DNA from: Chelativorans sp.
Lineage (GTDB): Bacteria; Pseudomonadota; Alphaproteobacteria; Rhizobiales; Rhizobiaceae
Length of the DNA stretch: 64,000 bases
NCBI RefSeq assembly: GCF_031180965.1
Contig: NZ_JAPSLH010000003.1
Coordinates: forward strand, 62,001 to 126,000
Direction: 5' to 3'
Numbering within the stretch: position 1 is the first letter of the stretch; every line of letters starts with the position of its first letter. A program made the translations under genes and the position numbers. The notes under the pieces were generated by a model that saw only the letters and a list, made by a program, of their open reading frames with translations, ran no database searches and was not told the origin of the DNA. Shown one piece after another: positions 1-64,000 of the stretch.

Positions 1-299
1 ACGGGCGCGATGATGATGCCGAAGGCGGCGAAGAAGAAGAGGCCCGCATAGAGGGCATAGAAGCTGGCGAACAGCTTGCCCGCGGTGCTGCGCGGCACCT
101 CCACGAGGCCCAGCCCGCCGAGGATAGAAGCCGAGTGGAGGAAGGCGTTGAGCGGGTCGAGCCCCTCGAGCGCCATATAGCCCGCCATGCCAATGCCGAT
201 CGAGCCGAGAAGGGCGGCAAGCACCGCACTGAAATGGCGGGCCATGCGTCCCAAAAAGGCCGTTCGCGAGATCGGCTTCTGGCTAGCGCGTTCATACAT
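1..299 (-). CDS. Small membrane protein, two hydrophobic segments (C-terminus cut by window edge)
   Basis: This frame reads off the left edge, so only about the first 99 residues are visible. ATG 299 is used as start; an ATG at 308 is in frame as well and no ribosome site separates them. After a short basic N-terminus there is a hydrophobic segment at about residues 23-43, a polar stretch with a Gly-rich GGLG turn, then a second strongly hydrophobic segment near residues 78-99. The helix, Gly-rich loop, helix layout resembles two-TM ion-channel-like small proteins of rhizobia, but no selectivity filter can be confirmed. Function unknown. Confidence 0.6.
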   Translation of the reverse strand, partial: MYERASQKPISRTAFLGRMARHFSAVLAALLGSIGIGMAGYMALEGLDPLNAFLHSASILGGLGLVEVPRSTAGKLFASFYALYAGLFFFAAFGIIIAP

Positions 300-476
300 G
301 CCGCGCATTCTAGCGCGGCACCGATTAACCGCTTGCTACGCTCGCCAGGGGGCGCCTACCGCTCCGACAGCGCCCAGCACACGCAAGAAAGCTCGGCCTG
401 CGCTGCAGCGCGCGTCTGGCTCGGTACTGGAGACGCATTGCGGCAGGAAGGCGAGAAGAAGATCGACGGTTTGGAA

Positions 477-1505
477 TCAACCTGCCGCTTGTGCTTCACG
501 GAAGGAGACGAGGCGCTTGCCGCTTTCGTCCCATAGCACCAGTTTGACGCAGCGCAGGCTCTCCATGATCGTGAGGCGGCCGATGTCGCGCAGGTCCGGG
601 TGGTCCCGCAGCACCTCCGGCAACCGATAGAACGGCACCTTTGCCGACAGGTGGTGTACGTGGTGGATGCCGATATTTCCGGAAAACCAGCGCAAGAGCC
701 ATGGCAGGTCGTAATGCGAGCTGCCGTGCAGTGCCGCGTGCTGGAACTGCCAATCCTCGCCCTCGGCCCAGTGCGTCTCCTCGAACTGGTGCTGGACGTA
801 GAACAGCCAGACACCGGCGGTGGCGGCCATCAAGGTGATCGGCACCTGCACCATCAGGAAGGGTCCTATCCCGATGAGCCAGATGAGGCCGGCGACCGGA
901 AGGGCAATTCCCAGATTGGTGGCGATCGTGGACGTCCAGGGCTGTACCCCTGCGCGCATGAGGCCGAAGGGCAGCCGGTATTGGCAGACGAACAGCCAGG
1001 CCGGTCCGAGACCGAACATCACCAACGGATGGCGATAGAGCCGATAGCGCAGACGGCCCCACCAGGGCAGTGCGCGATACTCCCGCACCGTGAGGGTGCT
1101 GACATCGCCGATACCCCTTTTGTCGAGATTGCCGGCCGATGCATGATGGACGGCATGGGTGCGGCGCCAGTAGTCGTAGGGCGTCAGGGTGAACACACCG
1201 ATGACGCGTCCTGTCCAGTCGTTGAGGCCGCGGCGCGAGAACAAGGTGCCGTGGCCGCAGTCGTGCTGCAGGATGAAGAGGCGAACCAGGAAGCCCGCAG
1301 CGGGGATGGTCAGCAGGAGCCCCCACCACTGGCCGTGAACGACGGCCACCGCCGCCAACGCCCATAGCGCAATGAAGGGCAGCGCGGTGACAGCTATCTC
1401 GGCCGTGCTGCGGACTGGGTTGGGTTCGCGGTACTGGGCAAGGATCTTGGTCCAGGATCGCCCGTCACTTTGTTTATGGGTGGCGGCGGCAAGGTCGGTT
1501 TTCAC
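477..1505 (-). CDS. Fatty acid desaturase (membrane di-iron type)
   Basis: This is an integral membrane acyl-lipid or acyl-CoA desaturase that introduces a double bond using a di-iron centre. The three histidine boxes are present in order: HDCGH, then HAVHH about 36 residues later, then HHVHH near the C-terminus. Hydrophobic segments lie between them. At about 342 residues the length fits the delta-12/omega family. The frame is open to a TTG at 1562, but a GTG at 1505 follows a GGAAG motif at good spacing and gives a more natural N-terminus, so it is preferred. It stands alone; substrate and regiospecificity cannot be read from the sequence. Confidence 0.88.
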   Translation of the reverse strand: MKTDLAAATHKQSDGRSWTKILAQYREPNPVRSTAEIAVTALPFIALWALAAVAVVHGQWWGLLLTIPAAGFLVRLFILQHDCGHGTLFSRRGLNDWTGRVIGVFTLTPYDYWRRTHAVHHASAGNLDKRGIGDVSTLTVREYRALPWWGRLRYRLYRHPLVMFGLGPAWLFVCQYRLPFGLMRAGVQPWTSTIATNLGIALPVAGLIWLIGIGPFLMVQVPITLMAATAGVWLFYVQHQFEETHWAEGEDWQFQHAALHGSSHYDLPWLLRWFSGNIGIHHVHHLSAKVPFYRLPEVLRDHPDLRDIGRLTIMESLRCVKLVLWDESGKRLVSFREAQAAG

Positions 1506-1569
1506 AGGGCTTCCAGAAAGTGTGGGCCCCTGTAGGGGCGCAGTTGACAACGGACGGCGCAATGCGCGC

Positions 1570-1836
1570 TCAGGCAGCGCGGCGGCCTGCCGGCCGGCGG
1601 TTTTTCTTTGCTGCAGCCTTCGGCGCGCGCGATTTTGCGGCTTTCGCCGGTACGGGCGCGGGTCGCCGCGCCTCCATTTCCAGACGCGCCTGCTTCAGCC
1701 TCAGAGTCTTGGCCTCGCGTGCATCTGTTTCCGCCTTGATGATCGCACGCGCGGTGCTGTTTGTCAGATCCGCCTTGCTCTGCGCTCTCGTTGGTGCAGG
1801 CTGGAACAGGGTATCCTTGGTGATGGTCTGGGTCAT
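1570..1836 (-). CDS. Small basic Ala/Lys-rich protein of unknown function
   Basis: This is an 88-residue protein. The frame is open further upstream, but ATG 1836 is preceded by a strong GGAGGAGGT ribosome-binding site and is taken as the start. The N-terminal part is polar (TQTITKDTLFQ), the middle looks helical and charged (KAETDAREAKTLRLKQARLE), and the tail is rich in Ala, Lys, Arg and Pro, probably disordered and possibly nucleic-acid binding. Similar small proteins occur in rhizobia without an assigned role. It ends 65 bases from the desaturase start in the same direction, so co-transcription is possible. Confidence 0.7.
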   Translation of the reverse strand: MTQTITKDTLFQPAPTRAQSKADLTNSTARAIIKAETDAREAKTLRLKQARLEMEARRPAPVPAKAAKSRAPKAAAKKNRRPAGRRAA

Positions 1837-2238
1837 GACGTGACCTCCTCCGACGGCTGGCAAAAAAATGGCTGGACAGAAGCCCAGCCGCCCAAAGTTC
1901 AGAAACAAGATCGATAGTTTACAGATGGGTAAGAGTGCTACAGAATACAAGTCTTTGTTAAAAATAGTCTCGCCACGGTAATAAGCAGGGGCCGTAATTG
2001 GAACGCAATTGTCGTCTATGACTTGATCCGTTGATTGGCCGGGGCTGGCTCATCTGCGGTGTCAGACACGAGCCTCCATCATCCTTCTGATCTTCAACTT
2101 CGCCCCGCGCAGGTGTCACCGACATGCGGCCTAGCCTGGTCGGTGTTCGCGGCCAAGGTTGCGCAGTCGGCGCAGAGGCTCGGGCGCTCGCTTCCGCGGC
2201 GGGTTAAGCCCGTCCGGATACTTTCGGAGACCACGGCC

Positions 2239-2493
2239 ATGCCAATCCGCACCACCAGATCCATCGTTCGCTTCTCATCGGAGTTTGTGCTCTCCGGCCT
2301 CGACGCTGCTCAACCCGCCGGTGAGTACGAAGTGGAGCAGGATGAGGAGCTGCTCGAAGCCTCGATCACCGCCTATCGGCGGGTGGCAACATACATCCAC
2401 CTGCCGGCGATAGCGGTGCCGAGCCTGACACGACAGATGGTATCGATAGACCCGGACGAGCTTGAAGCCGCTATCGCGAAGGATCGGGCATGA
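2239..2493 (+). CDS. Conserved small rhizobial protein, unknown function
   Basis: This is an 84-residue protein. ATG 2239 follows a weak CGGAGA site; the frame is open upstream but that extension lacks a ribosome site. The sequence looks like the small soluble proteins often found in stress-linked gene clusters of rhizobia: an F-x-L-S-x-L-D-x-x-Q-P-A-G-x-Y motif, an acidic EQDEELLE stretch and a C-terminal D-x-x-E-L-E-A-A helix. It overlaps the next gene by four bases (ATGA), which implies translational coupling. No function can be assigned. Confidence 0.7.
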   Translation: MPIRTTRSIVRFSSEFVLSGLDAAQPAGEYEVEQDEELLEASITAYRRVATYIHLPAIAVPSLTRQMVSIDPDELEAAIAKDRA

Positions 2494-2855
2494 CCGCTTC
2501 AACCCGCGAGACCCGTATGCGCAGAGGCTCTGGGCAGAGCGAGACTCACCTGTTTAGTGTCGGACAGATGGTCCGCCTGAGGGGTCAGGTAGGGCTGCCT
2601 CCGAACGCTGCCGAGTTCTATCGCGTCACCGCTACAATGCCGGCACGGGACAACTCCCTGCAATACCGGATCCGCAGCGAGGAGGAACGCCACGAGCGGG
2701 TGGCGGCCGAAAGCAACCTCGAGCTGGTCAGCGCACCGGTGGACATGGGACACATACGCCCCGACGAAAGGAACAATGACAATGGCAAAGGGACAGAAGC
2801 GCAGCAGCCGGGAACAGCGGAAGCCGAAACAGGTGAAGGCCCCGCCGAAGGTTGA
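2490..2855 (+). CDS. Conserved hypothetical protein coupled to the preceding gene
   Basis: This is a 121-residue protein whose ATG overlaps the stop of the upstream gene in an ATGA arrangement. The central part contains LFSVGQMVRLRG and later QYRIRSEEERHERVA, a small beta-rich module reminiscent of SH3/Tudor-like folds that I have seen in short rhizobial proteins. The last ~30 residues are low-complexity acidic and Gly/Glu-rich and overlap, in another frame, the start of the 47-codon gene downstream. Function unknown. Confidence 0.65.
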   Translation: MTASTRETRMRRGSGQSETHLFSVGQMVRLRGQVGLPPNAAEFYRVTATMPARDNSLQYRIRSEEERHERVAAESNLELVSAPVDMGHIRPDERNNDNGKGTEAQQPGTAEAETGEGPAEG

Positions 2856-2925
2856 AAATTCGTTCGGAAACCAGATCAAGCTTGCCGCGAAGGCCGTCAC
2901 GCCGCGCCGGAAGGGCGATAGTTGA
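2782..2925 (+). CDS. 47-residue Lys/Arg-rich small protein
   Basis: This short gene begins at ATG 2782, after a CGAAAGGA ribosome site, and ends at TGA 2925. It overlaps the 3' end of the upstream gene by 74 bases in a different frame. The product begins MAKGQKRSSREQRKPKQ and contains SFGNQIKLAAKA, followed by a basic tail. This matches the pattern of small rhizobial proteins beginning MAKGQ with a reduced-complexity basic N-terminus and a conserved F-x-x-Q-I-K motif. It is probably real given its ribosome site and family-like sequence, but its function is unknown. Confidence 0.6.
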   Translation: MAKGQKRSSREQRKPKQVKAPPKVENSFGNQIKLAAKAVTPRRKGDS

Positions 2926-3055
2926 TTGGCTCCGAAAGCCACCGAGAGCGGCTTCAGCCGGACCGGACGATCTCGGCCTTGCCGGCATGCCAGCCGCCAC
3001 ATGCCGATAGGTCTTCCGTTGCAGCAGCGGTTCGACCGTCTGCGGGAAGCGCCGA

Positions 3056-3298
3056 ATGAGCAACATAGTCACGCTGCACGGCGATAAGCGCTGGAAAGCC
3101 GTCGTCGAATACTCGACCGTCGAGGGGCCGGAGAGTGTCGAGCACTATTTCGAAGAAATTTCGGACCTGCATCTCATCATCGAGCACGGCCCGGACTGGA
3201 ATAGCCTCATCCGCTGCACGATTACGCTGAACCGTCCTGATGACGGCGGGGAACAGAACAGCGTCGAGAAGGCGCTGCATCAAGAGCGGCGGCATTGA
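3056..3298 (+). CDS. Small conserved hypothetical protein
   Basis: This is an 80-residue acidic protein from ATG 3056, preceded by a GGGAAG motif. The recognisable core is a beta-strand-like pattern with VVEYSTVEGPESVEHYFEEI, then LHLIIEHGPDWNSL and a final ITLNR strand. This core resembles small rhizobial proteins of about 60-80 residues found near stress-response genes. The last 15 residues after NRPDDGG are probably not part of the conserved core. It is co-directional with the neighbouring small genes. Function unknown. Confidence 0.65.
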   Translation: MSNIVTLHGDKRWKAVVEYSTVEGPESVEHYFEEISDLHLIIEHGPDWNSLIRCTITLNRPDDGGEQNSVEKALHQERRH

Positions 3299-3404
3299 AG
3301 CTGTTCAGGGCCGGCCTTCACTCAGGAAGGTCGGTCCGGGTCCCTTGACCTCAACTTGGGTTGACATTCCATCTATCGCTCCGGTCAGCAAAAGGAGCTT
3401 TTGG

Positions 3405-3770
3405 ATGTCCGACCAGATACTTTTCCGAAACGTCATGCAGATCACCCCCGGCAGCTTGGAACCCTTTCGCGACGCGGTGCGGCGGGCTGTCGAATTCGTT
3501 GAACAGCATGCTCCGCAGCTGATGGTCCGAACCTACATCGATGAGGACCACATGCGCGCGGTCAGTTTCCAGCTTTACAGGAACTCCGACGACGTGTTGC
3601 GTCACTGGGAGCTTTCGGATCCGTACATTCAAGCCGTGTCAGAGCATTGTACGGTCGAGAGCTTCGAGGTGTACGGGAACCCCAGTGAAGAGGTCGCCGC
3701 CGGTCTGGCGCGCTTCCTCGGAGACCGGGTGCGTATCACGAAGCCATTCGTGGGTTTCTCGCGCTTCTAG
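3405..3770 (+). CDS. Putative dimeric alpha/beta-barrel (ABM-like) protein
   Basis: This is a 121-residue protein. ATG 3405 lies eight bases after AAAGGAG and is chosen over the longer open frame from 3240. The sequence alternates strands and helices: FRNVMQITPGSLEPFRDAVRRAVEFVEQ, then VRTYIDEDHMRAVSFQLYRNSDDVLRHWELS. This is the ferredoxin-like layout of antibiotic-biosynthesis-monooxygenase-type small enzymes. The catalytic residues of characterised members are not conserved enough to name a reaction. It stands after the small-gene cluster and before the ArsR-type regulator; no operon is obvious. Confidence 0.65.
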   Translation: MSDQILFRNVMQITPGSLEPFRDAVRRAVEFVEQHAPQLMVRTYIDEDHMRAVSFQLYRNSDDVLRHWELSDPYIQAVSEHCTVESFEVYGNPSEEVAAGLARFLGDRVRITKPFVGFSRF

Positions 3771-3894
3771 CTCGTGGCCGTCACGACTTCCCTCCCGCCG
3801 CCCGGAGAGGATCTGCGGAACGCAGCTCGCAGGCGGCGGCTCGCTTCAATGCACCCCCGCTTGCGCCGCCGGCAGGATTGACTAATTTCACATC

Positions 3895-4242
3895 ATGCTG
3901 CCGCATCCGCCCCCCGACCAGATCGATCTTGCCACGGTTCTCGCCGTTCTCGGCGATTCCACGCGCCTTGCCATTCTGGGCGACCTAGCGCGGCAGGAAG
4001 GCCGGGCCCTCACCTGCTCGCATTTTTCCGACCTCACCTCGAAATCCAATCTGACCTACCACGTGGCAAAAATGCGCGAGGCCGGCATCGTGCGGGTGGA
4101 GCCGCGCGGCACCTCGCGGCTCATCACCCTGCGCCGCGCCGACCTCGACGCGCGCTTTCCCGGCCTCCTCGATTCGATCATCGCCACGGCGATAAACCTG
4201 CCTCCGCCCGAGAAGCGCCCGGTGCTGGAGGAAGAGGGTTGA
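3895..4242 (+). CDS. ArsR-family winged-helix transcriptional regulator
   Basis: This is a 115-residue DNA-binding protein with a complete winged helix. The sequence LATVLAVLGDSTRLAILGDLA is the typical ArsR N-terminus, SNLTYHVAKMREAGIVRVEPRGTSRLITL supplies the recognition helix and wing. No CxC metal site is seen, so it is more like the non-metal ArsR members that control small transporters or enzymes. It stands alone, about 150 bases before the MipA gene, which could be its target, though no operator was identified. Confidence 0.8.
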   Translation: MLPHPPPDQIDLATVLAVLGDSTRLAILGDLARQEGRALTCSHFSDLTSKSNLTYHVAKMREAGIVRVEPRGTSRLITLRRADLDARFPGLLDSIIATAINLPPPEKRPVLEEEG

Positions 4243-4394
4243 GCCGGTAGGTTCCGCCGGCGCCCCCGCCGTGACCGGCAGCCTGGCGGGGAGTTAATTC
4301 AGTGATTGACCGCCGCAACTTTACAGTTTTAATCAATTTTTACGGACGGGCGCCTAGGTTCCCGGCATCTTCAAGCCATCCTGTGGAGTCGACC

Positions 4395-5216
4395 GTGTCC
4401 AAGCGCCTGTTGCCCGTCCTTCCAGGCTCCCTGCTCCTCGCCATGATTGTCGGCATACCTCTAGCCGGGGCGCAGGAGCGCCCGCGCTACCCCTGGTCCG
4501 GCGACTGGTATTTGACTGTCGGGGCCGTCGGCCTCGTCGCGCCGAAATTCGAAGGGGCCGAGCGCCGGGCCTTCACCATCCAGCCGATCATCTCCCTTGG
4601 CCGGCAGGGCTCCTCGGTTCCCTTCTCCTCGCGCAACGACAATATCTCCCTTGCCTTCATCGACACCCAGACTTTCAGGGCAGGCATTGCCGGCAAGCTC
4701 GTCTTCCGGCGCGACGGCGACACCGCCGACGAGCTCGAAGGCCTTGACCCCGTGCGCTTCGGCGTGGAGGTGGGCGGTTTCGCCGAGGTCTACCCGACGG
4801 ACTGGCTGCGCATCCGCGGCGAGGTGCGCCGCGGCTTCCGCTCCCACGAGGGCATCGTCGCCGATGTCGCCGCCGATGCCTTTACCGACCTGACGCCGAC
4901 GCTGCGCCTTTCCGGCGGCCCGCGCATCTCCTTCGCCAGCCAGGAATATTTCGACGCCCATTACGGGGTCGACGCGGAAGATGCCGTCGAGTCCGGCCTG
5001 TCTCGATACGATCCCGGCGGCGGCATCAAGTCGGTGGGCGCGGGCGGCGCGCTCACCTGGCAAACGACCGAGAAGATCACCACCAGCATCTTTGCCGAAT
5101 ATGAGCGGCTGATGGGTCCGGCCGCCGACTCGAGCCTGGTGGAGGAGCGCGGCTCGGCCAACCAGCTCAGCTTCGGCCTTTCAGCCACCTACCGCTTCGA
5201 CTTCTCGCTTCCGTAA
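4395..5216 (+). CDS. MipA/OmpV family outer-membrane protein
   Basis: This is a beta-barrel outer-membrane protein of the MipA/OmpV family, whose members are scaffolds or pores of the outer membrane. GTG 4395 is preferred because it starts directly at a signal peptide (basic KR, hydrophobic core, cleavage after AGA before QERP); an earlier ATG at 4302 would add 31 unlikely residues. The mature part begins YPWSGDWYLTVGAVGLVAPKFEGA and ends in YRFDFSLP, with a terminal aromatic pattern typical of barrels. Length, about 273 residues, fits the family. It is a single gene. Confidence 0.85.
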   Translation: MSKRLLPVLPGSLLLAMIVGIPLAGAQERPRYPWSGDWYLTVGAVGLVAPKFEGAERRAFTIQPIISLGRQGSSVPFSSRNDNISLAFIDTQTFRAGIAGKLVFRRDGDTADELEGLDPVRFGVEVGGFAEVYPTDWLRIRGEVRRGFRSHEGIVADVAADAFTDLTPTLRLSGGPRISFASQEYFDAHYGVDAEDAVESGLSRYDPGGGIKSVGAGGALTWQTTEKITTSIFAEYERLMGPAADSSLVEERGSANQLSFGLSATYRFDFSLP

Positions 5217-5262
5217 GAAGCGGCCTTCGCCGACCGGCATAGCGCGGCCATGCGGCCGCCCG

Positions 5263-5310
5263 ATCTCCCCCTTGTGGGGAGATGCCCGGCAGGGCAGAGG
5301 GGGGCGCGAA
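5263..5310. repeat. Rhizobial palindromic intergenic repeat
   Basis: Arms ATCTCCCC and GGGGAGAT flank a CTTGT loop (5263-5283), followed by a GCCCGGCAGGGC hairpin and a G-rich tail. This is the class of short CTCCCC-CTTG-GGGGAG palindromes repeated at 10.3, 10.5, 10.6, 11.1 and 13.2 kb in this window. It sits between the MipA gene and carB and may also act as a weak transcription barrier, although it has no T-run. Confidence 0.7.
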
Positions 5311-5488
5311 GGGGCATGTCGTTTTCCGTGTCGCCAAGGCCTTATGTCGCCGGCACCCGCGCTTTTGGGGTTCCCTGGCGCCCAAGTCTTGCCTATAAGG
5401 CCCGCCTAGCCTGACAGCAGAATTTCTCCGCGCGCCGGCCGGCCCTGCCCGTCCCGGCTTTCGCGCGAACAAGACACGGGACCTCTTC

Positions 5489-8977
<3,489 letters not shown>

Positions 8978-9050
8978 AAGAAGAATTGAAACCAAAGTCG
9001 ACAAAAGCGATATTTGCCAGAATCAATTCGCTAGTCGACAGGTGCTCTAT

Positions 9051-10247
9051 ATGGCCAGAAAAGAGCATATCCTAACCGTCTTTGCTGCTTCACCAAACGA
9101 CGTAGCTGAAGAACGCAATAAACTCGAAGAGATTGTCCGAGAACTCAATATCACCTGGAGTCGCCAGCTTGGCCTGAGGTTGGACTTGGTCAAATGGGAG
9201 ACCCATGCGTATCCAGGTATAGGAACTGATCCGCAAGACGTGGTGAATACCCAGATTCCAGACGACTACGATATTTTCATCGGCATAATGTGGCACCGGT
9301 TCGGTACCCCCACGGGTAGGTACGGGTCCGGGACAGTTGAGGAGTTTGAACGCGCTCGGCAGAGAGTACAGGAGCTCCCTAATTCTGTCGATGTAATGTT
9401 TTACTTCAGAGATAGCCCCCCTCTGTCGATATCGCAAATCGATGCAAGAGAACTGTTAAGTGTTCAAGAGTTCCGGCAGAGCCTTGGTGAGAAGGGCGCA
9501 CTTTATTGGCCTTACAAAGACGTAAATGATTTCGAAAAACTACTTCGAATACATCTGTCGCGAATTACCCAAAAATGGAAGCCGGCGGAACAATCGCGGG
9601 GGGCTACCTATGCAAAGGCCAACGAACCTTCAAAAGATGACGGCTGCGCTACAGAGCCCATAGACGAAGACTTTGGTATAATTGATCTTACCGACATAAT
9701 GGAAGAAGAATTTCAGGCCTTAGCCGAAATAACAAATAGGATGCATATATATATGGATGAATTAACAAAAAAGATAAACGACGCAACATCCGAGATTGGA
9801 GTATTGCCCCGTATAGAGCACGACCCCAGAACCGTGCGACAAGAGGCGAAAAAGTTGATGGCGCGCCTTTCATTGGATCTTGTACAATTCTCCGAGCGAA
9901 CCGATACAGAAATTCCGCTATTCCAACGACGCATGAGCAACGGATTAAACGCACTGCTCAAATCAATTCACCTTGGAGCGGACTTTGCGCAAGGCGAAAC
10001 ATACAAATCGGACCTCCGGACTGCGCTAGCAACAATAAACGAAATGAACGACTCGATCAGTGAAACCTTGAAAAGCATCGGCGGCTTTAGAGAGGCTGCC
10101 GCTAGTTTGCCGAGAATGACAGGAGATATTAATAAAGCAAAACGTCGAGTTGTCGAGACACTCGACAGATTAATCACTGAACTTAGGTCTGGAGTGACCC
10201 TGGGAGCAGAAGCCGCTGAATCTATTCAGGACCTGTTAAACAAATAA
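9051..10247 (+). CDS. DUF4062-type protein with helical C-terminus; candidate defence/signalling protein
   Basis: This is a 398-residue protein from ATG 9051; no strong ribosome site is visible. Residues ~5-105 match the DUF4062 pattern: FAASPNDVAEERNKLEEIVRELN, a VKWETHAYPGIG loop, then DIFIGIMWHRFGTPTGRYGSGTVEEFERA. DUF4062 is a Rossmann-like, TIR-related module often at the N-terminus of STAND or WD-repeat proteins in bacterial conflict systems. Residues ~215-398 are predominantly helical and probably coiled-coil. No NTPase, protease or membrane segment is seen. Base composition is visibly AT-richer than its neighbours, with codons such as ATA, AAA and TTA, which suggests acquisition by transfer directly behind carB. 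The biochemical role is unknown. Confidence 0.72.
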   Translation: MARKEHILTVFAASPNDVAEERNKLEEIVRELNITWSRQLGLRLDLVKWETHAYPGIGTDPQDVVNTQIPDDYDIFIGIMWHRFGTPTGRYGSGTVEEFERARQRVQELPNSVDVMFYFRDSPPLSISQIDARELLSVQEFRQSLGEKGALYWPYKDVNDFEKLLRIHLSRITQKWKPAEQSRGATYAKANEPSKDDGCATEPIDEDFGIIDLTDIMEEEFQALAEITNRMHIYMDELTKKINDATSEIGVLPRIEHDPRTVRQEAKKLMARLSLDLVQFSERTDTEIPLFQRRMSNGLNALLKSIHLGADFAQGETYKSDLRTALATINEMNDSISETLKSIGGFREAAASLPRMTGDINKAKRRVVETLDRLITELRSGVTLGAEAAESIQDLLNK

Positions 10248-10294
10248 GCCCGCGCTTATTGTCAACGCAGTGTAGCGGAACGACCGCGCCGGGG

Positions 10295-10395
10295 GCGATG
10301 CCGGCGATATCTCCCCCTTGCGGGGGAGAAAGCGATTTCAACATCTTAGCTGGAGCGAAGCGGAGGCTAAGTGTTAGAAATCGCAAGTGAGGGGT
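10295..10395. repeat. Palindromic repeat element, copy A
   Basis: This element has a CTCCCCC-TTG-CGGGGGAG hairpin followed by a GCGATTTC...GAAATCGC inverted pair enclosing a CTTAGC/GCTAAG pair. A stretch of 69 bases from 10328 is identical to the one starting at 10582. It lies directly downstream of the DUF4062 gene and upstream of the composite unit that precedes the DUF559 gene. Confidence 0.8.
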
Positions 10396-10420
10396 ATCCC
10401 TCGTCAACGCAGCAGAACCA

Positions 10421-10653
10421 CCCCTCTCTTGCACATTCTAAGGGCTTGGCTTCGCCAAACCCAAGAATTTGCTTTCTCCCCGCAAGGGGGGAGATAGAGG
10501 CGGCGCATTCGCTTCAGCAAATCGCCAACCTCTGCGATTGGCGGCAAGGCCGATGCCGGCGATATCTCTCCCCTTGCGGGAGAGAAAGCGATTTCAACAT
10601 CTTAGCTGGAGCGAAGCGGAGGCTAAGTGTTAGAAATCGCAAGTGAGGGGTTC
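10421..10653. repeat. Composite repeat unit 1, left of the DUF559 gene
   Basis: This unit begins CCCCTCTCTTGCA, holds an inverted CTCCCCGC/GGGGGGAG palindrome, a CGCCAACCTCTGCGATT segment, a second CTCCCC-TTG palindrome, and ends with the GCGATTTC...GAAATCGCAAGTGAGGGG element. The same order of parts recurs at 11044-11464, so the DUF559 gene is bracketed by two direct copies. Confidence 0.8.
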
Positions 10654-10675
10654 TAATGAGGGGTATCTCTGCACC

Positions 10676-11038
10676 ATGCCGCACCAGTCTGTCCCGCCGC
10701 CGCACCGCAGCTTCGCCCGCACCATGCGGGCCGACGCGACCAAGCCCGAAAACCTTCTCTGGCAGGCGCTGCGCAACAGGAAACTCGAAGGCCTGAAGTT
10801 CAAGCGGCAGGTGCCGATCGACGGCTACATCCTCGATTTTGTCTGCTTCGAGGCGCGGCTGATCGTCGAACTGGACGGCGGCCAGCATTCGGAATCCATC
10901 CGCGACCTCGTCCGCGACAGGCATTTTGAAGCGCAGGGTTTCAAGACACTGCGCTTCTGGAACGACGAGGTGGTGAAGAACCTCGATGGCGTCTGCCTCA
11001 CGATCCTGCATGAGGCGAAAGGTGGGATTGGGAGGTAG
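10676..11038 (+). CDS. DUF559 (Vsr-like) endonuclease-domain protein
   Basis: This is a 120-residue protein of the DUF559 family, a PD-(D/E)xK-like fold related to very-short-patch repair nucleases. Diagnostic segments are FARTMRADATKPENLLWQALRNR, LKFKRQVPIDGYILDFVC, LIVELDGGQH and RHFEAQGFKTLRFWNDEV. The candidate acidic and lysine residues for metal binding (D in YILDF, E-x-D in VELDG) are all present. ATG 10676 is used; an in-frame start at 10643 would begin inside the repeat. It is flanked on both sides by direct copies of a palindromic repeat unit, suggesting it moved as a cassette. Its substrate is unknown. Confidence 0.88.
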   Translation: MPHQSVPPPHRSFARTMRADATKPENLLWQALRNRKLEGLKFKRQVPIDGYILDFVCFEARLIVELDGGQHSESIRDLVRDRHFEAQGFKTLRFWNDEVVKNLDGVCLTILHEAKGGIGR

Positions 11039-11043
11039 CATTA

Positions 11044-11464
11044 CCCCCTCTCTTGCAAACTCTAAGGACATGGGCGCCGCCTCCGCCCTATGGGCTTCGG
11101 CGGAAAAGCCGCCCAAGTCCAAGAATTTGCCTTCTCGCCCGCAAGGGGGGAGATACCGCCCGCATCAATGCTTCCGCAATTCGCCAACCTCTGCGATTTG
11201 GCGGCGAGGCCGATGCAGAGCGCCCTGTCTCTCCCCTCGCGGGGTGAGCCGCCGGTTCGCCGAAGGCGAATTCATCGTGCCAGTGGCACGATGAAAGGCC
11301 AGCGAACGCCGGGACGCTGCGAAGCAGCGGGGACCCGGCTCAAAAGCGATTTCAACATCTTAGCCGGAGACGCCCTCTCGCGGTGCAGGCATTGCGGACG
11401 GGCGCGGGGTCGAAACCGCGAGAGGCGGCGGAGGCTAAGTGTTAGAAATCGCAAGTGAGGGGTT
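11044..11464. repeat. Composite repeat unit 2, right of the DUF559 gene
   Basis: This is a longer version of the unit at 10421-10653, with the same beginning and the same final GCGATTTC...GAAATCGCAAGTGAGGGG element. It contains extra internal sequence at about 11245-11340 and an insertion inside the terminal element around 11367-11425. It fills the 487-base stretch between the DUF559 and GFA genes; no coding capacity is seen in it. Confidence 0.75.
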
Positions 11465-11525
11465 CCTCTTCGTCCGCGCAGCAGAGCCACTCGCAGCGGA
11501 CAAACTCCGATGGCCAGCAGGAACC

Positions 11526-11984
11526 TCACCCCTCCCACGCCGCAAATTCCTTCATCAGCCCCTCATAGGCATCCAGCGGCGGCAGCGCCTCGTAGGAATG
11601 CACCGCCCCCGTCTGCGCAAAGGCCAGCTTCTCGGAGGTCCAGGTCTCGATGAACGGCGCGAAGTCTTCCGCCCCGTCCAGCATGGTGGGCCGCAGGTTG
11701 ACGAACCAGTCCATGCCCTCCGGCCGCGTGAACATCCAGGTCATGCAGTGCGGGCAGAAATAGTGATGCGCCTCAGGCCCGCGCCGCCCGCCCAGCACGG
11801 GCTCGCCCTCGATAACTTCAAACCCTTGCGCGGGGATGGCGGCGGAGAGCGAGAAGGCCGACGAGCTCATGCGCTGGCAGCCGGTGCAGTGGCAGGCCAT
11901 GGTGACGAGCGGCGCGGCGCTCACCCTCACCCGAACCGCGCCGCAGCGGCACCCGCCTTCCCGTGGGAGTTTCCAGTCGCGCAT
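11526..11984 (-). CDS. GFA family protein (zinc-binding, glutathione-dependent formaldehyde-activating-like)
   Basis: This is a 152-residue Mss4-like fold protein. The zinc-coordinating cysteines are in family order: GGCRCGAV near the N-terminus, CHCTGCQR in the middle and CPHC near residue ~88. ATG 11984 is taken because GGAG lies eight bases upstream; longer in-frame starts exist at 11996 and 12023. The family was named after Gfa, which was proposed to condense formaldehyde with glutathione, but most members have no shown activity. It is a single gene pointing toward the DUF559 cassette. Confidence 0.88.
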   Translation of the reverse strand: MRDWKLPREGGCRCGAVRVRVSAAPLVTMACHCTGCQRMSSSAFSLSAAIPAQGFEVIEGEPVLGGRRGPEAHHYFCPHCMTWMFTRPEGMDWFVNLRPTMLDGAEDFAPFIETWTSEKLAFAQTGAVHSYEALPPLDAYEGLMKEFAAWEG

Positions 11985-12203
11985 GTGAGTCTCCATTCTT
12001 CGCCTTCGCTCTGACAATCTCACGCCGGCGCGGGCAGGTCACCTTCTTTGGGGCGATGCGCCCCCGTTCTCGGAAGATCATGCCACTGCGGGTCCGAGCA
12101 GGAGGCGCGGGGTGTGGATGGATTCTGCCGGCCGAGAATTTTTTTGGCAGCTAAGTGCCTGTTTTCGCTAGCACCGGCACTCGGCCAGAAGATTTTTCGG
12201 TTT

Positions 12204-12748
12204 TTTTATCCCCACCCCCTGCAGCCCTCTTACAATCCGTCCCATCGCTCTTGCGGGAACCGGATGCGCACCGGGTGTTCGGGAGAGCGGCGGCAACCTC
12301 CCCCTCCAGGGATCGGTACCTGGAGGCATGATGAGGGCCCGCGACAGGCCGGCGGTGCCGGGGCGCTGGGTGACAGACGGCGCTTCGGAAAAACGGATGC
12401 TGGGTTCCAGACAGCATCGCGGAAACCGCGGAGAAGCCGCTAGGGCTTTTCCTTCGGCCCGGCAGAGACCACCCCCTTCATTGGGTGCAGCCGGGACGGA
12501 GAAGAAGCCCGAGTGACCGGCCAATGTCGGGACAGCGGCCGGCGGGGCGCGTGAGACGCGCCACGATTAACTAACAGAGAGGCTCGGATCACGCGCCCCG
12601 CTTCCCACCTTCTTCAATGGCCAGACGGCGAAAGCCGGGCGTGGCGGTGAGGAGTGCTGGCCGAAGGCCAGGAAAAGCCAACGATTTGGCTTTTCCAACG
12701 ACGAACGCCCGGAGCCATAGCGGAGGGCAGAAACGCGCCCTTACCCTT
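12204..12748. repeat. ~0.5 kb dispersed repeat, copy 1 (inverted partner at 45762-46245)
   Basis: The region from ATCCCCACCCC to AAACGCGCCCTTACC matches, as reverse complement, the block at 45762-46245. Matching landmarks include the GTACCTGGAGGCAT segment, the CGGAAAAACGGATGCTGGG segment, the palindromic GCGGGGCGCGTG ends and a GGCCAGACGGC tail. Copy 1 carries about 75 extra bases near 12650-12730. The element has internal hairpins but no conserved ribosome site or credible gene. It ends 22 bases before the next gene, so it may supply part of that gene's leader. Confidence 0.85.
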
Positions 12749-12769
12749 ACCACCCCGAAAGGATACGAG

Positions 12770-13189
12770 ATGAACGAGATCGACCCTCACTTCGCTGCAT
12801 TGCTGGTCAAGCTTGACGAGGCCTATGCGGCCATGCCCGCGCAAAAGCTGGAGGACCCGTTCGACCTGCCGCCCTGGCCGCGCGCGGAGATGAATCTGAT
12901 GTTCCGCCTGCTCGCCGCCGATTGTGGATTTCCGCAGCGCTGCCCCGACCGGCGCTGCGCCAGGACCGGCCGCTGCATGGGGACACTCCAGGGGAAGGAG
13001 GGCGAAGGGTGCATGCTGCTCTGGGGCGAAGATGACCTGCTCATGCTCCAGGGCGCCACGCTGGGCCTCGTGCTCGGCTGGATGGCGGAGATCGGCCGCG
13101 TCGAGCAGAGGATGGACATGCTTTTCGCGCCCTATGTCGAAACCAAGACCGAGCCGGCGGAGCCGCCCGCCCGCAATGACCGGCCATGA
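12770..13189 (+). CDS. Cys-containing hypothetical protein
   Basis: This is a 139-residue protein. ATG 12770 follows GAAAGGA and is preferred to the longer frame, which runs back into the repeat. The centre holds a cysteine cluster C-x-(5)-CPDRRCARTGRC, a plausible metal-binding knuckle, flanked by PPWPRAEMNLMFRLLAADC and by a helical LMLQGATLGLVLGWMAEI stretch. Similar short proteins with a C-x-x-x-x-C-x-x-x-x-x-C pattern exist in Mesorhizobium relatives without known role. No partner gene is adjacent. Confidence 0.65.
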   Translation: MNEIDPHFAALLVKLDEAYAAMPAQKLEDPFDLPPWPRAEMNLMFRLLAADCGFPQRCPDRRCARTGRCMGTLQGKEGEGCMLLWGEDDLLMLQGATLGLVLGWMAEIGRVEQRMDMLFAPYVETKTEPAEPPARNDRP

Positions 13190-13202
13190 CCACGGCGCGC
13201 CA

Positions 13203-13300
13203 CCCTCCCCCACGTGGGGGAGGGTCGGACCGAAGGTCCGGGGTGGGGGGCAGAGCGAGAAGCAGGGCGTTCCTCTCCCCCCGTCGCTCGGGGGAGAGGT
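13203..13300. repeat. Intergenic palindromes
   Basis: A perfect palindrome with arms CCCTCCCCCAC and GTGGGGGAGGG covers 13203-13224. It is followed by a GGACC-GAA-GGTCC hairpin (about 13227) and by an imperfect CTCTCCCCCC / GGGGGAGAG pair near 13274-13298. They lie in the 196-base gap between two convergent genes, so a transcription-ending role in both directions is possible, though there is no T-run. Confidence 0.7.
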
Positions 13301-13385
13301 GGTCGAGCCGCGCTGCGGCCGCCCGCCTGTGAGCGCGCCCCGAATAGAGTTCGCGAGGCGGGCGGTGACGCGGCTTGGCGCGGCG

Positions 13386-14183
13386 TCAGTTCCTCAGCCC
13401 GGTCTCCTTCAGCAGGCCCTTGCGCTTGGCGTCGTAATAATAGCCGGCGGCGTAGAAGCGCACCGCCCGGTCCTCGTTGCCGCCGGCGGTGATATAGGCG
13501 CCGCGCAGATACTTCACCGCGTATTTGAGATTGGTCTCCGCATCGAGCAGCCCATGCGCCGGCCCCCGATAGCCCATGGTCTGCGCCGTGTCGTGGCGGA
13601 TCTGCATGAGGCCCCAATAGATGCGGTTGCGCGCGGCCGGATTGAAATTGCTCTCGCGCTTCACCACCCGGCGCACCAGCCTTTCCGGCACCCCGTAATG
13701 GGCGGCATACCGGGCGATCAGCGCGTCGAGCTCGGGGCTGCGCGCCGCCACGGGGCGGGGCTTGCCGCTCTGCTCGAGGGCGGAGACGGCGGCAAGCCTG
13801 CCCTTCCTGCCCGGATCGGCATAGGCGACGGCGGCCACCGGCTCCTCGCCCTCCTTCACGCCGGGCAGCGCCGCCGCTGCCTTCGGCGCGGGAGCGGCTT
13901 CGCTCTTGCCCTCGGCGATCGCCTCGACCGCCGCCACCGCCTCCCGCTGAGGGCGTGGCGTGGGCGTGGCAAGGGCGGTCACGCCGGAAATCTCGGCGTC
14001 CTGCTCGGCCGCAAGGCTCTTGCCGACGATCTCCGGATCCCCCTCGCCCGCAGCGGATTGCCCCGGCGTCCCCGCATCGGTGAGCGCAAGGGTCGCGGTG
14101 CTGTCACCCGCGGCGCTGCATCCGGCAAGAAGTGGAATGGAAAGGAACGCGCAAAGGCCGATGGCTCGGATAGTGGCTGGCAA
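13386..14183 (-). CDS. Lytic transglycosylase, SLT domain lipoprotein
   Basis: This periplasmic enzyme cleaves peptidoglycan glycan strands to form anhydromuropeptides. The N-terminus has a lipoprotein signal with lipobox LLAGC, followed by a ~100-residue Ala/Pro-rich linker and a C-terminal SLT domain. The catalytic glutamate is in VVKRESNFNP, followed by GLMQIRHDTAQTMGY and YLRGAY motifs. No ATG start exists: TTG 14183 (after a GGGGAG motif) gives a good signal peptide, while TTG 14225 would add 14 residues. It stands alone, and the linker suggests anchoring to the outer membrane. Confidence 0.87.
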   Translation of the reverse strand: MPATIRAIGLCAFLSIPLLAGCSAAGDSTATLALTDAGTPGQSAAGEGDPEIVGKSLAAEQDAEISGVTALATPTPRPQREAVAAVEAIAEGKSEAAPAPKAAAALPGVKEGEEPVAAVAYADPGRKGRLAAVSALEQSGKPRPVAARSPELDALIARYAAHYGVPERLVRRVVKRESNFNPAARNRIYWGLMQIRHDTAQTMGYRGPAHGLLDAETNLKYAVKYLRGAYITAGGNEDRAVRFYAAGYYYDAKRKGLLKETGLRN

Positions 14184-14352
14184 TGTCCTGCAAGCTCCCC
14201 GTTTCGCTTTGCCTCGCGCCCGCAAACGGCATAGCCGATCTGCGGCTCTTCTTCAATTGCGTTTCGCCTGCGCTGGAGGGAGCTTGCCCGTTCTTGATTT
14301 GTACTGGAGCGGAGGGTAGACTTGCCGCCGGATCGTAGCGGAATCGCCTTCC

Positions 14353-14901
14353 ATGTCCTTCCACCACCTCTTCGAGACGGATCTCGGTTTCTCCGGCATC
14401 GCCTGGAACGAGCGGGGCATCTGCCGCTTCATGCTGCCCATGGGCAGGCCCGAGCCGGTGGAGGAGAGGATGCTCCGGCCTCTTGAGGGCTCCCGCGCGG
14501 CCGAGCCGGCGGGCATCATCGCCGAAGCCGTCGCCGCCGCGCGGCGATATTTTTCCGGCGAGCGGGTCGATTTCTCCGCCTTCCCCGTCGATCTTGACGG
14601 CGTCGATCCCTTCCGCCGCGCCATCTATGCCGCCGCCCGCCGCCTCTCCTATGGCGAGACCACCACCTATGGCGGGCTCGCCGCCGATGCCGGCTTCCCC
14701 CAGGCGGCGCGCGAGACAGGCGTGGCGCTCGGCCGCAATCCGGTGCCTCTCATCATCCCCTGCCACCGCATCCTCGCCGCCGGCGGCAAGCTCGGCGGCT
14801 TCTCCGCTCCCGGCGGCACGGCAACCAAGCAGCGGATGCTGGCGCTCGAAAACGCCGCCTCTCCCAATGCCGAGCCGGCGCAGGCCTCCTTCGCCTTCTG
14901 A
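14353..14901 (+). CDS. ogt: Methylated-DNA--[protein]-cysteine S-methyltransferase (Ogt/MGMT type)
   Basis: This is a suicide repair protein that takes alkyl groups from O6-alkylguanine or O4-alkylthymine in DNA. The acceptor cysteine is C137 in IPCHR, followed by GGKLGGFSAPGG. The winged-helix DNA-binding part has FRRAIYAAARRLSYGETTTYGGLA with the usual YGE/TYG pattern. At 182 residues it is a stand-alone Ogt rather than the fused Ada regulator. The gene is divergent from the transglycosylase and 170 bases before a small conserved gene. Confidence 0.92.
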   Translation: MSFHHLFETDLGFSGIAWNERGICRFMLPMGRPEPVEERMLRPLEGSRAAEPAGIIAEAVAAARRYFSGERVDFSAFPVDLDGVDPFRRAIYAAARRLSYGETTTYGGLAADAGFPQAARETGVALGRNPVPLIIPCHRILAAGGKLGGFSAPGGTATKQRMLALENAASPNAEPAQASFAF

Positions 14902-15070
14902 CCCTCCCTTCTCCCTGCGATTGCACTTGCGGGCCGATTCTCGTGCGGCATAATCAGGTTCAGTGATTCGCCCGGCCGTTGCCGCCGGGCGCCTCTGTCA
15001 GCATCCGCGTTGCGTGTCGTCGTAGAAGGGCCGCCCGCCCAAGGCAGCCGGGGAAGACATCGGGGGACAA

Positions 15071-15298
15071 ATGCGCCGGGAAGACAATATCAAGACCCGC
15101 CTCACCGACCGCGACCAGCTTCTGCTCGCCGTCCAGAAGCTGATCGCTCATGGCGTTCCGGAGGAGCTGATCCCGGCCCGCCTCGCCCGCGCCTTCTATG
15201 TCGACATGGACGAGCTCAACTTCGTCCTGCAGATGGTCCGCGCCGCGCGCCGCGACAGCGGCGAGGATCGCGGCGAGCCTTACCAGGCCGTCGCCTGA
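15071..15298 (+). CDS. Conserved small alphaproteobacterial protein, unknown function
   Basis: This is a 75-residue helical protein beginning MRREDNIKTRLTDRDQLLLAVQKLI and containing a helix-turn-helix-like stretch ELIPARLARAFYVDMDELNFVLQMVRAA. The second part has the look of a DNA-binding or adaptor three-helix bundle. Its stop lies nine bases from the convergent ugpC stop. I recall homologous short proteins in rhizobia but no function. Confidence 0.7.
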   Translation: MRREDNIKTRLTDRDQLLLAVQKLIAHGVPEELIPARLARAFYVDMDELNFVLQMVRAARRDSGEDRGEPYQAVA

Positions 15299-15307
15299 CG
15301 CCGAGGC

Positions 15308-16420
15308 TCAGGCTTCCGCGGCCTGCCTTGATGGCGCCGCGGCCGGGGCATCGTCGGGCAGCCTCTTTCCAGTCTCGGCATCGAAAAGATGCGCCATCCC
15401 CGGCTCGATCGCCATCGGCAGCCGGTCGCCCGGCTGCACCATCGAGCTGCCCGGCAGCCGCACCACGAAGTCGCCGCCGCCGAGCCTCCCATGGGCGAGC
15501 GTGTCGGCGCCAAGCGTCTCCACGGCGATCACCTCCAGTTCCAGATCCGCCTCGCCGGCGGGGACCTGCGCCAGATGTTCCGGACGGATGCCGAGGATCA
15601 CCTTCCGGCCCTGGTCCGGCAAGCGCACGCCGCGCAGAGCGATGCTGGCCCCCGTCGCCAGCGTCAGGCGGCCGTCCCCAGCCGCTTCCGCCGGAAGCAT
15701 GTTCATGGCAGGCGAGCCGATGAAGCCCGCCACGAAAGTGGTGGCCGGGCGCGAATAGACGGCAAGGGGCGTGTCGATCTGCTCGGCCACGCCGTCATGC
15801 ATGACCACCAGCCGGTCCGCCAGCGTCATCGCCTCCACCTGGTCATGCGTGACATAGAGCGCGGTGGTCCCGACCGAGCGCTGCAGCTGCTTGATCTCCA
15901 GCCGCATCTGCACCCTGAGCTTGGCATCGAGGTTGGAGAGCGGCTCGTCGAGCAGGAAGGCGGCCGGGTCGCGCACCAGCGCCCGCCCCATGGCGACGCG
16001 CTGGCGCTGTCCGCCGGAGAGCGCGCGCGGCTTGCGTTCCAGATAGGGCGTGAGCTGGAGCATCTCGGCGGTCTTGTGCACCCGCGCGCGGATATCCTCT
16101 TTGGAGAGGCCCGCGATCTTCAGCCCATAGGCCATGTTGTCGAAAACGGTCATGTGCGGATAGAGCGCGTAGTTCTGGAACACCATGGCGATGTTGCGCT
16201 CGCGCGGCTCCAGCCTGTTGACCACCCGGCCGCCGATTTCGATCTCTCCTTCGGTGATCGTCTCCAGTCCCGCCACCATGCGCAAAAGTGTCGACTTCCC
16301 GCAGCCCGACGGGCCGACAATGACGATGAACTCGCCATGGGCCACATCGAGGTTGACCCCATGGATGACCTGAGTACCGCCATAGGACTTCTTCACATTG
16401 CGGATCGCGATGGCGCTCAT
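15308..16420 (-). CDS. ugpC: sn-Glycerol-3-phosphate ABC transporter ATPase
   Basis: This cytoplasmic ATPase drives the Ugp importer. The 370-residue protein has Walker [10 protein letters not shown], signature [16 protein letters not shown], Walker [14 protein letters not shown] and a C-terminal regulatory TOBE/MalK-like domain, placing it in the MalK/UgpC class. ATG 16420 overlaps the end of the permease gene region by two bases' distance, so it is translationally linked. It is the last gene of ugpBAEC, and the order B-A-E-C agrees with enterobacterial and rhizobial operons. Substrate is inferred from the operon, not from ATPase residues. Confidence 0.93.
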
Positions 16421-16422
16421 TG

Positions 16423-17259
16423 CTACTTCTCGCTCTCGATCAGGCCCTTGATGAAGAGGCGCTGCATGAAGACGACGACGGCGACCGGCGGCAGGATCGC
16501 CAGGATTGCCGCGGCCATCGTGACCGGCCAGTTCCCATAGTCGTCGGCGGAGGGCATCATCTGCTGCAGCCCGATGACGACCGTGTTCATTTCCGGCCTC
16601 GTGGTGACGAGAAGCGGCCACAGATACTGGTTCCAGCCATAGATGAAGAGGATGACGAAGAGGGCTGCCGTGTTCGTGCGCGAGAGCGGCAGCAGGATGT
16701 CCTTGAAGAAGCGTACTGGACCCGCCCCGTCCACGCGCGCAGCCTCCGCCAGCTCCTCCGGAACGGTGAGGAAGAACTGCCTGTAGAGGAAGGTCGCGGT
16801 GGCCGAAGCGATCAGCGGCAGTATGAGCCCGGAATAGGAATTGAGCATGCCGAGCGAGGCGGCGACCTCGTAGGTGGGCACGATACGAACCTCCACCGGC
16901 AGCATGAGCGTCATGAAGATCGCCCAGAAGGCGAGCATGCGAAAGGGAAAGCGGAAATAGACGATCGCATAGGCCGACAGGATGGAGATGATGATCTTGC
17001 CGGCGGCGATGCCGATCGCCATCACCATGGAGTTGAACAGCATGCGGGCGACAGGGACCTGCGTGCCCGCGGCAAGCGCCTGACTGTAGTTCTCGACCAT
17101 CTGGCCGCCCGGCCAGAGCGGCATCGGGACGCTCAATATCTCATCGTGCGAGAGCGTCGACCCCACGAAGGCGAGATAGATGGGAAAGCACAGCACCGCC
17201 ACGCCGAGGATCAGGGCGAGGTGCGTCAGGATTGTTCCGATGCCGCGTCGTTCGACCAT
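16423..17259 (-). CDS. ugpE: sn-Glycerol-3-phosphate ABC transporter permease
   Basis: This inner-membrane permease subunit has 278 residues and six hydrophobic segments. It contains the EAA loop [26 protein letters not shown], through which it contacts UgpC. ATG 17259 follows the upstream permease gene by nine bases. Together with UgpA it forms the transmembrane channel for glycerol 3-phosphate and phosphodiester products of phospholipid breakdown. Confidence 0.93.
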
Positions 17260-17268
17260 TGCCTCGCC

Positions 17269-18150
17269 TCAATAATGCACGCGCCGCTCGATGTAGCGAA
17301 ACTGGACAATGGTCAGCAGGCTCACCACAGCCATGAGGATGACCGACTGGGCCGCCGACGAACCGAGATCCTGGCCGACAAACCCGTCGGCATAGACCTT
17401 GTAGACCAGCGTCGTGGTGGACCGCCCCGGCCCGCCGGACGTCATCGTGTGGATGACGCCGAACGTCTCGAAGAAGGCGTAGGCGATGTTGACGACAAGC
17501 AGGAAAAAGGTCGTTGGCGACAGGAGCGGAAAGATGATTGTGCGGAAGCGAAGCCACCGCCCGGCGCCGTCGATCGCCGCCGCCTCGATGAGGCTGCGCG
17601 GGATAGCCTGCAGACCGGCGAGAAAGAAGAGGAAATTGTAGCTTATCTGTTTCCAGGCCGAGGCGAGCACCACCAGCGCCATAGCGTGGGTCCCGTCGAG
17701 CGTCGGATTCCACCGGAAGCCTGCCACCTTCATGTAGTAGGCGATGACGCCGATGGAGGGCTGCATCATGAAAATCCACATGACGCCCGCGACCGCCGGT
17801 GCCACGGCATAGGGCCATATAATGAGCGTCTTGTAGGCATTGGCGCCTCTGATGACCTGGTCGGCGGCGACGGCCAGGAACAGGGCCGTGGCCATGGAGA
17901 TGAAGGTCACCAGGCTGGAGAAGATGGCGGTGGTGCCGAACGCCTCGAGATAGTAGCGGTCGGACAGGATATATTGAAAGTTCGAGAGCCCGACGAAGCG
18001 GTTGTCGAAGCCGAACGGGTCCGGCTGAAGAACCGACTGGTAGAGCGCCTGAGCCGCCGGCCAAAAGAAGAAGACGGCAGTGACGGCCAGCTGCGGAAGC
18101 AACAGCAGATAGGGCAGCAGGCGGTGGTTGAAGCTGACGCGCTTTTCCAT
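17269..18150 (-). CDS. ugpA: sn-Glycerol-3-phosphate ABC transporter permease
   Basis: This is a 293-residue permease with the N-terminal cytoplasmic segment [20 protein letters not shown] and six membrane spans. Its EAA loop reads [26 protein letters not shown]. It pairs with UgpE to build the membrane pore. It follows ugpB by 48 bases and precedes ugpE by nine, consistent with a single transcript. Confidence 0.93.
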
Positions 18151-18198
18151 GGTAAGGCGTGGGCGCGACCGGCCTCAGCCGGCCGCGCCGCGACCTTG

Positions 18199-19521
18199 TT
18201 ACCGAGCGGCCTGCTCGAAGCGGCGCAGGAGCTGGTTTCCGCGCTCCACCGCCTCGTCGAGCGCTGCCTTGGGCTCCTTGTTGCCCTGCCAGACCGCCTC
18301 GAGCTCCTCGTCTATGATGGTTCGGATCTGGTCGAAATTGCCGAGGCGCAGGCCCTTGGAGTTCTCGGTCGGCTCCTTGCCGGTCATCTGCTGAATGGCG
18401 ACATCCGTGCCGGGATTCTGCTCGTAGAAGCCCTGGCTCTTGGTCAGCTCGTAAGCCGCCTGCGTGATGGGCAGGTACCCGGTTTCCTGGTGCCAGCGGG
18501 CCTGGACCTCGGGGCTCGAGAGATAGGAGAGGAACTTGGCGACGCCGACATACTCGTCGTCCTCATGGCCGCTCATGACCCAGAGCGAAGCGCCGCCAAT
18601 GATGGTGTTGAACGGTGCGCCCTCCTCGTCCGGCCAGTAAGGCAGGCTGGAGACGGCAAACGGGAACTTGGCTTCCGCCTTGACGCCCGCATAGCCGGCG
18701 GAGGATTCGGTCATCATGCCACACTCGCCGGCGCGGAAGCGCGCGGCGCCCTCGCCGGTCCGTCCGCCATAGACGAAGAGGCCGTTCTTAGCCCATTCCG
18801 ACATCTTCTCGATGTGCCGCACCTGCAGATCGCCGTTGAAAACGAGTTCCACATCCGTGCCGGCAAAGCCGTTCTGCTGGGTGGCGAAGGGCTTGTTGTG
18901 ATAGGCGCTGAGATTCTCGAGATGGACCCAGGATTGCCAGGTGGTGGTGAGCGGGCACTCGTTGCCGGCTTCCTTGAGCTTGGTGAGAACTTCCTCGACC
19001 TCCGGCCAGGTCTTGGGCGTCGTCTCAGGGTCGAGGCCCGCCTGCTCGAGCGCCTGCTTGTTGATGTAAAGGACCGGCGTGGAGGAGTTGTAGGGCAGCG
19101 AAAGCATCTCGCCGTCGGCGGTGGTGTAGTAGCCGGTGACGGCTGCCAGATAGTTGGCGGGATCGAAAGGCTCCTTCGCCTCCGCCATCAGCTGATGCAC
19201 CGGCTTGATCGCCCCCTTGGCAGCCATCATGGTTGCGGTGCCGACCTCATAGACCTGAAGGATATGCGGCTGCTCGCCCGCGCGGAAGGCGGCGATGCCG
19301 GCATTCAGCGTTTCCGAGTAGGTCCCCTTCGGCGTCGCGACCACCTGATACTCGTTCTGGCTGGAATTGAATTCGCTCACCTGCCGGTCGAGGATCTCGG
19401 CCAGGCGGCCGGTAAATCCGTGCCACCATTGGATCTGGGTCTGGGCCTCTGCCACCGCACCCATCGCCGGAACGAGAGCGGTAGCGACCGCCGCTACCGC
19501 CATGAATTTACGCATGTTCAT
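18199..19521 (-). CDS. ugpB: sn-Glycerol-3-phosphate-binding periplasmic protein
   Basis: UgpB is the extracytoplasmic solute-binding protein of the importer. The 440-residue product has a Sec signal peptide (MNMRKFMAVAAVATALVPAMGAVAEA) and then TQIQWWHGFTGRLAEILDRQVSEFN, typical of UgpB/MalE-class proteins. Characteristic later segments are WQSWVHLENLSAYHNKPFATQQNGF and GECGMMTESSAGYAG. It is the first gene of the operon; a Pho-box-like sequence lies 54-82 bases upstream, implying induction by phosphate starvation. Confidence 0.94.
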   Translation of the reverse strand: MNMRKFMAVAAVATALVPAMGAVAEAQTQIQWWHGFTGRLAEILDRQVSEFNSSQNEYQVVATPKGTYSETLNAGIAAFRAGEQPHILQVYEVGTATMMAAKGAIKPVHQLMAEAKEPFDPANYLAAVTGYYTTADGEMLSLPYNSSTPVLYINKQALEQAGLDPETTPKTWPEVEEVLTKLKEAGNECPLTTTWQSWVHLENLSAYHNKPFATQQNGFAGTDVELVFNGDLQVRHIEKMSEWAKNGLFVYGGRTGEGAARFRAGECGMMTESSAGYAGVKAEAKFPFAVSSLPYWPDEEGAPFNTIIGGASLWVMSGHEDDEYVGVAKFLSYLSSPEVQARWHQETGYLPITQAAYELTKSQGFYEQNPGTDVAIQQMTGKEPTENSKGLRLGNFDQIRTIIDEELEAVWQGNKEPKAALDEAVERGNQLLRRFEQAAR

Positions 19522-19574
19522 CCGCTGCTCTCCCTAGCTGCGCGCCTTTTGCCAGCGCTTATTGTCCGGCCTTT

Positions 19575-19603
19575 GTTACGCGCAGATGACAGCAGCTTGA
19601 CGC
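19575..19603 (-). promoter_or_regulatory. Pho-box-like direct repeats upstream of ugpB
   Basis: On the minus strand three 7-base half sites recur every 11 bases: GCGTCAA (19603-19597), CTGTCAT (19592-19586) and GCGTAAC (19581-19575), separated by GCTG and CTGC. The middle one is a perfect PhoB half site and the 11-base period is that of a Pho box. Position, 54-82 bases before the ugpB start, fits activation by PhoB. Confidence 0.6.
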
Positions 19604-19608
19604 TAAGC

Positions 19609-20214
19609 TCACCCAGGCAACATCGGCACATGGCCGGCATCGCCCTCAACACGCGCGAGCCATGCAGACACTGCTGGAAATGCGCCAAGGTCGAAGCCGC
19701 CATTATGTGCATCGTGGGTGTAGGCGTAAAGCGAAATGTCGGCGACCGTGAGGGCACTCCCCACCAGGAAGGGCGTTTCGGCGAGCTGCCGCTCCATCAC
19801 GCCAAGCGCTTTGTTGCCGCCTTCGAGCGTGGCGGCCATCCTTTCGGGAGTCCTCTGGGCCGCCCTCTCCGGATAGCGCAGGATCGCGCGCCTTACGGCG
19901 ACATAGGGTTCGTGGCTGTACTGCTCGAAGAAAAGCCATTGATGCACCAAGGCGCGCTGATACCGGTCCGTCGGCAGGAAGCGCGTGCCTTCGGCGAGAT
20001 AGAGCAGGATGGCGTTCGATTCCCAGATGAACCGCCCGTCATCGAGCTCCAGAACCGGCACCCTGCCATTGGGATTCCTGGCGAGGAATTCAGGCTTGCG
20101 GGTCGTCCCGTCGCGCGAACTGGTCTCCACATGCTCGAAGGGAATGCCGAGCTTTGCCATGAGCAGCCTCGGCTTATAGGAATTCCCGCTGTCGGACATA
20201 CCGTAGAGTTTCAT
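19609..20214 (-). CDS. Glutathione S-transferase family protein
   Basis: This is a 201-residue protein with an N-terminal thioredoxin-like domain (MKLYGMSDSGNSYKPRLLMAKLGIPFEHVE) and the cis-Pro/GSH-site motifs NPNGRVPVLELDDG and ESNAILLYLAEG. A helical C-terminal domain follows. ATG 20214 is preferred over the in-frame upstream start at 20229. GSTs of this type conjugate or reduce substrates with glutathione; the substrate cannot be inferred. It is transcribed toward the ugp operon but separated from it by the Pho-box region. Confidence 0.88.
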   Translation of the reverse strand: MKLYGMSDSGNSYKPRLLMAKLGIPFEHVETSSRDGTTRKPEFLARNPNGRVPVLELDDGRFIWESNAILLYLAEGTRFLPTDRYQRALVHQWLFFEQYSHEPYVAVRRAILRYPERAAQRTPERMAATLEGGNKALGVMERQLAETPFLVGSALTVADISLYAYTHDAHNGGFDLGAFPAVSAWLARVEGDAGHVPMLPG

Positions 20215-20315
20215 TGCGCGCGCTCCCATTTCCCGGAGCCTGGATAACGCAGCGCCGCGTCCGCAACGAATGAAAACTTTTGGCCGGAAGGATCAGCGGG
20301 ATTGACGAAGGCCGG

Positions 20316-21188
20316 TCAGCGCGGGCGTCCGCGGCTGGCCGAGAGCGGCACCACCCTCTCGCCGGAAGCGAAGAGCCCCTCGATATGCACGGGACGGATA
20401 TCGAACAGGGACCCGGCGAGCTTAGGCCGGCCGAGCAGATAGCCCTGGAGAAAGTCCGCGCCGGTGCCCATCGCCACGCGCAGCTGGGCCGCCGTCTCGA
20501 TGCCCTGGATCAGGACCTCCCGGCCCTCCCGCTGCAGCGCATCCACCAGTGAGTTGAGGAGCTTGGCTGCCATGGCGACCTCGGCGATCCGGCGAAACCA
20601 TCCGCCGTCAACCTTCACCACTTCAGGATTCAGCAGCCGCACGCGCGACAGGGTGGAGCGCCCGACGCCGAAATCATCGACAGCGATGCGGATGCGGTGC
20701 TTGCGCAACTCGGCCGCGAGCTCCGTCATCAGGCCTTCATCTGCCGTCTCGGCGATCTCGCAGACCAGCAGCGCGGGGTCGACGGAGACATCTGCGAGGA
20801 ACTTCACCATCTCGTCCACATGGGCGAGTGCGGCGTCCAGCCCCAGATCGGCATTGGCGTAATGCTTGATGAAGAGCATCAGCCCGTCCACGCCGGTGTT
20901 CGGATAATTGCGTACATGCAGCGTCTGGCAGAGATTTTCGACGAAGAGCCTGTCCTCGGTCGCGGCCACATCGGCGAAGAAGGCACGCGTGGCGACGGGC
21001 TGCCCCTCCCGCTGAGGACCGGCCAGGCCTTCCACGCCGCAGGGTTTCAGCCCTTCCCGTGTGTTGCGATAGATCGGCTGGTAGAGCGTCTTCAGGTGAT
21101 AGGGGCCGTACCGGCCGGTCTCAATGCCGACCTCGTCGACCAGGATCGCCTGGTCGATGCGCTGCGCGAGCGTTGCTGCCTCGGTCAT
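20316..21188 (-). CDS. EAL-domain protein (putative c-di-GMP phosphodiesterase or degenerate EAL)
   Basis: This is a 290-residue single-domain protein. EAL landmarks are LYQPIY, VEGLAG in place of the usual ExLxR, CEIAET, VDDFGVGRSTLSRV, VVKVDGGWF, QGIET and GADFLQGYLLGRP. The metal-binding acidic residues of the EIxE, DDFG and GxET motifs and the Lys of KVD are kept, but the Arg of ExLxR has become Gly, so substrate binding may be altered. No signal, sensory or GGDEF domain is attached. It may be active or act as a c-di-GMP receptor. Confidence 0.82.
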   Translation of the reverse strand: MTEAATLAQRIDQAILVDEVGIETGRYGPYHLKTLYQPIYRNTREGLKPCGVEGLAGPQREGQPVATRAFFADVAATEDRLFVENLCQTLHVRNYPNTGVDGLMLFIKHYANADLGLDAALAHVDEMVKFLADVSVDPALLVCEIAETADEGLMTELAAELRKHRIRIAVDDFGVGRSTLSRVRLLNPEVVKVDGGWFRRIAEVAMAAKLLNSLVDALQREGREVLIQGIETAAQLRVAMGTGADFLQGYLLGRPKLAGSLFDIRPVHIEGLFASGERVVPLSASRGRPR

Positions 21189-21415
21189 TCTTTGGCCTCG
21201 CCTCCGGCGGTGCGCTGGCCGGCGGCGTGCCCCGCGGCCGTCTCCACCGAACGTGCCATGTGAAAGCTGCGCGCCAGCATCCGCCCTGAACCTCTCAACA
21301 GGCCGCGGAAACTTGCACCGAAGGATTGAACCCCCGTTAAGAAAATGCGGCGGATTTTTTGCGCCCGGCGCGAAAGCCTGCCACCCTTGCGATTTGCCCC
21401 GCGATCGGACAATAA

Positions 21416-22666
<1,251 letters not shown>

Positions 22667-22685
22667 ATCTCAAGCCTGCCTGATT

Positions 22686-22710
22686 AAAGGCCGCTCCCAA
22701 GCGGCCTTTT
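22686..22710 (+). terminator. Rho-independent terminator after aatA
   Basis: The stem AAAGGCCGCT / AGCGGCCTTTT with a four-base CCCA loop and a T-run starts 20 bases after the aatA stop. It is a textbook intrinsic terminator on the plus strand. Confidence 0.9.
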
Positions 22711-22725
22711 CTCTGCAAAGCCTAC

Positions 22726-22746
22726 ATACTTGACTTCGTCAAGTAT
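22726..22746. promoter_or_regulatory. Perfect palindrome, probable MarR-type operator
   Basis: Arms ATACTTGAC and GTCAAGTAT are exact reverse complements around TTC. The site lies 35-55 bases before the start of the MarR-GNAT gene, and a related TTGAC-GTT-GTCCAA half-palindrome follows at 22751. Position and symmetry fit autoregulation by the MarR domain encoded just downstream. Confidence 0.65.
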
Positions 22747-22780
22747 TCGGTTGACGTTGTCCAACGGGAGGACACCCGTA

Positions 22781-23719
22781 ATGGACCAGGTTAATCATTC
22801 GCCGTCGGAGGAGCAGATCGCCAATGTCAGGCGCTTCAACCGTTTCTACACGCGCCAGCTCGGACTGCTGGCTGAAGGTCTGCTGGACAGCGAATTCTCG
22901 CTGAGCGAAGCGCGCGTCCTTTTCGAGCTCGCCCATCGCGAGACACTGACCGCCACCGATCTCGGCCGCGAGCTTGGTCTGGACGCAGGCTATCTCAGCA
23001 GGATGCTGAAAAGGTTCGAGCAGCGCGGATTTTTGAAGCGCCGCCCATTGGCGCAGGACGCGCGCCAGTCCCGCCTTGTCCTGACGGAGGTGGGGCGGCG
23101 CGCTTTCGAGCCGCTCAACCGGGCCTCCAGAGACCAGGTCGCGCGCCTGCTCACGCCTCTGGCTTCGACCGAGCGCGAGAAGCTGGTCAGCGCCATGGCG
23201 ACTGTGGAGCGCCTGCTGGGGAGTCCGCCGGAGCCAAAAGTGCCTTACGTCCTGCGCCCCCTGCGGGTGGGCGATCTTGGCTGGATCGCTCATCGCCAAG
23301 GGCTGCTCTACAACCAGGAATATGGCTGGGACGAGACCTACGAGGCGCTGGTGACGCAGATCCTGGCCGAGTTCGTGAACAGGTTCGATCCCCGAAGCGA
23401 GGCCTCTTGGGTGGCCGAGCGCGAGGGCGAAGTGGTCGGCTCCGTGTTCCTCGTCAGGGAAACCGAGGCGATCGCAAGACTCCGCCTCCTCTATGTGGAG
23501 CCGGCTGCGCGGGGCCTTGGCATCGGCCGGCGGCTGGTGGATGAGTGCATCGCCTTCGCCCGGGCGAAGAACTATCGCGTCCTCACCCTCTGGACCAACG
23601 ATGTTCTCGTCTCTGCTCGCCGCATCTACCAGGCGGCGGGATTCAAGCTGGTGAAGGAGGAGCGGCACCGCTCCTTCGGCAAGGACCTGGTGGGGCAGAC
23701 CTGGAATCTCGACCTCTGA
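22781..23719 (+). CDS. MarR-type regulator fused to a GNAT acetyltransferase
   Basis: This is a 312-residue two-domain protein. Residues ~1-150 form a MarR winged helix (RVLFELAHRETLTATDLGRELGLDAGYLSRMLKRFEQRGFLKRRPLAQDARQSRLVL). Residues ~160-312 form a GNAT domain with the acetyl-CoA loop ARGLGIGRRLVDECI and a C-terminal HRSFGKDLVGQTWNLDL. Fused MarR-GNAT proteins are a known family whose substrate and effector are mostly unresolved. ATG 22781 follows CGGGAGGA. A perfect palindrome upstream is probably its own operator. No partner gene is adjacent. Confidence 0.9.
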   Translation: MDQVNHSPSEEQIANVRRFNRFYTRQLGLLAEGLLDSEFSLSEARVLFELAHRETLTATDLGRELGLDAGYLSRMLKRFEQRGFLKRRPLAQDARQSRLVLTEVGRRAFEPLNRASRDQVARLLTPLASTEREKLVSAMATVERLLGSPPEPKVPYVLRPLRVGDLGWIAHRQGLLYNQEYGWDETYEALVTQILAEFVNRFDPRSEASWVAEREGEVVGSVFLVRETEAIARLRLLYVEPAARGLGIGRRLVDECIAFARAKNYRVLTLWTNDVLVSARRIYQAAGFKLVKEERHRSFGKDLVGQTWNLDL

Positions 23720-23881
23720 CCGGCAGCTCCCCTTGAAGGAGGATCATAGGCCGCCTTTCCTCTTGCCCGTCGGCTCTGCGCGTGTGACGATAGGTCGCGG
23801 GTGCTGCGACAGGCACTTCAGTGCGGCGGCCGGAAAGGGGGCCGGCCGCCGCTCACCGAGGACGCGTGAGAGGAGGTCGGC

Positions 23882-25897
23882 ATGGGTAATCGCGCCGGAG
23901 AAAGGCACAAGGGACCAAAATGCATTGCCATTCTTGGTCCCCTCGCCAGCGGCAAGACAACGCTTTTCGAAGCCATTTTGGAGCGGACCGGTACCACCAA
24001 CAAATCGGGCGGTGCGCAGGGCGCCGGCGAGGCGCGCGCCCACAATATGAGCGTGGAGGCGAGTTTTGCGACCACCAGCTTCATGGGCGAGACCATCACT
24101 TTGGTGGACTGCCCCGGCTCGGTGGAATTCGCCCACGAAGCGGAGCCGGTGCTGGTCGCGGCGGATGCCGCCATCGTCGTGGTGGATGCGGACGACAGCA
24201 AACTGCCCATGCTGCAGCTCATCCTGCGGCGGCTCGATGATGCCGGCGTGCCGCGCATGCTCTTCCTCAACAAAATGGACAAGTGCGAGGCTGGGGTACG
24301 CGAACTGCTGAAGGGGCTGCAGCCGGCAAGCAGCGTGCCGCTGCTCCTGCGGCACATCCCGCTCCGCAAGAACGGCGCCCTCGTCGGCTCGATCGATCTC
24401 GCCCTGGAGCGGGCCTATATCTATCGCGATCACGCCGAGAGCGAGATCGCTCCGATCCCGGACGACGAGAAGGCGCGAGAGCTCGAGGCTCGCTTCTCCA
24501 TGCTGGAGACATTGGCCGACCATGACGACCAGCTGATGGAGCAGCTTCTCGAAGAAAAAGAGCCGCCTCGCGACGCCATTTTCGATGATCTGGCGGCGGA
24601 TCTTCGCGCCGGCGCGGTGACGCCCGTGCTCATCGGTTCGGCTGACCATGGCAATGGCGTGCTCCGCGTGCTGAAGGCGATCCGGCACGACGTCCCCGAC
24701 GTGACGCAGACACGGCGCCGCCTCGGCCTGGAAGAAAGCGGCGGCGCGACGCTGCAGGTGATGAAGTCGATCCATACCGGCCATGGCGGGAAGATTTCCG
24801 TCGCTCGCGTGCTTTCCGGCAGCATCTCCGACGGAACGGAGCTTCCGGGCGCCGGCCGTGTTTCCGGTATCTACAGGCTCGTCGGCCGCGAGCAGACGAA
24901 ATTACCTTCCGTAGGCGAAGGCGACACCGTGGCGCTCGGAAAACTGGAGGACGCAAATACTGGCGATACGCTTTCGACGGCCAAGGGCGTCCAGCAGCTC
25001 GCCAGAATTGCGCCGCCGCGCCCCGTCTTTGCGGTGACGGTGAGCCCGCGCGACCGCAAGGATGAAGTCAAGCTCTCGACGGCGCTGCAGAAGCTGCTGC
25101 AGGAAGACCCTTCGCTCGTCCTGGAGCAGAGCCAGGATACGGCCGAGACGATCCTTGGCGGCCAGGGCGAGATGCATCTGCGCATCGCCCGCGAGCGGCT
25201 CGAGGGAAAGTATCAGGTGGCAGTCGAGATGCGCCCGCCCACCATTCCCTATCGGGAGACCATCAGAAAGCCGGTCACGCAGCGCGGCCGCCACAAGAAG
25301 CAGTCGGGCGGGCATGGCCAGTTCGGCGACGTGGTGCTGAACATAAAACCCCTGCCCCGCGGCAGCGGCTTCGAATTCACCGAGACCATCACCGGAGGCG
25401 TGGTGCCGCGGCAGTATGTGCCCTCGGTCGAGGCTGGAGTGCGGGACTCGCTCAAGACCGGGCCGCTCGGCTTTCCGGTGGTCGATATTGCCGTCAACCT
25501 CGCCGACGGATCCTATCATACGGTCGATTCCTCGGACATGGCCTTCCAGCTCGCCGCTCGCCTGGCAATGAAGGAGGGTTTGGCGGCCGCCAGCCCGGTG
25601 CTGCTGGAGCCGATCCTCAAGGTGGAGGTGGTCACCCCATCCGATGCGACCGCGCGCGTGACCGCCATCCTCTCTCAGCGGCGCGGCCAGATCCTCGGCT
25701 TCGACACGCGTGAAGGCTGGCCCGGATGGGACGTGGTGGAAGCCATGCTGCCCGAAGCGGAAATGGGAAATCTTATCATCGAGCTGCGCTCCGCGACGGC
25801 GGGAGCGGCAAGCTACCGCGCCAGCTTCGACCATATGGCCGAGCTTACCGGGCGCCTCGCCGACGATGCCCTGACGGCACGGGGCAAGGCCGCTTGA
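23882..25897 (+). CDS. EF-G-like translation GTPase paralogue
   Basis: This is a 671-residue member of the EF-G family, shorter than housekeeping FusA (~695). G1 reads GPLASGKT (residues ~19-26), G3 is DCPGS, G4 is NKMD. Domain II, a domain IV with GQFGDVVLNIKPLPRGSGFEF and the final EF-G C-terminal domain (MLPEAEMGNLIIELRS) follow. Sequence details such as GHGGKISVARVLSG resemble the accessory EF-G2 group, whose role is not settled. ATG 23882 follows GAGGAGGTCGG. It converges on the sRNA/lsrB locus. Confidence 0.88.
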   Translation: MGNRAGERHKGPKCIAILGPLASGKTTLFEAILERTGTTNKSGGAQGAGEARAHNMSVEASFATTSFMGETITLVDCPGSVEFAHEAEPVLVAADAAIVVVDADDSKLPMLQLILRRLDDAGVPRMLFLNKMDKCEAGVRELLKGLQPASSVPLLLRHIPLRKNGALVGSIDLALERAYIYRDHAESEIAPIPDDEKARELEARFSMLETLADHDDQLMEQLLEEKEPPRDAIFDDLAADLRAGAVTPVLIGSADHGNGVLRVLKAIRHDVPDVTQTRRRLGLEESGGATLQVMKSIHTGHGGKISVARVLSGSISDGTELPGAGRVSGIYRLVGREQTKLPSVGEGDTVALGKLEDANTGDTLSTAKGVQQLARIAPPRPVFAVTVSPRDRKDEVKLSTALQKLLQEDPSLVLEQSQDTAETILGGQGEMHLRIARERLEGKYQVAVEMRPPTIPYRETIRKPVTQRGRHKKQSGGHGQFGDVVLNIKPLPRGSGFEFTETITGGVVPRQYVPSVEAGVRDSLKTGPLGFPVVDIAVNLADGSYHTVDSSDMAFQLAARLAMKEGLAAASPVLLEPILKVEVVTPSDATARVTAILSQRRGQILGFDTREGWPGWDVVEAMLPEAEMGNLIIELRSATAGAASYRASFDHMAELTGRLADDALTARGKAA

Positions 25898-25952
25898 GGC
25901 TAGTGGTCCTGGGCGGACGCTGATCTGTGGGTCCCAGCCCCTCGCCGCAGAC

Positions 25953-25982
25953 AAAAAAAGAGCCGGATCAGAGATCCGGCTC
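25953..25982 (-). terminator. Intrinsic terminator of the sRNA
   Basis: Stem arms of 10 bases (GAGCCGGATC / GATCCGGCTC) with a three-base loop are followed on the minus strand by a run of T. It also lies 55 bases downstream of the convergent EF-G-like gene, but only the minus strand has the T-run. Confidence 0.88.
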
Positions 25983-26065
25983 AATTATGGAAGTGCCAAT
26001 TAAGGCGAAACCTCCAGAGGGGAACACTCGCGGGGGCTAATGGGAGGAGAACGCGCCCCGGGAGT
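25953..26065 (-). ncRNA. abcR: Probable AbcR-type (alpha-r15) small RNA
   Basis: The minus strand of the gap beside the LysR gene ends in a perfect terminator: GAGCCGGATC-TCT-GATCCGGCTC followed by seven T (25982-25953). About 113 bases upstream is a plausible promoter, TTGTTA-17-CATATC (26100-26072). Between them are unpaired pyrimidine-rich anti-Shine-Dalgarno-like stretches, TCTCCTCCCATT and GTGTTCCCC, and an AATTGGCACTTCC segment. AbcR sRNAs in rhizobia lie next to the LysR gene lsrB/vtlR and trxB, exactly as here, and are ~110 bases long. Identity is inferred from location, size and motifs; the 5' end is approximate. Confidence 0.6.
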
Positions 26066-26160
26066 GACCACGATATGAGCACTCCATGCCCAAATAACAA
26101 CCACAGGATTTTGCATTCCAGCCATGCACATTTCGCATAGCTGGATGAAAGGAGCGCCGA

Positions 26161-27051
26161 TCAATAGGTCCAGCTGCGCGATTTCGAGATGAGGAAATCG
26201 CGGAAAACCTGCAGCTTCGCCTGGTTTTTCATGGCGTCGGGGTAGCAGAAATAGGTGTCGAAGGACGGCACCGCTGTCTCGGGCAGGAGCTGGACCAGGC
26301 CGCTGTCGTTACCCACAACATAATCCGGCAGCATGGCGATGCCCGCCCCGCGCTGCACGGCGATCTTGATCGACAGGATATTGTTGATTTGCAAGGCTGT
26401 AATCCGCTTGGCGCCCTCCGGCCGCCCGGCCGTCTCCAGCCAGTTCATGTCGCTCAGATGCTGCGGGACCGTCTCGCCGAAGGTGACGATCCGATGCCGG
26501 TCGAGGTCGACCACCGATGACGGCTTGCCGTACCGGTTGATATAGGCGGGCGACGCGTAAAGGTGGAAATGCACCGTGAACAGCTTGCGCTGGATGAGGT
26601 CCGGCTGCTGCGGCTGGCGCATGCGGATGGCGCAGTCCGCCTGCCGCATGGTGAGGTCAAGCTCCTCATTGTCGAGGATGAGCTGCAGCTGGATGTCGGG
26701 ATAGAGCTCGCCGAATTCGGGCAGTCGCTCGGTGAGCCAGCCGGTGCCGAGGCCGACCGTGGTCGACACGCGCAGCACCCCTGAAGGCCGGTCCTTCGTC
26801 TCCGAAAGACGCACCTTCACCGTCTCCAGCTTCATCAGGACGTCGTGGGCCGTGCGATAGAGCAGTTCGCCCTGTTCGGTCAGCACCAGCCCGCGCGCAT
26901 GCCGGTGGAAAAGCGTGACGCCCAGCTCCTGCTCCAGCGCGCTCACCTGCCGGGAGATGGCCGATTGCGAAAGATGCAGCGTCTCGGCCGCATGTGTGAA
27001 CGAGCCTGCGGCCGCCGCCGCGTGGAAAACGCGTAGCTTGTCCCAGTCCAA
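26161..27051 (-). CDS. lsrB: LysR-family regulator, LsrB/VtlR type
   Basis: This is a 296-residue LysR regulator with N-terminal winged helix LDWDKLRVFHAAAAAGSFTHAAETLHLSQSAISRQVSALEQELG and a two-lobed effector domain. No ATG exists near the conserved N-terminus; TTG 27051 follows AGAGGGG at nine bases and is used. LsrB of Sinorhizobium and VtlR of Brucella/Agrobacterium regulate oxidative stress, LPS and AbcR sRNAs. Here only two obvious effector-domain cysteines are seen (RQADCAI and YFCYP), fewer than in LsrB. The sRNA beside it is a likely target. Confidence 0.85.
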   Translation of the reverse strand: MDWDKLRVFHAAAAAGSFTHAAETLHLSQSAISRQVSALEQELGVTLFHRHARGLVLTEQGELLYRTAHDVLMKLETVKVRLSETKDRPSGVLRVSTTVGLGTGWLTERLPEFGELYPDIQLQLILDNEELDLTMRQADCAIRMRQPQQPDLIQRKLFTVHFHLYASPAYINRYGKPSSVVDLDRHRIVTFGETVPQHLSDMNWLETAGRPEGAKRITALQINNILSIKIAVQRGAGIAMLPDYVVGNDSGLVQLLPETAVPSFDTYFCYPDAMKNQAKLQVFRDFLISKSRSWTY

Positions 27052-27091
27052 CGCCGCATTCCCCTCTTTTTTGGCGGCTAATTTACGGCGG

Positions 27092-28066
27092 CTATTCTGC
27101 CGCTTCGCGATGCATCTCCAGTTCCGCCAGGTATTTTTCAGCTTCCAGCGCGGCCATGCAGCCAAGGCCGGCAGCGGTCACTGCCTGCCTGTAGACATCG
27201 TCGGCCACGTCGCCGGCGGCGAAGACGCCCGGCACGTCGGTGCGCGTCGAGCCCGGCTCGGTCCACAGATAGCCGTTCGGCTTCTGCTTCAGCTTGCCTT
27301 CGAAGAGCTCGACCGCGGGCGCGTGGCCGATCGCCACGAAGACGCCGTCGACGGGAAGGTCCCGGACTTGGCCTGTCTTCACGTTCTGCACCCGGATACC
27401 GGTCACCGAGGGCGGCAGCGGCGGCTTCGGCCTCTCGCCGAGGATCTCGTCCACCACCGTGTCCCACATCACCTCGACATTGGGCTTCTGCACGAGCCGC
27501 TCGCGCAGGATGCGCTCGGCGCGGAACTCGCCGCGCCGATGGATCACGGTGACGTGCCTCGCCAGATTGGAAAGGTAGAGCGCCTCCTCGACGGCGGTGT
27601 TGCCGCCGCCGATCACCACCACATCCTTGCCGCGGTAGAAGAAGCCGTCGCAGGTGGCGCAAGCCGAGACGCCGAACCCCATGAAGGCATTTTCCGAGGG
27701 CAGGCCCAGCCATTTGGCCTTGGCGCCCGTGGCGACGATCAGCGCGTCGCAGGTATAGACCGCGCCGGAATCTCCGGTGAGCCGGAAGGGCCGCGTGCGG
27801 ATATCCGCTTCCACGATCAGGTCGTTGACGATCTCCGCGCCCACATGCTCGGCCTGCAGCCTCATCTGCTCCATCAGCCAGGGGCCCTGGATCGGCTCGG
27901 CGAAGCCCGGATAGTTTTCCACGTCGGTGGTGATCATGAGCTGCCCGCCCTGCTCCAGCCCGGATACGAGCACCGGCTTCAGCATCGCACGCGCAGCATA
28001 GATGGCAGCGGTGTATCCGGCCGGTCCCGACCCGATGATCAGAACAGGCGCGTGGCGGGTGGTCAT
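27092..28066 (-). CDS. trxB: Thioredoxin-disulfide reductase
   Basis: This enzyme uses NADPH through FAD to reduce thioredoxin. The 324-residue protein has the FAD site LIIGSGPAGYTAAIYAARA, the redox centre C136-A-T-C139 in VSACATCDGFFYRGKD, the NADPH site VVVIGGGNTAVEEALYLS and the C-terminal GVFAAGDVADDVYRQAVTAAGLGCMAALEAE FAD segment. It lies upstream of lsrB on the same strand with a 40-base gap, the same neighbours as in rhizobia. The short gap makes co-transcription with lsrB plausible. Confidence 0.97.
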   Translation of the reverse strand: MTTRHAPVLIIGSGPAGYTAAIYAARAMLKPVLVSGLEQGGQLMITTDVENYPGFAEPIQGPWLMEQMRLQAEHVGAEIVNDLIVEADIRTRPFRLTGDSGAVYTCDALIVATGAKAKWLGLPSENAFMGFGVSACATCDGFFYRGKDVVVIGGGNTAVEEALYLSNLARHVTVIHRRGEFRAERILRERLVQKPNVEVMWDTVVDEILGERPKPPLPPSVTGIRVQNVKTGQVRDLPVDGVFVAIGHAPAVELFEGKLKQKPNGYLWTEPGSTRTDVPGVFAAGDVADDVYRQAVTAAGLGCMAALEAEKYLAELEMHREAAE

Positions 28067-28329
28067 CTACTCTTCCTTTCCGACAAGTTGAGATGGCGCG
28101 GAGACGCTCGCCGGCCGGTTCCCGATCTAAGTATTCCATATACGACGGCGCAAGGCTAAGAAGGAATTTCCAACAGTTTGCCCGCCTGCCGGCCCTCTAT
28201 TACCCAATGCCGGGCGAAAGGCAAAACCGCGCGCTGCGCACAACTGCTTGCCACTTCCTTCCGTCGCGTACATTTATTGCGCAGCCGCGACAGATTCGTG
28301 CTGAATGGCCGGATAGAGGGAGAGTGCCG

Positions 28330-28803
28330 ATGCCGTTGAAGGCCGATCTGGACGCCATTGACTGGAAAATCCTGCGCGAATTGCAGAAGGACGGCCGCAT
28401 CACCAACGTCGAATTGTCCCGGCGCGTCGGCATCTCCGCGCCGCCGTGCCTGCGCCGGGTGCGGCGGCTAGAGGAAAGCGGCATCATCAAAGGCTATCGC
28501 GCCCTTCTCAATAGCCCGGTGCTCGGCTTCGACGTCGTCGCCTTCTGCCTCGTCGGCTTGCATCATCAATCCGAGGCGGAGCTTCGGACCTTCGCCGAGC
28601 GCGCGCGCAACTGGCCGATCGTGCGGCGGGCATGGATGGTGTCGGGCGATTCGGACTTTCTGCTCCACTGCGTGGCCACCGATCTCAGCACGTTTCAGAC
28701 CTTCGTCATCGAGGAACTGACCTCCGCGCCCAATGTCGATACGGTGCGCACCGCGCTGACCATCCGGCAGGTGAAGGACGAGGGGCTGGTATCGATTGGG
28801 TGA
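28330..28803 (+). CDS. lrp: Lrp/AsnC-family transcriptional regulator
   Basis: This is a 157-residue protein with the Lrp helix-turn-helix (DAIDWKILRELQKDGRITNVELSRRVGISAPPCLRRVRRLEESGIIKGY) and a RAM effector domain (AFCLVGLHHQSEAELRTFAERARNW...AWMVSGDSDFLLHCVATDL). ATG 28330 follows AGGGAGAG. It diverges from trxB across a 263-base gap, matching the trxB-lrp arrangement of rhizobial chromosomes. Targets are probably amino-acid metabolic genes, but none can be read here. Confidence 0.9.
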   Translation: MPLKADLDAIDWKILRELQKDGRITNVELSRRVGISAPPCLRRVRRLEESGIIKGYRALLNSPVLGFDVVAFCLVGLHHQSEAELRTFAERARNWPIVRRAWMVSGDSDFLLHCVATDLSTFQTFVIEELTSAPNVDTVRTALTIRQVKDEGLVSIG

Positions 28804-28874
28804 GGCAAAGGCCGTTTTGGGAGCCTGAACGCACGCCCGTCAGACCCGCCTTGCACCGCCTGTCGTGGAGACCT

Positions 28875-29678
28875 ATGGCTCACCGCATGATCAAAGCCTA
28901 CGTCATCAATCTCGACCGCGACCGCGAGCGCTGGGCTCATGTGGAGCGTCAGGGCCAGCAGTTGGGCATCGCTTGGACCCGCGTGGTAGCGGTCGACAAG
29001 CTCGAAGAGGCCATTGCCCAGCGGGCGGCGGGCGCGCGGCCGGGAGCGCTCGGCTTTATCATGTCGGCGGGCGCCATCGCCTGCTTCGAAAGCCATCGCA
29101 AGGTCTGGCGGCTGATCGTCGATTCAGGCGACGAGTATGGAGCCGTCTTCGAGGATGATGTCGTCTGCTCGCAGGCGCTGCCCGCCTTCCTGTCCAGTAC
29201 CGACTGGCTTCCTGGCGGCTGCGATGTGGCCAAGCTCGAAACCTTCCTCGTGAAGGCCACGGTGAGCACCACGCCGGCGACCACTTATATGCAACGAAAG
29301 GTGCTGCGCCTTTATGGCAGGCATCTGGGCGCCTGCGCCTATGTCATCTCGCGCCAGACGGCAGCGCGTTTGCTCCCGCTGACGGAAACGCCCGCTGACC
29401 CCGTCGACGAAGTCTTGTTCAACGCGCAGTCGATGCTTTTTCCGCCTCTCACGCTTTATCAGGTAGATCCGGCGCCTTGTATCCAAGGCATGTTGCTGGA
29501 GATGGACCAGGATCACGAGTACCTGAAAAGCAGCAATGACAGAAATGCGAAACTGGCCAACAAACGCTATAGAAACACCGCCCACTATCTGACCCGGAAG
29601 GTCGTGCGGCTTTGGGGGAAACTCCTCGAGGCGTTCGGGCATCGAGAGAGGCGCAGGATAGAGTTCACTCCCGACTGA
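28875..29678 (+). CDS. GT25 family glycosyltransferase (LPS-type)
   Basis: This is a 267-residue cytoplasmic glycosyltransferase with the GT25 signature: KAYVINLDRDRERW at the N-terminus, SAGAIACFESHRKVWRLIVDSGDEYGAVFEDDV in the middle, and LGACAYVISRQTA later. GT25 enzymes add galactose or related sugars to lipooligosaccharide. ATG 28875 follows GTGGAG; an ATG at 28887 is also possible. It faces the minus-strand LPS gene cluster with a 48-base gap. Acceptor and donor sugars are unknown. Confidence 0.88.
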   Translation: MAHRMIKAYVINLDRDRERWAHVERQGQQLGIAWTRVVAVDKLEEAIAQRAAGARPGALGFIMSAGAIACFESHRKVWRLIVDSGDEYGAVFEDDVVCSQALPAFLSSTDWLPGGCDVAKLETFLVKATVSTTPATTYMQRKVLRLYGRHLGACAYVISRQTAARLLPLTETPADPVDEVLFNAQSMLFPPLTLYQVDPAPCIQGMLLEMDQDHEYLKSSNDRNAKLANKRYRNTAHYLTRKVVRLWGKLLEAFGHRERRRIEFTPD

Positions 29679-29726
29679 GTACCCTCATCCGCGGCAGCCA
29701 AGACCTTCCGGAGGGGCAGCCGGGAA

Positions 29727-30521
29727 CTACCGGAAATCCACCACGATCCACTTCTTGTCGGTCAGCCATGTCGAGGCCATCCGCTGTACCAAATTCGCGA
29801 GTTGGACGGACGGACGCTTTGCCTCTCGCCACAGCTTCATCAAGCCACGCGGCCTGTCCTGAGATCTTTCTTCGTGCAGATCACTGCCGAGGCCTATGAC
29901 GGCTGCCGGGTCCTTCAGGAAGAAATCCTGTATGCAGATGGCCGGGCAAAGCTGAAGGGTCTCGAGCGAGGACGCGGAGGGCTGCTCCGGATTGAATATG
30001 AAGTGATCGACCGGACAGTTGAACGTCTGGCTCATCGCAAGAAGCTTTTCCGCCCCCTTTCGCGTGACGATATAGCCGCCCGCCCCCACATGCTTGCCCG
30101 CCAGCCGGTGGAGCCGGCGCGCGCCAACCACGGCGAAAGGCGATTTATCAACGCGCGTCGGTTGCCGCATTGTTTCCAGTTTGACGATATCCGTCTCCTC
30201 GGGCACCCAATCGCCGTTTGCAAGAAGTGAGGCCGCATCATCCGCCATATGCAGGTCATCCTCGAAAACCGCAGCGAGCGGCAGTCCCTCGTCCACCACC
30301 CGCCGCCAGCATTCCCTATGGCTTAGAAAGCAGGCGACCGCTCCTGGCCGCATTGCGCCAAACGAAGCGTGGCCGCACCAGCGCCCTATCGCTTCTTCCG
30401 ACAATTGCGCCCCGTCCACCGCGCTGACGCGGCTAAAGGACAGGCCCATGCCCTCAAGCATGCGCGCCATCCGCCGCAGGCGCTCAGGCTGGCGGTCCAA
30501 ATTGATAACGAACAGCTTCAT
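29727..30521 (-). CDS. GT25 family glycosyltransferase
   Basis: This is a 264-residue GT25 protein: MKLFVINLDRQPERLRRM, GAVACFLSHRECWRRVVDEGLPLAAVFEDDL and VGAGGYIVTRKGAEKLL. ATG 30521 gives the canonical short N-terminus; the frame runs further upstream into the preceding gene. It is the last gene of a minus-strand series starting at greA, following the previous gene by 28 bases. It resembles the gene on the opposite strand next to it, consistent with local duplication. Confidence 0.87.
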   Translation of the reverse strand: MKLFVINLDRQPERLRRMARMLEGMGLSFSRVSAVDGAQLSEEAIGRWCGHASFGAMRPGAVACFLSHRECWRRVVDEGLPLAAVFEDDLHMADDAASLLANGDWVPEETDIVKLETMRQPTRVDKSPFAVVGARRLHRLAGKHVGAGGYIVTRKGAEKLLAMSQTFNCPVDHFIFNPEQPSASSLETLQLCPAICIQDFFLKDPAAVIGLGSDLHEERSQDRPRGLMKLWREAKRPSVQLANLVQRMASTWLTDKKWIVVDFR

Positions 30522-30549
30522 TCGCGCTAAGTCGCGCTGGCCCCCCAAC

Positions 30550-31251
30550 TCAGATCGGCATCCAGTTCGGGTCGACCTTGGAGGCCTCGGCGCGCCACAG
30601 ATCGCCATAATCGACGTTTTGCCAGGCCTTGAACCAGGGGCCGCCATTGGTGAAGTGGACGGCGCTCGGCGTGCCGCTCTCCGGCTTCTCGCTCCAGCCC
30701 TCGAGCCAGTTCCAACTTTCGGGCAGGCCGCCAATCTCCTCGTCCTTCGCCCACTGCATGCGGTGCAAGTACGCGCCGCTCTCGCGGTTAATCACCTCCG
30801 GCGTCAGCGTCTTCGTGGAGGGATGCTCGCAATTAAACAGCATGAAGGAGGACCAGTTCTTGCGCGGATAATTGGTCTGCACCTTGCCGTCCATCTTGAC
30901 CGTCGCCTTCGGCGTGTAGTCGTGCTTCACGCAAAGCACCGCTTTGGTCTGATCCTGGTAGGAAAGGAGCTTCGCTACGTCGTCCAGGAAAAGGAAGTCG
31001 CAGTCGCAGAAGAGCGCCCAGCCCTTGTACCCGGCGAGCCAGGGCGTAAAGAAGCGGGAATAGGTGAACTCGGTCGATGCGAGGGGATCGATCTCGCGCG
31101 TATATGCGCCCTTTTCTACCAGATCCGAAAGCTTGATAGGGTGCACCTCGACCGGAATACTGGCCCGTTCGACCAAGGTTTTCTTCGCCACATCATAGGC
31201 AATCGGCTCGCGGGAATCCCAGCCGATGTAAATGTCGAGCTTGTTGTCCAT
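30550..31251 (-). CDS. GT8-like nucleotide-sugar glycosyltransferase
   Basis: This is a 233-residue protein beginning MDNKLDIYIGWDSREPIAYDVAKKTL, with a ALFCDCDFLFLDDVAKLL segment. The D-C-D is a plausible DxD metal/nucleotide-sugar site, followed by VHFTNGGPWFKAW. Such short GT-A proteins occur in rhizobial LPS core clusters. ATG 31251 is chosen since AAGGAG lies at good spacing before it; a GTG at 31257 would sit on the ribosome site itself. It is 11 bases after the preceding gene, in the same operon. Confidence 0.78.
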   Translation of the reverse strand: MDNKLDIYIGWDSREPIAYDVAKKTLVERASIPVEVHPIKLSDLVEKGAYTREIDPLASTEFTYSRFFTPWLAGYKGWALFCDCDFLFLDDVAKLLSYQDQTKAVLCVKHDYTPKATVKMDGKVQTNYPRKNWSSFMLFNCEHPSTKTLTPEVINRESGAYLHRMQWAKDEEIGGLPESWNWLEGWSEKPESGTPSAVHFTNGGPWFKAWQNVDYGDLWRAEASKVDPNWMPI

Positions 31252-31262
31252 ATCCACTCCTT

Positions 31263-31925
31263 CTACTTTTTCAGCTTATCCCGGCGCCGTGTATCATCCG
31301 CCGAAGGCCATATGTGGATTGCGCGCCCCGCGAGCTTTCGTTCGATCCAGGCCCTCTCATAGTCCCACGTGTGCCGCTGCCAGCCCTGCCAGCTAAAGCC
31401 CGCAATCTCGACGTCCCACTCTTCAGGGGGAAGTTTCTCCAACGTATAGCGAATGCCAAGATAACCCGTGCTGGGAAATACTCGCTTCTCCAGGGTCTCT
31501 TCTGGCTCGAGGCCGAGATCTCGGCAACTCTCCTCATAAAAGCTGGGAGAAAGAATGGCGACGGTTCTACCGGCTTTGCCATACATCATCAGCGCCGGCC
31601 AGGTCCATTCCGCCCGCCGACCCTTGATGCGCGACAGGAGCTTCGGCTTGAGCCCATATTTCTCCACCGAGAGAGGATGATTGACCAGGAACACGAGTTC
31701 CGCGGCCTGCACGATCGGGGACGTCGGATAGTCCCGATTCTTCAGGCGCCGCTCCATCGGCTTGCCCGTGTTGCAGACGAAGAGCCAGTTGGTCTTCGTG
31801 CCGCTCATCCCGAACGAGGTCTTTGGTTCGTTGAAACGCACCACATGGTCGCATGCATCGACATGCGATGACATGTCAAAGAGGATGGGGCCGTTGCCGA
31901 CGATGAACGCCTTTTTTCTTGCCAC
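31263..31925 (-). CDS. GT29/sialyltransferase-like glycosyltransferase family protein
   Basis: This is a 220-residue protein starting with GTG after GGGGGA. It contains KAFIVGNGPILFDMSSHVDACDHVVRFNE and SGTKTNWLFVCNTG, which together resemble the sialyl-motif region (GNGP...VVRFN) of GT29-type proteins. Relatives are variously annotated in rhizobia, for example as urease-operon accessory proteins. A later FPSTGYLGIRYTLEKL segment fits the second motif. It sits three bases after the GT25 gene and is therefore part of the LPS operon; sialic acid is not implied. Confidence 0.68.
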   Translation of the reverse strand: MARKKAFIVGNGPILFDMSSHVDACDHVVRFNEPKTSFGMSGTKTNWLFVCNTGKPMERRLKNRDYPTSPIVQAAELVFLVNHPLSVEKYGLKPKLLSRIKGRRAEWTWPALMMYGKAGRTVAILSPSFYEESCRDLGLEPEETLEKRVFPSTGYLGIRYTLEKLPPEEWDVEIAGFSWQGWQRHTWDYERAWIERKLAGRAIHIWPSADDTRRRDKLKK

Positions 31926-31928
31926 CCT

Positions 31929-32684
31929 TCAATTCCCCCGATCTTTTGCCGTGCGGCTGTTTAGAACATCGCGCATGGCCACGGCAAACCGATAACCCGC
32001 CCGGCTCACCTCCCGTGATAAGATTTCGCCGAAGGGCTTTCCCTTGCCCTGCACGGTGGTCCCGCCCAGCTTCGCTGCAACCTCGCGGATAGCCACGGGC
32101 GCGGAACTGAGTACCCGCACGCCATGCAGCCAGCGCATCTGAATGGTGGTGTCGACGGGCCGGTCGAATTTGCGTGTAAAGGCGAGCAACTCGCTTGCGG
32201 CCTCGCGCCCGACAAGCTGCGCCTGCATCCCGAGCCCAAGAACCTTGGGCAGGAAAAGGCGGCTTGCGCCGGCTTCAGCAACCACCTGGCTGTCGCTTTC
32301 CCGCGCCTGCTTTGGAAAGCGCACATAGTCTCCCGGCCGGGCATTGGCGAGCGCCAGCTCCAGCACGTCGCGGAAATTCGGCAAAAGCTCCACGTCGTCC
32401 TCCACCACCAGCCCCGCATCGAGGTTCCGATCGATGATCGTCTGCCAGGCCGTGCGGTGGGAGAGGAAGCAGGCGATCTCGGCCCTGCGCAGGGGAAAGG
32501 GGTAGCGCGGCCGGTGGAGTCCCGGCCGGTAGACCCGCGCGATCTCGTCCTCCGAAAGCCTCTCGGCGTCGATAGCGTCGATGACGGTGACCGGCATCGG
32601 CAGCAGCGCTTCGCGCAACCGCTCCACCTGCGGCGCGCGGCCATGCGCCCGCGCAAGATGAATGATGAACGCCTCCACCTTCAT
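31929..32684 (-). CDS. GT25 family glycosyltransferase
   Basis: This is a 251-residue GT25 protein: VEAFIIHLARAHGRAPQVERL at the N-terminus, EIACFLSHRTAWQTIIDRNLDAGLVVEDDVELLPNF in the core. Its ATG overlaps the stop of the lpsB-like gene by four bases (ATGA), so the two are translationally coupled. It is the third GT25 in 4 kb. The acceptor is presumably the LPS core, by context. Confidence 0.87.
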   Translation of the reverse strand: MKVEAFIIHLARAHGRAPQVERLREALLPMPVTVIDAIDAERLSEDEIARVYRPGLHRPRYPFPLRRAEIACFLSHRTAWQTIIDRNLDAGLVVEDDVELLPNFRDVLELALANARPGDYVRFPKQARESDSQVVAEAGASRLFLPKVLGLGMQAQLVGREAASELLAFTRKFDRPVDTTIQMRWLHGVRVLSSAPVAIREVAAKLGGTTVQGKGKPFGEILSREVSRAGYRFAVAMRDVLNSRTAKDRGN

Positions 32685-33769
32685 GCGCCGCGCTCCCAGA
32701 GGCTTTCATAGACGGCGCGCAGGGCTGCGGCCTCGCCGGCAAGCGCGAAGCGGGTGCAGACATGCGCCCTCCCCGCCCGACCTTCCCGTTCGGCCATCGC
32801 CGGATCGGCCAGATAGGGCTCGATCGCTTTCGCCAGCGCCGCGCCGTCTCCGGCCGGCACCACCCTGCCTGTTTCGCCCTGCATGATCTGCTCGGAATAG
32901 GCGCCCGCATCGCTTGCGACCACGGCCGTGCCCGATGCCATGGCCTCGAGCGGCGTCAGCCCAAAACCTTCATTGCGCGAGGGCGCCACATAGACGGTGA
33001 TGCGCCGGTACCAGGGGCGCACGTCCGGCACTTCGCCGAGGAAGAGAACGCGCTCCGCGAGCCCGGCCTCCTTCACCCGGCGCTGGAGATCGTCCGTGAA
33101 AACACGGTGCTGCGCCGTCGTGCGGCCGAGCACGACCGCCGTCCAGTCCGGATAGCGCGGCAGAAGCTTGATCATGGCATCAACGAAGAGGTCTGTGCCC
33201 TTCTGGTGCCGGATGCGTCCGAAGCAGCCGATCCCGTAGCGGCCGGGCAAGCCCGTCGCCGCCCATTCGTCCTCCGGGTCGCGCCGCGGGTGGAAGAGCT
33301 CGGGATCGACGCCATGCATGATGACCCGATGCGGCACGTCCAGGAAGGAGCCCGAGCGCACGCTTGTCGCCACCACCGCATCCATGCGCCGGATCAGCCA
33401 GCGCGTGAAAGCCTTGTGATGGCGCTGCGCCGCCGAGGTGAAGACCAGGCGCAGCGGGGCCCGGAAGACATCGCGCAGCAGGATGCCCGGGAGCATCTCA
33501 ATATTGCGGCGGGCATGCCAGATGCGGAACGGCTTTGCCGCCGGGCGCCGAAGCAGCCCAGGCACCTGCCACCAGCGCATTTGCGGCAGGGTGGAAGGCA
33601 GGCCCGGCCCGAGCGTCACAATCGAAAGCTCTCGCGCCTGCAGCGGCACGAGCTGGACGATCGTGCTTGTGACGCCGGAGAGGCGGCGCTTGAAATTGGG
33701 CGCCACCACCTCCACCCGGGCCATATCGAGGGGGGCTGCCGCGAGGGCCGGGGCGGCTTCGGCCGTCAT
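32681..33769 (-). CDS. lpsB: LPS core glycosyltransferase (LpsB/LpcC type, GT4)
   Basis: This is a 362-residue GT4 glycosyltransferase. It begins with RVEVVAPNFKRRLSGVTSTIVQLVP, the same pattern as LpsB/LpcC, and shows GIGCFGRIRHQKGTDLFVDAM and the GT4 E-x7-E motif in PSRNEGFGLTPLEAMASGTAVVASDAG. LpcC is a mannosyltransferase and LpsB transfers a hexose to the Kdo region of the core; the sugar here is not determined. It starts nine bases after greA, on the same strand, as in rhizobial chromosomes where greA and lps genes are neighbours. Confidence 0.85.
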   Translation of the reverse strand: MTAEAAPALAAAPLDMARVEVVAPNFKRRLSGVTSTIVQLVPLQARELSIVTLGPGLPSTLPQMRWWQVPGLLRRPAAKPFRIWHARRNIEMLPGILLRDVFRAPLRLVFTSAAQRHHKAFTRWLIRRMDAVVATSVRSGSFLDVPHRVIMHGVDPELFHPRRDPEDEWAATGLPGRYGIGCFGRIRHQKGTDLFVDAMIKLLPRYPDWTAVVLGRTTAQHRVFTDDLQRRVKEAGLAERVLFLGEVPDVRPWYRRITVYVAPSRNEGFGLTPLEAMASGTAVVASDAGAYSEQIMQGETGRVVPAGDGAALAKAIEPYLADPAMAEREGRAGRAHVCTRFALAGEAAALRAVYESLWERGA

Positions 33770-33778
33770 GGCAGGCGA

Positions 33779-34252
33779 TCAGCCGTACTGGACGCGCACC
33801 ACCTCATAGCCGCGCGCGCCACCAGGCGCGTTGACCTCGATGGAGTCCCCCACGCCCTTGCCGATCAGGGCGCGGGCAATCGGCGAGGAAATGGAGATGC
33901 GGCCGGACTTCACGTCGGCCTCCTGGTCGCCGACGATCTGGTAGGTTTTCTCTTCTTCCGTATCCTCGTCGACGAGAACGACGGTAGCGCCGAACTTGAC
34001 GGTATCGCCGGAGAGCTTCTTCACGTCGATCACCTCGGCGCGCGCGATGAAGTCTTCGAGCTCGCCGATGCGGCCCTCATTGAGGCTCTGGGCCTCCTTG
34101 GCCGCGTGATATTCCGCGTTTTCCGAAAGGTCTCCATGTGAGCGGGCCTCGGCGATCGCTTCGATGATGCGCGGCCGCTCTTCCTGCTGGCGCCAGCGCA
34201 GCTCTTCCTTCAGCGACTCGTATCCAGCCAGGGTCATCGGGACCTTGTTCAT
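33779..34252 (-). CDS. greA: Transcription elongation factor GreA
   Basis: GreA rescues backtracked RNA polymerase by stimulating transcript cleavage. The 157-residue protein has the coiled-coil N-terminus ([47 protein letters not shown]), whose tip acids (D-L-S-E-N) act at the active site, and the C-terminal [17 protein letters not shown] domain. ATG 34252 follows GGAAGG. An extended -10 and a terminator-like hairpin precede it, suggesting a regulated leader. lpsB follows nine bases downstream. Confidence 0.97.
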
Positions 34253-34304
34253 TTTCACACCACCTTCCTGACTCATGCGCCCCGTCTTGGGATGCGGCGG
34301 CACA

Positions 34305-34370
34305 CAAAAAGAAAACGGTCCGAAAGCCAGGGCCACGGAACCGTTCGTTCGACTCCGGCAAAATATAGCA
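34305..34370 (-). promoter_or_regulatory. greA promoter and terminator-like leader hairpin
   Basis: On the minus strand an extended -10, TGC-TATATT (34370-34362), is followed from about 34346 by a hairpin (AACGGTTCCG pairing with CGGACCGTTT, one bulge) and then TTTTCTTTTT. The greA start is at 34252, so the hairpin lies inside the leader. A hairpin plus U-tract in a greA leader recalls the attenuator that yields GraL RNA in E. coli; the similarity is in layout, not in sequence. Confidence 0.55.
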
Positions 34371-34513
34371 ACGTCCTCAGCTTTTTCACGCGAATTTTTT
34401 TGCCGCGGAATCCCGGAATGCTCGGCATGGAGCGCGCTCCTCGCGACCCGGCTTGGCGCAGGCGGCGGGCAACCCTATTTGCGAAGGAAGGTTCCCTATC
34501 GACGGAGATGCAG

Positions 34514-35638
34514 ATGCCCAGGCTTGCTGTCGCCGCCCTTTTCGCAACCCTCCTCGCAGCGCAGGCTCAGGCTCAGACCTTCGAGGCGGAAGGGATCCGG
34601 CTCGAGGCGGAATCGCTGACGGACGGGCTCGAACATCCATGGGGCATCGATTTCCTGCCCGATGGAGCAGCGATCGTGACGGAACGGCCCGGCCGCATGC
34701 GCATCTTCGCCGATGGCGAGCTTTCCGAGCCCCTGGAGGGAGTCCCCGAAGTGGCCGCAATGGGCCAGGGCGGACTCCTCGACGTCGTCGCCGCCCGCGA
34801 TTTCGAACAGTCCGGCACGGTCTTCTTTTCCTATGCCGAGCCCGGCGAGGGGGGAGCCGGCACCGCCATCGCCCGTGCAAGGCTCGTGCGCGAGGACGGA
34901 GCGCCAAGGCTAGAGGATGTCCGCACCCTTTTTTCGCTTGAGCCGAAGACCGGCCGTGGCCAGCACTTCGGCTCGCGCATCGTGGAGGCCCCGGACGGCA
35001 CCTTGTTCTTCACCATTGGCGACCGCGGGCAAAGCGAGCGCGCGCAGGACATCTCCGACCCCGCCGGCTCCATTCTGCGCATAAACCCCGACGGCAGCGT
35101 ACCCCAGGACAATCCGTTCGCCGGACGGGAAGATGCGGCGCCGCAGATTTGGTCGATAGGCCACCGCAATCCGCAGAGCGCCGTCTGGGATCCTGTGACC
35201 GGCGCGCTCTGGACGGTGGAGCACGGCGCCCGCGGCGGCGACGAGGTGAACCGGCCGGAAGCCGGCAAGAACTACGGCTGGCCGGTGATCGGCTATGGCC
35301 GCCACTATTCCGGCCAGCGCATCGGACGGGGCACCGAAGCGCCCGGTTACGAGCAGCCGGAATACTACTGGGACCCCTCCATCGCCCCCTCGGGCATGGC
35401 GGTGTACCAAGGGTCCATGTTCCCGGAATGGGAGGGCGACTTCCTGGTCGGTGCTCTGAGCTTTGAACTCGTCTCGCGGCTCGAGCGTGACAGCGCCGGG
35501 GAGATCACCGGCGAGGAGCGCCTGTTCGAAGGCGCCTTCGGCAGGATCCGCGATGTCGAGGTGGCGCCGGACGGGTCCGTGTGGCTGCTGACCGACGAGG
35601 GCAATGGCCAGATCATCCGCATCTCGCGCGCCGAATGA
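34514..35638 (+). CDS. PQQ-dependent soluble aldose sugar dehydrogenase-like protein
   Basis: This is a 374-residue periplasmic beta-propeller of the glucose/sorbosone dehydrogenase (Yli) family. A signal peptide (PRLAVAALFATLLAAQAQAQ) is followed by HPWGIDFLPDGAAIVTERPGRMRIF, ARDFEQSGTVFFSYAEPG, FGSRIVEAPDGTLFFTIGDRG and SIGHRNPQSAVWDPVTGALWTVEHGARGGDEVNRPEAGKNYGWPV. The HRNPQ and EHGxRGGDE motifs are those around the PQQ site. ATG 34514 is chosen because CGGAG lies seven bases upstream. No PQQ synthesis genes are in the window. Substrate unknown. Confidence 0.9.
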   Translation: MPRLAVAALFATLLAAQAQAQTFEAEGIRLEAESLTDGLEHPWGIDFLPDGAAIVTERPGRMRIFADGELSEPLEGVPEVAAMGQGGLLDVVAARDFEQSGTVFFSYAEPGEGGAGTAIARARLVREDGAPRLEDVRTLFSLEPKTGRGQHFGSRIVEAPDGTLFFTIGDRGQSERAQDISDPAGSILRINPDGSVPQDNPFAGREDAAPQIWSIGHRNPQSAVWDPVTGALWTVEHGARGGDEVNRPEAGKNYGWPVIGYGRHYSGQRIGRGTEAPGYEQPEYYWDPSIAPSGMAVYQGSMFPEWEGDFLVGALSFELVSRLERDSAGEITGEERLFEGAFGRIRDVEVAPDGSVWLLTDEGNGQIIRISRAE

Positions 35639-35744
35639 ATGCACGCCGGTCCGGTGCTGGCCCAGCCCTCTTCGCTTCTGCCCCGCTTGCGCCGGCGGGC
35701 CCGGCTGGTATGAGGACGCCTGAGGACAACGACAGGCGCGCCGC

Positions 35745-36632
35745 ATGACCCGTTTCCAGGCCAACAGTCTCCTGCTCATAGCCGGCGCCATGTGGGGCAT
35801 GGGCTTCGTGGCCCAGTCGACGGCCATGGAGGCCATAGGCCCGTTCCTCTTCATCGGCCTGCGTTTTGCCATTGCCGGATTGTCGGTGCTGCCCTTCGCT
35901 CTGCGCGAGGGGGCACGCGCCGCCACGCCCCTCGCCGCCGCCGACTGGCGCGCCTTCGGGCTGGTCGGCATTGTCCTGTTTCTCGGCATGGCGGCCCAGC
36001 AGGTCGGCCTTTTGACGACAACCGTGACCAATTCCGGCTTTCTCACCGGCCTCTATGTGGTGATGGTGCCGTTCCTCAGCGTCCTCCTTTTCCGCCAGTG
36101 GCCACACATCATCGTGTGGCCCGCCACCCTCTGCGCACTCGCCGGCATCTGGCTCCTTTCCGGGGGCGATGCGGTGGCTCTGCGCATCGGTGATTGGCTG
36201 ACCATCCTCTGCGCCCTTTGCTGGGCGTTCCAGGTGATCTTCATCGCCCGCGCCGCGGCACGTACGGGCCGCCCCATCACGCTTGCCGTCGCGCAATTCG
36301 CCGTCACAGGCCTGCTCGGGCTTATGATTGCGCTTGCCGTCGAACCCATCAATCTTTCTGCCATTCGCGCCGCGCTGCCGGAAATCCTTTATGCCGGCAT
36401 CTTCTCCGGCGGCATCGCCTTCACCTTGCAGGTCATCGGCCAGCGCTACACCACCGCGCCGCAGGCCGCGATCTTCCTGTCCACGGAGGCTGTTTTTGCT
36501 GCCCTTTTCGGCGCAATGTTCCTGGGCGAGCGTCTGCCTCCGGCCGGCCTGGTCGGCTGCGCCCTCATCCTTTCGGCGATTCTTCTTGTCGAGATCGTGC
36601 CGGCGCTACGCGGCCGGCGTACCGCCTCCTGA
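35745..36632 (+). CDS. DMT superfamily (EamA) transporter
   Basis: This is a 295-residue integral membrane protein with about ten hydrophobic segments, arranged as two EamA repeats. The N-terminal half contains SLLLIAGAMWGMGFVAQSTAMEAIGPFLFIGLRF and the second half FSGGIAFTLQVIGQRYTTAPQAAIFLSTEAVFAALFGAMFLGERLPPAGLVGCALIL, the diagnostic glutamate-containing EamA end. Such carriers export amino acids or other metabolites. It stands about 100 bases after the sugar dehydrogenase; substrate unknown. Confidence 0.9.
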   Translation: MTRFQANSLLLIAGAMWGMGFVAQSTAMEAIGPFLFIGLRFAIAGLSVLPFALREGARAATPLAAADWRAFGLVGIVLFLGMAAQQVGLLTTTVTNSGFLTGLYVVMVPFLSVLLFRQWPHIIVWPATLCALAGIWLLSGGDAVALRIGDWLTILCALCWAFQVIFIARAAARTGRPITLAVAQFAVTGLLGLMIALAVEPINLSAIRAALPEILYAGIFSGGIAFTLQVIGQRYTTAPQAAIFLSTEAVFAALFGAMFLGERLPPAGLVGCALILSAILLVEIVPALRGRRTAS

Positions 36633-36753
36633 GCACTCTCTTCTCTGTGGCGGGATGCGTCATCGATCGGGATCGTGTAGCATCGGGAGAGGCGGGCGAC
36701 AGGAACGGGGTGATCATGGATCTGACGGCCCCCGAGCGACCGGCGCCTCGTCA

Positions 36754-37470
36754 TTGCTGAACTTGACATGCCTTCTCCGACCGCTCCTGACCGCCTGCGC
36801 GCTATCTCTAGCCGCTTGCCAGGCCTTTGCAGCGGATGTCGAGCTTCCCGCTCAGGCGCCCATACCCCAAGCGCGCGAAGAGGCGCTTCGGCGGTCGCCC
36901 CGCCCGCCCGGAAAGCCGGCTGCAAAACAACTCCTGCCGGCCGCCGAGCAGACTTGCCGCGCTGCCTTGCGCGATCTCCAGGCCAGCTTCGCCGAGGCGG
37001 CTCCGGTCGAAAAGAAGGGCGGCTGCGCGCTCCAGCACCCGGTCGAACTTTCTTTCGCATCGCGCCATATCCGCATCGAACCGCCGGCGGTCCTCGACTG
37101 CCAGACGGCCCTCGTCGTCGCCCGCTTCTTCGGCACGGACAGGATCGCGCCGAAGCATTTCCGGGCGGCCATAAAGACGGTGCACAATGCCTCCGGCTAT
37201 GTGTGCCGGCCCATCGGCGGCGGAAGGAACCTTTCCGAGCACGCCTTCGGCAGGGCGCTCGACATCTCCGGCTTCACGCTGTCGGACGGACGGCAGATCG
37301 CCGTCCAGCAGCACGGGCGAGGCCAAGGCCCGGAAGCGAAGTTCCTGCGCGACATCCGAGAGGCGGCTTGCGGCCCGTTCTCGACCGTGCTCGGCCCCGG
37401 CACGGACGCCGCACATGCCGACCATTTTCACTTCGACACCAAGAAACGGCGCGCCCCTTACTGTCGCTAG
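36754..37470 (+). CDS. Extensin-like C-terminal domain (DUF2382-type/peptidase-fold) exported protein
   Basis: This is a ~238-residue secreted protein of the bacterial extensin-like family (a VanY/M15-related fold). The signal region LTCLLRPLLTACALSLAACQAFA is followed by a Pro-rich linker and the core CALQHPVELSFASRHIRIEPPAVLDCQTALVVARFF..., then NLSEHAFGRALDISGFTLSDG and HADHFHFD. The H-x(6)-D and H-x-x-H-F-H residues could bind metal, as in D-Ala-D-Ala peptidases, but no activity is established. No ATG or clear ribosome site exists; TTG 36754 or TTG 36763 is assumed, so the start is uncertain. Confidence 0.72.
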   Translation: MLNLTCLLRPLLTACALSLAACQAFAADVELPAQAPIPQAREEALRRSPRPPGKPAAKQLLPAAEQTCRAALRDLQASFAEAAPVEKKGGCALQHPVELSFASRHIRIEPPAVLDCQTALVVARFFGTDRIAPKHFRAAIKTVHNASGYVCRPIGGGRNLSEHAFGRALDISGFTLSDGRQIAVQQHGRGQGPEAKFLRDIREAACGPFSTVLGPGTDAAHADHFHFDTKKRRAPYCR

Positions 37471-37576
37471 CGGCTCCGGCGCCGCATTTTCGCCAAAAGC
37501 GTCAACGCGCCCGCTGAGCTTTCGTTTACCGATCGCGTCTATGCTCTTGCCGTTAGTGGGGACGAGCCTTTTGTGG

Positions 37577-38383
37577 ATGCGTAGCGTGTACGAGTGCAAG
37601 TGGCCGTTTTCGCGGCTCTTCCGCCTGCCCCGGGCCGCGCGGGGCGCCCTTGCGCTCGTCACGCTCGCTGCCGCTTCAGCCTGCTCCGTGGATACCGTAC
37701 TGCGGCCGGAGATCGATCTCGGCGTGCAAACGGCTGCCGTGGCGGGAGGCGGGCTGCAGAACCTCGTGCCCTCGAACCCGATGATGATGAGCTATCCGCT
37801 CGTCAGGCTTCCCGACGCCCCTTCAGCCACACTCATGCCGCAGGATGAGTTGGATTGCCGGCGGCAGCTCAAGCGGCTGGGCGTCACGTATCGCGATCTG
37901 GCGCCCATCGACGACGGGGGCGAATGCCGCATCGACCACCCCGTGGAAGTGAGCGGCTTTTCCGGCGGCATCGTGATGAAGCCCGCCGCCACGCTCACCT
38001 GCCGCATGGCCGCCACCGTCGCGCTCTGGACGAGGAACGAGCTCGGCCCGGCTGCGCGCAGGCGCTACTTTTCGGGCATCCACACCATCCGTCAGGGCTC
38101 CAGCTATTCCTGCCGCCGCATCCGCGGCACCAGCGTCGCTTCCGAACATTCCAAGGGCAACGCGCTCGACATCATGAGCATCACGCTGGAGAATGGGCGA
38201 AAGATCGACGTCCGCCGTCCCGGATTTTTCGCCTTCCGCCAGCGCGGTCTGCTCAACACGGTCCGCTCCGAGGGCTGCGAATATTTCACCACGGTGCTCG
38301 GCCCCGGCTACGACGCGGACCACAAGGACCATTTCCATTTCGACATAAAGGCCCGGCGCAACGGCTACCGCGCCTGCCGGTAG
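37577..38383 (+). CDS. Extensin-like exported protein, paralogue of the upstream gene
   Basis: This is a 268-residue exported protein, tandem to and clearly related with the previous gene. The signal-like segment ARGALALVTLAAASAC precedes a core with ECRIDHPVEVSGFSGG, LTCRMAATVALWTRNEL, SVASEHSKGNALDIMSITLENG and HKDHFHFD. The putative metal-ligand pattern (SEH...LDI and HxxHFHFD) is preserved. The signal may be a lipoprotein one, although the residue three before the Cys is Ala. ATG 37577 is used. Divergence from its partner makes it an old duplication. Confidence 0.83.
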   Translation: MRSVYECKWPFSRLFRLPRAARGALALVTLAAASACSVDTVLRPEIDLGVQTAAVAGGGLQNLVPSNPMMMSYPLVRLPDAPSATLMPQDELDCRRQLKRLGVTYRDLAPIDDGGECRIDHPVEVSGFSGGIVMKPAATLTCRMAATVALWTRNELGPAARRRYFSGIHTIRQGSSYSCRRIRGTSVASEHSKGNALDIMSITLENGRKIDVRRPGFFAFRQRGLLNTVRSEGCEYFTTVLGPGYDADHKDHFHFDIKARRNGYRACR

Positions 38384-38459
38384 CAGGACTGCTGCCGATG
38401 CCCTATCTTGCGGCGCGTAACGTCCCGCGCCGGCCGCCACCCCTTGACCAGACCGCATC

Positions 38460-39776
38460 ATGCTCTTCGTCGAAATCGCGATCCTGCTGATCCTCATCCT
38501 CTTCAACGGTTTCATGGCCATGTCTGAGCTTGCCGTGGTCTCGGCCAGGGCCGCGCGGCTGAAGGCGCGCAGCGACCAGGGTGACCGGGGCGCCACCCGC
38601 GCGCTCGAACTGTCGGCCGATCCAGGCAGGTTTCTCTCCACCGTTCAGATCGGCATCACGCTGGTGGGCGTCCTGTCGGGCGCCTTCTCCGGCGCCACCA
38701 TCGGAGTCCGGCTGTCGGAATGGCTCGCGGCTCTCGGCTTTTCCGAGCGCCTGGCCAATCCACTCGGCGTCGCCATTGTCGTAGCGCTGATAACCTATGT
38801 TTCGCTCGTGATCGGCGAGCTCGTGCCGAAGCAGGTGGCGTTGCGCAACGCCGAAGCGATTGCCGCGCGGATAGCGCCGTTCATGGCCATGCTGGCCAGG
38901 ATCGCCCTGCCGCTCGTCTGGCTGCTCGACATCTCCGGGCGCGCGGTGCTGGCGCTGCTCGGCCGCAGCCCGGATGATGCGAACCGCGTCACCGACGAGG
39001 AGATCCGCACGCTGATCGCCGAGGCTGAGCATACGGGCACGATCGAAACCGAAGAGCGGCACATGATCGCCGGCGTCATGCGGCTTGCCGACCGCAACGC
39101 CCGGGCCATCATGACGCCGCGCGGCGAGGTGGACTGGCTGAACCTTGCCGCCCCGCCCGAAGCGATCGCCAAGAACCTGCGCGAGACGCCGCATACCCGG
39201 CTGCCGGCGGCGGAAGGGTCGGTGGACAGTCTGGTAGGCGTCGTCAACACGCGGGAGATGCTCGCGGCTTACCTCACCCAGGAAACCATCGACCCGCGCG
39301 CTTTCGTCCGGACGGCTCCCATCGTGCACGATTTCGCCGACGCGCTCGACGTGCTCGCGACGCTCCGCCAGGCCGAGGTGCCGATGGCTCTGGTTCACGA
39401 CGAGTATGGCAGTTTCGAGGGTATCATAACGCCCGCCGACATACTGGGCGCCATTGCCGGCGTGTTCCGCGCCGACATCGAGGAGGGCGAGGTTGACGTG
39501 GTCCAGCGCGAGGACGGCTCCTGGCTGCTTCCCGGGCTCATGCCGGCCGACGAGATGGCCGACCGGCTGGGGCTGAAGCTGCCGGAGGAACGCGGCTACA
39601 GCACGCTCGCCGGCTTCCTCCTCTCCTACACACAGGAGCTGCCGACGACCGGCAAGGTCGTCGACGCAATGGGCTGGCGCTTCGAGATCGTCGATATGGA
39701 CGGACGGCGCATCGATCGCGTGCTGGCCACCAAGACCGATCGTTCGATCGGCATCGAGCAACTCGGCTGGGATTGA
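38460..39776 (+). CDS. CNNM/CorC-type membrane protein (hemolysin family)
   Basis: This is a 438-residue protein: an N-terminal CNNM/DUF21 transmembrane domain (FVEIAILLILILFNGFMAMSELAVVSARAARLKAR...), two CBS domains (around NARAIMTPRGEVDWLNL and ALVHDEYGSFEGIITPADIL) and a C-terminal CorC_HlyC domain ending GWRFEIVDMDGRRIDRV. Homologues transport magnesium or cobalt or support their efflux; the hemolysin name is historical. ATG 38460 is at the start of the first membrane segment. It converges with the FMN reductase gene 15 bases away. Confidence 0.9.
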   Translation: MLFVEIAILLILILFNGFMAMSELAVVSARAARLKARSDQGDRGATRALELSADPGRFLSTVQIGITLVGVLSGAFSGATIGVRLSEWLAALGFSERLANPLGVAIVVALITYVSLVIGELVPKQVALRNAEAIAARIAPFMAMLARIALPLVWLLDISGRAVLALLGRSPDDANRVTDEEIRTLIAEAEHTGTIETEERHMIAGVMRLADRNARAIMTPRGEVDWLNLAAPPEAIAKNLRETPHTRLPAAEGSVDSLVGVVNTREMLAAYLTQETIDPRAFVRTAPIVHDFADALDVLATLRQAEVPMALVHDEYGSFEGIITPADILGAIAGVFRADIEEGEVDVVQREDGSWLLPGLMPADEMADRLGLKLPEERGYSTLAGFLLSYTQELPTTGKVVDAMGWRFEIVDMDGRRIDRVLATKTDRSIGIEQLGWD

Positions 39777-39790
39777 CCGGCGGCCGCGTG

Positions 39791-40390
39791 TCAGGCGCCG
39801 CTTGCTTCCGCGGCGGTCGCATCGCGCGCCGCTTTCAGCGCCTTTGCCCACCAGGTGAATTGGTCGAGCATCGCGGCCGCGCCGGTGTTGAGGTGCTCCA
39901 GCTGCGAAAGTGTTTTCTCGCCGTTCGTCACCGCTAGGTAGTCCGGAAGCTGGATGTGAACGGCGGCGCGGATGGGCGCCATCTGCACCTCGATAGCATG
40001 CAGCCGCAGCTGCTCTACGGAACGCACGCCGCCGGTGCCGCCGTAGCCGACGAATGCGACCGGCTTGTTGTTCCATTCCCTGTAGGCGTAATCGAGCGCG
40101 TTCTTCAGCACGGCTGTGGGACCGTGGTTGTATTCGGCAGCAGTGATGATGTAGCCGTCCAGAGAGGCGATCTTCTTTTGCCAGGCCAGTGCGACCTCGT
40201 TCGAGCTGGGGCCGTATGCCGGCGAGGTGGCTTCGTTGAAAAAGGGCATGGGATAGTCGCGCAGGTCGAGCCGCTCGACTTCGAACTCGCTGCGCTGGCT
40301 TGCGAGCTCGATGATCCACTCCGCGGGATAATCCGCGAAGCGACCCTCCCGGGTTGAGCCGATGATGATGCCGATTTTCAGCTTTGCCAT
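39791..40390 (-). CDS. NADPH-dependent FMN reductase family protein
   Basis: This is a 199-residue flavodoxin-like reductase: KIGIIIGSTREGRFADYPAEWI (phosphate loop), DLRDYPMPFFNEATSPAYG, ITAAEYNHGPTAVLKNALDYAYREWNNKPVAFVGYGGTGGVR. The family reduces FMN, quinones or azo dyes with NAD(P)H. It diverges from an HxlR regulator across a 78-base gap that holds a perfect palindrome, so it is the probable target of that regulator. Confidence 0.9.
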   Translation of the reverse strand: MAKLKIGIIIGSTREGRFADYPAEWIIELASQRSEFEVERLDLRDYPMPFFNEATSPAYGPSSNEVALAWQKKIASLDGYIITAAEYNHGPTAVLKNALDYAYREWNNKPVAFVGYGGTGGVRSVEQLRLHAIEVQMAPIRAAVHIQLPDYLAVTNGEKTLSQLEHLNTGAAAMLDQFTWWAKALKAARDATAAEASGA

Positions 40391-40406
40391 TGATCAGTCC
40401 TCGTCT

Positions 40407-40423
40407 GGTATCGAATCGATACC
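40407..40423. promoter_or_regulatory. Perfect palindrome between FMN reductase and HxlR genes
   Basis: Arms GGTATCGA and TCGATACC flank a single A. A TATATT -10-like hexamer for the HxlR gene lies at 40429-40434, so the palindrome would cover the -35 region of that promoter. The position and symmetry fit an HxlR dimer site controlling both divergent genes. Confidence 0.65.
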
Positions 40424-40468
40424 TACGCTATATTGGAAACTGGAAAGCGCAGGCAAGGAGGCACTTTT

Positions 40469-40879
40469 TTGAAACCTGGTCACCTGGGGTCGACCGTCTC
40501 AGCGGTGGAAGCCCCGCCCCGTTTCGGGCCGCAGAACGATGCCTGCCGCCCGATCCACGAGCTCCTGAGCCTCGTCGGCGACAAATGGACGATGCAGGTG
40601 GTGAAGCACCTCGGCAACGGCACGATGCGGTTCAACGAGCTCCGGCGCGCGATCGAGGGAATCTCGCAGAAGATGCTGACCACGACCCTGCGCAATCTGG
40701 AGCGGGACGGTTTCGTGACGCGCACGATCTACCCGACCATTCCGCCACGCGTCGATTACCGCCTTACTGATCTTGGGTACGAGCTGCTGGGGCCAATCAA
40801 GGCGCTTGCCGAATGGGTGAGCGAGAACCGCCACCGCATCGACGAGGCGCGGGCGCGGTTCGACGGCCAGCAGGTCTGA
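40469..40879 (+). CDS. HxlR-family transcriptional regulator
   Basis: This is a 136-residue winged-helix protein with the HxlR core CRPIHELLSLVGDKWTMQVVKHLGNGTMRFNELRRAIEGISQKMLTTTLRNLERDGFVTRTIYPTIPPRVDYRLTDLGYEL. TTG 40469 sits seven bases after AAGGAGG and is preferred over ATG 40433, which has none. HxlR proteins often sense reactive electrophiles or redox stress and control a divergent reductase, consistent with the FMN reductase here. Its stop is three bases from a convergent thioesterase. Confidence 0.9.
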   Translation: MKPGHLGSTVSAVEAPPRFGPQNDACRPIHELLSLVGDKWTMQVVKHLGNGTMRFNELRRAIEGISQKMLTTTLRNLERDGFVTRTIYPTIPPRVDYRLTDLGYELLGPIKALAEWVSENRHRIDEARARFDGQQV

Positions 40880-40881
40880 AC

Positions 40882-41277
40882 TTACTGTTCCGGTGGGACA
40901 GGCGTCGGCCGGCCGGTGCCATCGAGGGCCACCATGACGAAGTCAGCGCTGGTCACCATTTCCATCACATCGGAAGACAGGTAGCGCTGCGCCCAGGCTT
41001 CCACCTTCAGGACCATGGAGGTGCGTCCCACGCTTGCCACCCGCGTATAGACGCAGAGCGTGTCGCCGATCTTGACCGGCTTCTCGAAGGCCATTTCCTT
41101 CACGGCTGCGGTCACCACCCGGCCGCGCGCCCGCTCGGCGGCGCGGATGCCGCTAGCAAGATCCATCTGCGCCATAACCCAGCCGCCGAAGATGTCGCCG
41201 GCCGCATTGGCGTCCCCCGGCATGGCCTGGGTACGGAGGGTGAGATCGCCTTGCGGCGCAGTCGGAGAGTTCGGCAT
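40882..41277 (-). CDS. Acyl-CoA thioesterase, hotdog fold (YciA type)
   Basis: This is a 131-residue single-hotdog thioesterase: LRTQAMPGDANAAGDIFGGWVMAQMDLASGIRA supplies the catalytic D in GDIFGGW, and VVTAAVKEMAFEKPVKIGDTLCVYTRVASVGRTSM the second strand-rich half. YciA-like proteins hydrolyse a broad range of acyl-CoA. The gene is last on the minus strand before sqdC, separated by 101 bases, so it need not be part of the sqd operon. Confidence 0.9.
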   Translation of the reverse strand: MPNSPTAPQGDLTLRTQAMPGDANAAGDIFGGWVMAQMDLASGIRAAERARGRVVTAAVKEMAFEKPVKIGDTLCVYTRVASVGRTSMVLKVEAWAQRYLSSDVMEMVTSADFVMVALDGTGRPTPVPPEQ

Positions 41278-41378
41278 TCGGGCACCTCAAAATGCATGAT
41301 CTTCAGGAGTTTGCGCAGGCAGGCGGACTCGGATTGTCACGAAGCTGAATCGTTGTGTGAAGCACCTGAATCGGTTTC

Positions 41379-42308
41379 TCAAGTGTTGGAGCTCGCAGCG
41401 CCGCCCAACCGCTGTGTGGATCTGAGGAGCTCCACGACCGTTTTCTCCAGCAACGGCCTGCCGCCTGGGGACCAGCCTAATGCCCTCAGCCGATCGGTCC
41501 GCATGGCATTGACCAAACGCTCATCCGCCGCCGGCGGAAGGGCGTGGGGAGAGCCGCTCTCGCGCTTGACGATGGACAGGATGTTGCTGCGGTCGACAAG
41601 CAGGTCCGAGACGTTGAGGACAGGATCGACCGGCTCGGCCCGTTCCAGCACCAGCCGCACCGCCGCCGCCACGTCCTCTCCATGCACCTCGCTCGCGACA
41701 CGCGGCTCGATGATTTTTCCGGCGAGATAATCGGCGAAAAGGCCCGTCCATTTGTGCGCCCGCCCCTGCCCCGCCGGTCCATAGACGCCGGTGACGCGCA
41801 GGCTGGTGCCGTGGAAGCGAGCCGCGCCGAGGCGGCGAAGGGCGCGCTCGGCCGCAAGCTTCACCTCCCCGTAAAGCGTATCGGGGGATGGCTCGTCCTT
41901 CTCGTCGAGCCATGCCCCCGGGGGACGCGTCCCGTAGACCGCGCGGCTCGACAGGAAGACGAGCCGCCGCACCCCACCGCGCCTTGCCGCCTCGAAGAGA
42001 GCGACGCTACCGGCAAGGTTGCGCCACCTGAAGCTTTCGGGATCATCCCCCTCCCCGCCCCGGTATTTTCCCGGCACGTGATCGAAGGCCGCGTGTACGA
42101 AGAAATCGGCCCTTTCGAAGATGGCGGGCGAAACATCCTCCGCATCGAGCGCGAGGGGAACGAAGCGCACGGAGCCGGAGAAAAACCCTTCCGGCGGCGT
42201 GCTGCGTGCCATCACCGTGACTTCATGGCCGGCCGCCAGGAGATCCTCGACGATGAAACGTCCCACAAAGCCCGTTCCGCCGGACACGAAGCTGCGCCGC
42301 GCGCTCAT
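41379..42308 (-). CDS. sqdC: NAD-dependent epimerase/reductase-like protein of sulfolipid operon
   Basis: This is a 309-residue extended short-chain dehydrogenase: the dinucleotide motif FVSGGTGFVGRFIVEDLLAAG, the catalytic pattern LSSRAVYG...LYGEVKLAAERAL and a C-terminal substrate part. ATG 42308 overlaps the upstream glycosyltransferase stop in an ATGA. In Sinorhizobium and Rhodobacter the operon sqdB-sqdD-sqdC makes sulfoquinovosyl diacylglycerol, with SqdC a reductase-like protein of unclear role; the gene order here is the same. Assignment rests mainly on context. Confidence 0.8.
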   Translation of the reverse strand: MSARRSFVSGGTGFVGRFIVEDLLAAGHEVTVMARSTPPEGFFSGSVRFVPLALDAEDVSPAIFERADFFVHAAFDHVPGKYRGGEGDDPESFRWRNLAGSVALFEAARRGGVRRLVFLSSRAVYGTRPPGAWLDEKDEPSPDTLYGEVKLAAERALRRLGAARFHGTSLRVTGVYGPAGQGRAHKWTGLFADYLAGKIIEPRVASEVHGEDVAAAVRLVLERAEPVDPVLNVSDLLVDRSNILSIVKRESGSPHALPPAADERLVNAMRTDRLRALGWSPGGRPLLEKTVVELLRSTQRLGGAASSNT

Positions 42309-43123
42309 TTGCCTGGCGGGTTCTGCAAGCTGTTCGGATCGGGAATGGCTTTGCCGGTATGATAGGCGTGCCAGAGATCGATCAGCGGCTTCAGCCTCTC
42401 CGCTTTGGGATGATCTTCCTCCCAGGGTTTTTCGTACTGGTAGTGCAGCACGGAAATCGACGTCCAATCCCACAGTTCCGGCAGGTTGAACCAGACATAT
42501 TGCAGCATGTTGAAGAAGACCGGCAGGCCGTGCCAGTCCGGGAAGAAGCTCTGCAGGAAAGTCTGGTCCGTGCGGCGCCAGAAGGCATCCGGCCTGTCGA
42601 GGGCCGCGAGCATGCGCCGGAATGTGTCCTCCGACGGCCGGGCGACGAAGACGCCGGAATTCATGCGGTGAAAATCGGCTAGGCTTTCATAGACATTGGG
42701 CGCGGCGGAAAATTCCGGATAGGCGAAGAGCCGGTCGATATTGCGCAGCACGATGGCATCGGCGTCGATGAAGACGACGCGCTCGTACTGCGTGAGCTGC
42801 CACAGGCGCAGCTTGGCGAAATTGTCGAGCGGCGTGTGGAAAGTGGGCTTGTTGCCCTTGGTGAAGGGCGCGTCCGCATGCAGCTTCGCCCGCTGGTGCC
42901 GCTCGTTGAAGGCGGCGGAGGTGGGCAGGAGTTCGGCTTTCGCAAGCTTTGCCCCGAGTTGCTCCAGCGGCGCCAACGCGGATGCATCCACGCCGCCCGT
43001 GTGCATGACGAGGATATCGGCCGGCGTGCCCGTGAGCTTGAGCGAGCGCACCAGCGCCAGCGCGCCCATGGCGTAGTCGGCATTGGTGACGAGGGTCACG
43101 TAGGCGTTGCGCGTCCGGGTCAT
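42305..43123 (-). CDS. sqdD: Glycogenin-like GT8 glycosyltransferase (SqdD)
   Basis: This is a 272-residue GT8 enzyme. AYVTLVTNADYAMGALALVRSLKLTGTPADILVM starts the GT-A fold, VVFIDADAIVLRNIDRLF holds the DxD metal site, and MNSGVFVARPSE the acceptor-side motif. SqdD is the glycogenin-like transferase proposed to place sulfoquinovose on diacylglycerol. It lies between sqdB and the sqdC-like gene (37 bases after sqdB, ATGA overlap with sqdC), which supports the assignment. Confidence 0.88.
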   Translation of the reverse strand: MTRTRNAYVTLVTNADYAMGALALVRSLKLTGTPADILVMHTGGVDASALAPLEQLGAKLAKAELLPTSAAFNERHQRAKLHADAPFTKGNKPTFHTPLDNFAKLRLWQLTQYERVVFIDADAIVLRNIDRLFAYPEFSAAPNVYESLADFHRMNSGVFVARPSEDTFRRMLAALDRPDAFWRRTDQTFLQSFFPDWHGLPVFFNMLQYVWFNLPELWDWTSISVLHYQYEKPWEEDHPKAERLKPLIDLWHAYHTGKAIPDPNSLQNPPGK

Positions 43124-43160
43124 CGCGAAACCAGCAACGCCAAGTTCTACGCTGCCTTCC

Positions 43161-44381
43161 TCACCCCACGCTCTTCAGCCGCTTGCCTTCCGGATCGCGC
43201 TCGATTGTGGGGGCGATGTCCTTGGTCCATGCGGAAACCGACGGAATGCGGCTGCGGTCGACCCGGTAGGCGAATTTCTTCGCTACATCGACCACTTCGG
43301 CCAAAAGACCCTCTTCGAGCGTGGTGGGGTTGAGGCCGAGCTGCAGGAACTGCTCATTCCTGACGACCAGCTCGTTCTCCGGCGCTTCCTTGCGCGGGTT
43401 GGGCAGATAGGCGACCTTCGCGCCGGTCATGCGCGCGACGAGCTCGGCCAGATCGCGCACGCGGTGGGTCTCCGTCATCTGATTGAAGATTTTTACGCGC
43501 TCGCCCCGCTTGGGCGCGCTCTTCAGCGCCAGCTCGATGCAGCGGACGGAGTCCTGGATATGGATGAAGGCGCGCGTCTGCCCGCCCGTGCCGTGGACGG
43601 TGAGCGGATAGCCGATCGCCGCCTGGATGAGGAAGCGGTTGAGGACCGTGCCGTAGTCGCCGTCATAGTCGAAGCGGTTGACGAGCTGCGGATGGAGTTT
43701 CGTTTCCGGCGTATGCGTGCCCCAGACGATGCCCTGGTGCAGGTCGGTGATGCGAAGCCCGTCGTTCTTGGCATAGAACTGGAAGAGCAGCTGATCCAGG
43801 CATTTTGTCATGTGGTAGATGGAGCCTGGATTGGCCGGATACAGGATCTCCTGGCTCACCGTCTCGCCCGCGAGCGTTTCGACGCCGACGGGCAGATAGC
43901 CCTCGGGAATGGCCGCGCCCACATTGGAATAGCCGTAGACGCCCATCGTGCCGAGATGCACCAGATGCGCGTCAAGCTCGATCTCGACCAGCGCATTCAA
44001 GAGGTTGTGCGTGGCGTTGACGTTGTTGTTGACGGTGTAGTTCTTGTGCCGGTCGCTCTTCATGGAATAGGGCGCGGCGCGCTGTTCGGCGAAATGGATG
44101 ACGGCGTCGGGCCTGTGCTCCGACAGCCACCGCTTCAGGATCTCGTAGTCGCGGGCAAGATCGATCAGGTGAAAATGGATGCGCCGGCCGGTCCCCTGGT
44201 GCCAGATGCGCGTGCGCTCCTGGATGGAATCCATTGGCGTCAGCGACTGGACGCCCAGCTCCGTGTCGATCCAGCGGCGCGAGAGATTGTCGAGGATGTG
44301 GATCTCGTGACCGCGCGCGGAAAGGTGGAGGGAGGTGGGCCAGCCGACAAAACCGTCGCCGCCGAGAACAGCAATCTTCAT
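43161..44381 (-). CDS. sqdB: UDP-sulfoquinovose synthase
   Basis: SqdB converts UDP-glucose and sulfite to UDP-sulfoquinovose, the committed step of sulfolipid synthesis. The 406-residue extended SDR has MKIAVLGGDGFVGWPTSLHLSARGHEIHILDNLSRRWIDTELG, the family-specific FAEQRAAPYSM segment, LVHLGTMGVYGYSN with active-site Thr, and the Y-x-x-x-K equivalent SIYHMTKCLDQLL. Length and sequence agree closely with SqdB/SQD1. It heads the minus-strand sqdB-sqdD-sqdC operon. Confidence 0.96.
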   Translation of the reverse strand: MKIAVLGGDGFVGWPTSLHLSARGHEIHILDNLSRRWIDTELGVQSLTPMDSIQERTRIWHQGTGRRIHFHLIDLARDYEILKRWLSEHRPDAVIHFAEQRAAPYSMKSDRHKNYTVNNNVNATHNLLNALVEIELDAHLVHLGTMGVYGYSNVGAAIPEGYLPVGVETLAGETVSQEILYPANPGSIYHMTKCLDQLLFQFYAKNDGLRITDLHQGIVWGTHTPETKLHPQLVNRFDYDGDYGTVLNRFLIQAAIGYPLTVHGTGGQTRAFIHIQDSVRCIELALKSAPKRGERVKIFNQMTETHRVRDLAELVARMTGAKVAYLPNPRKEAPENELVVRNEQFLQLGLNPTTLEEGLLAEVVDVAKKFAYRVDRSRIPSVSAWTKDIAPTIERDPEGKRLKSVG

Positions 44382-44721
44382 GGAATCGATCCCTTCTGCG
44401 AGTGGCGAGAGGCTTATCCCTCATTTGTGACGACAATTCTATGCCGGGGGGACGTGGAAATGAAAGCGGGAGGTCCTTTGTTCACGGATAGACCGCAGAT
44501 TAAAAACGGCCGACAGCATATTTGATCCGGCAGAGTGACACAGGGATGCTCTTTTTTCGCTTGACGGGGTCCCGGCGCGAATCGAAACTCATCCGACCGC
44601 CACAATCATGCATCATCCTGTGCTGGATGAGATCCCGTGAGCGGGACGAGGCGCGCATCGCAAGGACCGGCAAGGGCCGGCGGAAGGGGCGAAGCCGCGC
44701 CAGACAGGGAAGGAGACGGAA
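44382..44721. other. Intergenic region between divergent sqdB and small gene
   Basis: This 340-base gap separates the divergent sqdB and the 71-residue gene, so it must hold promoters for both. A pyrimidine/T-rich stretch lies near 44547-44553 and small inverted repeats occur around CATCC...GGATG (44610-44627). I see no convincing gene, terminator or operator. Confidence 0.6.
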
Positions 44722-44937
44722 ATGCTTCCGTCCGGAACGATCGATCAGGGCGTCTACGACGCCAAGGAAATTGCCGTGATCAGCGATGCTGTGGAGGCCG
44801 TTTGCTCCGAGCTTGGCATCGACCGCGCGGACCTGGTGAGCCGCGAGCGCGTGGCAAGCCACGTGATGCGCTCCTGGTCTCTCGGCCGCCGCACGCCCCT
44901 CGGCCTGGTGCAGGCAGGCCTCGACGGCGCGGCCTGA
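44722..44937 (+). CDS. Small conserved hypothetical protein
   Basis: This is a 71-residue protein from ATG 44722, five bases after AAGGAGACGGA. It contains VYDAKEIAVISDAVEAVCSELGIDRADLVSRERVASHVMRSWSLGRRTPLGLVQAGLDGAA, largely helical. Short proteins of this kind are frequent in rhizobia, without known function. It is followed by another small gene on the same strand, 124 bases downstream. Confidence 0.68.
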   Translation: MLPSGTIDQGVYDAKEIAVISDAVEAVCSELGIDRADLVSRERVASHVMRSWSLGRRTPLGLVQAGLDGAA

Positions 44938-45061
44938 GCCGCAACAAGGCAGATTGCCCCGCAACGCCGCCCAGCGGCGACCGCTCCGGCACGCACCCGG
45001 TGCGGGAACCCTCGCCCGCGTCCGGCGGTTCCTGACGGGGATGCAACGGATCGAGGCAGCC

Positions 45062-45286
45062 ATGGCAGTCGTCGAGAAAACCCGCTTCCCGGATTCGGAG
45101 GTGGTGAGCGCCATCCGCTATTTTGCGCCGCGCCGGGAGCTCGAGGTGCGCTTCACGAGCGGCCGCACTTATCTTTACCACGAGGTGCCCCAGGACGAGT
45201 TCGACGGCTTCAAATGGGCCGAATCCGCCGGGGGATATTTCAACGAACACATCCGCGACCGGTATCGCCACACCAAACTGAAGTGA
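45062..45286 (+). CDS. KTSC-domain small protein
   Basis: This is a 74-residue protein whose core, FPDSEVVSAIRYFAPRRELEVRFTSGRTYLYHEVPQDEFDGFKWAESAGGYFNEHIRDRY, matches the KTSC family, a short all-beta fold often fused to or near DNA-associated proteins (lysyl-tRNA-synthetase-like KTSC naming). ATG 45062 follows GAGG at five bases; an in-frame ATG at 45041 is also possible. Function is not established. Confidence 0.82.
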   Translation: MAVVEKTRFPDSEVVSAIRYFAPRRELEVRFTSGRTYLYHEVPQDEFDGFKWAESAGGYFNEHIRDRYRHTKLK

Positions 45287-45425
45287 CGGCTGCCCCCAGC
45301 GGGTCCATCGGGCTGGGTGAGCGGCAATTCCCGCCACCGGCGGCCGCTCCTTCCCCGGAATGGACGGGCGCGCCGCGGCATGGCAGATTCAAACCATCCC
45401 GGCAGCGACAGGAAGACCGCGCAAG

Positions 45426-45731
45426 ATGAGCGAGATAGGCCTCAAACCGCGCACAAGGACGAAGCCGAAGGTCGAGCGGCCGAAGCTCTACAAGGTCATG
45501 CTCCTCAACGACGATTTCACGCCGCGCGAATTCGTCGTGATGGTACTGAAGGCGGAGTTCGGCGTGAACCAGGACCAGGCCTATCGCATCATGATGACGG
45601 CGCACCGTCGCGGCGTGTGCGTGGTTGCCATCTACCCGAAGGACGTGGCGGAGACGAAGGCAGTACGGGCGACCGACGCCGGTCGGAAAATGGGCTTTCC
45701 GCTGATGTTCACCACCGAGCCGGAGGAGTGA
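45426..45731 (+). CDS. clpS: ATP-dependent Clp protease adaptor ClpS
   Basis: ClpS delivers N-degron substrates to ClpAP. The 101-residue protein shows YKVMLLNDDFTPREFVVMVLKAEFGVNQDQAYRIMMTAHRRGVCVVAIYPKDVAETKA, with the D-D-F-T and the hydrophobic N-end pocket residues. ATG 45426 is used; the open frame extends upstream without a ribosome site. clpA is often next to it but is not visible here; a dispersed repeat follows. Confidence 0.95.
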   Translation: MSEIGLKPRTRTKPKVERPKLYKVMLLNDDFTPREFVVMVLKAEFGVNQDQAYRIMMTAHRRGVCVVAIYPKDVAETKAVRATDAGRKMGFPLMFTTEPEE

Positions 45732-45761
45732 CCGGCCGGGACTTGGGCCCACCCTGCCCTG

Positions 45762-46245
45762 TAAGGGCGCGTTTCATCGCTGCCACGCCCGGCGTTTGCC
45801 GTCTGGCCTTTTCAAAGAACCTTCCCCTTGTCGGGGGAAGTGGGAAGCGGGGCGCGTGATCCGTGCCTCTCTGTTAGTTTACGTGGCGCGTTCCACGCGC
45901 CCCGCCGGCCGCTGTCCCGTCATTGGCCGGTCACTCGGGTTTTTCTCCTGCCCGGCTGCACCCAATGAAGGGGTGGTCTTAGCCGGGCCGAAGGAAAAGC
46001 CCTAGCGGCTTCTCCGCGGTTCCGCGATGCCGGCTCTCACCCAGCATCCGTTTTTCCGAAGTGCTGTCTGTCACCCAGCACCCCGGCACCGCCGGCCTGT
46101 CGCGGGCCCTCAGCATGCCTCCAGGTACCGATCCCTGGAGGGGGAGGTTGCCGCCGCTCTCCCGAACACCCGGTGCGCATCCGGTTCCCGCAAGAGCGAT
46201 GGGACGGATTGTAAGAAGGGCTGCCGGGGGTGGGGATAAAAATCT
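45762..46245. repeat. ~0.5 kb dispersed repeat, copy 2 (inverted relative to 12204-12748)
   Basis: This block, from GTAAGGGCGCGTTTC to TGGGGATAAAAAT, is the reverse complement of the region near 12.2-12.7 kb. It starts 30 bases after clpS and fills most of the 806-base gap between clpS and the next gene. The remaining 46246-46537 contains the promoter region of the hydrolase with a TAACC/GGTTA operator-like site, and no other gene. Confidence 0.85.
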
Positions 46246-46463
46246 CAGGCGAAAAAATGCGAAAATCGCACAGGCACTTGTTTTTGCTGCAGATTATTTT
46301 TGCGCATCCGGGCGGAGAGGCCGATTCGATCCACACCATTCGGGCTGGTTGCTGACGCGTTACCCCTGGCGCGTTGTCGCGTTCCGGTCCGGCAATCCCC
46401 AAACGCCGCGACCGGCAGAAGCGCCAGACGGCGGTCGCCCCGGGTGCGGGATTGCGCAACAAA

Positions 46464-46490
46464 TAACCGGTAAAAGAGTTATACAGGTTA
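46464..46490. promoter_or_regulatory. TAACC-N17-GGTTA site upstream of alpha/beta hydrolase gene
   Basis: Inverted half sites TAACC (46464-46468) and GGTTA (46486-46490) lie about 48-74 bases before the hydrolase ATG. A near-identical pair (N18) precedes the CGNR-regulator gene at 48068-48095, so the two genes probably share a regulator, plausibly the CGNR protein itself. Confidence 0.55.
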
Positions 46491-46537
46491 TTCTTGACCG
46501 TAGCATCCTCGGACGCGAACCCAGCGGAGATTTCAAA

Positions 46538-47434
46538 ATGCTGACCGTTCAGAAGACCAGGCACAATCGCAAGACCGTCGGCGGCGTCGATATCGCCTAT
46601 CGCGAGTCGGGCTCGCGCGAGAAACCGGCGCTCGTGCTCCTGCACGGTTTTCCGAGCTCATCCCATATGTTCAGGAACGTCATCCCGCTGCTCTCCGATG
46701 CCGCTCATATGGTGGCGCCGGACATGCCGGCGTTCGGCTTTTCCGCCGTGCCCTCCGCGAAGGAATACGAATACACCTTCGAGAACATCTCGCGCACGAC
46801 CGAGGGATTGCTTGACGAATTGGGGGTCGGGCGGTGCTACCTCTATGTGCAGGATTGGGGCGTGGCGGTCGGCTATCATCTTGCGACCCGCTCTCCGGAC
46901 AGGATCCTTGGCCTGATCGTGCAGAACGGAAGCGCCCATGAGGAAGGTCTGGGCTCCGGATGGGACAGCGCGAAGGCCTATTGGGCGGAGCCTTCGGCGG
47001 AGAACAGGGCCAAGCTGCCCGACTGGCTGAATTTCGAGGGAACGCGCCACGAATATGTCGGCGGACTGCCCGACAGGCTGACGCCGCTTGTCCCGCCGGA
47101 ATGCTGGCACCTGGACTGGGGACGGTCCTCGCGGCCGAATGTGACCGACATCCATTTCGAACTTTTCCGCGACTTCAGGAACCATGTGGCGCGCTTTCCC
47201 GAGATAAGGGCGTACCATCGCCGATATCAGCCGCCCTGCCTCATCCTCTGGGGCCGGCACGACCCTTACTTCGAGCTGCAGGAAGTGATGGCCTATAATC
47301 GGGTGCTGGAAACCGTGGAGACGCATGTCTTCGACGGCGGACATTTCCTGCTGGAGACGCATGCGCCGGAATGTGCCGCGCTGATGAGGGAGTTCATCGC
47401 CGACAGGGAAACGCGCCGGCGCGAGGCCCCGTGA
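46538..47434 (+). CDS. Alpha/beta hydrolase, haloalkane dehalogenase / epoxide hydrolase-like
   Basis: This is a 298-residue alpha/beta hydrolase. The oxyanion HGFPSSSHMFRNVIP motif, the nucleophile D106 in VQDWGVAVGYHLATRSPDR, an acidic residue in LILWGRHDPYFEL and the catalytic H in FDGGHFLLETHAPE are all seen. The Asp nucleophile in a Q-D-W-G context points to haloalkane dehalogenase or epoxide hydrolase relatives; the substrate cannot be named. ATG 46538 follows AGCGGAGA. It meets the CGNR-regulator gene tail to tail and shares a putative operator with it. Confidence 0.88.
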   Translation: MLTVQKTRHNRKTVGGVDIAYRESGSREKPALVLLHGFPSSSHMFRNVIPLLSDAAHMVAPDMPAFGFSAVPSAKEYEYTFENISRTTEGLLDELGVGRCYLYVQDWGVAVGYHLATRSPDRILGLIVQNGSAHEEGLGSGWDSAKAYWAEPSAENRAKLPDWLNFEGTRHEYVGGLPDRLTPLVPPECWHLDWGRSSRPNVTDIHFELFRDFRNHVARFPEIRAYHRRYQPPCLILWGRHDPYFELQEVMAYNRVLETVETHVFDGGHFLLETHAPECAALMREFIADRETRRREAP

Positions 47435-47438
47435 GGTC

Positions 47439-48038
47439 TCAACCGGCCCGATGCCTGCGGGCCTTCTCGCGGTTGCCGCAGGTGCTCATGCTGCACCAGC
47501 GGCGCCGGCCGCCCTTGGATCCGTCGACGAACAGCCAGCCGCAGCGCGGGCAGGCCCGGATGCGCTCTTTGGGCAGGACGAAAAGCGCCTCGAGGGCGAG
47601 CAAGGAGAGCGCGGTTGGGATCGCGCCGGGCTTGCCAAGGCCCTCCGGGGACAGTTCGAGGACGCCGTCTTCGAAGGACAGGCCGTGCTCCAACGCGCCG
47701 GCAGCGGCGGACCGCAGGAGATCTGCAAGGGCTTTCTTCGGCAAGGCCGCGCCTTCGGCCACGGCATTGAACACCGCCCAGGAATCTTCGCGGACCCGGC
47801 GGACGGCAGCGGCGAGGCGCTCGCCGCCGGCCGCGAGCCCGGCTGCCTGCACGGGCGAGACCAGGCCAACCGACTGGCACCAGGCGGCCACATCCGCGCC
47901 GGTCTTGAGAAGCTCGTTGTCGGGCGCCGGTTCGGCCCGATTGAAGAGGGTGTTGGTCAGGTCGAGCGCGGGATGGCCGCCGATGAAGTGCCCCTCTTCC
48001 CATGGGGGAACGGCATGCCGGGTTTCGGCAAGAAGCAT
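47439..48038 (-). CDS. CGNR zinc-finger transcriptional regulator (ABATE domain)
   Basis: This is a 199-residue protein with an N-terminal ABATE domain (HFIGGHPALDLTNTLFNR...) and the C-terminal CGNR zinc finger CPRCGWLFVDGSKGGRRRWCSMSTCGNREKARRHR, whose four cysteines bind zinc. ABATE-CGNR proteins act as one-component regulators of small-molecule metabolism. ATG 48038 is used; TTG 48044 would add two residues. Its own upstream region has the same TAACC/GGTTA pair as the hydrolase, which suggests autoregulation and control of the hydrolase. Confidence 0.88.
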   Translation of the reverse strand: MLLAETRHAVPPWEEGHFIGGHPALDLTNTLFNRAEPAPDNELLKTGADVAAWCQSVGLVSPVQAAGLAAGGERLAAAVRRVREDSWAVFNAVAEGAALPKKALADLLRSAAAGALEHGLSFEDGVLELSPEGLGKPGAIPTALSLLALEALFVLPKERIRACPRCGWLFVDGSKGGRRRWCSMSTCGNREKARRHRAG

Positions 48039-48067
48039 GGGCAAGAACCGCGCAGCAACGGCATCAG

Positions 48068-48095
48068 TAACCGCTTGCAGAGAGATAAGAGGTTA
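48068..48095. promoter_or_regulatory. TAACC-N18-GGTTA site upstream of the CGNR gene
   Basis: Half sites TAACC (48068-48072) and GGTTA (48091-48095) lie 30-57 bases upstream of the CGNR ATG, matching in sequence and almost in spacing the site before the hydrolase. Both also share an inner AGAG...TA...AGGTTAT portion. It is the likely autoregulatory operator. Confidence 0.55.
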
Positions 48096-48218
48096 TAGGC
48101 AGCATTGCCAGGGCCGAGCAGCGATCCGTTCAGGGAAGGACGGCTGATTGCCAGGCCGGTTCGTGCCTGATAAGGACGATCCCTCTCTTTTCACCGCATG
48201 TTGCCCGGGCTTGAACCC

Positions 48219-48245
48219 ATGGAACCGAAGCAATCAGACCGATAG
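48219..48245 (+). CDS. Leader peptide MEPKQSDR of the exporter attenuator
   Basis: An ATG at 48219 opens eight codons (MEPKQSDR) ending at TAG 48245. Its last five residues, K-Q-S-D-R, parallel the K-N-A-D-K end of the cmlA leader peptide (MSTSKNADK) by conservative changes. A perfect 10-base-stem hairpin begins at the base right after the stop. No strong ribosome site precedes it, which is the weak point. Its role would be sensing of amphenicol-like ribosome stalling. Confidence 0.5.
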   Translation: MEPKQSDR

Positions 48246-48342
48246 GCCGCAACAACCGTTGCCTCGTTGTTGCGGCAGTCTGCCCGGCTCCATCTCAATC
48301 ATGACAGCGCAGACCGCCGCCAAATGCCACTCATTTGAGCGG
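48246..48342 (+). promoter_or_regulatory. Probable translational attenuator of the FloR/CmlA-like gene
   Basis: Hairpin 1 is GCCGCAACAA / TTGTTGCGGC (48246-48255 with 48267-48276). Hairpin 2 is CCGC-CAAATG (48317-48326) with CATTTG-A-GCGG (48332-48342), and its 3' arm covers the AGCGGA that serves as ribosome site for the exporter. The GCGGC of hairpin 1's 3' arm (48272-48276) can pair with GCCGC at 48316-48320, the base of hairpin 2, which would free the ribosome site when hairpin 1 is opened by a stalled ribosome. Confidence 0.55.
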
Positions 48343-48352
48343 ATGCTTCGTC

Positions 48353-49555
48353 ATGCCTACTCAGAATCCCCCGCTGTGGACCTACAGCCTGCCGGTCGCC
48401 TTGATGCTTCTGGCCCCCTTCAACATTCTCGCCTCGCTCGGCATGGACATCTACCTGCCGGTGGTCCCCGCCATGCCGGAAGTCCTGGGGACCACGCCGG
48501 CCGTGGTCCAGCTGACCCTCACCCTCTACATGATCATGCTCGGACTGGGGCAGATCGTCTTCGGGCCGCTGTCGGACCGGATCGGCCGCCGTCCGGTCCT
48601 TATCGGCGGCGCGCTGCTTTTCGCACTGGCTTCCTTCGCGCTCGCCGCGACCTCCTCCGCATATCCGTTCCTGATGCTGCGGCTTTTGCAGGCGGTCGGG
48701 GCGTCGGCGACGCTGGTCGCGCTGTTCGCCACCATACGCGACGTCTATGCGGAAAGGCCGGAGAGCACCGTCGTCTACAGCCTCATGAACGCGATGCTGG
48801 CCTTTGTGCCGGCACTCGGCCCCATCGCGGGAGCGCTCATCGCCGGCTCACTGGGCTGGCGCGCCATCTTCGCCGCTCTGGGGCTTCCCGCGCTGATGAT
48901 GCTCGTCTGGGCCTTGCCCGCATGGCATGAGACGCGGCCTGTCAGGGACATGCCGCGCAAGGCGCCGTTCGGCCCGGTATTGAAGAGCCCCGCATTCTGG
49001 ACCTACACACTGGCCTTCGGGGCGGCCATGGGCACGTTCTTCGTGTTCTTCTCCACGGCGCCGCGCGTCCTGATGGAGGGCGCCGGGTTCTCTGAACTCA
49101 GCTTCAGCATGGCCTTTGCGACGGTCGCCTGCGTCATGATCGCCACCACCCGGTTCGCCAAGCTCGCCGTGGAGCGGTGGGGAATTGTCGGAAGCGCGGC
49201 GCGCGGCATGGCGCTCCTGATCTTGGGCGCCTGTGCGCTCCTGTCCGGCGAGGTCCTGCTGGCGCCGTCCTTCTGGTCCTTCGTCCTGCCGATGTGGCTG
49301 ATGGCCGTGGGGATCGTGGTCACCGTCTCCGTCACGGCCAACGGGGCATTGCAGGAGTTCGGGGACATCGCGGGCAGCGCCGTCGCCCTGCATTTCTGCA
49401 TCCAGAGCCTCATCGTCGGCGTCGTCGGCACCGGCTGCGTGCTCACGCTGAATGGCGACACCGCCTGGCCCTTGATCGCCTACTCGGCCGGCATGGCGGC
49501 GATCACGCTCGCGGCGCTGCTGCGGCTTCGCCTTCGCGGCAGGCAGGCTTCGTGA
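48353..49555 (+). CDS. FloR/CmlA-like phenicol-type MFS exporter
   Basis: This is a 400-residue, 12-span major facilitator of the Bcr/CflA (DHA1) type. It is strikingly like FloR: PFNILASLGMDIYLPVVPAMP, YMIMLGLGQIVFGPLSDRIGRRPVL, AFVPALGPIAGALI, GTFFVFFSTAPRVLM, VSVTANGALQEFGDIAGSAVA and LNGDTAWPLIAY all recur with small changes in FloR/CmlA proteins that export florfenicol/chloramphenicol. ATG 48353 lies eight bases after AGCGGA. Unlike classical floR it is in a chromosomal-looking context without mobile genes. Substrate is inferred, not proven. Confidence 0.85.
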   Translation: MPTQNPPLWTYSLPVALMLLAPFNILASLGMDIYLPVVPAMPEVLGTTPAVVQLTLTLYMIMLGLGQIVFGPLSDRIGRRPVLIGGALLFALASFALAATSSAYPFLMLRLLQAVGASATLVALFATIRDVYAERPESTVVYSLMNAMLAFVPALGPIAGALIAGSLGWRAIFAALGLPALMMLVWALPAWHETRPVRDMPRKAPFGPVLKSPAFWTYTLAFGAAMGTFFVFFSTAPRVLMEGAGFSELSFSMAFATVACVMIATTRFAKLAVERWGIVGSAARGMALLILGACALLSGEVLLAPSFWSFVLPMWLMAVGIVVTVSVTANGALQEFGDIAGSAVALHFCIQSLIVGVVGTGCVLTLNGDTAWPLIAYSAGMAAITLAALLRLRLRGRQAS

Positions 49556-49566
49556 TCCCCAGCGGC

Positions 49567-49589
49567 GAGCGGCCCGTGCCGGGCCGCTC
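49567..49589 (+). terminator. Strong hairpin after the exporter gene
   Basis: Arms GAGCGGCCC and GGGCCGCTC with a GTGCC loop form a nine-base GC-rich stem 12 bases after the exporter stop. There is no T-run, so its efficiency as an intrinsic terminator is doubtful; it may protect the 3' end. Confidence 0.45.
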
Positions 49590-49714
49590 GTTCGGCCGGC
49601 TCGGCGATCTATGTGGTGCGCAATCCCGACAAGCTGAGGCACCTGCACTAGGGCGGGCTGGTCTTGGCGCCAGCAGTCGGTATATGCGGGAGCCCGGAAG
49701 CGGGAGGCGCCGAG

Positions 49715-50515
49715 ATGCGGATCATGTGTCTGAACGGCTGGGGCGGCAGATTGCATGACCGCCTGATCCCCTATCTCGAGGCTGCCTCCCCGGACGTCCT
49801 GTGCCTTCAGGAAGTGGTCCACACGCCCGCCGCTTCCCGGGAATGGCTGACCTATCGGGACGGCGACCACGTGCTGCCGCAGCGCGCCGACTTCTTCCGC
49901 GAGGTCGCGGCCGCCTTGCCCGACCATGTCGCGACCTTCTGCCCGGCAGCGCAGGGCGTCCTGTGGGACGGCGAGGAGCCCGTGCCTTCGCAATGGGGGC
50001 TTGCGACATTTGTCCGCGTTGGGTTTCCGATCATCGGGCAAGTCCAGGCTTTCGTGCACAAAACCTTTTCGCCGGATGGCTACGGGGATCACCCCCGGCC
50101 GCGCAACGCCCATATCCTGCGCATCTTTGATTTCGAGAAGAACCGGACGGTGCTGATCGCCCATATGCACGGCCTGCGCGACCTGAAGGGCAAGATGGAT
50201 ACGCCCGAGCGGCTGGCCCAGGCGCACAGATTCGCCGGCCTGATCAAAGGCGCGGCCGAAGAGCGCGATCAGATTGTCGCCTGCGGGGACTTCAATGTCG
50301 AGCCGGACAGCAGAACCTTCGAGGTGCTGGGAGTAGCCGGGCTCAAGGAGCTCGTCACGGCAGGCAATTTCACGGGTACCCGCACCTCCCACTACAAGAA
50401 AGCCGGACGGTTCGCCGACTATATGCTCGTCGGGGCCGCGGTCGACGTGCTCGGCTTCGACGTGGTCGAAGAGCCGGAAGTGTCCGACCACAGGCCGCTT
50501 CTCCTGGAGATATGA
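49715..50515 (+). CDS. Endonuclease/exonuclease/phosphatase family protein
   Basis: This is a 266-residue EEP-fold enzyme: MRIMCLNGWGGRL with the first Asn, PDVLCLQEV with the metal-binding Glu, ERDQIVACGDFNVEPDS with catalytic D-x-N, and FADYMLVG ... EVSDHRPLLLEI with the catalytic D-H pair. All hallmarks of the family are present. The substrate may be DNA, a phosphoester or a lipid headgroup; none can be read. ATG 49715 follows CGGGAGG. No signal peptide. Confidence 0.88.
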   Translation: MRIMCLNGWGGRLHDRLIPYLEAASPDVLCLQEVVHTPAASREWLTYRDGDHVLPQRADFFREVAAALPDHVATFCPAAQGVLWDGEEPVPSQWGLATFVRVGFPIIGQVQAFVHKTFSPDGYGDHPRPRNAHILRIFDFEKNRTVLIAHMHGLRDLKGKMDTPERLAQAHRFAGLIKGAAEERDQIVACGDFNVEPDSRTFEVLGVAGLKELVTAGNFTGTRTSHYKKAGRFADYMLVGAAVDVLGFDVVEEPEVSDHRPLLLEI

Positions 50516-50597
50516 TGTCGGCCGCCCGAGCCTACGGCTGGCCGGTGGAACAAGTCCCCCGCTGCACGGTTCTGCTCGCACAAAGCGGAGGGAGCCG

Positions 50598-51749
50598 ATG
50601 CTGGCAGCCGAATACAGAGGGCCCTACCGGATGCGGGCGGGCCGGAAGAGAATGCCGCGGATCGAGCATCCGCGCGACGCGCTGGTGCGCGTAACGCGCT
50701 CCTGCATCTGCGGTTCCGACCTGCATCTTTATCGCGGAATGGTGCCCGATACGCGGGTGGGCATGGTCTTCGGCCATGAGTTCTGCGGCATCGTGGAGGA
50801 GGTCGGGCCCGAGGTGGAGAAGCTGAAGCCCGGCGACCATGTGCTGGTGCCCTTCAACATCGCCTGCGGCCAGTGCCATTTCTGCAAGCAGGGACTGTTC
50901 GGCAACTGCCACGAGGCCAATGCCGAGGCGACTGCCGTCGGCGGCATCTTCGGCTATTCGCACACGGCTGGCGGCTATGATGGCGGGCAGGCGGAATATG
51001 CGCGTGTTCCCTATGCCGATGTCGGCCCGACCGTCATCCCCGACTGGATGGACCTTGACGACGCGGTGATGCTGACCGACGTGGTGCCGACCGGCTACCA
51101 GGCCGCAGAGATGGGCGGCATCCAGAAGGGCGACACGGTGGTGGTGTTCGGCGCCGGTCCCGTGGGCATCATGGCGGCGCGCTGCGCCTGGCTCTTCGGC
51201 GCCGGCCGCGTCATCGTCATCGACCACCTGCACTACCGGCTGGATTTCGCGCGGCGCTACTGCCCGGCGGAGGTCTATGACTTCCGCGAGATCGAGGACA
51301 TGGCAGTCTTCGTAAAGAAGCAGACGGATTCGCTCGGCGCCGATGTCTGCATCGACGCGGTGGGCGGCGACGCTGCCGGCAGCGCCCTGCACACACTTTT
51401 CGGCAAGGCGATGAAGCTCGAGGCCGGCTCGGCGATCGCGCTCCACTGGGCCATCAACTCGGTGAAGAAGGGCGGGATCGTCTCCATCGTCGGCGTCTAC
51501 GGCCCGACCGGCAACATGATCCCCATCGGCAATGTTTTGAACAAGGGGATAACGATCCGCGCCAACCAGGCTTCCGTGAAGCGCCTCCTGCCGCGCCTCA
51601 TCGAGCATGTGCAGGCCGGGCGCATCGACCCCAAGGCGCTCATCACCCACCGTATGTCGCTTGAGGACGTATCGGACGGCTATCACATCTTCTCCGCCAA
51701 GCTCGACGGCTGCATCAAGCCGGTGCTCTACCCGAATGGCGGCCAGTAG
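50598..51749 (+). CDS. Zinc-dependent alcohol dehydrogenase family protein
   Basis: This is a 383-residue medium-chain dehydrogenase. Catalytic zinc ligands lie in CICGSDLHLYRGMVP and GHEFCGIVEEVG, the structural zinc cysteines in CGQCHFCKQGLFGNCHEAN, and the Rossmann fold has VVVFGAGPVGIMAARCA. It resembles the glutathione-independent formaldehyde/aldehyde dehydrogenase-like class by its ICGSDLHLYRG start. ATG 50598 follows CGGAGGG. It is followed within 16 bases by a small gene that may be its partner. Confidence 0.92.
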   Translation: MLAAEYRGPYRMRAGRKRMPRIEHPRDALVRVTRSCICGSDLHLYRGMVPDTRVGMVFGHEFCGIVEEVGPEVEKLKPGDHVLVPFNIACGQCHFCKQGLFGNCHEANAEATAVGGIFGYSHTAGGYDGGQAEYARVPYADVGPTVIPDWMDLDDAVMLTDVVPTGYQAAEMGGIQKGDTVVVFGAGPVGIMAARCAWLFGAGRVIVIDHLHYRLDFARRYCPAEVYDFREIEDMAVFVKKQTDSLGADVCIDAVGGDAAGSALHTLFGKAMKLEAGSAIALHWAINSVKKGGIVSIVGVYGPTGNMIPIGNVLNKGITIRANQASVKRLLPRLIEHVQAGRIDPKALITHRMSLEDVSDGYHIFSAKLDGCIKPVLYPNGGQ

Positions 51750-51765
51750 GACGGGGAGACCGCAT

Positions 51766-52278
51766 ATGGCAACATCCACAACGAGGCTGCCGCGGGCGGT
51801 GGACCCGAACACGGTGAATGGCTGGGGCGTCGACGCCGACCCGCGCAACGATCCGACCTATCCCTTTCGGGACCGCTCGCGCGAGGACGGCCCGGGCATG
51901 GCCTGGCAGCGCCCGCCGCTGCAGGAGCCGCGCGTCGAGGTGCTGCGCTCGATCGAGCATAGCCGCCTGCCGGCGGTCGTCGGCACCTCCACCCCGCCGA
52001 AGGGCCTGAGTGGCATGATCCGCCGGGCCGCCTTCCGGTACAGCGAGTCCGACTGGCGGCACTGGCTGATGCTGCTCGGCGCGGACCGGATCAATGTCGT
52101 GGAGGGGATTTTCGAGGATCTCGCCCGCGGGCGCATCCCCAACATACCTGCCGAGATGGGGGCGCGCGCCGAGTGGCGGCACAACAAGCTGGGCCTCGTC
52201 CGCAAGGTTGCCATCGTGGCCGCCGTCTCCGCGGTGGCCGTCGCGCTGCTGAGGCGCCGCGGCAGGGACGACTGGTAG
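51766..52278 (+). CDS. Conserved protein with C-terminal membrane anchor, linked to alcohol dehydrogenase
   Basis: This is a 170-residue protein beginning MATSTTRLPRAVDPNTVNGWGVDADPRNDPTYPFRDRSREDGPGMAWQRPP and ending with a hydrophobic VRKVAIVAAVSAVAVALLRRRG tail, likely a membrane anchor. ATG 51766 lies after CGGGGAGA. Its proximity (16 bases) and orientation relative to the dehydrogenase suggest co-transcription; homologues next to such dehydrogenases are known in bacteria but uncharacterised. Confidence 0.75.
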   Translation: MATSTTRLPRAVDPNTVNGWGVDADPRNDPTYPFRDRSREDGPGMAWQRPPLQEPRVEVLRSIEHSRLPAVVGTSTPPKGLSGMIRRAAFRYSESDWRHWLMLLGADRINVVEGIFEDLARGRIPNIPAEMGARAEWRHNKLGLVRKVAIVAAVSAVAVALLRRRGRDDW

Positions 52279-52368
52279 CGTCTGAGGCAGAGCGCGGACG
52301 CTCTGGATGCGCGCTCCGGCCGGCGGCTCCCGATACGGAGGCTGCGCCGGCCGGATTTGTGCGCGGGG

Positions 52369-53232
52369 CTACTGGAACATGCCCTTCGGCGTCTCGCCCT
52401 TGAGGAACGGCTCGATCAGCCCGACGAGCAGATCGGTCTGGCCGATCACGGCCGTATGCGAGGTGGCCGGCAGGACGGCAAGGCGCGAGGCGGGCAGCGG
52501 CTTGCCCATGTCTCCCATTCCGCCGCCGCCGAGCAGGCGGAACATCGCCACATTGTGCTCCAGCGTCGCGACGTCGGCATCCCCGGCGATGATCAGGACC
52601 GGCGTCTTCAGCGCCTTCACGTCCTCGCCCCAGGCCATCGGCTCCTTCTCAAGCTGGATGAGCTTCTCGACGAGGGCCGGAAAGCCGTCCGGATCGGGCG
52701 CGAGCTTCTTGTAGTCCTCGGCGAAGGGCATGTTGAGGAACATCTCCACATTCATCTGCGGGATGAAGGCCTTGAAATCCGGCTGCCAGCCCTCGACGTC
52801 ATAGGCGACGGAGGCAGCGACCAGCTTGTTCACCTTTTCCGGATGGCGGATGGCGAGCTGCAGCCCGGCGGCCGCGCCCATGGAATAGCCGAACACGTCC
52901 GCCTTCTCGAGGCCGACCTTGTCCATGAAGACGGCGACGTCGTCCGCCAGGTTCGGATAGGTGATGGGCCGGTCGATATCGGTGGTGCGGCCGTGCCCCT
53001 GGAGTTCGAGCGCGTAGACCTTGTGGTTCTCGGCGAGCCTCGGGATGATTTCGCCCATGGTCGGGATGTTCATATAGGCGCCATGCAGCACGATCAGCGG
53101 GTCTCCCTCACCGGAGACCTCGTAATACATCTGCATGCCGTTGACCTCGACGCGCTGGCCCACAGGCTCGGACTCGGCAAGTACGGGGCCGGCCACGAGC
53201 AGGGCTGCGGTAACAAGGGCGGTGCGGAACAT
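52369..53232 (-). CDS. Exported alpha/beta hydrolase
   Basis: This is a 287-residue serine alpha/beta hydrolase with a Sec signal peptide (MFRTALVTAALLVAGPVLAES). The nucleophile is the Ser of FGYSMGAAAGLQLA; the HGAYMN oxyanion region, D in GDADVA and H in TSHTAVIG complete the triad. It is probably periplasmic. ATG 53232 is used; a longer frame runs upstream through the neighbouring gene. Substrate unknown; it converges on the DUF-like gene upstream. Confidence 0.87.
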   Translation of the reverse strand: MFRTALVTAALLVAGPVLAESEPVGQRVEVNGMQMYYEVSGEGDPLIVLHGAYMNIPTMGEIIPRLAENHKVYALELQGHGRTTDIDRPITYPNLADDVAVFMDKVGLEKADVFGYSMGAAAGLQLAIRHPEKVNKLVAASVAYDVEGWQPDFKAFIPQMNVEMFLNMPFAEDYKKLAPDPDGFPALVEKLIQLEKEPMAWGEDVKALKTPVLIIAGDADVATLEHNVAMFRLLGGGGMGDMGKPLPASRLAVLPATSHTAVIGQTDLLVGLIEPFLKGETPKGMFQ

Positions 53233-53378
53233 CGTCTCTCTCCTTCGTCTGATGCGTTCTGCCGATTTGCGCCTAGGACGAAAGAGCTTCCCGAACTCCG
53301 ACAGAAAGGCTGACATTTTTTCGAGCCCGCCGGAGCGCCGCGCCCTGCACATGGGCCAGCTTACGTCCCGGCCTCGTT

Positions 53379-54266
53379 CTAGCCGGCCGCCATTTCGCTG
53401 AACAGCCAATCGCGGAATGCCCTCACCTTCCTCTGCCGCAGGGCGCCATCTGGGTAGACGACGTAGTATTTCCACCTCGATTTCAGCGCCAGCTCGAAGG
53501 GACGCACCAGCCGCCCCGCCGCCAGATCGGCGGAGACGAGCGCGCTCCTGCCCAAAAGCACCCCTTCCCCCTGCACGGCCGCCTCGACGGCGTAGGCGGC
53601 GGCGTCGAACTTCAGGCCGCTACCGGGATCGATATCGTCGAGGCCCGCATGCTGCAGCCACATGGCCCAGTCGATCCGGAAGTTGTCGTGGATGAGCCGG
53701 TGGTATCTCAGGTCTCCTGGCGACCGGAGGGGATGCTTACCTTTCAGCAGTTCCGGACTGCAGACGGGAGAGACTTCCTCCTCCGCCAGGAGTTCCGACA
53801 CCACCCCCTCGTAGCCGCCCGCGCCGTAGCGGATCGCGATGTCGATCCCGTCCCTGATGAAATCCGCGTGCACGCCCGACGTGGACAGACGCACATCGAT
53901 CTGCGGATTCGCACGATGGAACCGATGGAGCCGCGGCACGAGCCACCGGCCGGCAAAACCATCCGACGTGCTGACATTGAGCACGCCTGCCGACCTGGGC
54001 GCCGTGGCGATGAGCGTACTGGCCGCAATCCGGTCGAGGGCCGCGCCGATTTCCGCCGCATAGGCGGCGCCTTCGGGCGTGAGGCGCACGAAGCGGGTGC
54101 CTCGCTCGAAAAGCCGGGTGCCCAGTCTTTCCTCCAGGGTTCGGATGGCGCGGCTGATCGCTCCGTGCGTCAGGTTCAGTTCGGCCGCCGCTTTAGTGAA
54201 GCTCAGATGGCGAGCCGCTGCGTCGAAGGCCGGGAGATGAGTCAATGGAGGAAGGCGGCGCGGCAT
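53379..54266 (-). CDS. LysR-family regulator (GcvA-like)
   Basis: This is a 295-residue LysR protein with LPPLTHLPAFDAAARHLSFTKAAAELNLTHGAISRAIRTLEERLGTRLFERGTRFVRLT, the GcvA-group N-terminus, and an effector domain with VGHPLRSPGDLRYHRLIHD. It diverges from the DUF1127 gene; a TGTGA-N7-TCACA site lies nine bases before its start and could be its operator. Targets may be the downstream VOC/SDR genes. Confidence 0.9.
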   Translation of the reverse strand: MPRRLPPLTHLPAFDAAARHLSFTKAAAELNLTHGAISRAIRTLEERLGTRLFERGTRFVRLTPEGAAYAAEIGAALDRIAASTLIATAPRSAGVLNVSTSDGFAGRWLVPRLHRFHRANPQIDVRLSTSGVHADFIRDGIDIAIRYGAGGYEGVVSELLAEEEVSPVCSPELLKGKHPLRSPGDLRYHRLIHDNFRIDWAMWLQHAGLDDIDPGSGLKFDAAAYAVEAAVQGEGVLLGRSALVSADLAAGRLVRPFELALKSRWKYYVVYPDGALRQRKVRAFRDWLFSEMAAG

Positions 54267-54274
54267 AGCTCACC

Positions 54275-54291
54275 TGTGAGTGACAGTCACA
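54275..54291. promoter_or_regulatory. TGTGA-N7-TCACA palindrome before the LysR gene
   Basis: An inner GTGAC-A-GTCAC palindrome (54280-54290) lies inside TGTGA (54275-54279) and TCACA (54287-54291). Nine bases separate it from the LysR ATG, within a divergent promoter region, fitting LysR autoregulation. Confidence 0.5.
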
Positions 54292-54393
54292 TATGATGCA
54301 CAAACATTCGGTTGTCGTCCAGCGGCGGGCAGCGCAATCCTTGGGCAATGAAGCCGCTCTCGTCGATACGGCGCATCCCGAATGGAGATCACT

Positions 54394-54633
54394 GTGAGCA
54401 ACATTCATGCCTATCACGATGGCTTGGATCGGCCGGGACCAGCATCTGCAGGCCTGCCAATCCCCACAATCGCACCACTACGCGCCGCGGTCTTGCGACG
54501 AGCCGCCTGCGTGTTCGCCGGATTCCGGCATCGCCGGTCGATGCAGCACATTGCACGCTTTTCGGATCATCGCCTGCAGGACATCGGCTTCGAGCGCGAT
54601 TGGGACGGGTCAATCCTCCGCAGGCAGCGCTAG
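54394..54633 (+). CDS. DUF1127-domain small protein
   Basis: This is a 79-residue protein whose C-terminal half RRSMQHIARFSDHRLQDIGFERDWDGS matches DUF1127 (a short Arg-rich domain often linked to phosphate or iron metabolism and RNA turnover). GTG 54394 lies six bases after GGAG and is preferred over ATG 54382. It lies opposite the LysR gene and before VOC and SDR genes in the same direction. Confidence 0.75.
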   Translation: MSNIHAYHDGLDRPGPASAGLPIPTIAPLRAAVLRRAACVFAGFRHRRSMQHIARFSDHRLQDIGFERDWDGSILRRQR

Positions 54634-54669
54634 CCGGGCGCCCCGGTTTTCCCGAAAAGGACAAACAAT

Positions 54670-55134
54670 ATGAAAATCTATCCGCATCTCTGGTTCGAAT
54701 CGCAGGCCGAGGAGGCCATGGAATTCTACATGTCCGTCTTCAAGGACTCCCGGATTCTCGGACGAACGGACCTGCCCGACCCCGAGTTGTCGGTCGTCCG
54801 GTTCGAACTGGCCGGCCTGCCGATCGTCGCCCTCAACGCCCATTCGCACACGCCCTACAACGAGGCGTTCTCCTTCCTGGTGGAGACCGTCGACCAGGCC
54901 GAGACAGACTACTACTGGAACGCGCTGACCGCCGGGGGCGGCAAGGAGCAGCCCTGCGGATGGCTGACGGACAAGTTCGGCGTCTACTGGCAGGTGATTC
55001 CGGCCATCCTGCTGCAAATGGAAGCCGATCCGGACCGGGAAAAGGCCGGCCGGGTGCTGCAGGCAATGTACAAGATGAAGAAAATCATCATCGCGGATCT
55101 CGAGCGCGCCTATCGCGGCGATGTCTGCGGCTAG
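54670..55134 (+). CDS. VOC-superfamily (PhnB-like) protein
   Basis: This is a 154-residue glyoxalase-fold protein: MKIYPHLWFESQAEEAMEFYMSVFKDSRILG, AHSHTPYNEAFSFLVE and WLTDKFGVYWQVIPAILLQM. This is the PhnB/3-demethylubiquinone-methyltransferase-like pattern, in which the metal ligands of true glyoxalases are largely absent. The reaction is unknown. It follows DUF1127 by 36 bases and precedes the SDR gene by 35, likely one operon. Confidence 0.87.
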   Translation: MKIYPHLWFESQAEEAMEFYMSVFKDSRILGRTDLPDPELSVVRFELAGLPIVALNAHSHTPYNEAFSFLVETVDQAETDYYWNALTAGGGKEQPCGWLTDKFGVYWQVIPAILLQMEADPDREKAGRVLQAMYKMKKIIIADLERAYRGDVCG

Positions 55135-55169
55135 CGCTCTCAAACCCAGCCAAAGCACAGGAGAACCTT

Positions 55170-55898
55170 ATGGCCACGCTTATGGGCAGGAAAGTCGTCG
55201 TCGTTGGAGGCAGCTCCGGCGTCGGTCTCGGCGTCGCGCGAGCCGCTCTCGAAGGAGGGGCGGAAGTGGTGATCGTCGGCCGGTCGCCGGAGAAGCTGGC
55301 GGCCGCGGAACGGGCGCTCGCCACCGATGGCCGTGCCAGAAGCCTTGCCGCCGACATGACAAAGGAAAGGGACATTGCCCGGATGTTCGAGGAGGTCGGC
55401 GCGCTCGATCACCTCGTGTCGACCGCCGGACTGCTGCCGCCGGACGAGCCCATCGACCGGGCCGAGATGGAGGTCGTGCGGTCCTTCGTCGACAACAAGC
55501 TGATCGGCGCCGTCATGCTTGCCAAACATGCGATGCGCGCCCTGACGGCGGGAGGATCCATGACCTTCACCTCAGGGATCAACAAGGATCGGCCGCCGGT
55601 CCCGGGCGGCGCGGTCGTGGCCGCCATTGCCGGCTCGTTCAGCTATTTCGCCCGCGCTCTGGCGCTGGAACTGGCACCGACCCGCGTGAACATCGTGTCG
55701 CCCGGATGGGTGGACACGCCGATGTGGGATATCGTCGGAGAAGCCAAGGCCGGCTTCTTCGCGGACATGGCCGCCCGCTTGCCGGCGGGGAGGATTGCCA
55801 CGGTCGCCGACGTGGCCCCCGCTTATATCTACCTCATGGAGAGCGAGTTCACGACGGGCGAGACGCTTCGCATCGACGGCGGTCAGAGTCTGATCTAG
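55170..55898 (+). CDS. Short-chain dehydrogenase/reductase-like protein without YxxxK
   Basis: This is a 242-residue SDR with nucleotide-binding VVGGSSGVGLGVARAALEGGAEVVIVG and GALDHLVSTAG, catalytic-region FTSGI and conserved NIVSPGWVDTPMW. At the place of Y-x-x-x-K the alignment reads V-A-A-I-A, so both catalytic Tyr and Lys are gone. It may bind NAD(P) without classical SDR chemistry. ATG 55170 follows ACAGGAGA. It is the third gene of the DUF1127-VOC-SDR group. Confidence 0.85.
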   Translation: MATLMGRKVVVVGGSSGVGLGVARAALEGGAEVVIVGRSPEKLAAAERALATDGRARSLAADMTKERDIARMFEEVGALDHLVSTAGLLPPDEPIDRAEMEVVRSFVDNKLIGAVMLAKHAMRALTAGGSMTFTSGINKDRPPVPGGAVVAAIAGSFSYFARALALELAPTRVNIVSPGWVDTPMWDIVGEAKAGFFADMAARLPAGRIATVADVAPAYIYLMESEFTTGETLRIDGGQSLI

Positions 55899-55918
55899 GC
55901 GCCCCTCCCCTTGCGCAA

Positions 55919-56647
55919 TCAGGCCTGCGCTGAGACCAGCAGCATCATGGGCCTTTCCACTTCCTCCTCCAGGCCGGGATTGTCGGCGATCTGCGCCTCT
56001 GTGGGGGCGAATTCCTCCACATGGCGGATCGCGAATCCGGCGCCGATCAGCGTGTTCAGCGTCTTTCCGATCGTCCGGTGATATTTGACCACGCCGTTGG
56101 CGAGCCAGTCCGTCCTGCGCTCTCCCTCGACGGAATAGCGGTTGACCGGCCAGGTCTTGCGGCCGTCCTCGTCGGTCCACCAGCGCGGATGGGCAGCGGC
56201 CATGTAGATCGGGTGCTCGATCGTGAAGACCAGGTGGGCGCCAGGGCGCAAGGAGCGATGCACCATCCCCGCCAGCCGCCGGAAATCGGCGATATAGTGG
56301 AAGGCCAGCGCGCTATAGGCCAGATCGAATGATGCAGGGGGAAGCTCGAGCAGTTCGAGATCCGAGATCCTGTATTCGATGGCGGCATCGCTCGTCTCCG
56401 CCTTCGCGCGGGCGATCATGTTTTCGGAAATATCGAGCCCGAGCACGGAGGCGGCGCCTTGTCTTCGCGCCCAGCGGGCGAACCAGCCGAAGCCGCAGCC
56501 GAGATCCACAATGCGCTTGCGGGCAAGCCGGGGCAGCATGGCGCGGACCGCCGGCCATTCCGGCGCGCCGTCAAGGCCGTGAATCGAGCGCGGAAGCTGG
56601 CTGTAGCCAGCGAAGAATTCGGGATTGTCGTAGATGTTCTGTGCCAT
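55919..56647 (-). CDS. Class I SAM-dependent methyltransferase
   Basis: This is a 242-residue methyltransferase: RIVDLGCGFGWFARWARRQG is the SAM-binding motif I, VLGLDISENMIARAK motif post-I, DLELLELPPASFDLAYSALAFHY motif II-III and FTIEHPIYMAAAHPRWW the later substrate region. ATG 56647 follows GGAGAGACAA. A leader with a 26-codon ORF and an intrinsic terminator lies upstream, suggesting attenuation control. The methyl acceptor is unknown. Confidence 0.87.
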   Translation of the reverse strand: MAQNIYDNPEFFAGYSQLPRSIHGLDGAPEWPAVRAMLPRLARKRIVDLGCGFGWFARWARRQGAASVLGLDISENMIARAKAETSDAAIEYRISDLELLELPPASFDLAYSALAFHYIADFRRLAGMVHRSLRPGAHLVFTIEHPIYMAAAHPRWWTDEDGRKTWPVNRYSVEGERRTDWLANGVVKYHRTIGKTLNTLIGAGFAIRHVEEFAPTEAQIADNPGLEEEVERPMMLLVSAQA

Positions 56648-56690
56648 TTGTCTCTCCATCGGATGCCGACGGACGGGGCACATGCAACAT

Positions 56691-56720
56691 AAAAAAGCCC
56701 CGCCCTGATGCGGCGAGGCT
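56691..56720 (-). terminator. Intrinsic terminator in the leader of the methyltransferase gene
   Basis: On the minus strand AGCC-T-CGCC pairs with GGCG-G-GGCT (one mismatch), followed by six T. It lies 44 bases before the methyltransferase ATG and downstream of a promoter and leader ORF, so it would act as a transcription attenuator or end a small RNA. Confidence 0.75.
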
Positions 56721-56743
56721 GCGGGTCTCCGATACGTCCGTTG

Positions 56744-56824
56744 CTAGCGTGATCGAGGCCCCTGCATCCCGCCTGTTGGGATGCAGGCGACCCGGGCAAC
56801 GATATGCGTATCGTATTCGTGCAT
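56744..56824 (-). CDS. 26-residue putative leader peptide, near-leaderless
   Basis: The ORF starts at ATG 56824 and ends at TAG 56744. The predicted transcription start from the upstream promoter falls on or beside the A of this ATG, as with rhizobial trpL. The peptide begins MHEYDTHIVAR and ends IPTGGMQGPRSR; no amino acid is overrepresented. Its codons run through a perfect 10-base-stem hairpin (56761-56787). It is a candidate regulatory leader; the triggering signal is unknown. Confidence 0.5.
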   Translation of the reverse strand: MHEYDTHIVARVACIPTGGMQGPRSR

Positions 56825-56830
56825 AGCGTC

Positions 56831-56859
56831 TTTATTCGCGGCTCCACGGCGGGTGTCAA
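56831..56859 (-). promoter_or_regulatory. Promoter of the methyltransferase leader
   Basis: TTGACA (56859-56854) and AATAAA (56836-56831) are separated by 17 bases on the minus strand. The start would be near 56824, at the ATG of the leader ORF. Confidence 0.65.
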
Positions 56860-57035
56860 GGGCGCCATGCCGCGCACGTGGAGCATTCGCCTGGGATGAA
56901 GAAGGGAACCCCACAGGGCCGTGGCTGTTCATGAGCATGAGTTAACGGCGCCGTTCATGCCTGGCTCATGTTCCGCGCTCTACAACAAGCTCTATCGGGC
57001 CAGCACCCGCCGGCTCCACAACAGACGAGGTTCGT

Positions 57036-57608
57036 ATGTCGTACAAAACTCTTGGTGCACTCGCTCTTCTCGCAGGCATCTGCGTCCCCGGCGCGGCCAT
57101 GGCCGCGTCGACGGCTGTAGCGACCACCAATGTCAATCTTCGCGCCGGCCCGTCGACCGAGTTTCCGCCGGTCAATGTGGTGGCGGCCGGGCACGGGGTA
57201 CGTGTCCATGGGTGCCTGAGCACCAGGTCCTGGTGCGATGTGAGCTATGGCGGCCAGCGTGGCTGGATGTCGTCCAACTATATCGCCTTTGTCGATGGGG
57301 GCCAGCGCTATACGGGCACGAGGGCCATCTCGGCGATCCGCGCTCCCGTCGTCACCTTCTCGTTCGGCAGCTACTGGGATAACCATTACAGGGGCCGCTC
57401 CTTCTACCGCGATCGGGACCGCTGGGAGCGCCGCGACGCCAGGCAGGATGTGCGCGAGGAACGCCGGGAGCGTGACCGGGCGCGCCGGGACGTGATCGAA
57501 GAACGGCGGACCGGCGGCGACGTTCGCGACGCGCGCCGCGACCTGCGGGAAGAACGCCGCGAGCTGCGCGACGCACGCAGGCACCTTCGCCAGGAGCGCC
57601 GCGACTAG
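57036..57608 (+). CDS. SH3b-domain exported protein with charged C-terminal repeats
   Basis: This is a 190-residue exported protein: signal peptide MSYKTLGALALLAGICVPGAAMA, an SH3b module (TTNVNLRAGPSTEFPPVNVVAAGHGVRVHGCLSTRSWCDVSYGGQRGWMSSNYIAF), then ~70 residues of Arg/Asp/Glu-rich repeats (R-D-x-R-E-E-R-R-like), probably a long helix. SH3b domains bind peptidoglycan or peptides in the periplasm. A good terminator follows it. Short proteins of this type are common in rhizobia. Confidence 0.85.
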   Translation: MSYKTLGALALLAGICVPGAAMAASTAVATTNVNLRAGPSTEFPPVNVVAAGHGVRVHGCLSTRSWCDVSYGGQRGWMSSNYIAFVDGGQRYTGTRAISAIRAPVVTFSFGSYWDNHYRGRSFYRDRDRWERRDARQDVREERRERDRARRDVIEERRTGGDVRDARRDLREERRELRDARRHLRQERRD

Positions 57609-57632
57609 TCCCGGCGGCAGATCGGGTTGAGA

Positions 57633-57658
57633 GGGCGGCGATAGCCGCCCTTTTCTTT
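57633..57658 (+). terminator. Rho-independent terminator after the SH3b gene
   Basis: Stem GGGCGGC / GCCGCCC with GATA loop (57633-57650) followed by TTTTCTTT, 25 bases after the stop. Confidence 0.88.
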
Positions 57659-57847
57659 GCGGGGTTGCCGAGGGCGGGGAGACTCCCCGGGGCCATGCGG
57701 CCACCGCGGCTAGAAGGTCTCACCGCGCTTCAGCGTCTCGGCCAAAGCCTCGATTGCGGGGCACAACGGAACTGCCGCCAGATCGGCCGGAACGCACCCC
57801 TGCCCTCGCGCATTCCCCCGCGACGCTCGTTCAGCAAAGGTCCGCAC

Positions 57848-58639
57848 ATGCTCGAATCCGAGAAGAAATGGTTCCGGCCGCTGGCCCGTGCCGGCTATGC
57901 GGCGCGCGGCATCATCTATGTCGTGATCGGGTTTTTCGCGGCGCTTGCGGCGGTCGGAGGCGGCGAGGCGATGAGCTCGCGCGACGCCCTCACGGTGCTT
58001 TTGTCGAGCGGGGCCGGCAGCGCGCTCGCCTATGCGCTGATCGCCGGATTGGTGTTCTACGCGCTATGGCGGCTGATCCAGGCGGGCTTCGACACGGACG
58101 GGCATGGCAGGGATGCCAAGGGGGTGGCCATCCGCGGCGGGCTTCTTGTGAGCGCCGCGGTCTACGCGACGCTGGCCTCCTATGCCTGGTCGCTTTCGCG
58201 CGGGGCGGGCGGCGGCGGAGGCGGTGGCGGCGGCTGGGCGGAAATGCTGGCGGGATTCGTCGGCGCCCGCTGGGTGGCGGCGGCATTGGCGCTGGCGCTC
58301 GCCGGCGCCGGCATCGCCCATGTCGCAAAGGCCCTCCGCGAGCGATATGCGCGCTATCTTCAGGCCGGGCCGCAGGCGATGCGGGTCATCCACCCGGTGG
58401 CCAAGACGGGCCTGATCGCGCGCGGCGCGGTATTCCTGGTACTGGCCTTCCTGCTGGCCACGCGTTCGGTGCGAGGCGGCGAGCAGGCAAGCTCAAAGGC
58501 GGCGCTGGAATTCATCCAGGGCCTGCCGCTCGGATGGCTGCTCCTGACTGCAGTGGGACTCGGGCTGATCGCCTTCGCGCTCTATTCCTTCACCGAGGCA
58601 GTCTACCGGCGCATCAATGTGGAGGATGCGCGGGTTTAA
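57848..58639 (+). CDS. DUF1206-domain membrane protein
   Basis: This is a 263-residue membrane protein with six hydrophobic segments, arranged as three similar two-helix units, each starting with an ARxGYxARGxxY-like pattern (RAGYAARGIIYVVIG, GLIARGAVFLVLA). That is the DUF1206 repeat. A Gly-rich run near residues 119-127 separates units. Function unknown. ATG 57848 follows AAAGG. The gene converges on uvrB. Confidence 0.85.
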   Translation: MLESEKKWFRPLARAGYAARGIIYVVIGFFAALAAVGGGEAMSSRDALTVLLSSGAGSALAYALIAGLVFYALWRLIQAGFDTDGHGRDAKGVAIRGGLLVSAAVYATLASYAWSLSRGAGGGGGGGGGWAEMLAGFVGARWVAAALALALAGAGIAHVAKALRERYARYLQAGPQAMRVIHPVAKTGLIARGAVFLVLAFLLATRSVRGGEQASSKAALEFIQGLPLGWLLLTAVGLGLIAFALYSFTEAVYRRINVEDARV

Positions 58640-58711
58640 GCCCGCAAACGGGTAATGCAGCCGTGCCTGGCCGCCATCTCCGCCCGGCCGGCAACCGAGG
58701 GCCGAACGGCG

Positions 58712-61519
<2,808 letters not shown>

Positions 61520-61622
61520 GATGCCGAATATGGAGGTTTGGGCGGCAAATGGAAAGGGCGGAGTGGCAACAGCGGCGGCGCGCCGACCCGCTGCTGACAC
61601 GAGGCTGTCAGGAACCGACAGG

Positions 61623-62147
61623 CTAGCCTTGGCCGAGATCGCTCGGCCGCACGAAATGGGTGAGCCGGGCGGCGCCGAAGCCCAGTTCCGACCACAGCCC
61701 ATCCACCGTAAAACGGGCCACCGCCGCCGTGGGAAATTTCGCGCGCAGGCGGCCCAAGGGCTCCTTCTTCGACCCCGGCCCGGCAAGGCCGAGCGCCGCC
61801 TCCTGCAGTCCCGGATTGTGGCCGAGGACGAGGAGGCGGCTCACCTCCTCCGGAACGGTGCGGATCACAGTCAGGATCGTCTCGGCAGAGGCCATGTAGA
61901 GGGAATAGTCGTAGTCGGCGATCGGCGCGCTTTCGCCCAGTTCAGCCATCACGCGCAGCCAGGTGAGGCGCGTGCGCATGGCCGGGGAGGCAAGGACCCT
62001 CTCCGGAATCCAGCCGGCCGCAGCCATCTCCCGCCCCATCCGTTGGGCCGCCTTTTTTCCGCGCGGCGCCAGCGGGCGGTCGAAATCATCGAGCGACGGA
62101 TCATCCCAGCTGGACTTGGCATGGCGCAGGAGAAGAAGCTCTTTCAC
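61623..62147 (-). CDS. Histidine phosphatase (SixA-like)
   Basis: This is a 174-residue RHG phosphatase: [13 protein letters not shown] holds the catalytic His, [12 protein letters not shown] the second Arg, and [11 protein letters not shown] the second His. SixA-type enzymes dephosphorylate phosphohistidine or act on small phosphoesters. No ATG fits; GTG 62147, six bases after GGAG, is preferred to TTG 62159. It diverges from the DUF2239 gene across a region with an inverted repeat. Confidence 0.87.
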
Positions 62148-62213
62148 ACCCGTCTCCAATGGTGGACGGCCGCTCCTAGCACAGGCGGCAGCGGATCGCA
62201 GCAGCTAGTTTTT

Positions 62214-62252
62214 ATCCGGGCTTATTGACTGACTTTTTACCCGGATGATAAG
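62214..62252 (+). promoter_or_regulatory. Promoter with flanking inverted repeat, upstream of DUF2239 gene
   Basis: TTGACT (62225-62230) and GATAAG (62247-62252) are 16 bases apart. Arms ATCCGGG (62214-62220) and CCCGGAT (62240-62246) flank the -35 box and overlap the spacer, an arrangement expected for a repressor site. The regulator is not identified. Confidence 0.5.
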
Positions 62253-62274
62253 ACGGCCGAAACAGGAGACGACA

Positions 62275-62826
62275 ATGACTGATGCCCAAACATGTACCGC
62301 CTTCGAGGGACACCGGCGGGTCGCCTCGGGCTCGCGGCTGGAGGTGGCGCTGCACCTGAAGCGCGATGGCCGGGACAATGTGCTGGTCTTCGACGACTCG
62401 ACCGGGCGCCAGATCGACTTCGACCTTTCGGGCACGCCCGAGCAGATCGCGAGGCGGCTGGTGATCACCGTCTCGCCTCGTCCACTTGGCCGGCCAAAAC
62501 TCGGCGTGGTGGCTCGCGAGGTGACGCTTCTGCCGCGGCATTGGGAATGGCTGAACCGGCAGCCGGGCGGCGCTTCGGCGACGCTGCGCCGGCTGGTCGA
62601 TGCGGCACGCAAGGCGGATGATCCGACAGACAGGATCAGGAACGCGCAGGAGGCGGCCGACCGCTTTATGATGGCGATGCTGGGCGACCACCCAGGCTAC
62701 GAGGAAGCTGCCCGGGCGCTCTATGCAGCCGACAAGGAACGCTTTCTGCATTGCATCGCGGAATGGCCCAAGGATTTGAAGGCCTATGTCGAGCGGCTTG
62801 CTGCGCCGGCATTTACAAAGGCATAG
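62275..62826 (+). CDS. DUF2239 family protein
   Basis: This is a 183-residue protein: TAFEGHRRVASGSRLEVALHLKR, VLVFDDSTGRQIDFDLSGTP and a helical region ASATLRRLVDAARKADDPTDRIRNAQEAADRFMMAMLGDHPGYEEAARALYA. This matches DUF2239, whose members occur singly in many proteobacteria and have no known function. ATG 62275 follows AGGAGA. Confidence 0.88.
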   Translation: MTDAQTCTAFEGHRRVASGSRLEVALHLKRDGRDNVLVFDDSTGRQIDFDLSGTPEQIARRLVITVSPRPLGRPKLGVVAREVTLLPRHWEWLNRQPGGASATLRRLVDAARKADDPTDRIRNAQEAADRFMMAMLGDHPGYEEAARALYAADKERFLHCIAEWPKDLKAYVERLAAPAFTKA

Positions 62827-62943
62827 CGCGTTCGGAGCCGCTCGATAGCCGACCCCGCCTGGCGGCGCACGGCTTCCCTGCTGACACTATGCTGGCACGA
62901 GGTCGCTGCTATCACGGGACGAAACCGGAGAAGGACTTCCGCG

Positions 62944-63681
62944 ATGATGGCAGCACCGCTGCAGAACATTCTCGAGTTGCGGCGCTACCTGCTGCATCCA
63001 GGTCGGCGGGAGGACCTGATCGCCGTGTTCGACCGGCATCTGGTGGAAAGCCAGGAGGATTGCGGGATGACTGTGCTCGGCGAGTTCCGCGATCTCGATC
63101 GGCCGGACGACTTCGTGTGGCTGCGGGGGTTTGCCGATATGGAAAGCCGAAAAGAGGCGCTGGGTGCGTTCTATGGCGGCCCGGTTTGGGCCAAGCACAG
63201 GGACGCTGCCAACGCGACCATGGACCGCTTCGACGACGTGCTGCTTCTCAGGCCCGCGGGAGACGGCGCGGGATTTGCGCTGGAAGGAGAGAAGCGGCCG
63301 CCAGCGGAGGCGCCCGAGGAAAGCGCTGCCGTCTTCACTGTCTTCGTCTTTCCGCTGGACCACGGGCGTGCGGACGCCTTCCCCGCCTATTTCTCGCGCA
63401 GCCTGCTTCCCGCCCTGGCCGCCGCCGGAGCTCCGGCGGGTGCCAGCCTGGTGACGGAGGAAAGCCCGAACACCTTCCCGCGCCTGCCGGTGCGGGAGAA
63501 GGAACGGGTTTTCGTCTGGATTGCGCGCTTTGCGGATGAAGCGGCGCAGCAGGCATTCGCCCGAACGCTCCGGCAGTCGCCGGCCTGGCGCGACGCGATG
63601 GGCGACGGCTTCGGCGGACATGCCAACGCCCCGCTCACCATAAACCGCCTCTCCCCGACGGGCAGATCCCTGCTGCGGTGA
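62944..63681 (+). CDS. NIPSNAP family protein
   Basis: This is a 245-residue protein with two ferredoxin-like NIPSNAP repeats: ILELRRYLLHPGRREDLIAVFDRHLVESQEDCGMTVLGEFRDLDRPDDFVWLRGF... and a second half around VFTVFVFPLDHGRADAFPAYFSRSLLPAL. NIPSNAP-like proteins are mostly of unknown biochemical role. ATG 62944 or the adjacent ATG 62947 may be used. It is in the same direction as the DUF2239 gene, 117 bases apart. Confidence 0.85.
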   Translation: MMAAPLQNILELRRYLLHPGRREDLIAVFDRHLVESQEDCGMTVLGEFRDLDRPDDFVWLRGFADMESRKEALGAFYGGPVWAKHRDAANATMDRFDDVLLLRPAGDGAGFALEGEKRPPAEAPEESAAVFTVFVFPLDHGRADAFPAYFSRSLLPALAAAGAPAGASLVTEESPNTFPRLPVREKERVFVWIARFADEAAQQAFARTLRQSPAWRDAMGDGFGGHANAPLTINRLSPTGRSLLR

Positions 63682-63770
63682 GGCTCAGGCCACGGCGCGG
63701 GCCATTTGCGCGAGCCGGCAGATCTCAGAAACCGCTTCGGTTTCGCCGGGGGATGAGGCATTGTTGCCCC

Positions 63771-64000
63771 ATGAGTGAGCGGCCTCAAGTGATCTATGCA
63801 CGGGAACAGACGCTGGACGCGGCGGAATTCCGCCGCGTTCTGGTCGAGTCCGGTCTCGGCACGATGCGCCCGGTGGATGACGAGCCCCGGCTGCAGACCA
63901 TGCTTGCTGAGGCCGGCCTGATCGTCACGGCGCGGCTCGGCGAGCCCGGCGGCCGGCTGGTGGGCGTCGCCCGCGGCGTCACGGACTCCTCCTGGTGCTG
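63771..64000 (+). CDS. GNAT family N-acetyltransferase (cut by window end)
   Basis: This frame starts at ATG 63771 and runs off the right edge, so about 76 residues are visible. IYAREQTLDAAEFRRVLVESGLGTMRPVDDEPRLQTMLAEAG leads to VTARLGEPGGRLVGVARGVTDSSWCC, the start of a GNAT domain just before the acetyl-CoA loop. Substrate unknown. Confidence 0.8.
   Translation, partial: MSERPQVIYAREQTLDAAEFRRVLVESGLGTMRPVDDEPRLQTMLAEAGLIVTARLGEPGGRLVGVARGVTDSSWC

Follow-up and report, generated by a model that had tools for sequence, protein, structure and literature searches.

The cmlA gene is controlled by a translational attenuator (Stokes and Hall, 1991, known to us through part of PMC8876359). Toeprints of the minimal cmlA leader, KNAD, show the ribosome stopped when Asp8 occupies the P site and Lys9 the A site, according to the consulted portion of PMC11190716, where KNAD already figures as an arrest motif. 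Extracts of PMC11832420 describe chloramphenicol arrest with Ala at position -1 and, less so, with Ser or Thr, assisted by Asp at position 0 and Lys at -3; arrest hardly occurs with Gly at 0 or +1. A putative attenuator has also been reported for floR, whose mRNA is induced by chloramphenicol or florfenicol (PMC5890775 and PMC8256890, both available in part). Both papers state that this stem-loop and the ribosome site of floR do not overlap, and PMC8256890 terms the role of the stem-loop 'unclear'. The cat and ermC attenuators (review table in PMC5418344) share the principle that stalling of a drug-bound ribosome on a short leader uncovers an otherwise hidden ribosome site, but they serve other resistance genes and have other leader peptides.

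Here, we analyzed a 64,000-nucleotide stretch of DNA (hereafter the window), which is positions 62001-126000 of contig C48 in a 4.37-Mb draft genome of Chelativorans sp. The following features were located ahead of and within an exporter gene:

48148..48176, plus strand: likely promoter, TTGCCA (48148-48153), a 17-base spacer, an extended -10 TG (48168-48169) and TAAGGA (48171-48176)
48219..48245, plus strand: leader open reading frame MEPKQSDR, ATG at 48219 and TAG stop at 48243-48245, from sequence and motif statistics
48246..48276, plus strand: stem 1, 48246-48256 with 48266-48276, 11 bp, abutting the leader stop codon
48272..48320, plus strand: alternative (anti-sequestering) helix, 48272-48276 with 48316-48320 and 48278-48283 with 48309-48314
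48317..48342, plus strand: hairpin 2, 48317-48326 with 48332-48337 and 48339-48342, one bulged A, covering the exporter ribosome site
48338..48343, plus strand: AGCGGA, putative weak exporter ribosome site, from sequence, 10-15 bases ahead of the start at 48353
48353..49555, plus strand: CmlA/FloR-family phenicol exporter of 400 amino acids (NF033134, 619.6 bits against a cut-off of 450; MFS_1)

Compared with cmlA, the window has an 8-residue leader, MEPKQSDR, instead of the 9-residue MSTSKNADK (locus L094). The two loci are alike in the K-x-[A/S]-D motif, in a stem abutting the stop codon, in alternate stem-loops and in an exporter of one NCBIfam family. However, the window exporter is about 48% identical to CmlA1 over the aligned part, Ser rather than Ala occupies position -1 of the leader, and in cmlA1 a stem of the window type is not predicted over the ribosome site at the aligned place, the downstream pairing being different. 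The resemblance to floR lies in the leader, MGNSKSADK, and the abutting 11-bp stem of the putative floR attenuator (PMC5890775, PMC8256890). Unlike floR, the window and most of its relatives have a second hairpin that overlaps the ribosome site.

The leader peptide and its relatives

An earlier reading of the sequence alone had pointed to an 8-codon open reading frame, MEPKQSDR, which is present at 48219-48245. Counting from the stop codon, with the penultimate residue as position 0, its last residues are Lys (48228) at -3, Gln at -2, Ser at -1, Asp (48237-48239) at 0 and Arg at +1. The leader thus ends K-Q-S-D-R and conforms to the K-x-[A/S/T]-D motif, with Ser replacing Ala at -1. Inspection of the sequence in the window genome revealed no clear ribosome site belonging to the leader. 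Since promoter-like elements (TTGCCA and TG-A-TAAGGA) lie upstream, transcription would begin ahead of the leader, with a start expected near 48183. Among 112 distinct leaders, 82 have the pattern TTG-N-TGnTA upstream; in composition shuffles the mean was 0.5 of 112.

These 112 distinct leader-to-start regions were drawn from 136 exporter loci. Four loci of genus g96 (L087-L090) were excluded from the pattern count and inspected by eye instead; all of the remaining 132 satisfied the wider leader pattern, giving 112 distinct regions and 78 distinct peptides. The pattern was defined by the stop codon and the stem alone, also taking TAC or TAT in place of the stop (2 regions), and the peptide residues played no part in it. 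Across the 112 distinct regions, the residue at -1 was Ala in 64, Ser in 45 and Thr in 3, and its codon was GCN, TCN or ACN but never CCN. Position 0 was occupied by Asp (98), Thr (7), Arg (3), Val (3) or Ala (1), and position -3 by Lys (88), Pro (14), Glu (7), Val (2) or Leu (1). At +1, Arg (50) and Lys (47) together accounted for 97 regions and other residues for 15; Gly was found at neither 0 nor +1 in any of the 112. Ten extra loci obtained with an RNA-model search likewise carried Ala, Ser or Thr at -1. One locus (L054) has a leader without ATG, with a GTG start only.

A quick tree of 98 exporters, 92 of them with a leader peptide, showed that the residue at -1 switches 14 times, always among Ala, Ser and Thr. 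On the same tree, the residue at -2 switches 20 times over nine residues and that at 0 five times. Judged by sequence, the K-Q-S-D-R ending of the window and the K-x-[A/S/T]-D-[K/R] endings of its relatives match the published chloramphenicol arrest motif. What is new here, given the earlier description of KNAD (in the portion of PMC11190716 consulted), is the spread of this motif and its drift among the three residues. A literature search of open-licence papers found none that brought these points together.

The g96 loci carry variant leaders that end in, or extend beyond, S-A-T-R, two of them reading through the stem. In the examples MGKVESATRQP and MSTVESATRSAVNFII, the stop is shifted into or beyond the stem and the S-A-T-R core is kept. 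Three of the four loci have a different stem, GCCGTAAATTT/AAATTTACGGC.

Two hairpins and an alternative helix

The sequence-only reading had placed a perfect 10-base stem one base past the open reading frame. A hairpin is indeed there, but its stem has 11 bp and starts directly after the stop codon. In all 112 distinct regions, no nucleotide separates stem 1 from the stop, the pattern itself permitting a gap of 0 or 1. A second hairpin burying AGCGGA had also been proposed, and this was borne out: hairpin 2 (48317-48342) lies over 48338-48343 and covaries in relatives, and the GCGG of the ribosome site is conserved in their alignment. For covariation, we aligned 105 distinct regions, removing 7 of the 112 with inserts totalling more than 150 nt. 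In stem 1, 99.4% of cells were paired and 6 of 11 pairs had two-sided changes; in hairpin 2, the corresponding values were 91.9% and 7 of 10. Jointly, 95.9% of 2197 cells were paired and 13 of 21 pairs changed on both sides, and none of 500 shuffles scored as high on any of five measures. The conservation and covariation seen in relatives place the observation far beyond chance.

Pairing of GCGGC (48272-48276) with GCCGC (48316-48320) had been suggested as the link between the two hairpins. Both segments are present, and the helix is longer than suggested, adding 48278-48283 with 48309-48314: the five switching pairs, GCGGC/GCCGC, run on past one A/C mismatch into GTCTGC/GCAGAC. Across the 105 relatives, 94.1% of 1100 cells of this alternative helix were paired. 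Its covariation score and its number of two-sided cells exceeded those of all 500 shuffles, whereas its number of two-sided pairs was reached by 117 of 500. The helix covaries only in its outer part; none of the five switching pairs shows variation on more than one side. As these five pairs are constrained by both hairpins, the absence of covariation there neither helps nor hurts the proposed pairing. In four loci (L061, L077, L146 and L157), inserts of about 60 bases lie between stem 1 and hairpin 2, with both hairpins retained; three of these are in Aminobacter-like genomes.

Folding of 48200-48360, proposed as a check for alternative pairings, gave -57.6 kcal/mol; only 2 of 200 dinucleotide shuffles folded as well, and the z score relative to them was -2.81. 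The third pairing, the alternative helix, can replace both hairpins. An Rfam scan of 47900-48600 returned nothing at gathering score, with two chance-level matches far below it.

The effect of a ribosome parked on the leader was evaluated in a folding model. In the unstalled fold of the window, stem 1 had a mean pair probability of 0.964. With the ribosome at the Asp codon, pairing at the base of hairpin 2 dropped from 0.984 to 0.132 and the five switching pairs rose from 0.002 to 0.669. The window ribosome site was still mostly paired in the stalled model, its free probability going from 0.002 to 0.094. Among relatives, the unstalled model gave stem 1 a probability above 0.5 in all 105, and the hairpin 2 base exceeded this value in 84 of 104. 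With the ribosome at Asp, the alternative pairing rose in 104 of 105 relatives but exceeded 0.5 in only 61 of 105, and the ribosome-site stem stayed above 0.5 in 33. Equilibrium accessibility of the ribosome site gave a less clear signal than pair probabilities. Its median went from 0.002 to 0.155 on stalling in 108 regions (the other 4 of the 112, with no recognised ribosome-site word, were skipped), with a gain above 0.1 in 55 and a fall of more than 0.05 in 4. With a control ribosome farther upstream, the median stayed at 0.003.

In mobile floR (L092) and cmlA1 (L094), the folding model did not predict the aligned ribosome-site stem (0.000), and stalling did not open the ribosome site. Hairpin 2 therefore does not explain the control of these two genes. 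The aligned stem was weak or moderate in L095 (0.16) and L048 (0.71).

The exporter and its distribution

The exporter had been described as FloR/CmlA-like, and this was confirmed by its NF033134 score. It is below the curated cut-offs of both FloR proper (NF000219, 535.5 bits against 700) and CmlA proper (NF000509, 370 bits against 875). Its nearest relatives are 82-84% identical, with the leader peptide identical or one residue changed. In the quick tree, the window exporter clusters with those of Chelativorans and Mesorhizobium xinjiangense (support 90, unstarred), and mobile floR falls inside an 11-row set (97, starred) that also contains Rhizobiales and two bins, one of Sphingomonas and one of Kofleriaceae. 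We also observed a natural mosaic (L211 1470-1670; G660:C1:1942255-1942392), in which the cmlA leader MSTSKNADK precedes a floR-type stem and exporter.

A DNA search detected the leader in 19 of 247 family genomes; one of these, L041, falls within a TetR-type gene and was discarded as a chance match. Within the genus, 6 of 16 congeners were found by this search and G007 in addition, giving at least 7 of 16. Of 297 family genomes, 47 had a member of the exporter family; in a class-wide sample of 289 genomes, the only one was the window's own. The pattern recovered the leader and abutting stem upstream of 43 of the 47 family exporters, the other 4 being the g96 variants. From a scan of named genomes, the best 80 of 356 relatives were retained; among these, leader and stem were recognized by pattern in 70 and by eye in 10, two of the latter having the stop codon altered to TAC or TAT. 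Among the taxa in these best 80 are Hyphomicrobiales, Halomonadaceae and Myxococcota, along with a Xenorhabdus and a Sphingomonas bin.

Genomes matched by an RNA model built from the alignment numbered 44 of the 297 in the family, 1 of the 289 in the class sample and 13 of the 398 in the phylum sample (the samples overlap). The matches adjoin this exporter, except for two decayed copies, G000:C12 and G122:C9. The former (G000:C12:107695-107826; L002 1501-1632) is a second copy in the window genome, 79% identical and with no exporter alongside; its leader is broken (VERK, then a stop), and it is flanked by a short-chain dehydrogenase gene on one side and an aroQ-like gene on the other. In G122:C9 (L024 1501-1720), the leader region is followed by only about 21 exporter residues, and a whole copy is present on another contig. 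In G169, an insert separates the two halves, and in G282:C7:44361-44503 (L187) an intact-looking leader stands ahead of an exporter with a broken frame.

The sequence-only reading had taken the gene to be native to the chromosome, for which the case proved weak: occurrence in the genus is patchy and the flanks differ. Synteny failed as proof. Within the flank covered, window neighbours adjoin the exporter in 1 of 80 loci (the best 80 of the 356 named relatives). When the flanks of eight loci were compared, those of the window and of seven near relatives, no shared match was found. The unmatched flanks and the 1 of 80 loci together argue that the exporter moves between places. Beside the exporter, at 47439-48044 on the minus strand, lies a CGNR/ABATE-type regulator gene transcribed away from it, present in only 3 of 16 congeners.

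Probable attenuation and its alternatives

The window combines a K-x-A-D-like leader, an openable stem, a structure hiding the ribosome site and an alternative pairing that links them, as in attenuators of the cmlA type. The proposal of a leader-peptide attenuator of the cmlA kind has held up: it is well supported by codon-level conservation, hairpin covariation, modelled refolding on stalling and the arrest published for cmlA (in sources available in part), and the window switch is very probably of this type. When no drug is present, ribosomes would read the 8-codon leader and leave, stem 1 would form, and hairpin 2 would hide the exporter ribosome site. A ribosome with a chloramphenicol-like drug bound would be expected to stall when Asp7 occupies the P site and Arg8 the A site, since its nascent chain then displays K-x-[A/S/T]-D; this stall site is placed by analogy with the published cmlA work. 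A ribosome at the Asp codon (48237-48239) would cover the RNA to about 48252 and so occupy the greater part of the 5' arm in stem 1. The 3' arm, left without its partner, may then extend the GTCTGC/GCAGAC helix into GCGGC/GCCGC, and in the cell the extended helix would break the base of hairpin 2, exposing the ribosome site for production of the exporter. The window is likely to hold a conserved, genome-borne attenuator of the cmlA/floR kind that acts by chloramphenicol-type arrest at Asp7 and would respond to phenicols.

The inducer bears on one alternative, in which the attenuator works but its natural inducer is another peptidyl-transferase-centre drug that stalls in an Ala/Ser/Thr context. 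Linezolid is context-dependent at an overlapping site (extracts of PMC11832420) and stalls in a similar context (part of PMC13410324), and the host bacteria are environmental. However, the consulted text of PMC11832420 names Lys at -3 and Asp at 0 specifically for chloramphenicol, and the downstream gene belongs to the CmlA/FloR family of phenicol exporters; a non-phenicol inducer is unlikely. It is quite unlikely that the leader and hairpins are merely what is left of a former switch, non-regulating in this genome, with the exporter at basal level. The ribosome sites of both leader and exporter are weak, a decayed leader copy without an exporter lies elsewhere in the window genome, and the exporter site is mostly paired even in the stalled fold. 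Against this, all window elements (the A/S/T-D motif, the 11-bp stem, hairpin 2 and the alternative helix) are intact, and the nearest exporters, at 82-84% identity, keep the leader peptide or differ by one residue.

Two further readings concern the stretch itself. A strong G+C-rich stem right behind a stop codon might be an ordinary transcription terminator or attenuator, with the leader frame incidental. As no T run follows stem 1, this reading was rejected; moreover, the last leader codons are constrained as amino acids, and hairpin 2 covers the ribosome site and covaries, all of which makes a terminator very unlikely. The 79% identical copy at G000:C12 lacks an exporter, as a dispersed repeat or the end of a mobile element might, but the genome holds only two copies at E 0.001 or better and this copy has a broken leader. 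That reading was rejected because copies in relatives sit next to exporters, and we regard it as extremely unlikely; the G000:C12 copy reads best as the remnant of a lost exporter locus.

For the attenuator, a broader history can be put forward tentatively. Genome-borne exporters, in Hyphomicrobiales and a few further lineages, may carry the fuller switch, comprising leader, stem 1, alternative helix and ribosome-site hairpin. Mobile floR may have arisen within them, keeping the leader and stem 1 while the ribosome-site hairpin decayed and control became looser or different. Position -1, drifting freely only among the three residues that chloramphenicol tolerates, may then be a natural record of the context rule. 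For floR, the role of whose stem-loop is given as unclear (PMC8256890, in part), the relatives show a further element to seek, though it is not predicted intact in mobile floR. The 78 distinct natural leader peptides can be compared with the context rule known for chloramphenicol. If the window attenuator works as proposed, phenicol-inducible control would not be confined to mobile resistance cassettes but would be tied to a wider exporter family across environmental genomes.
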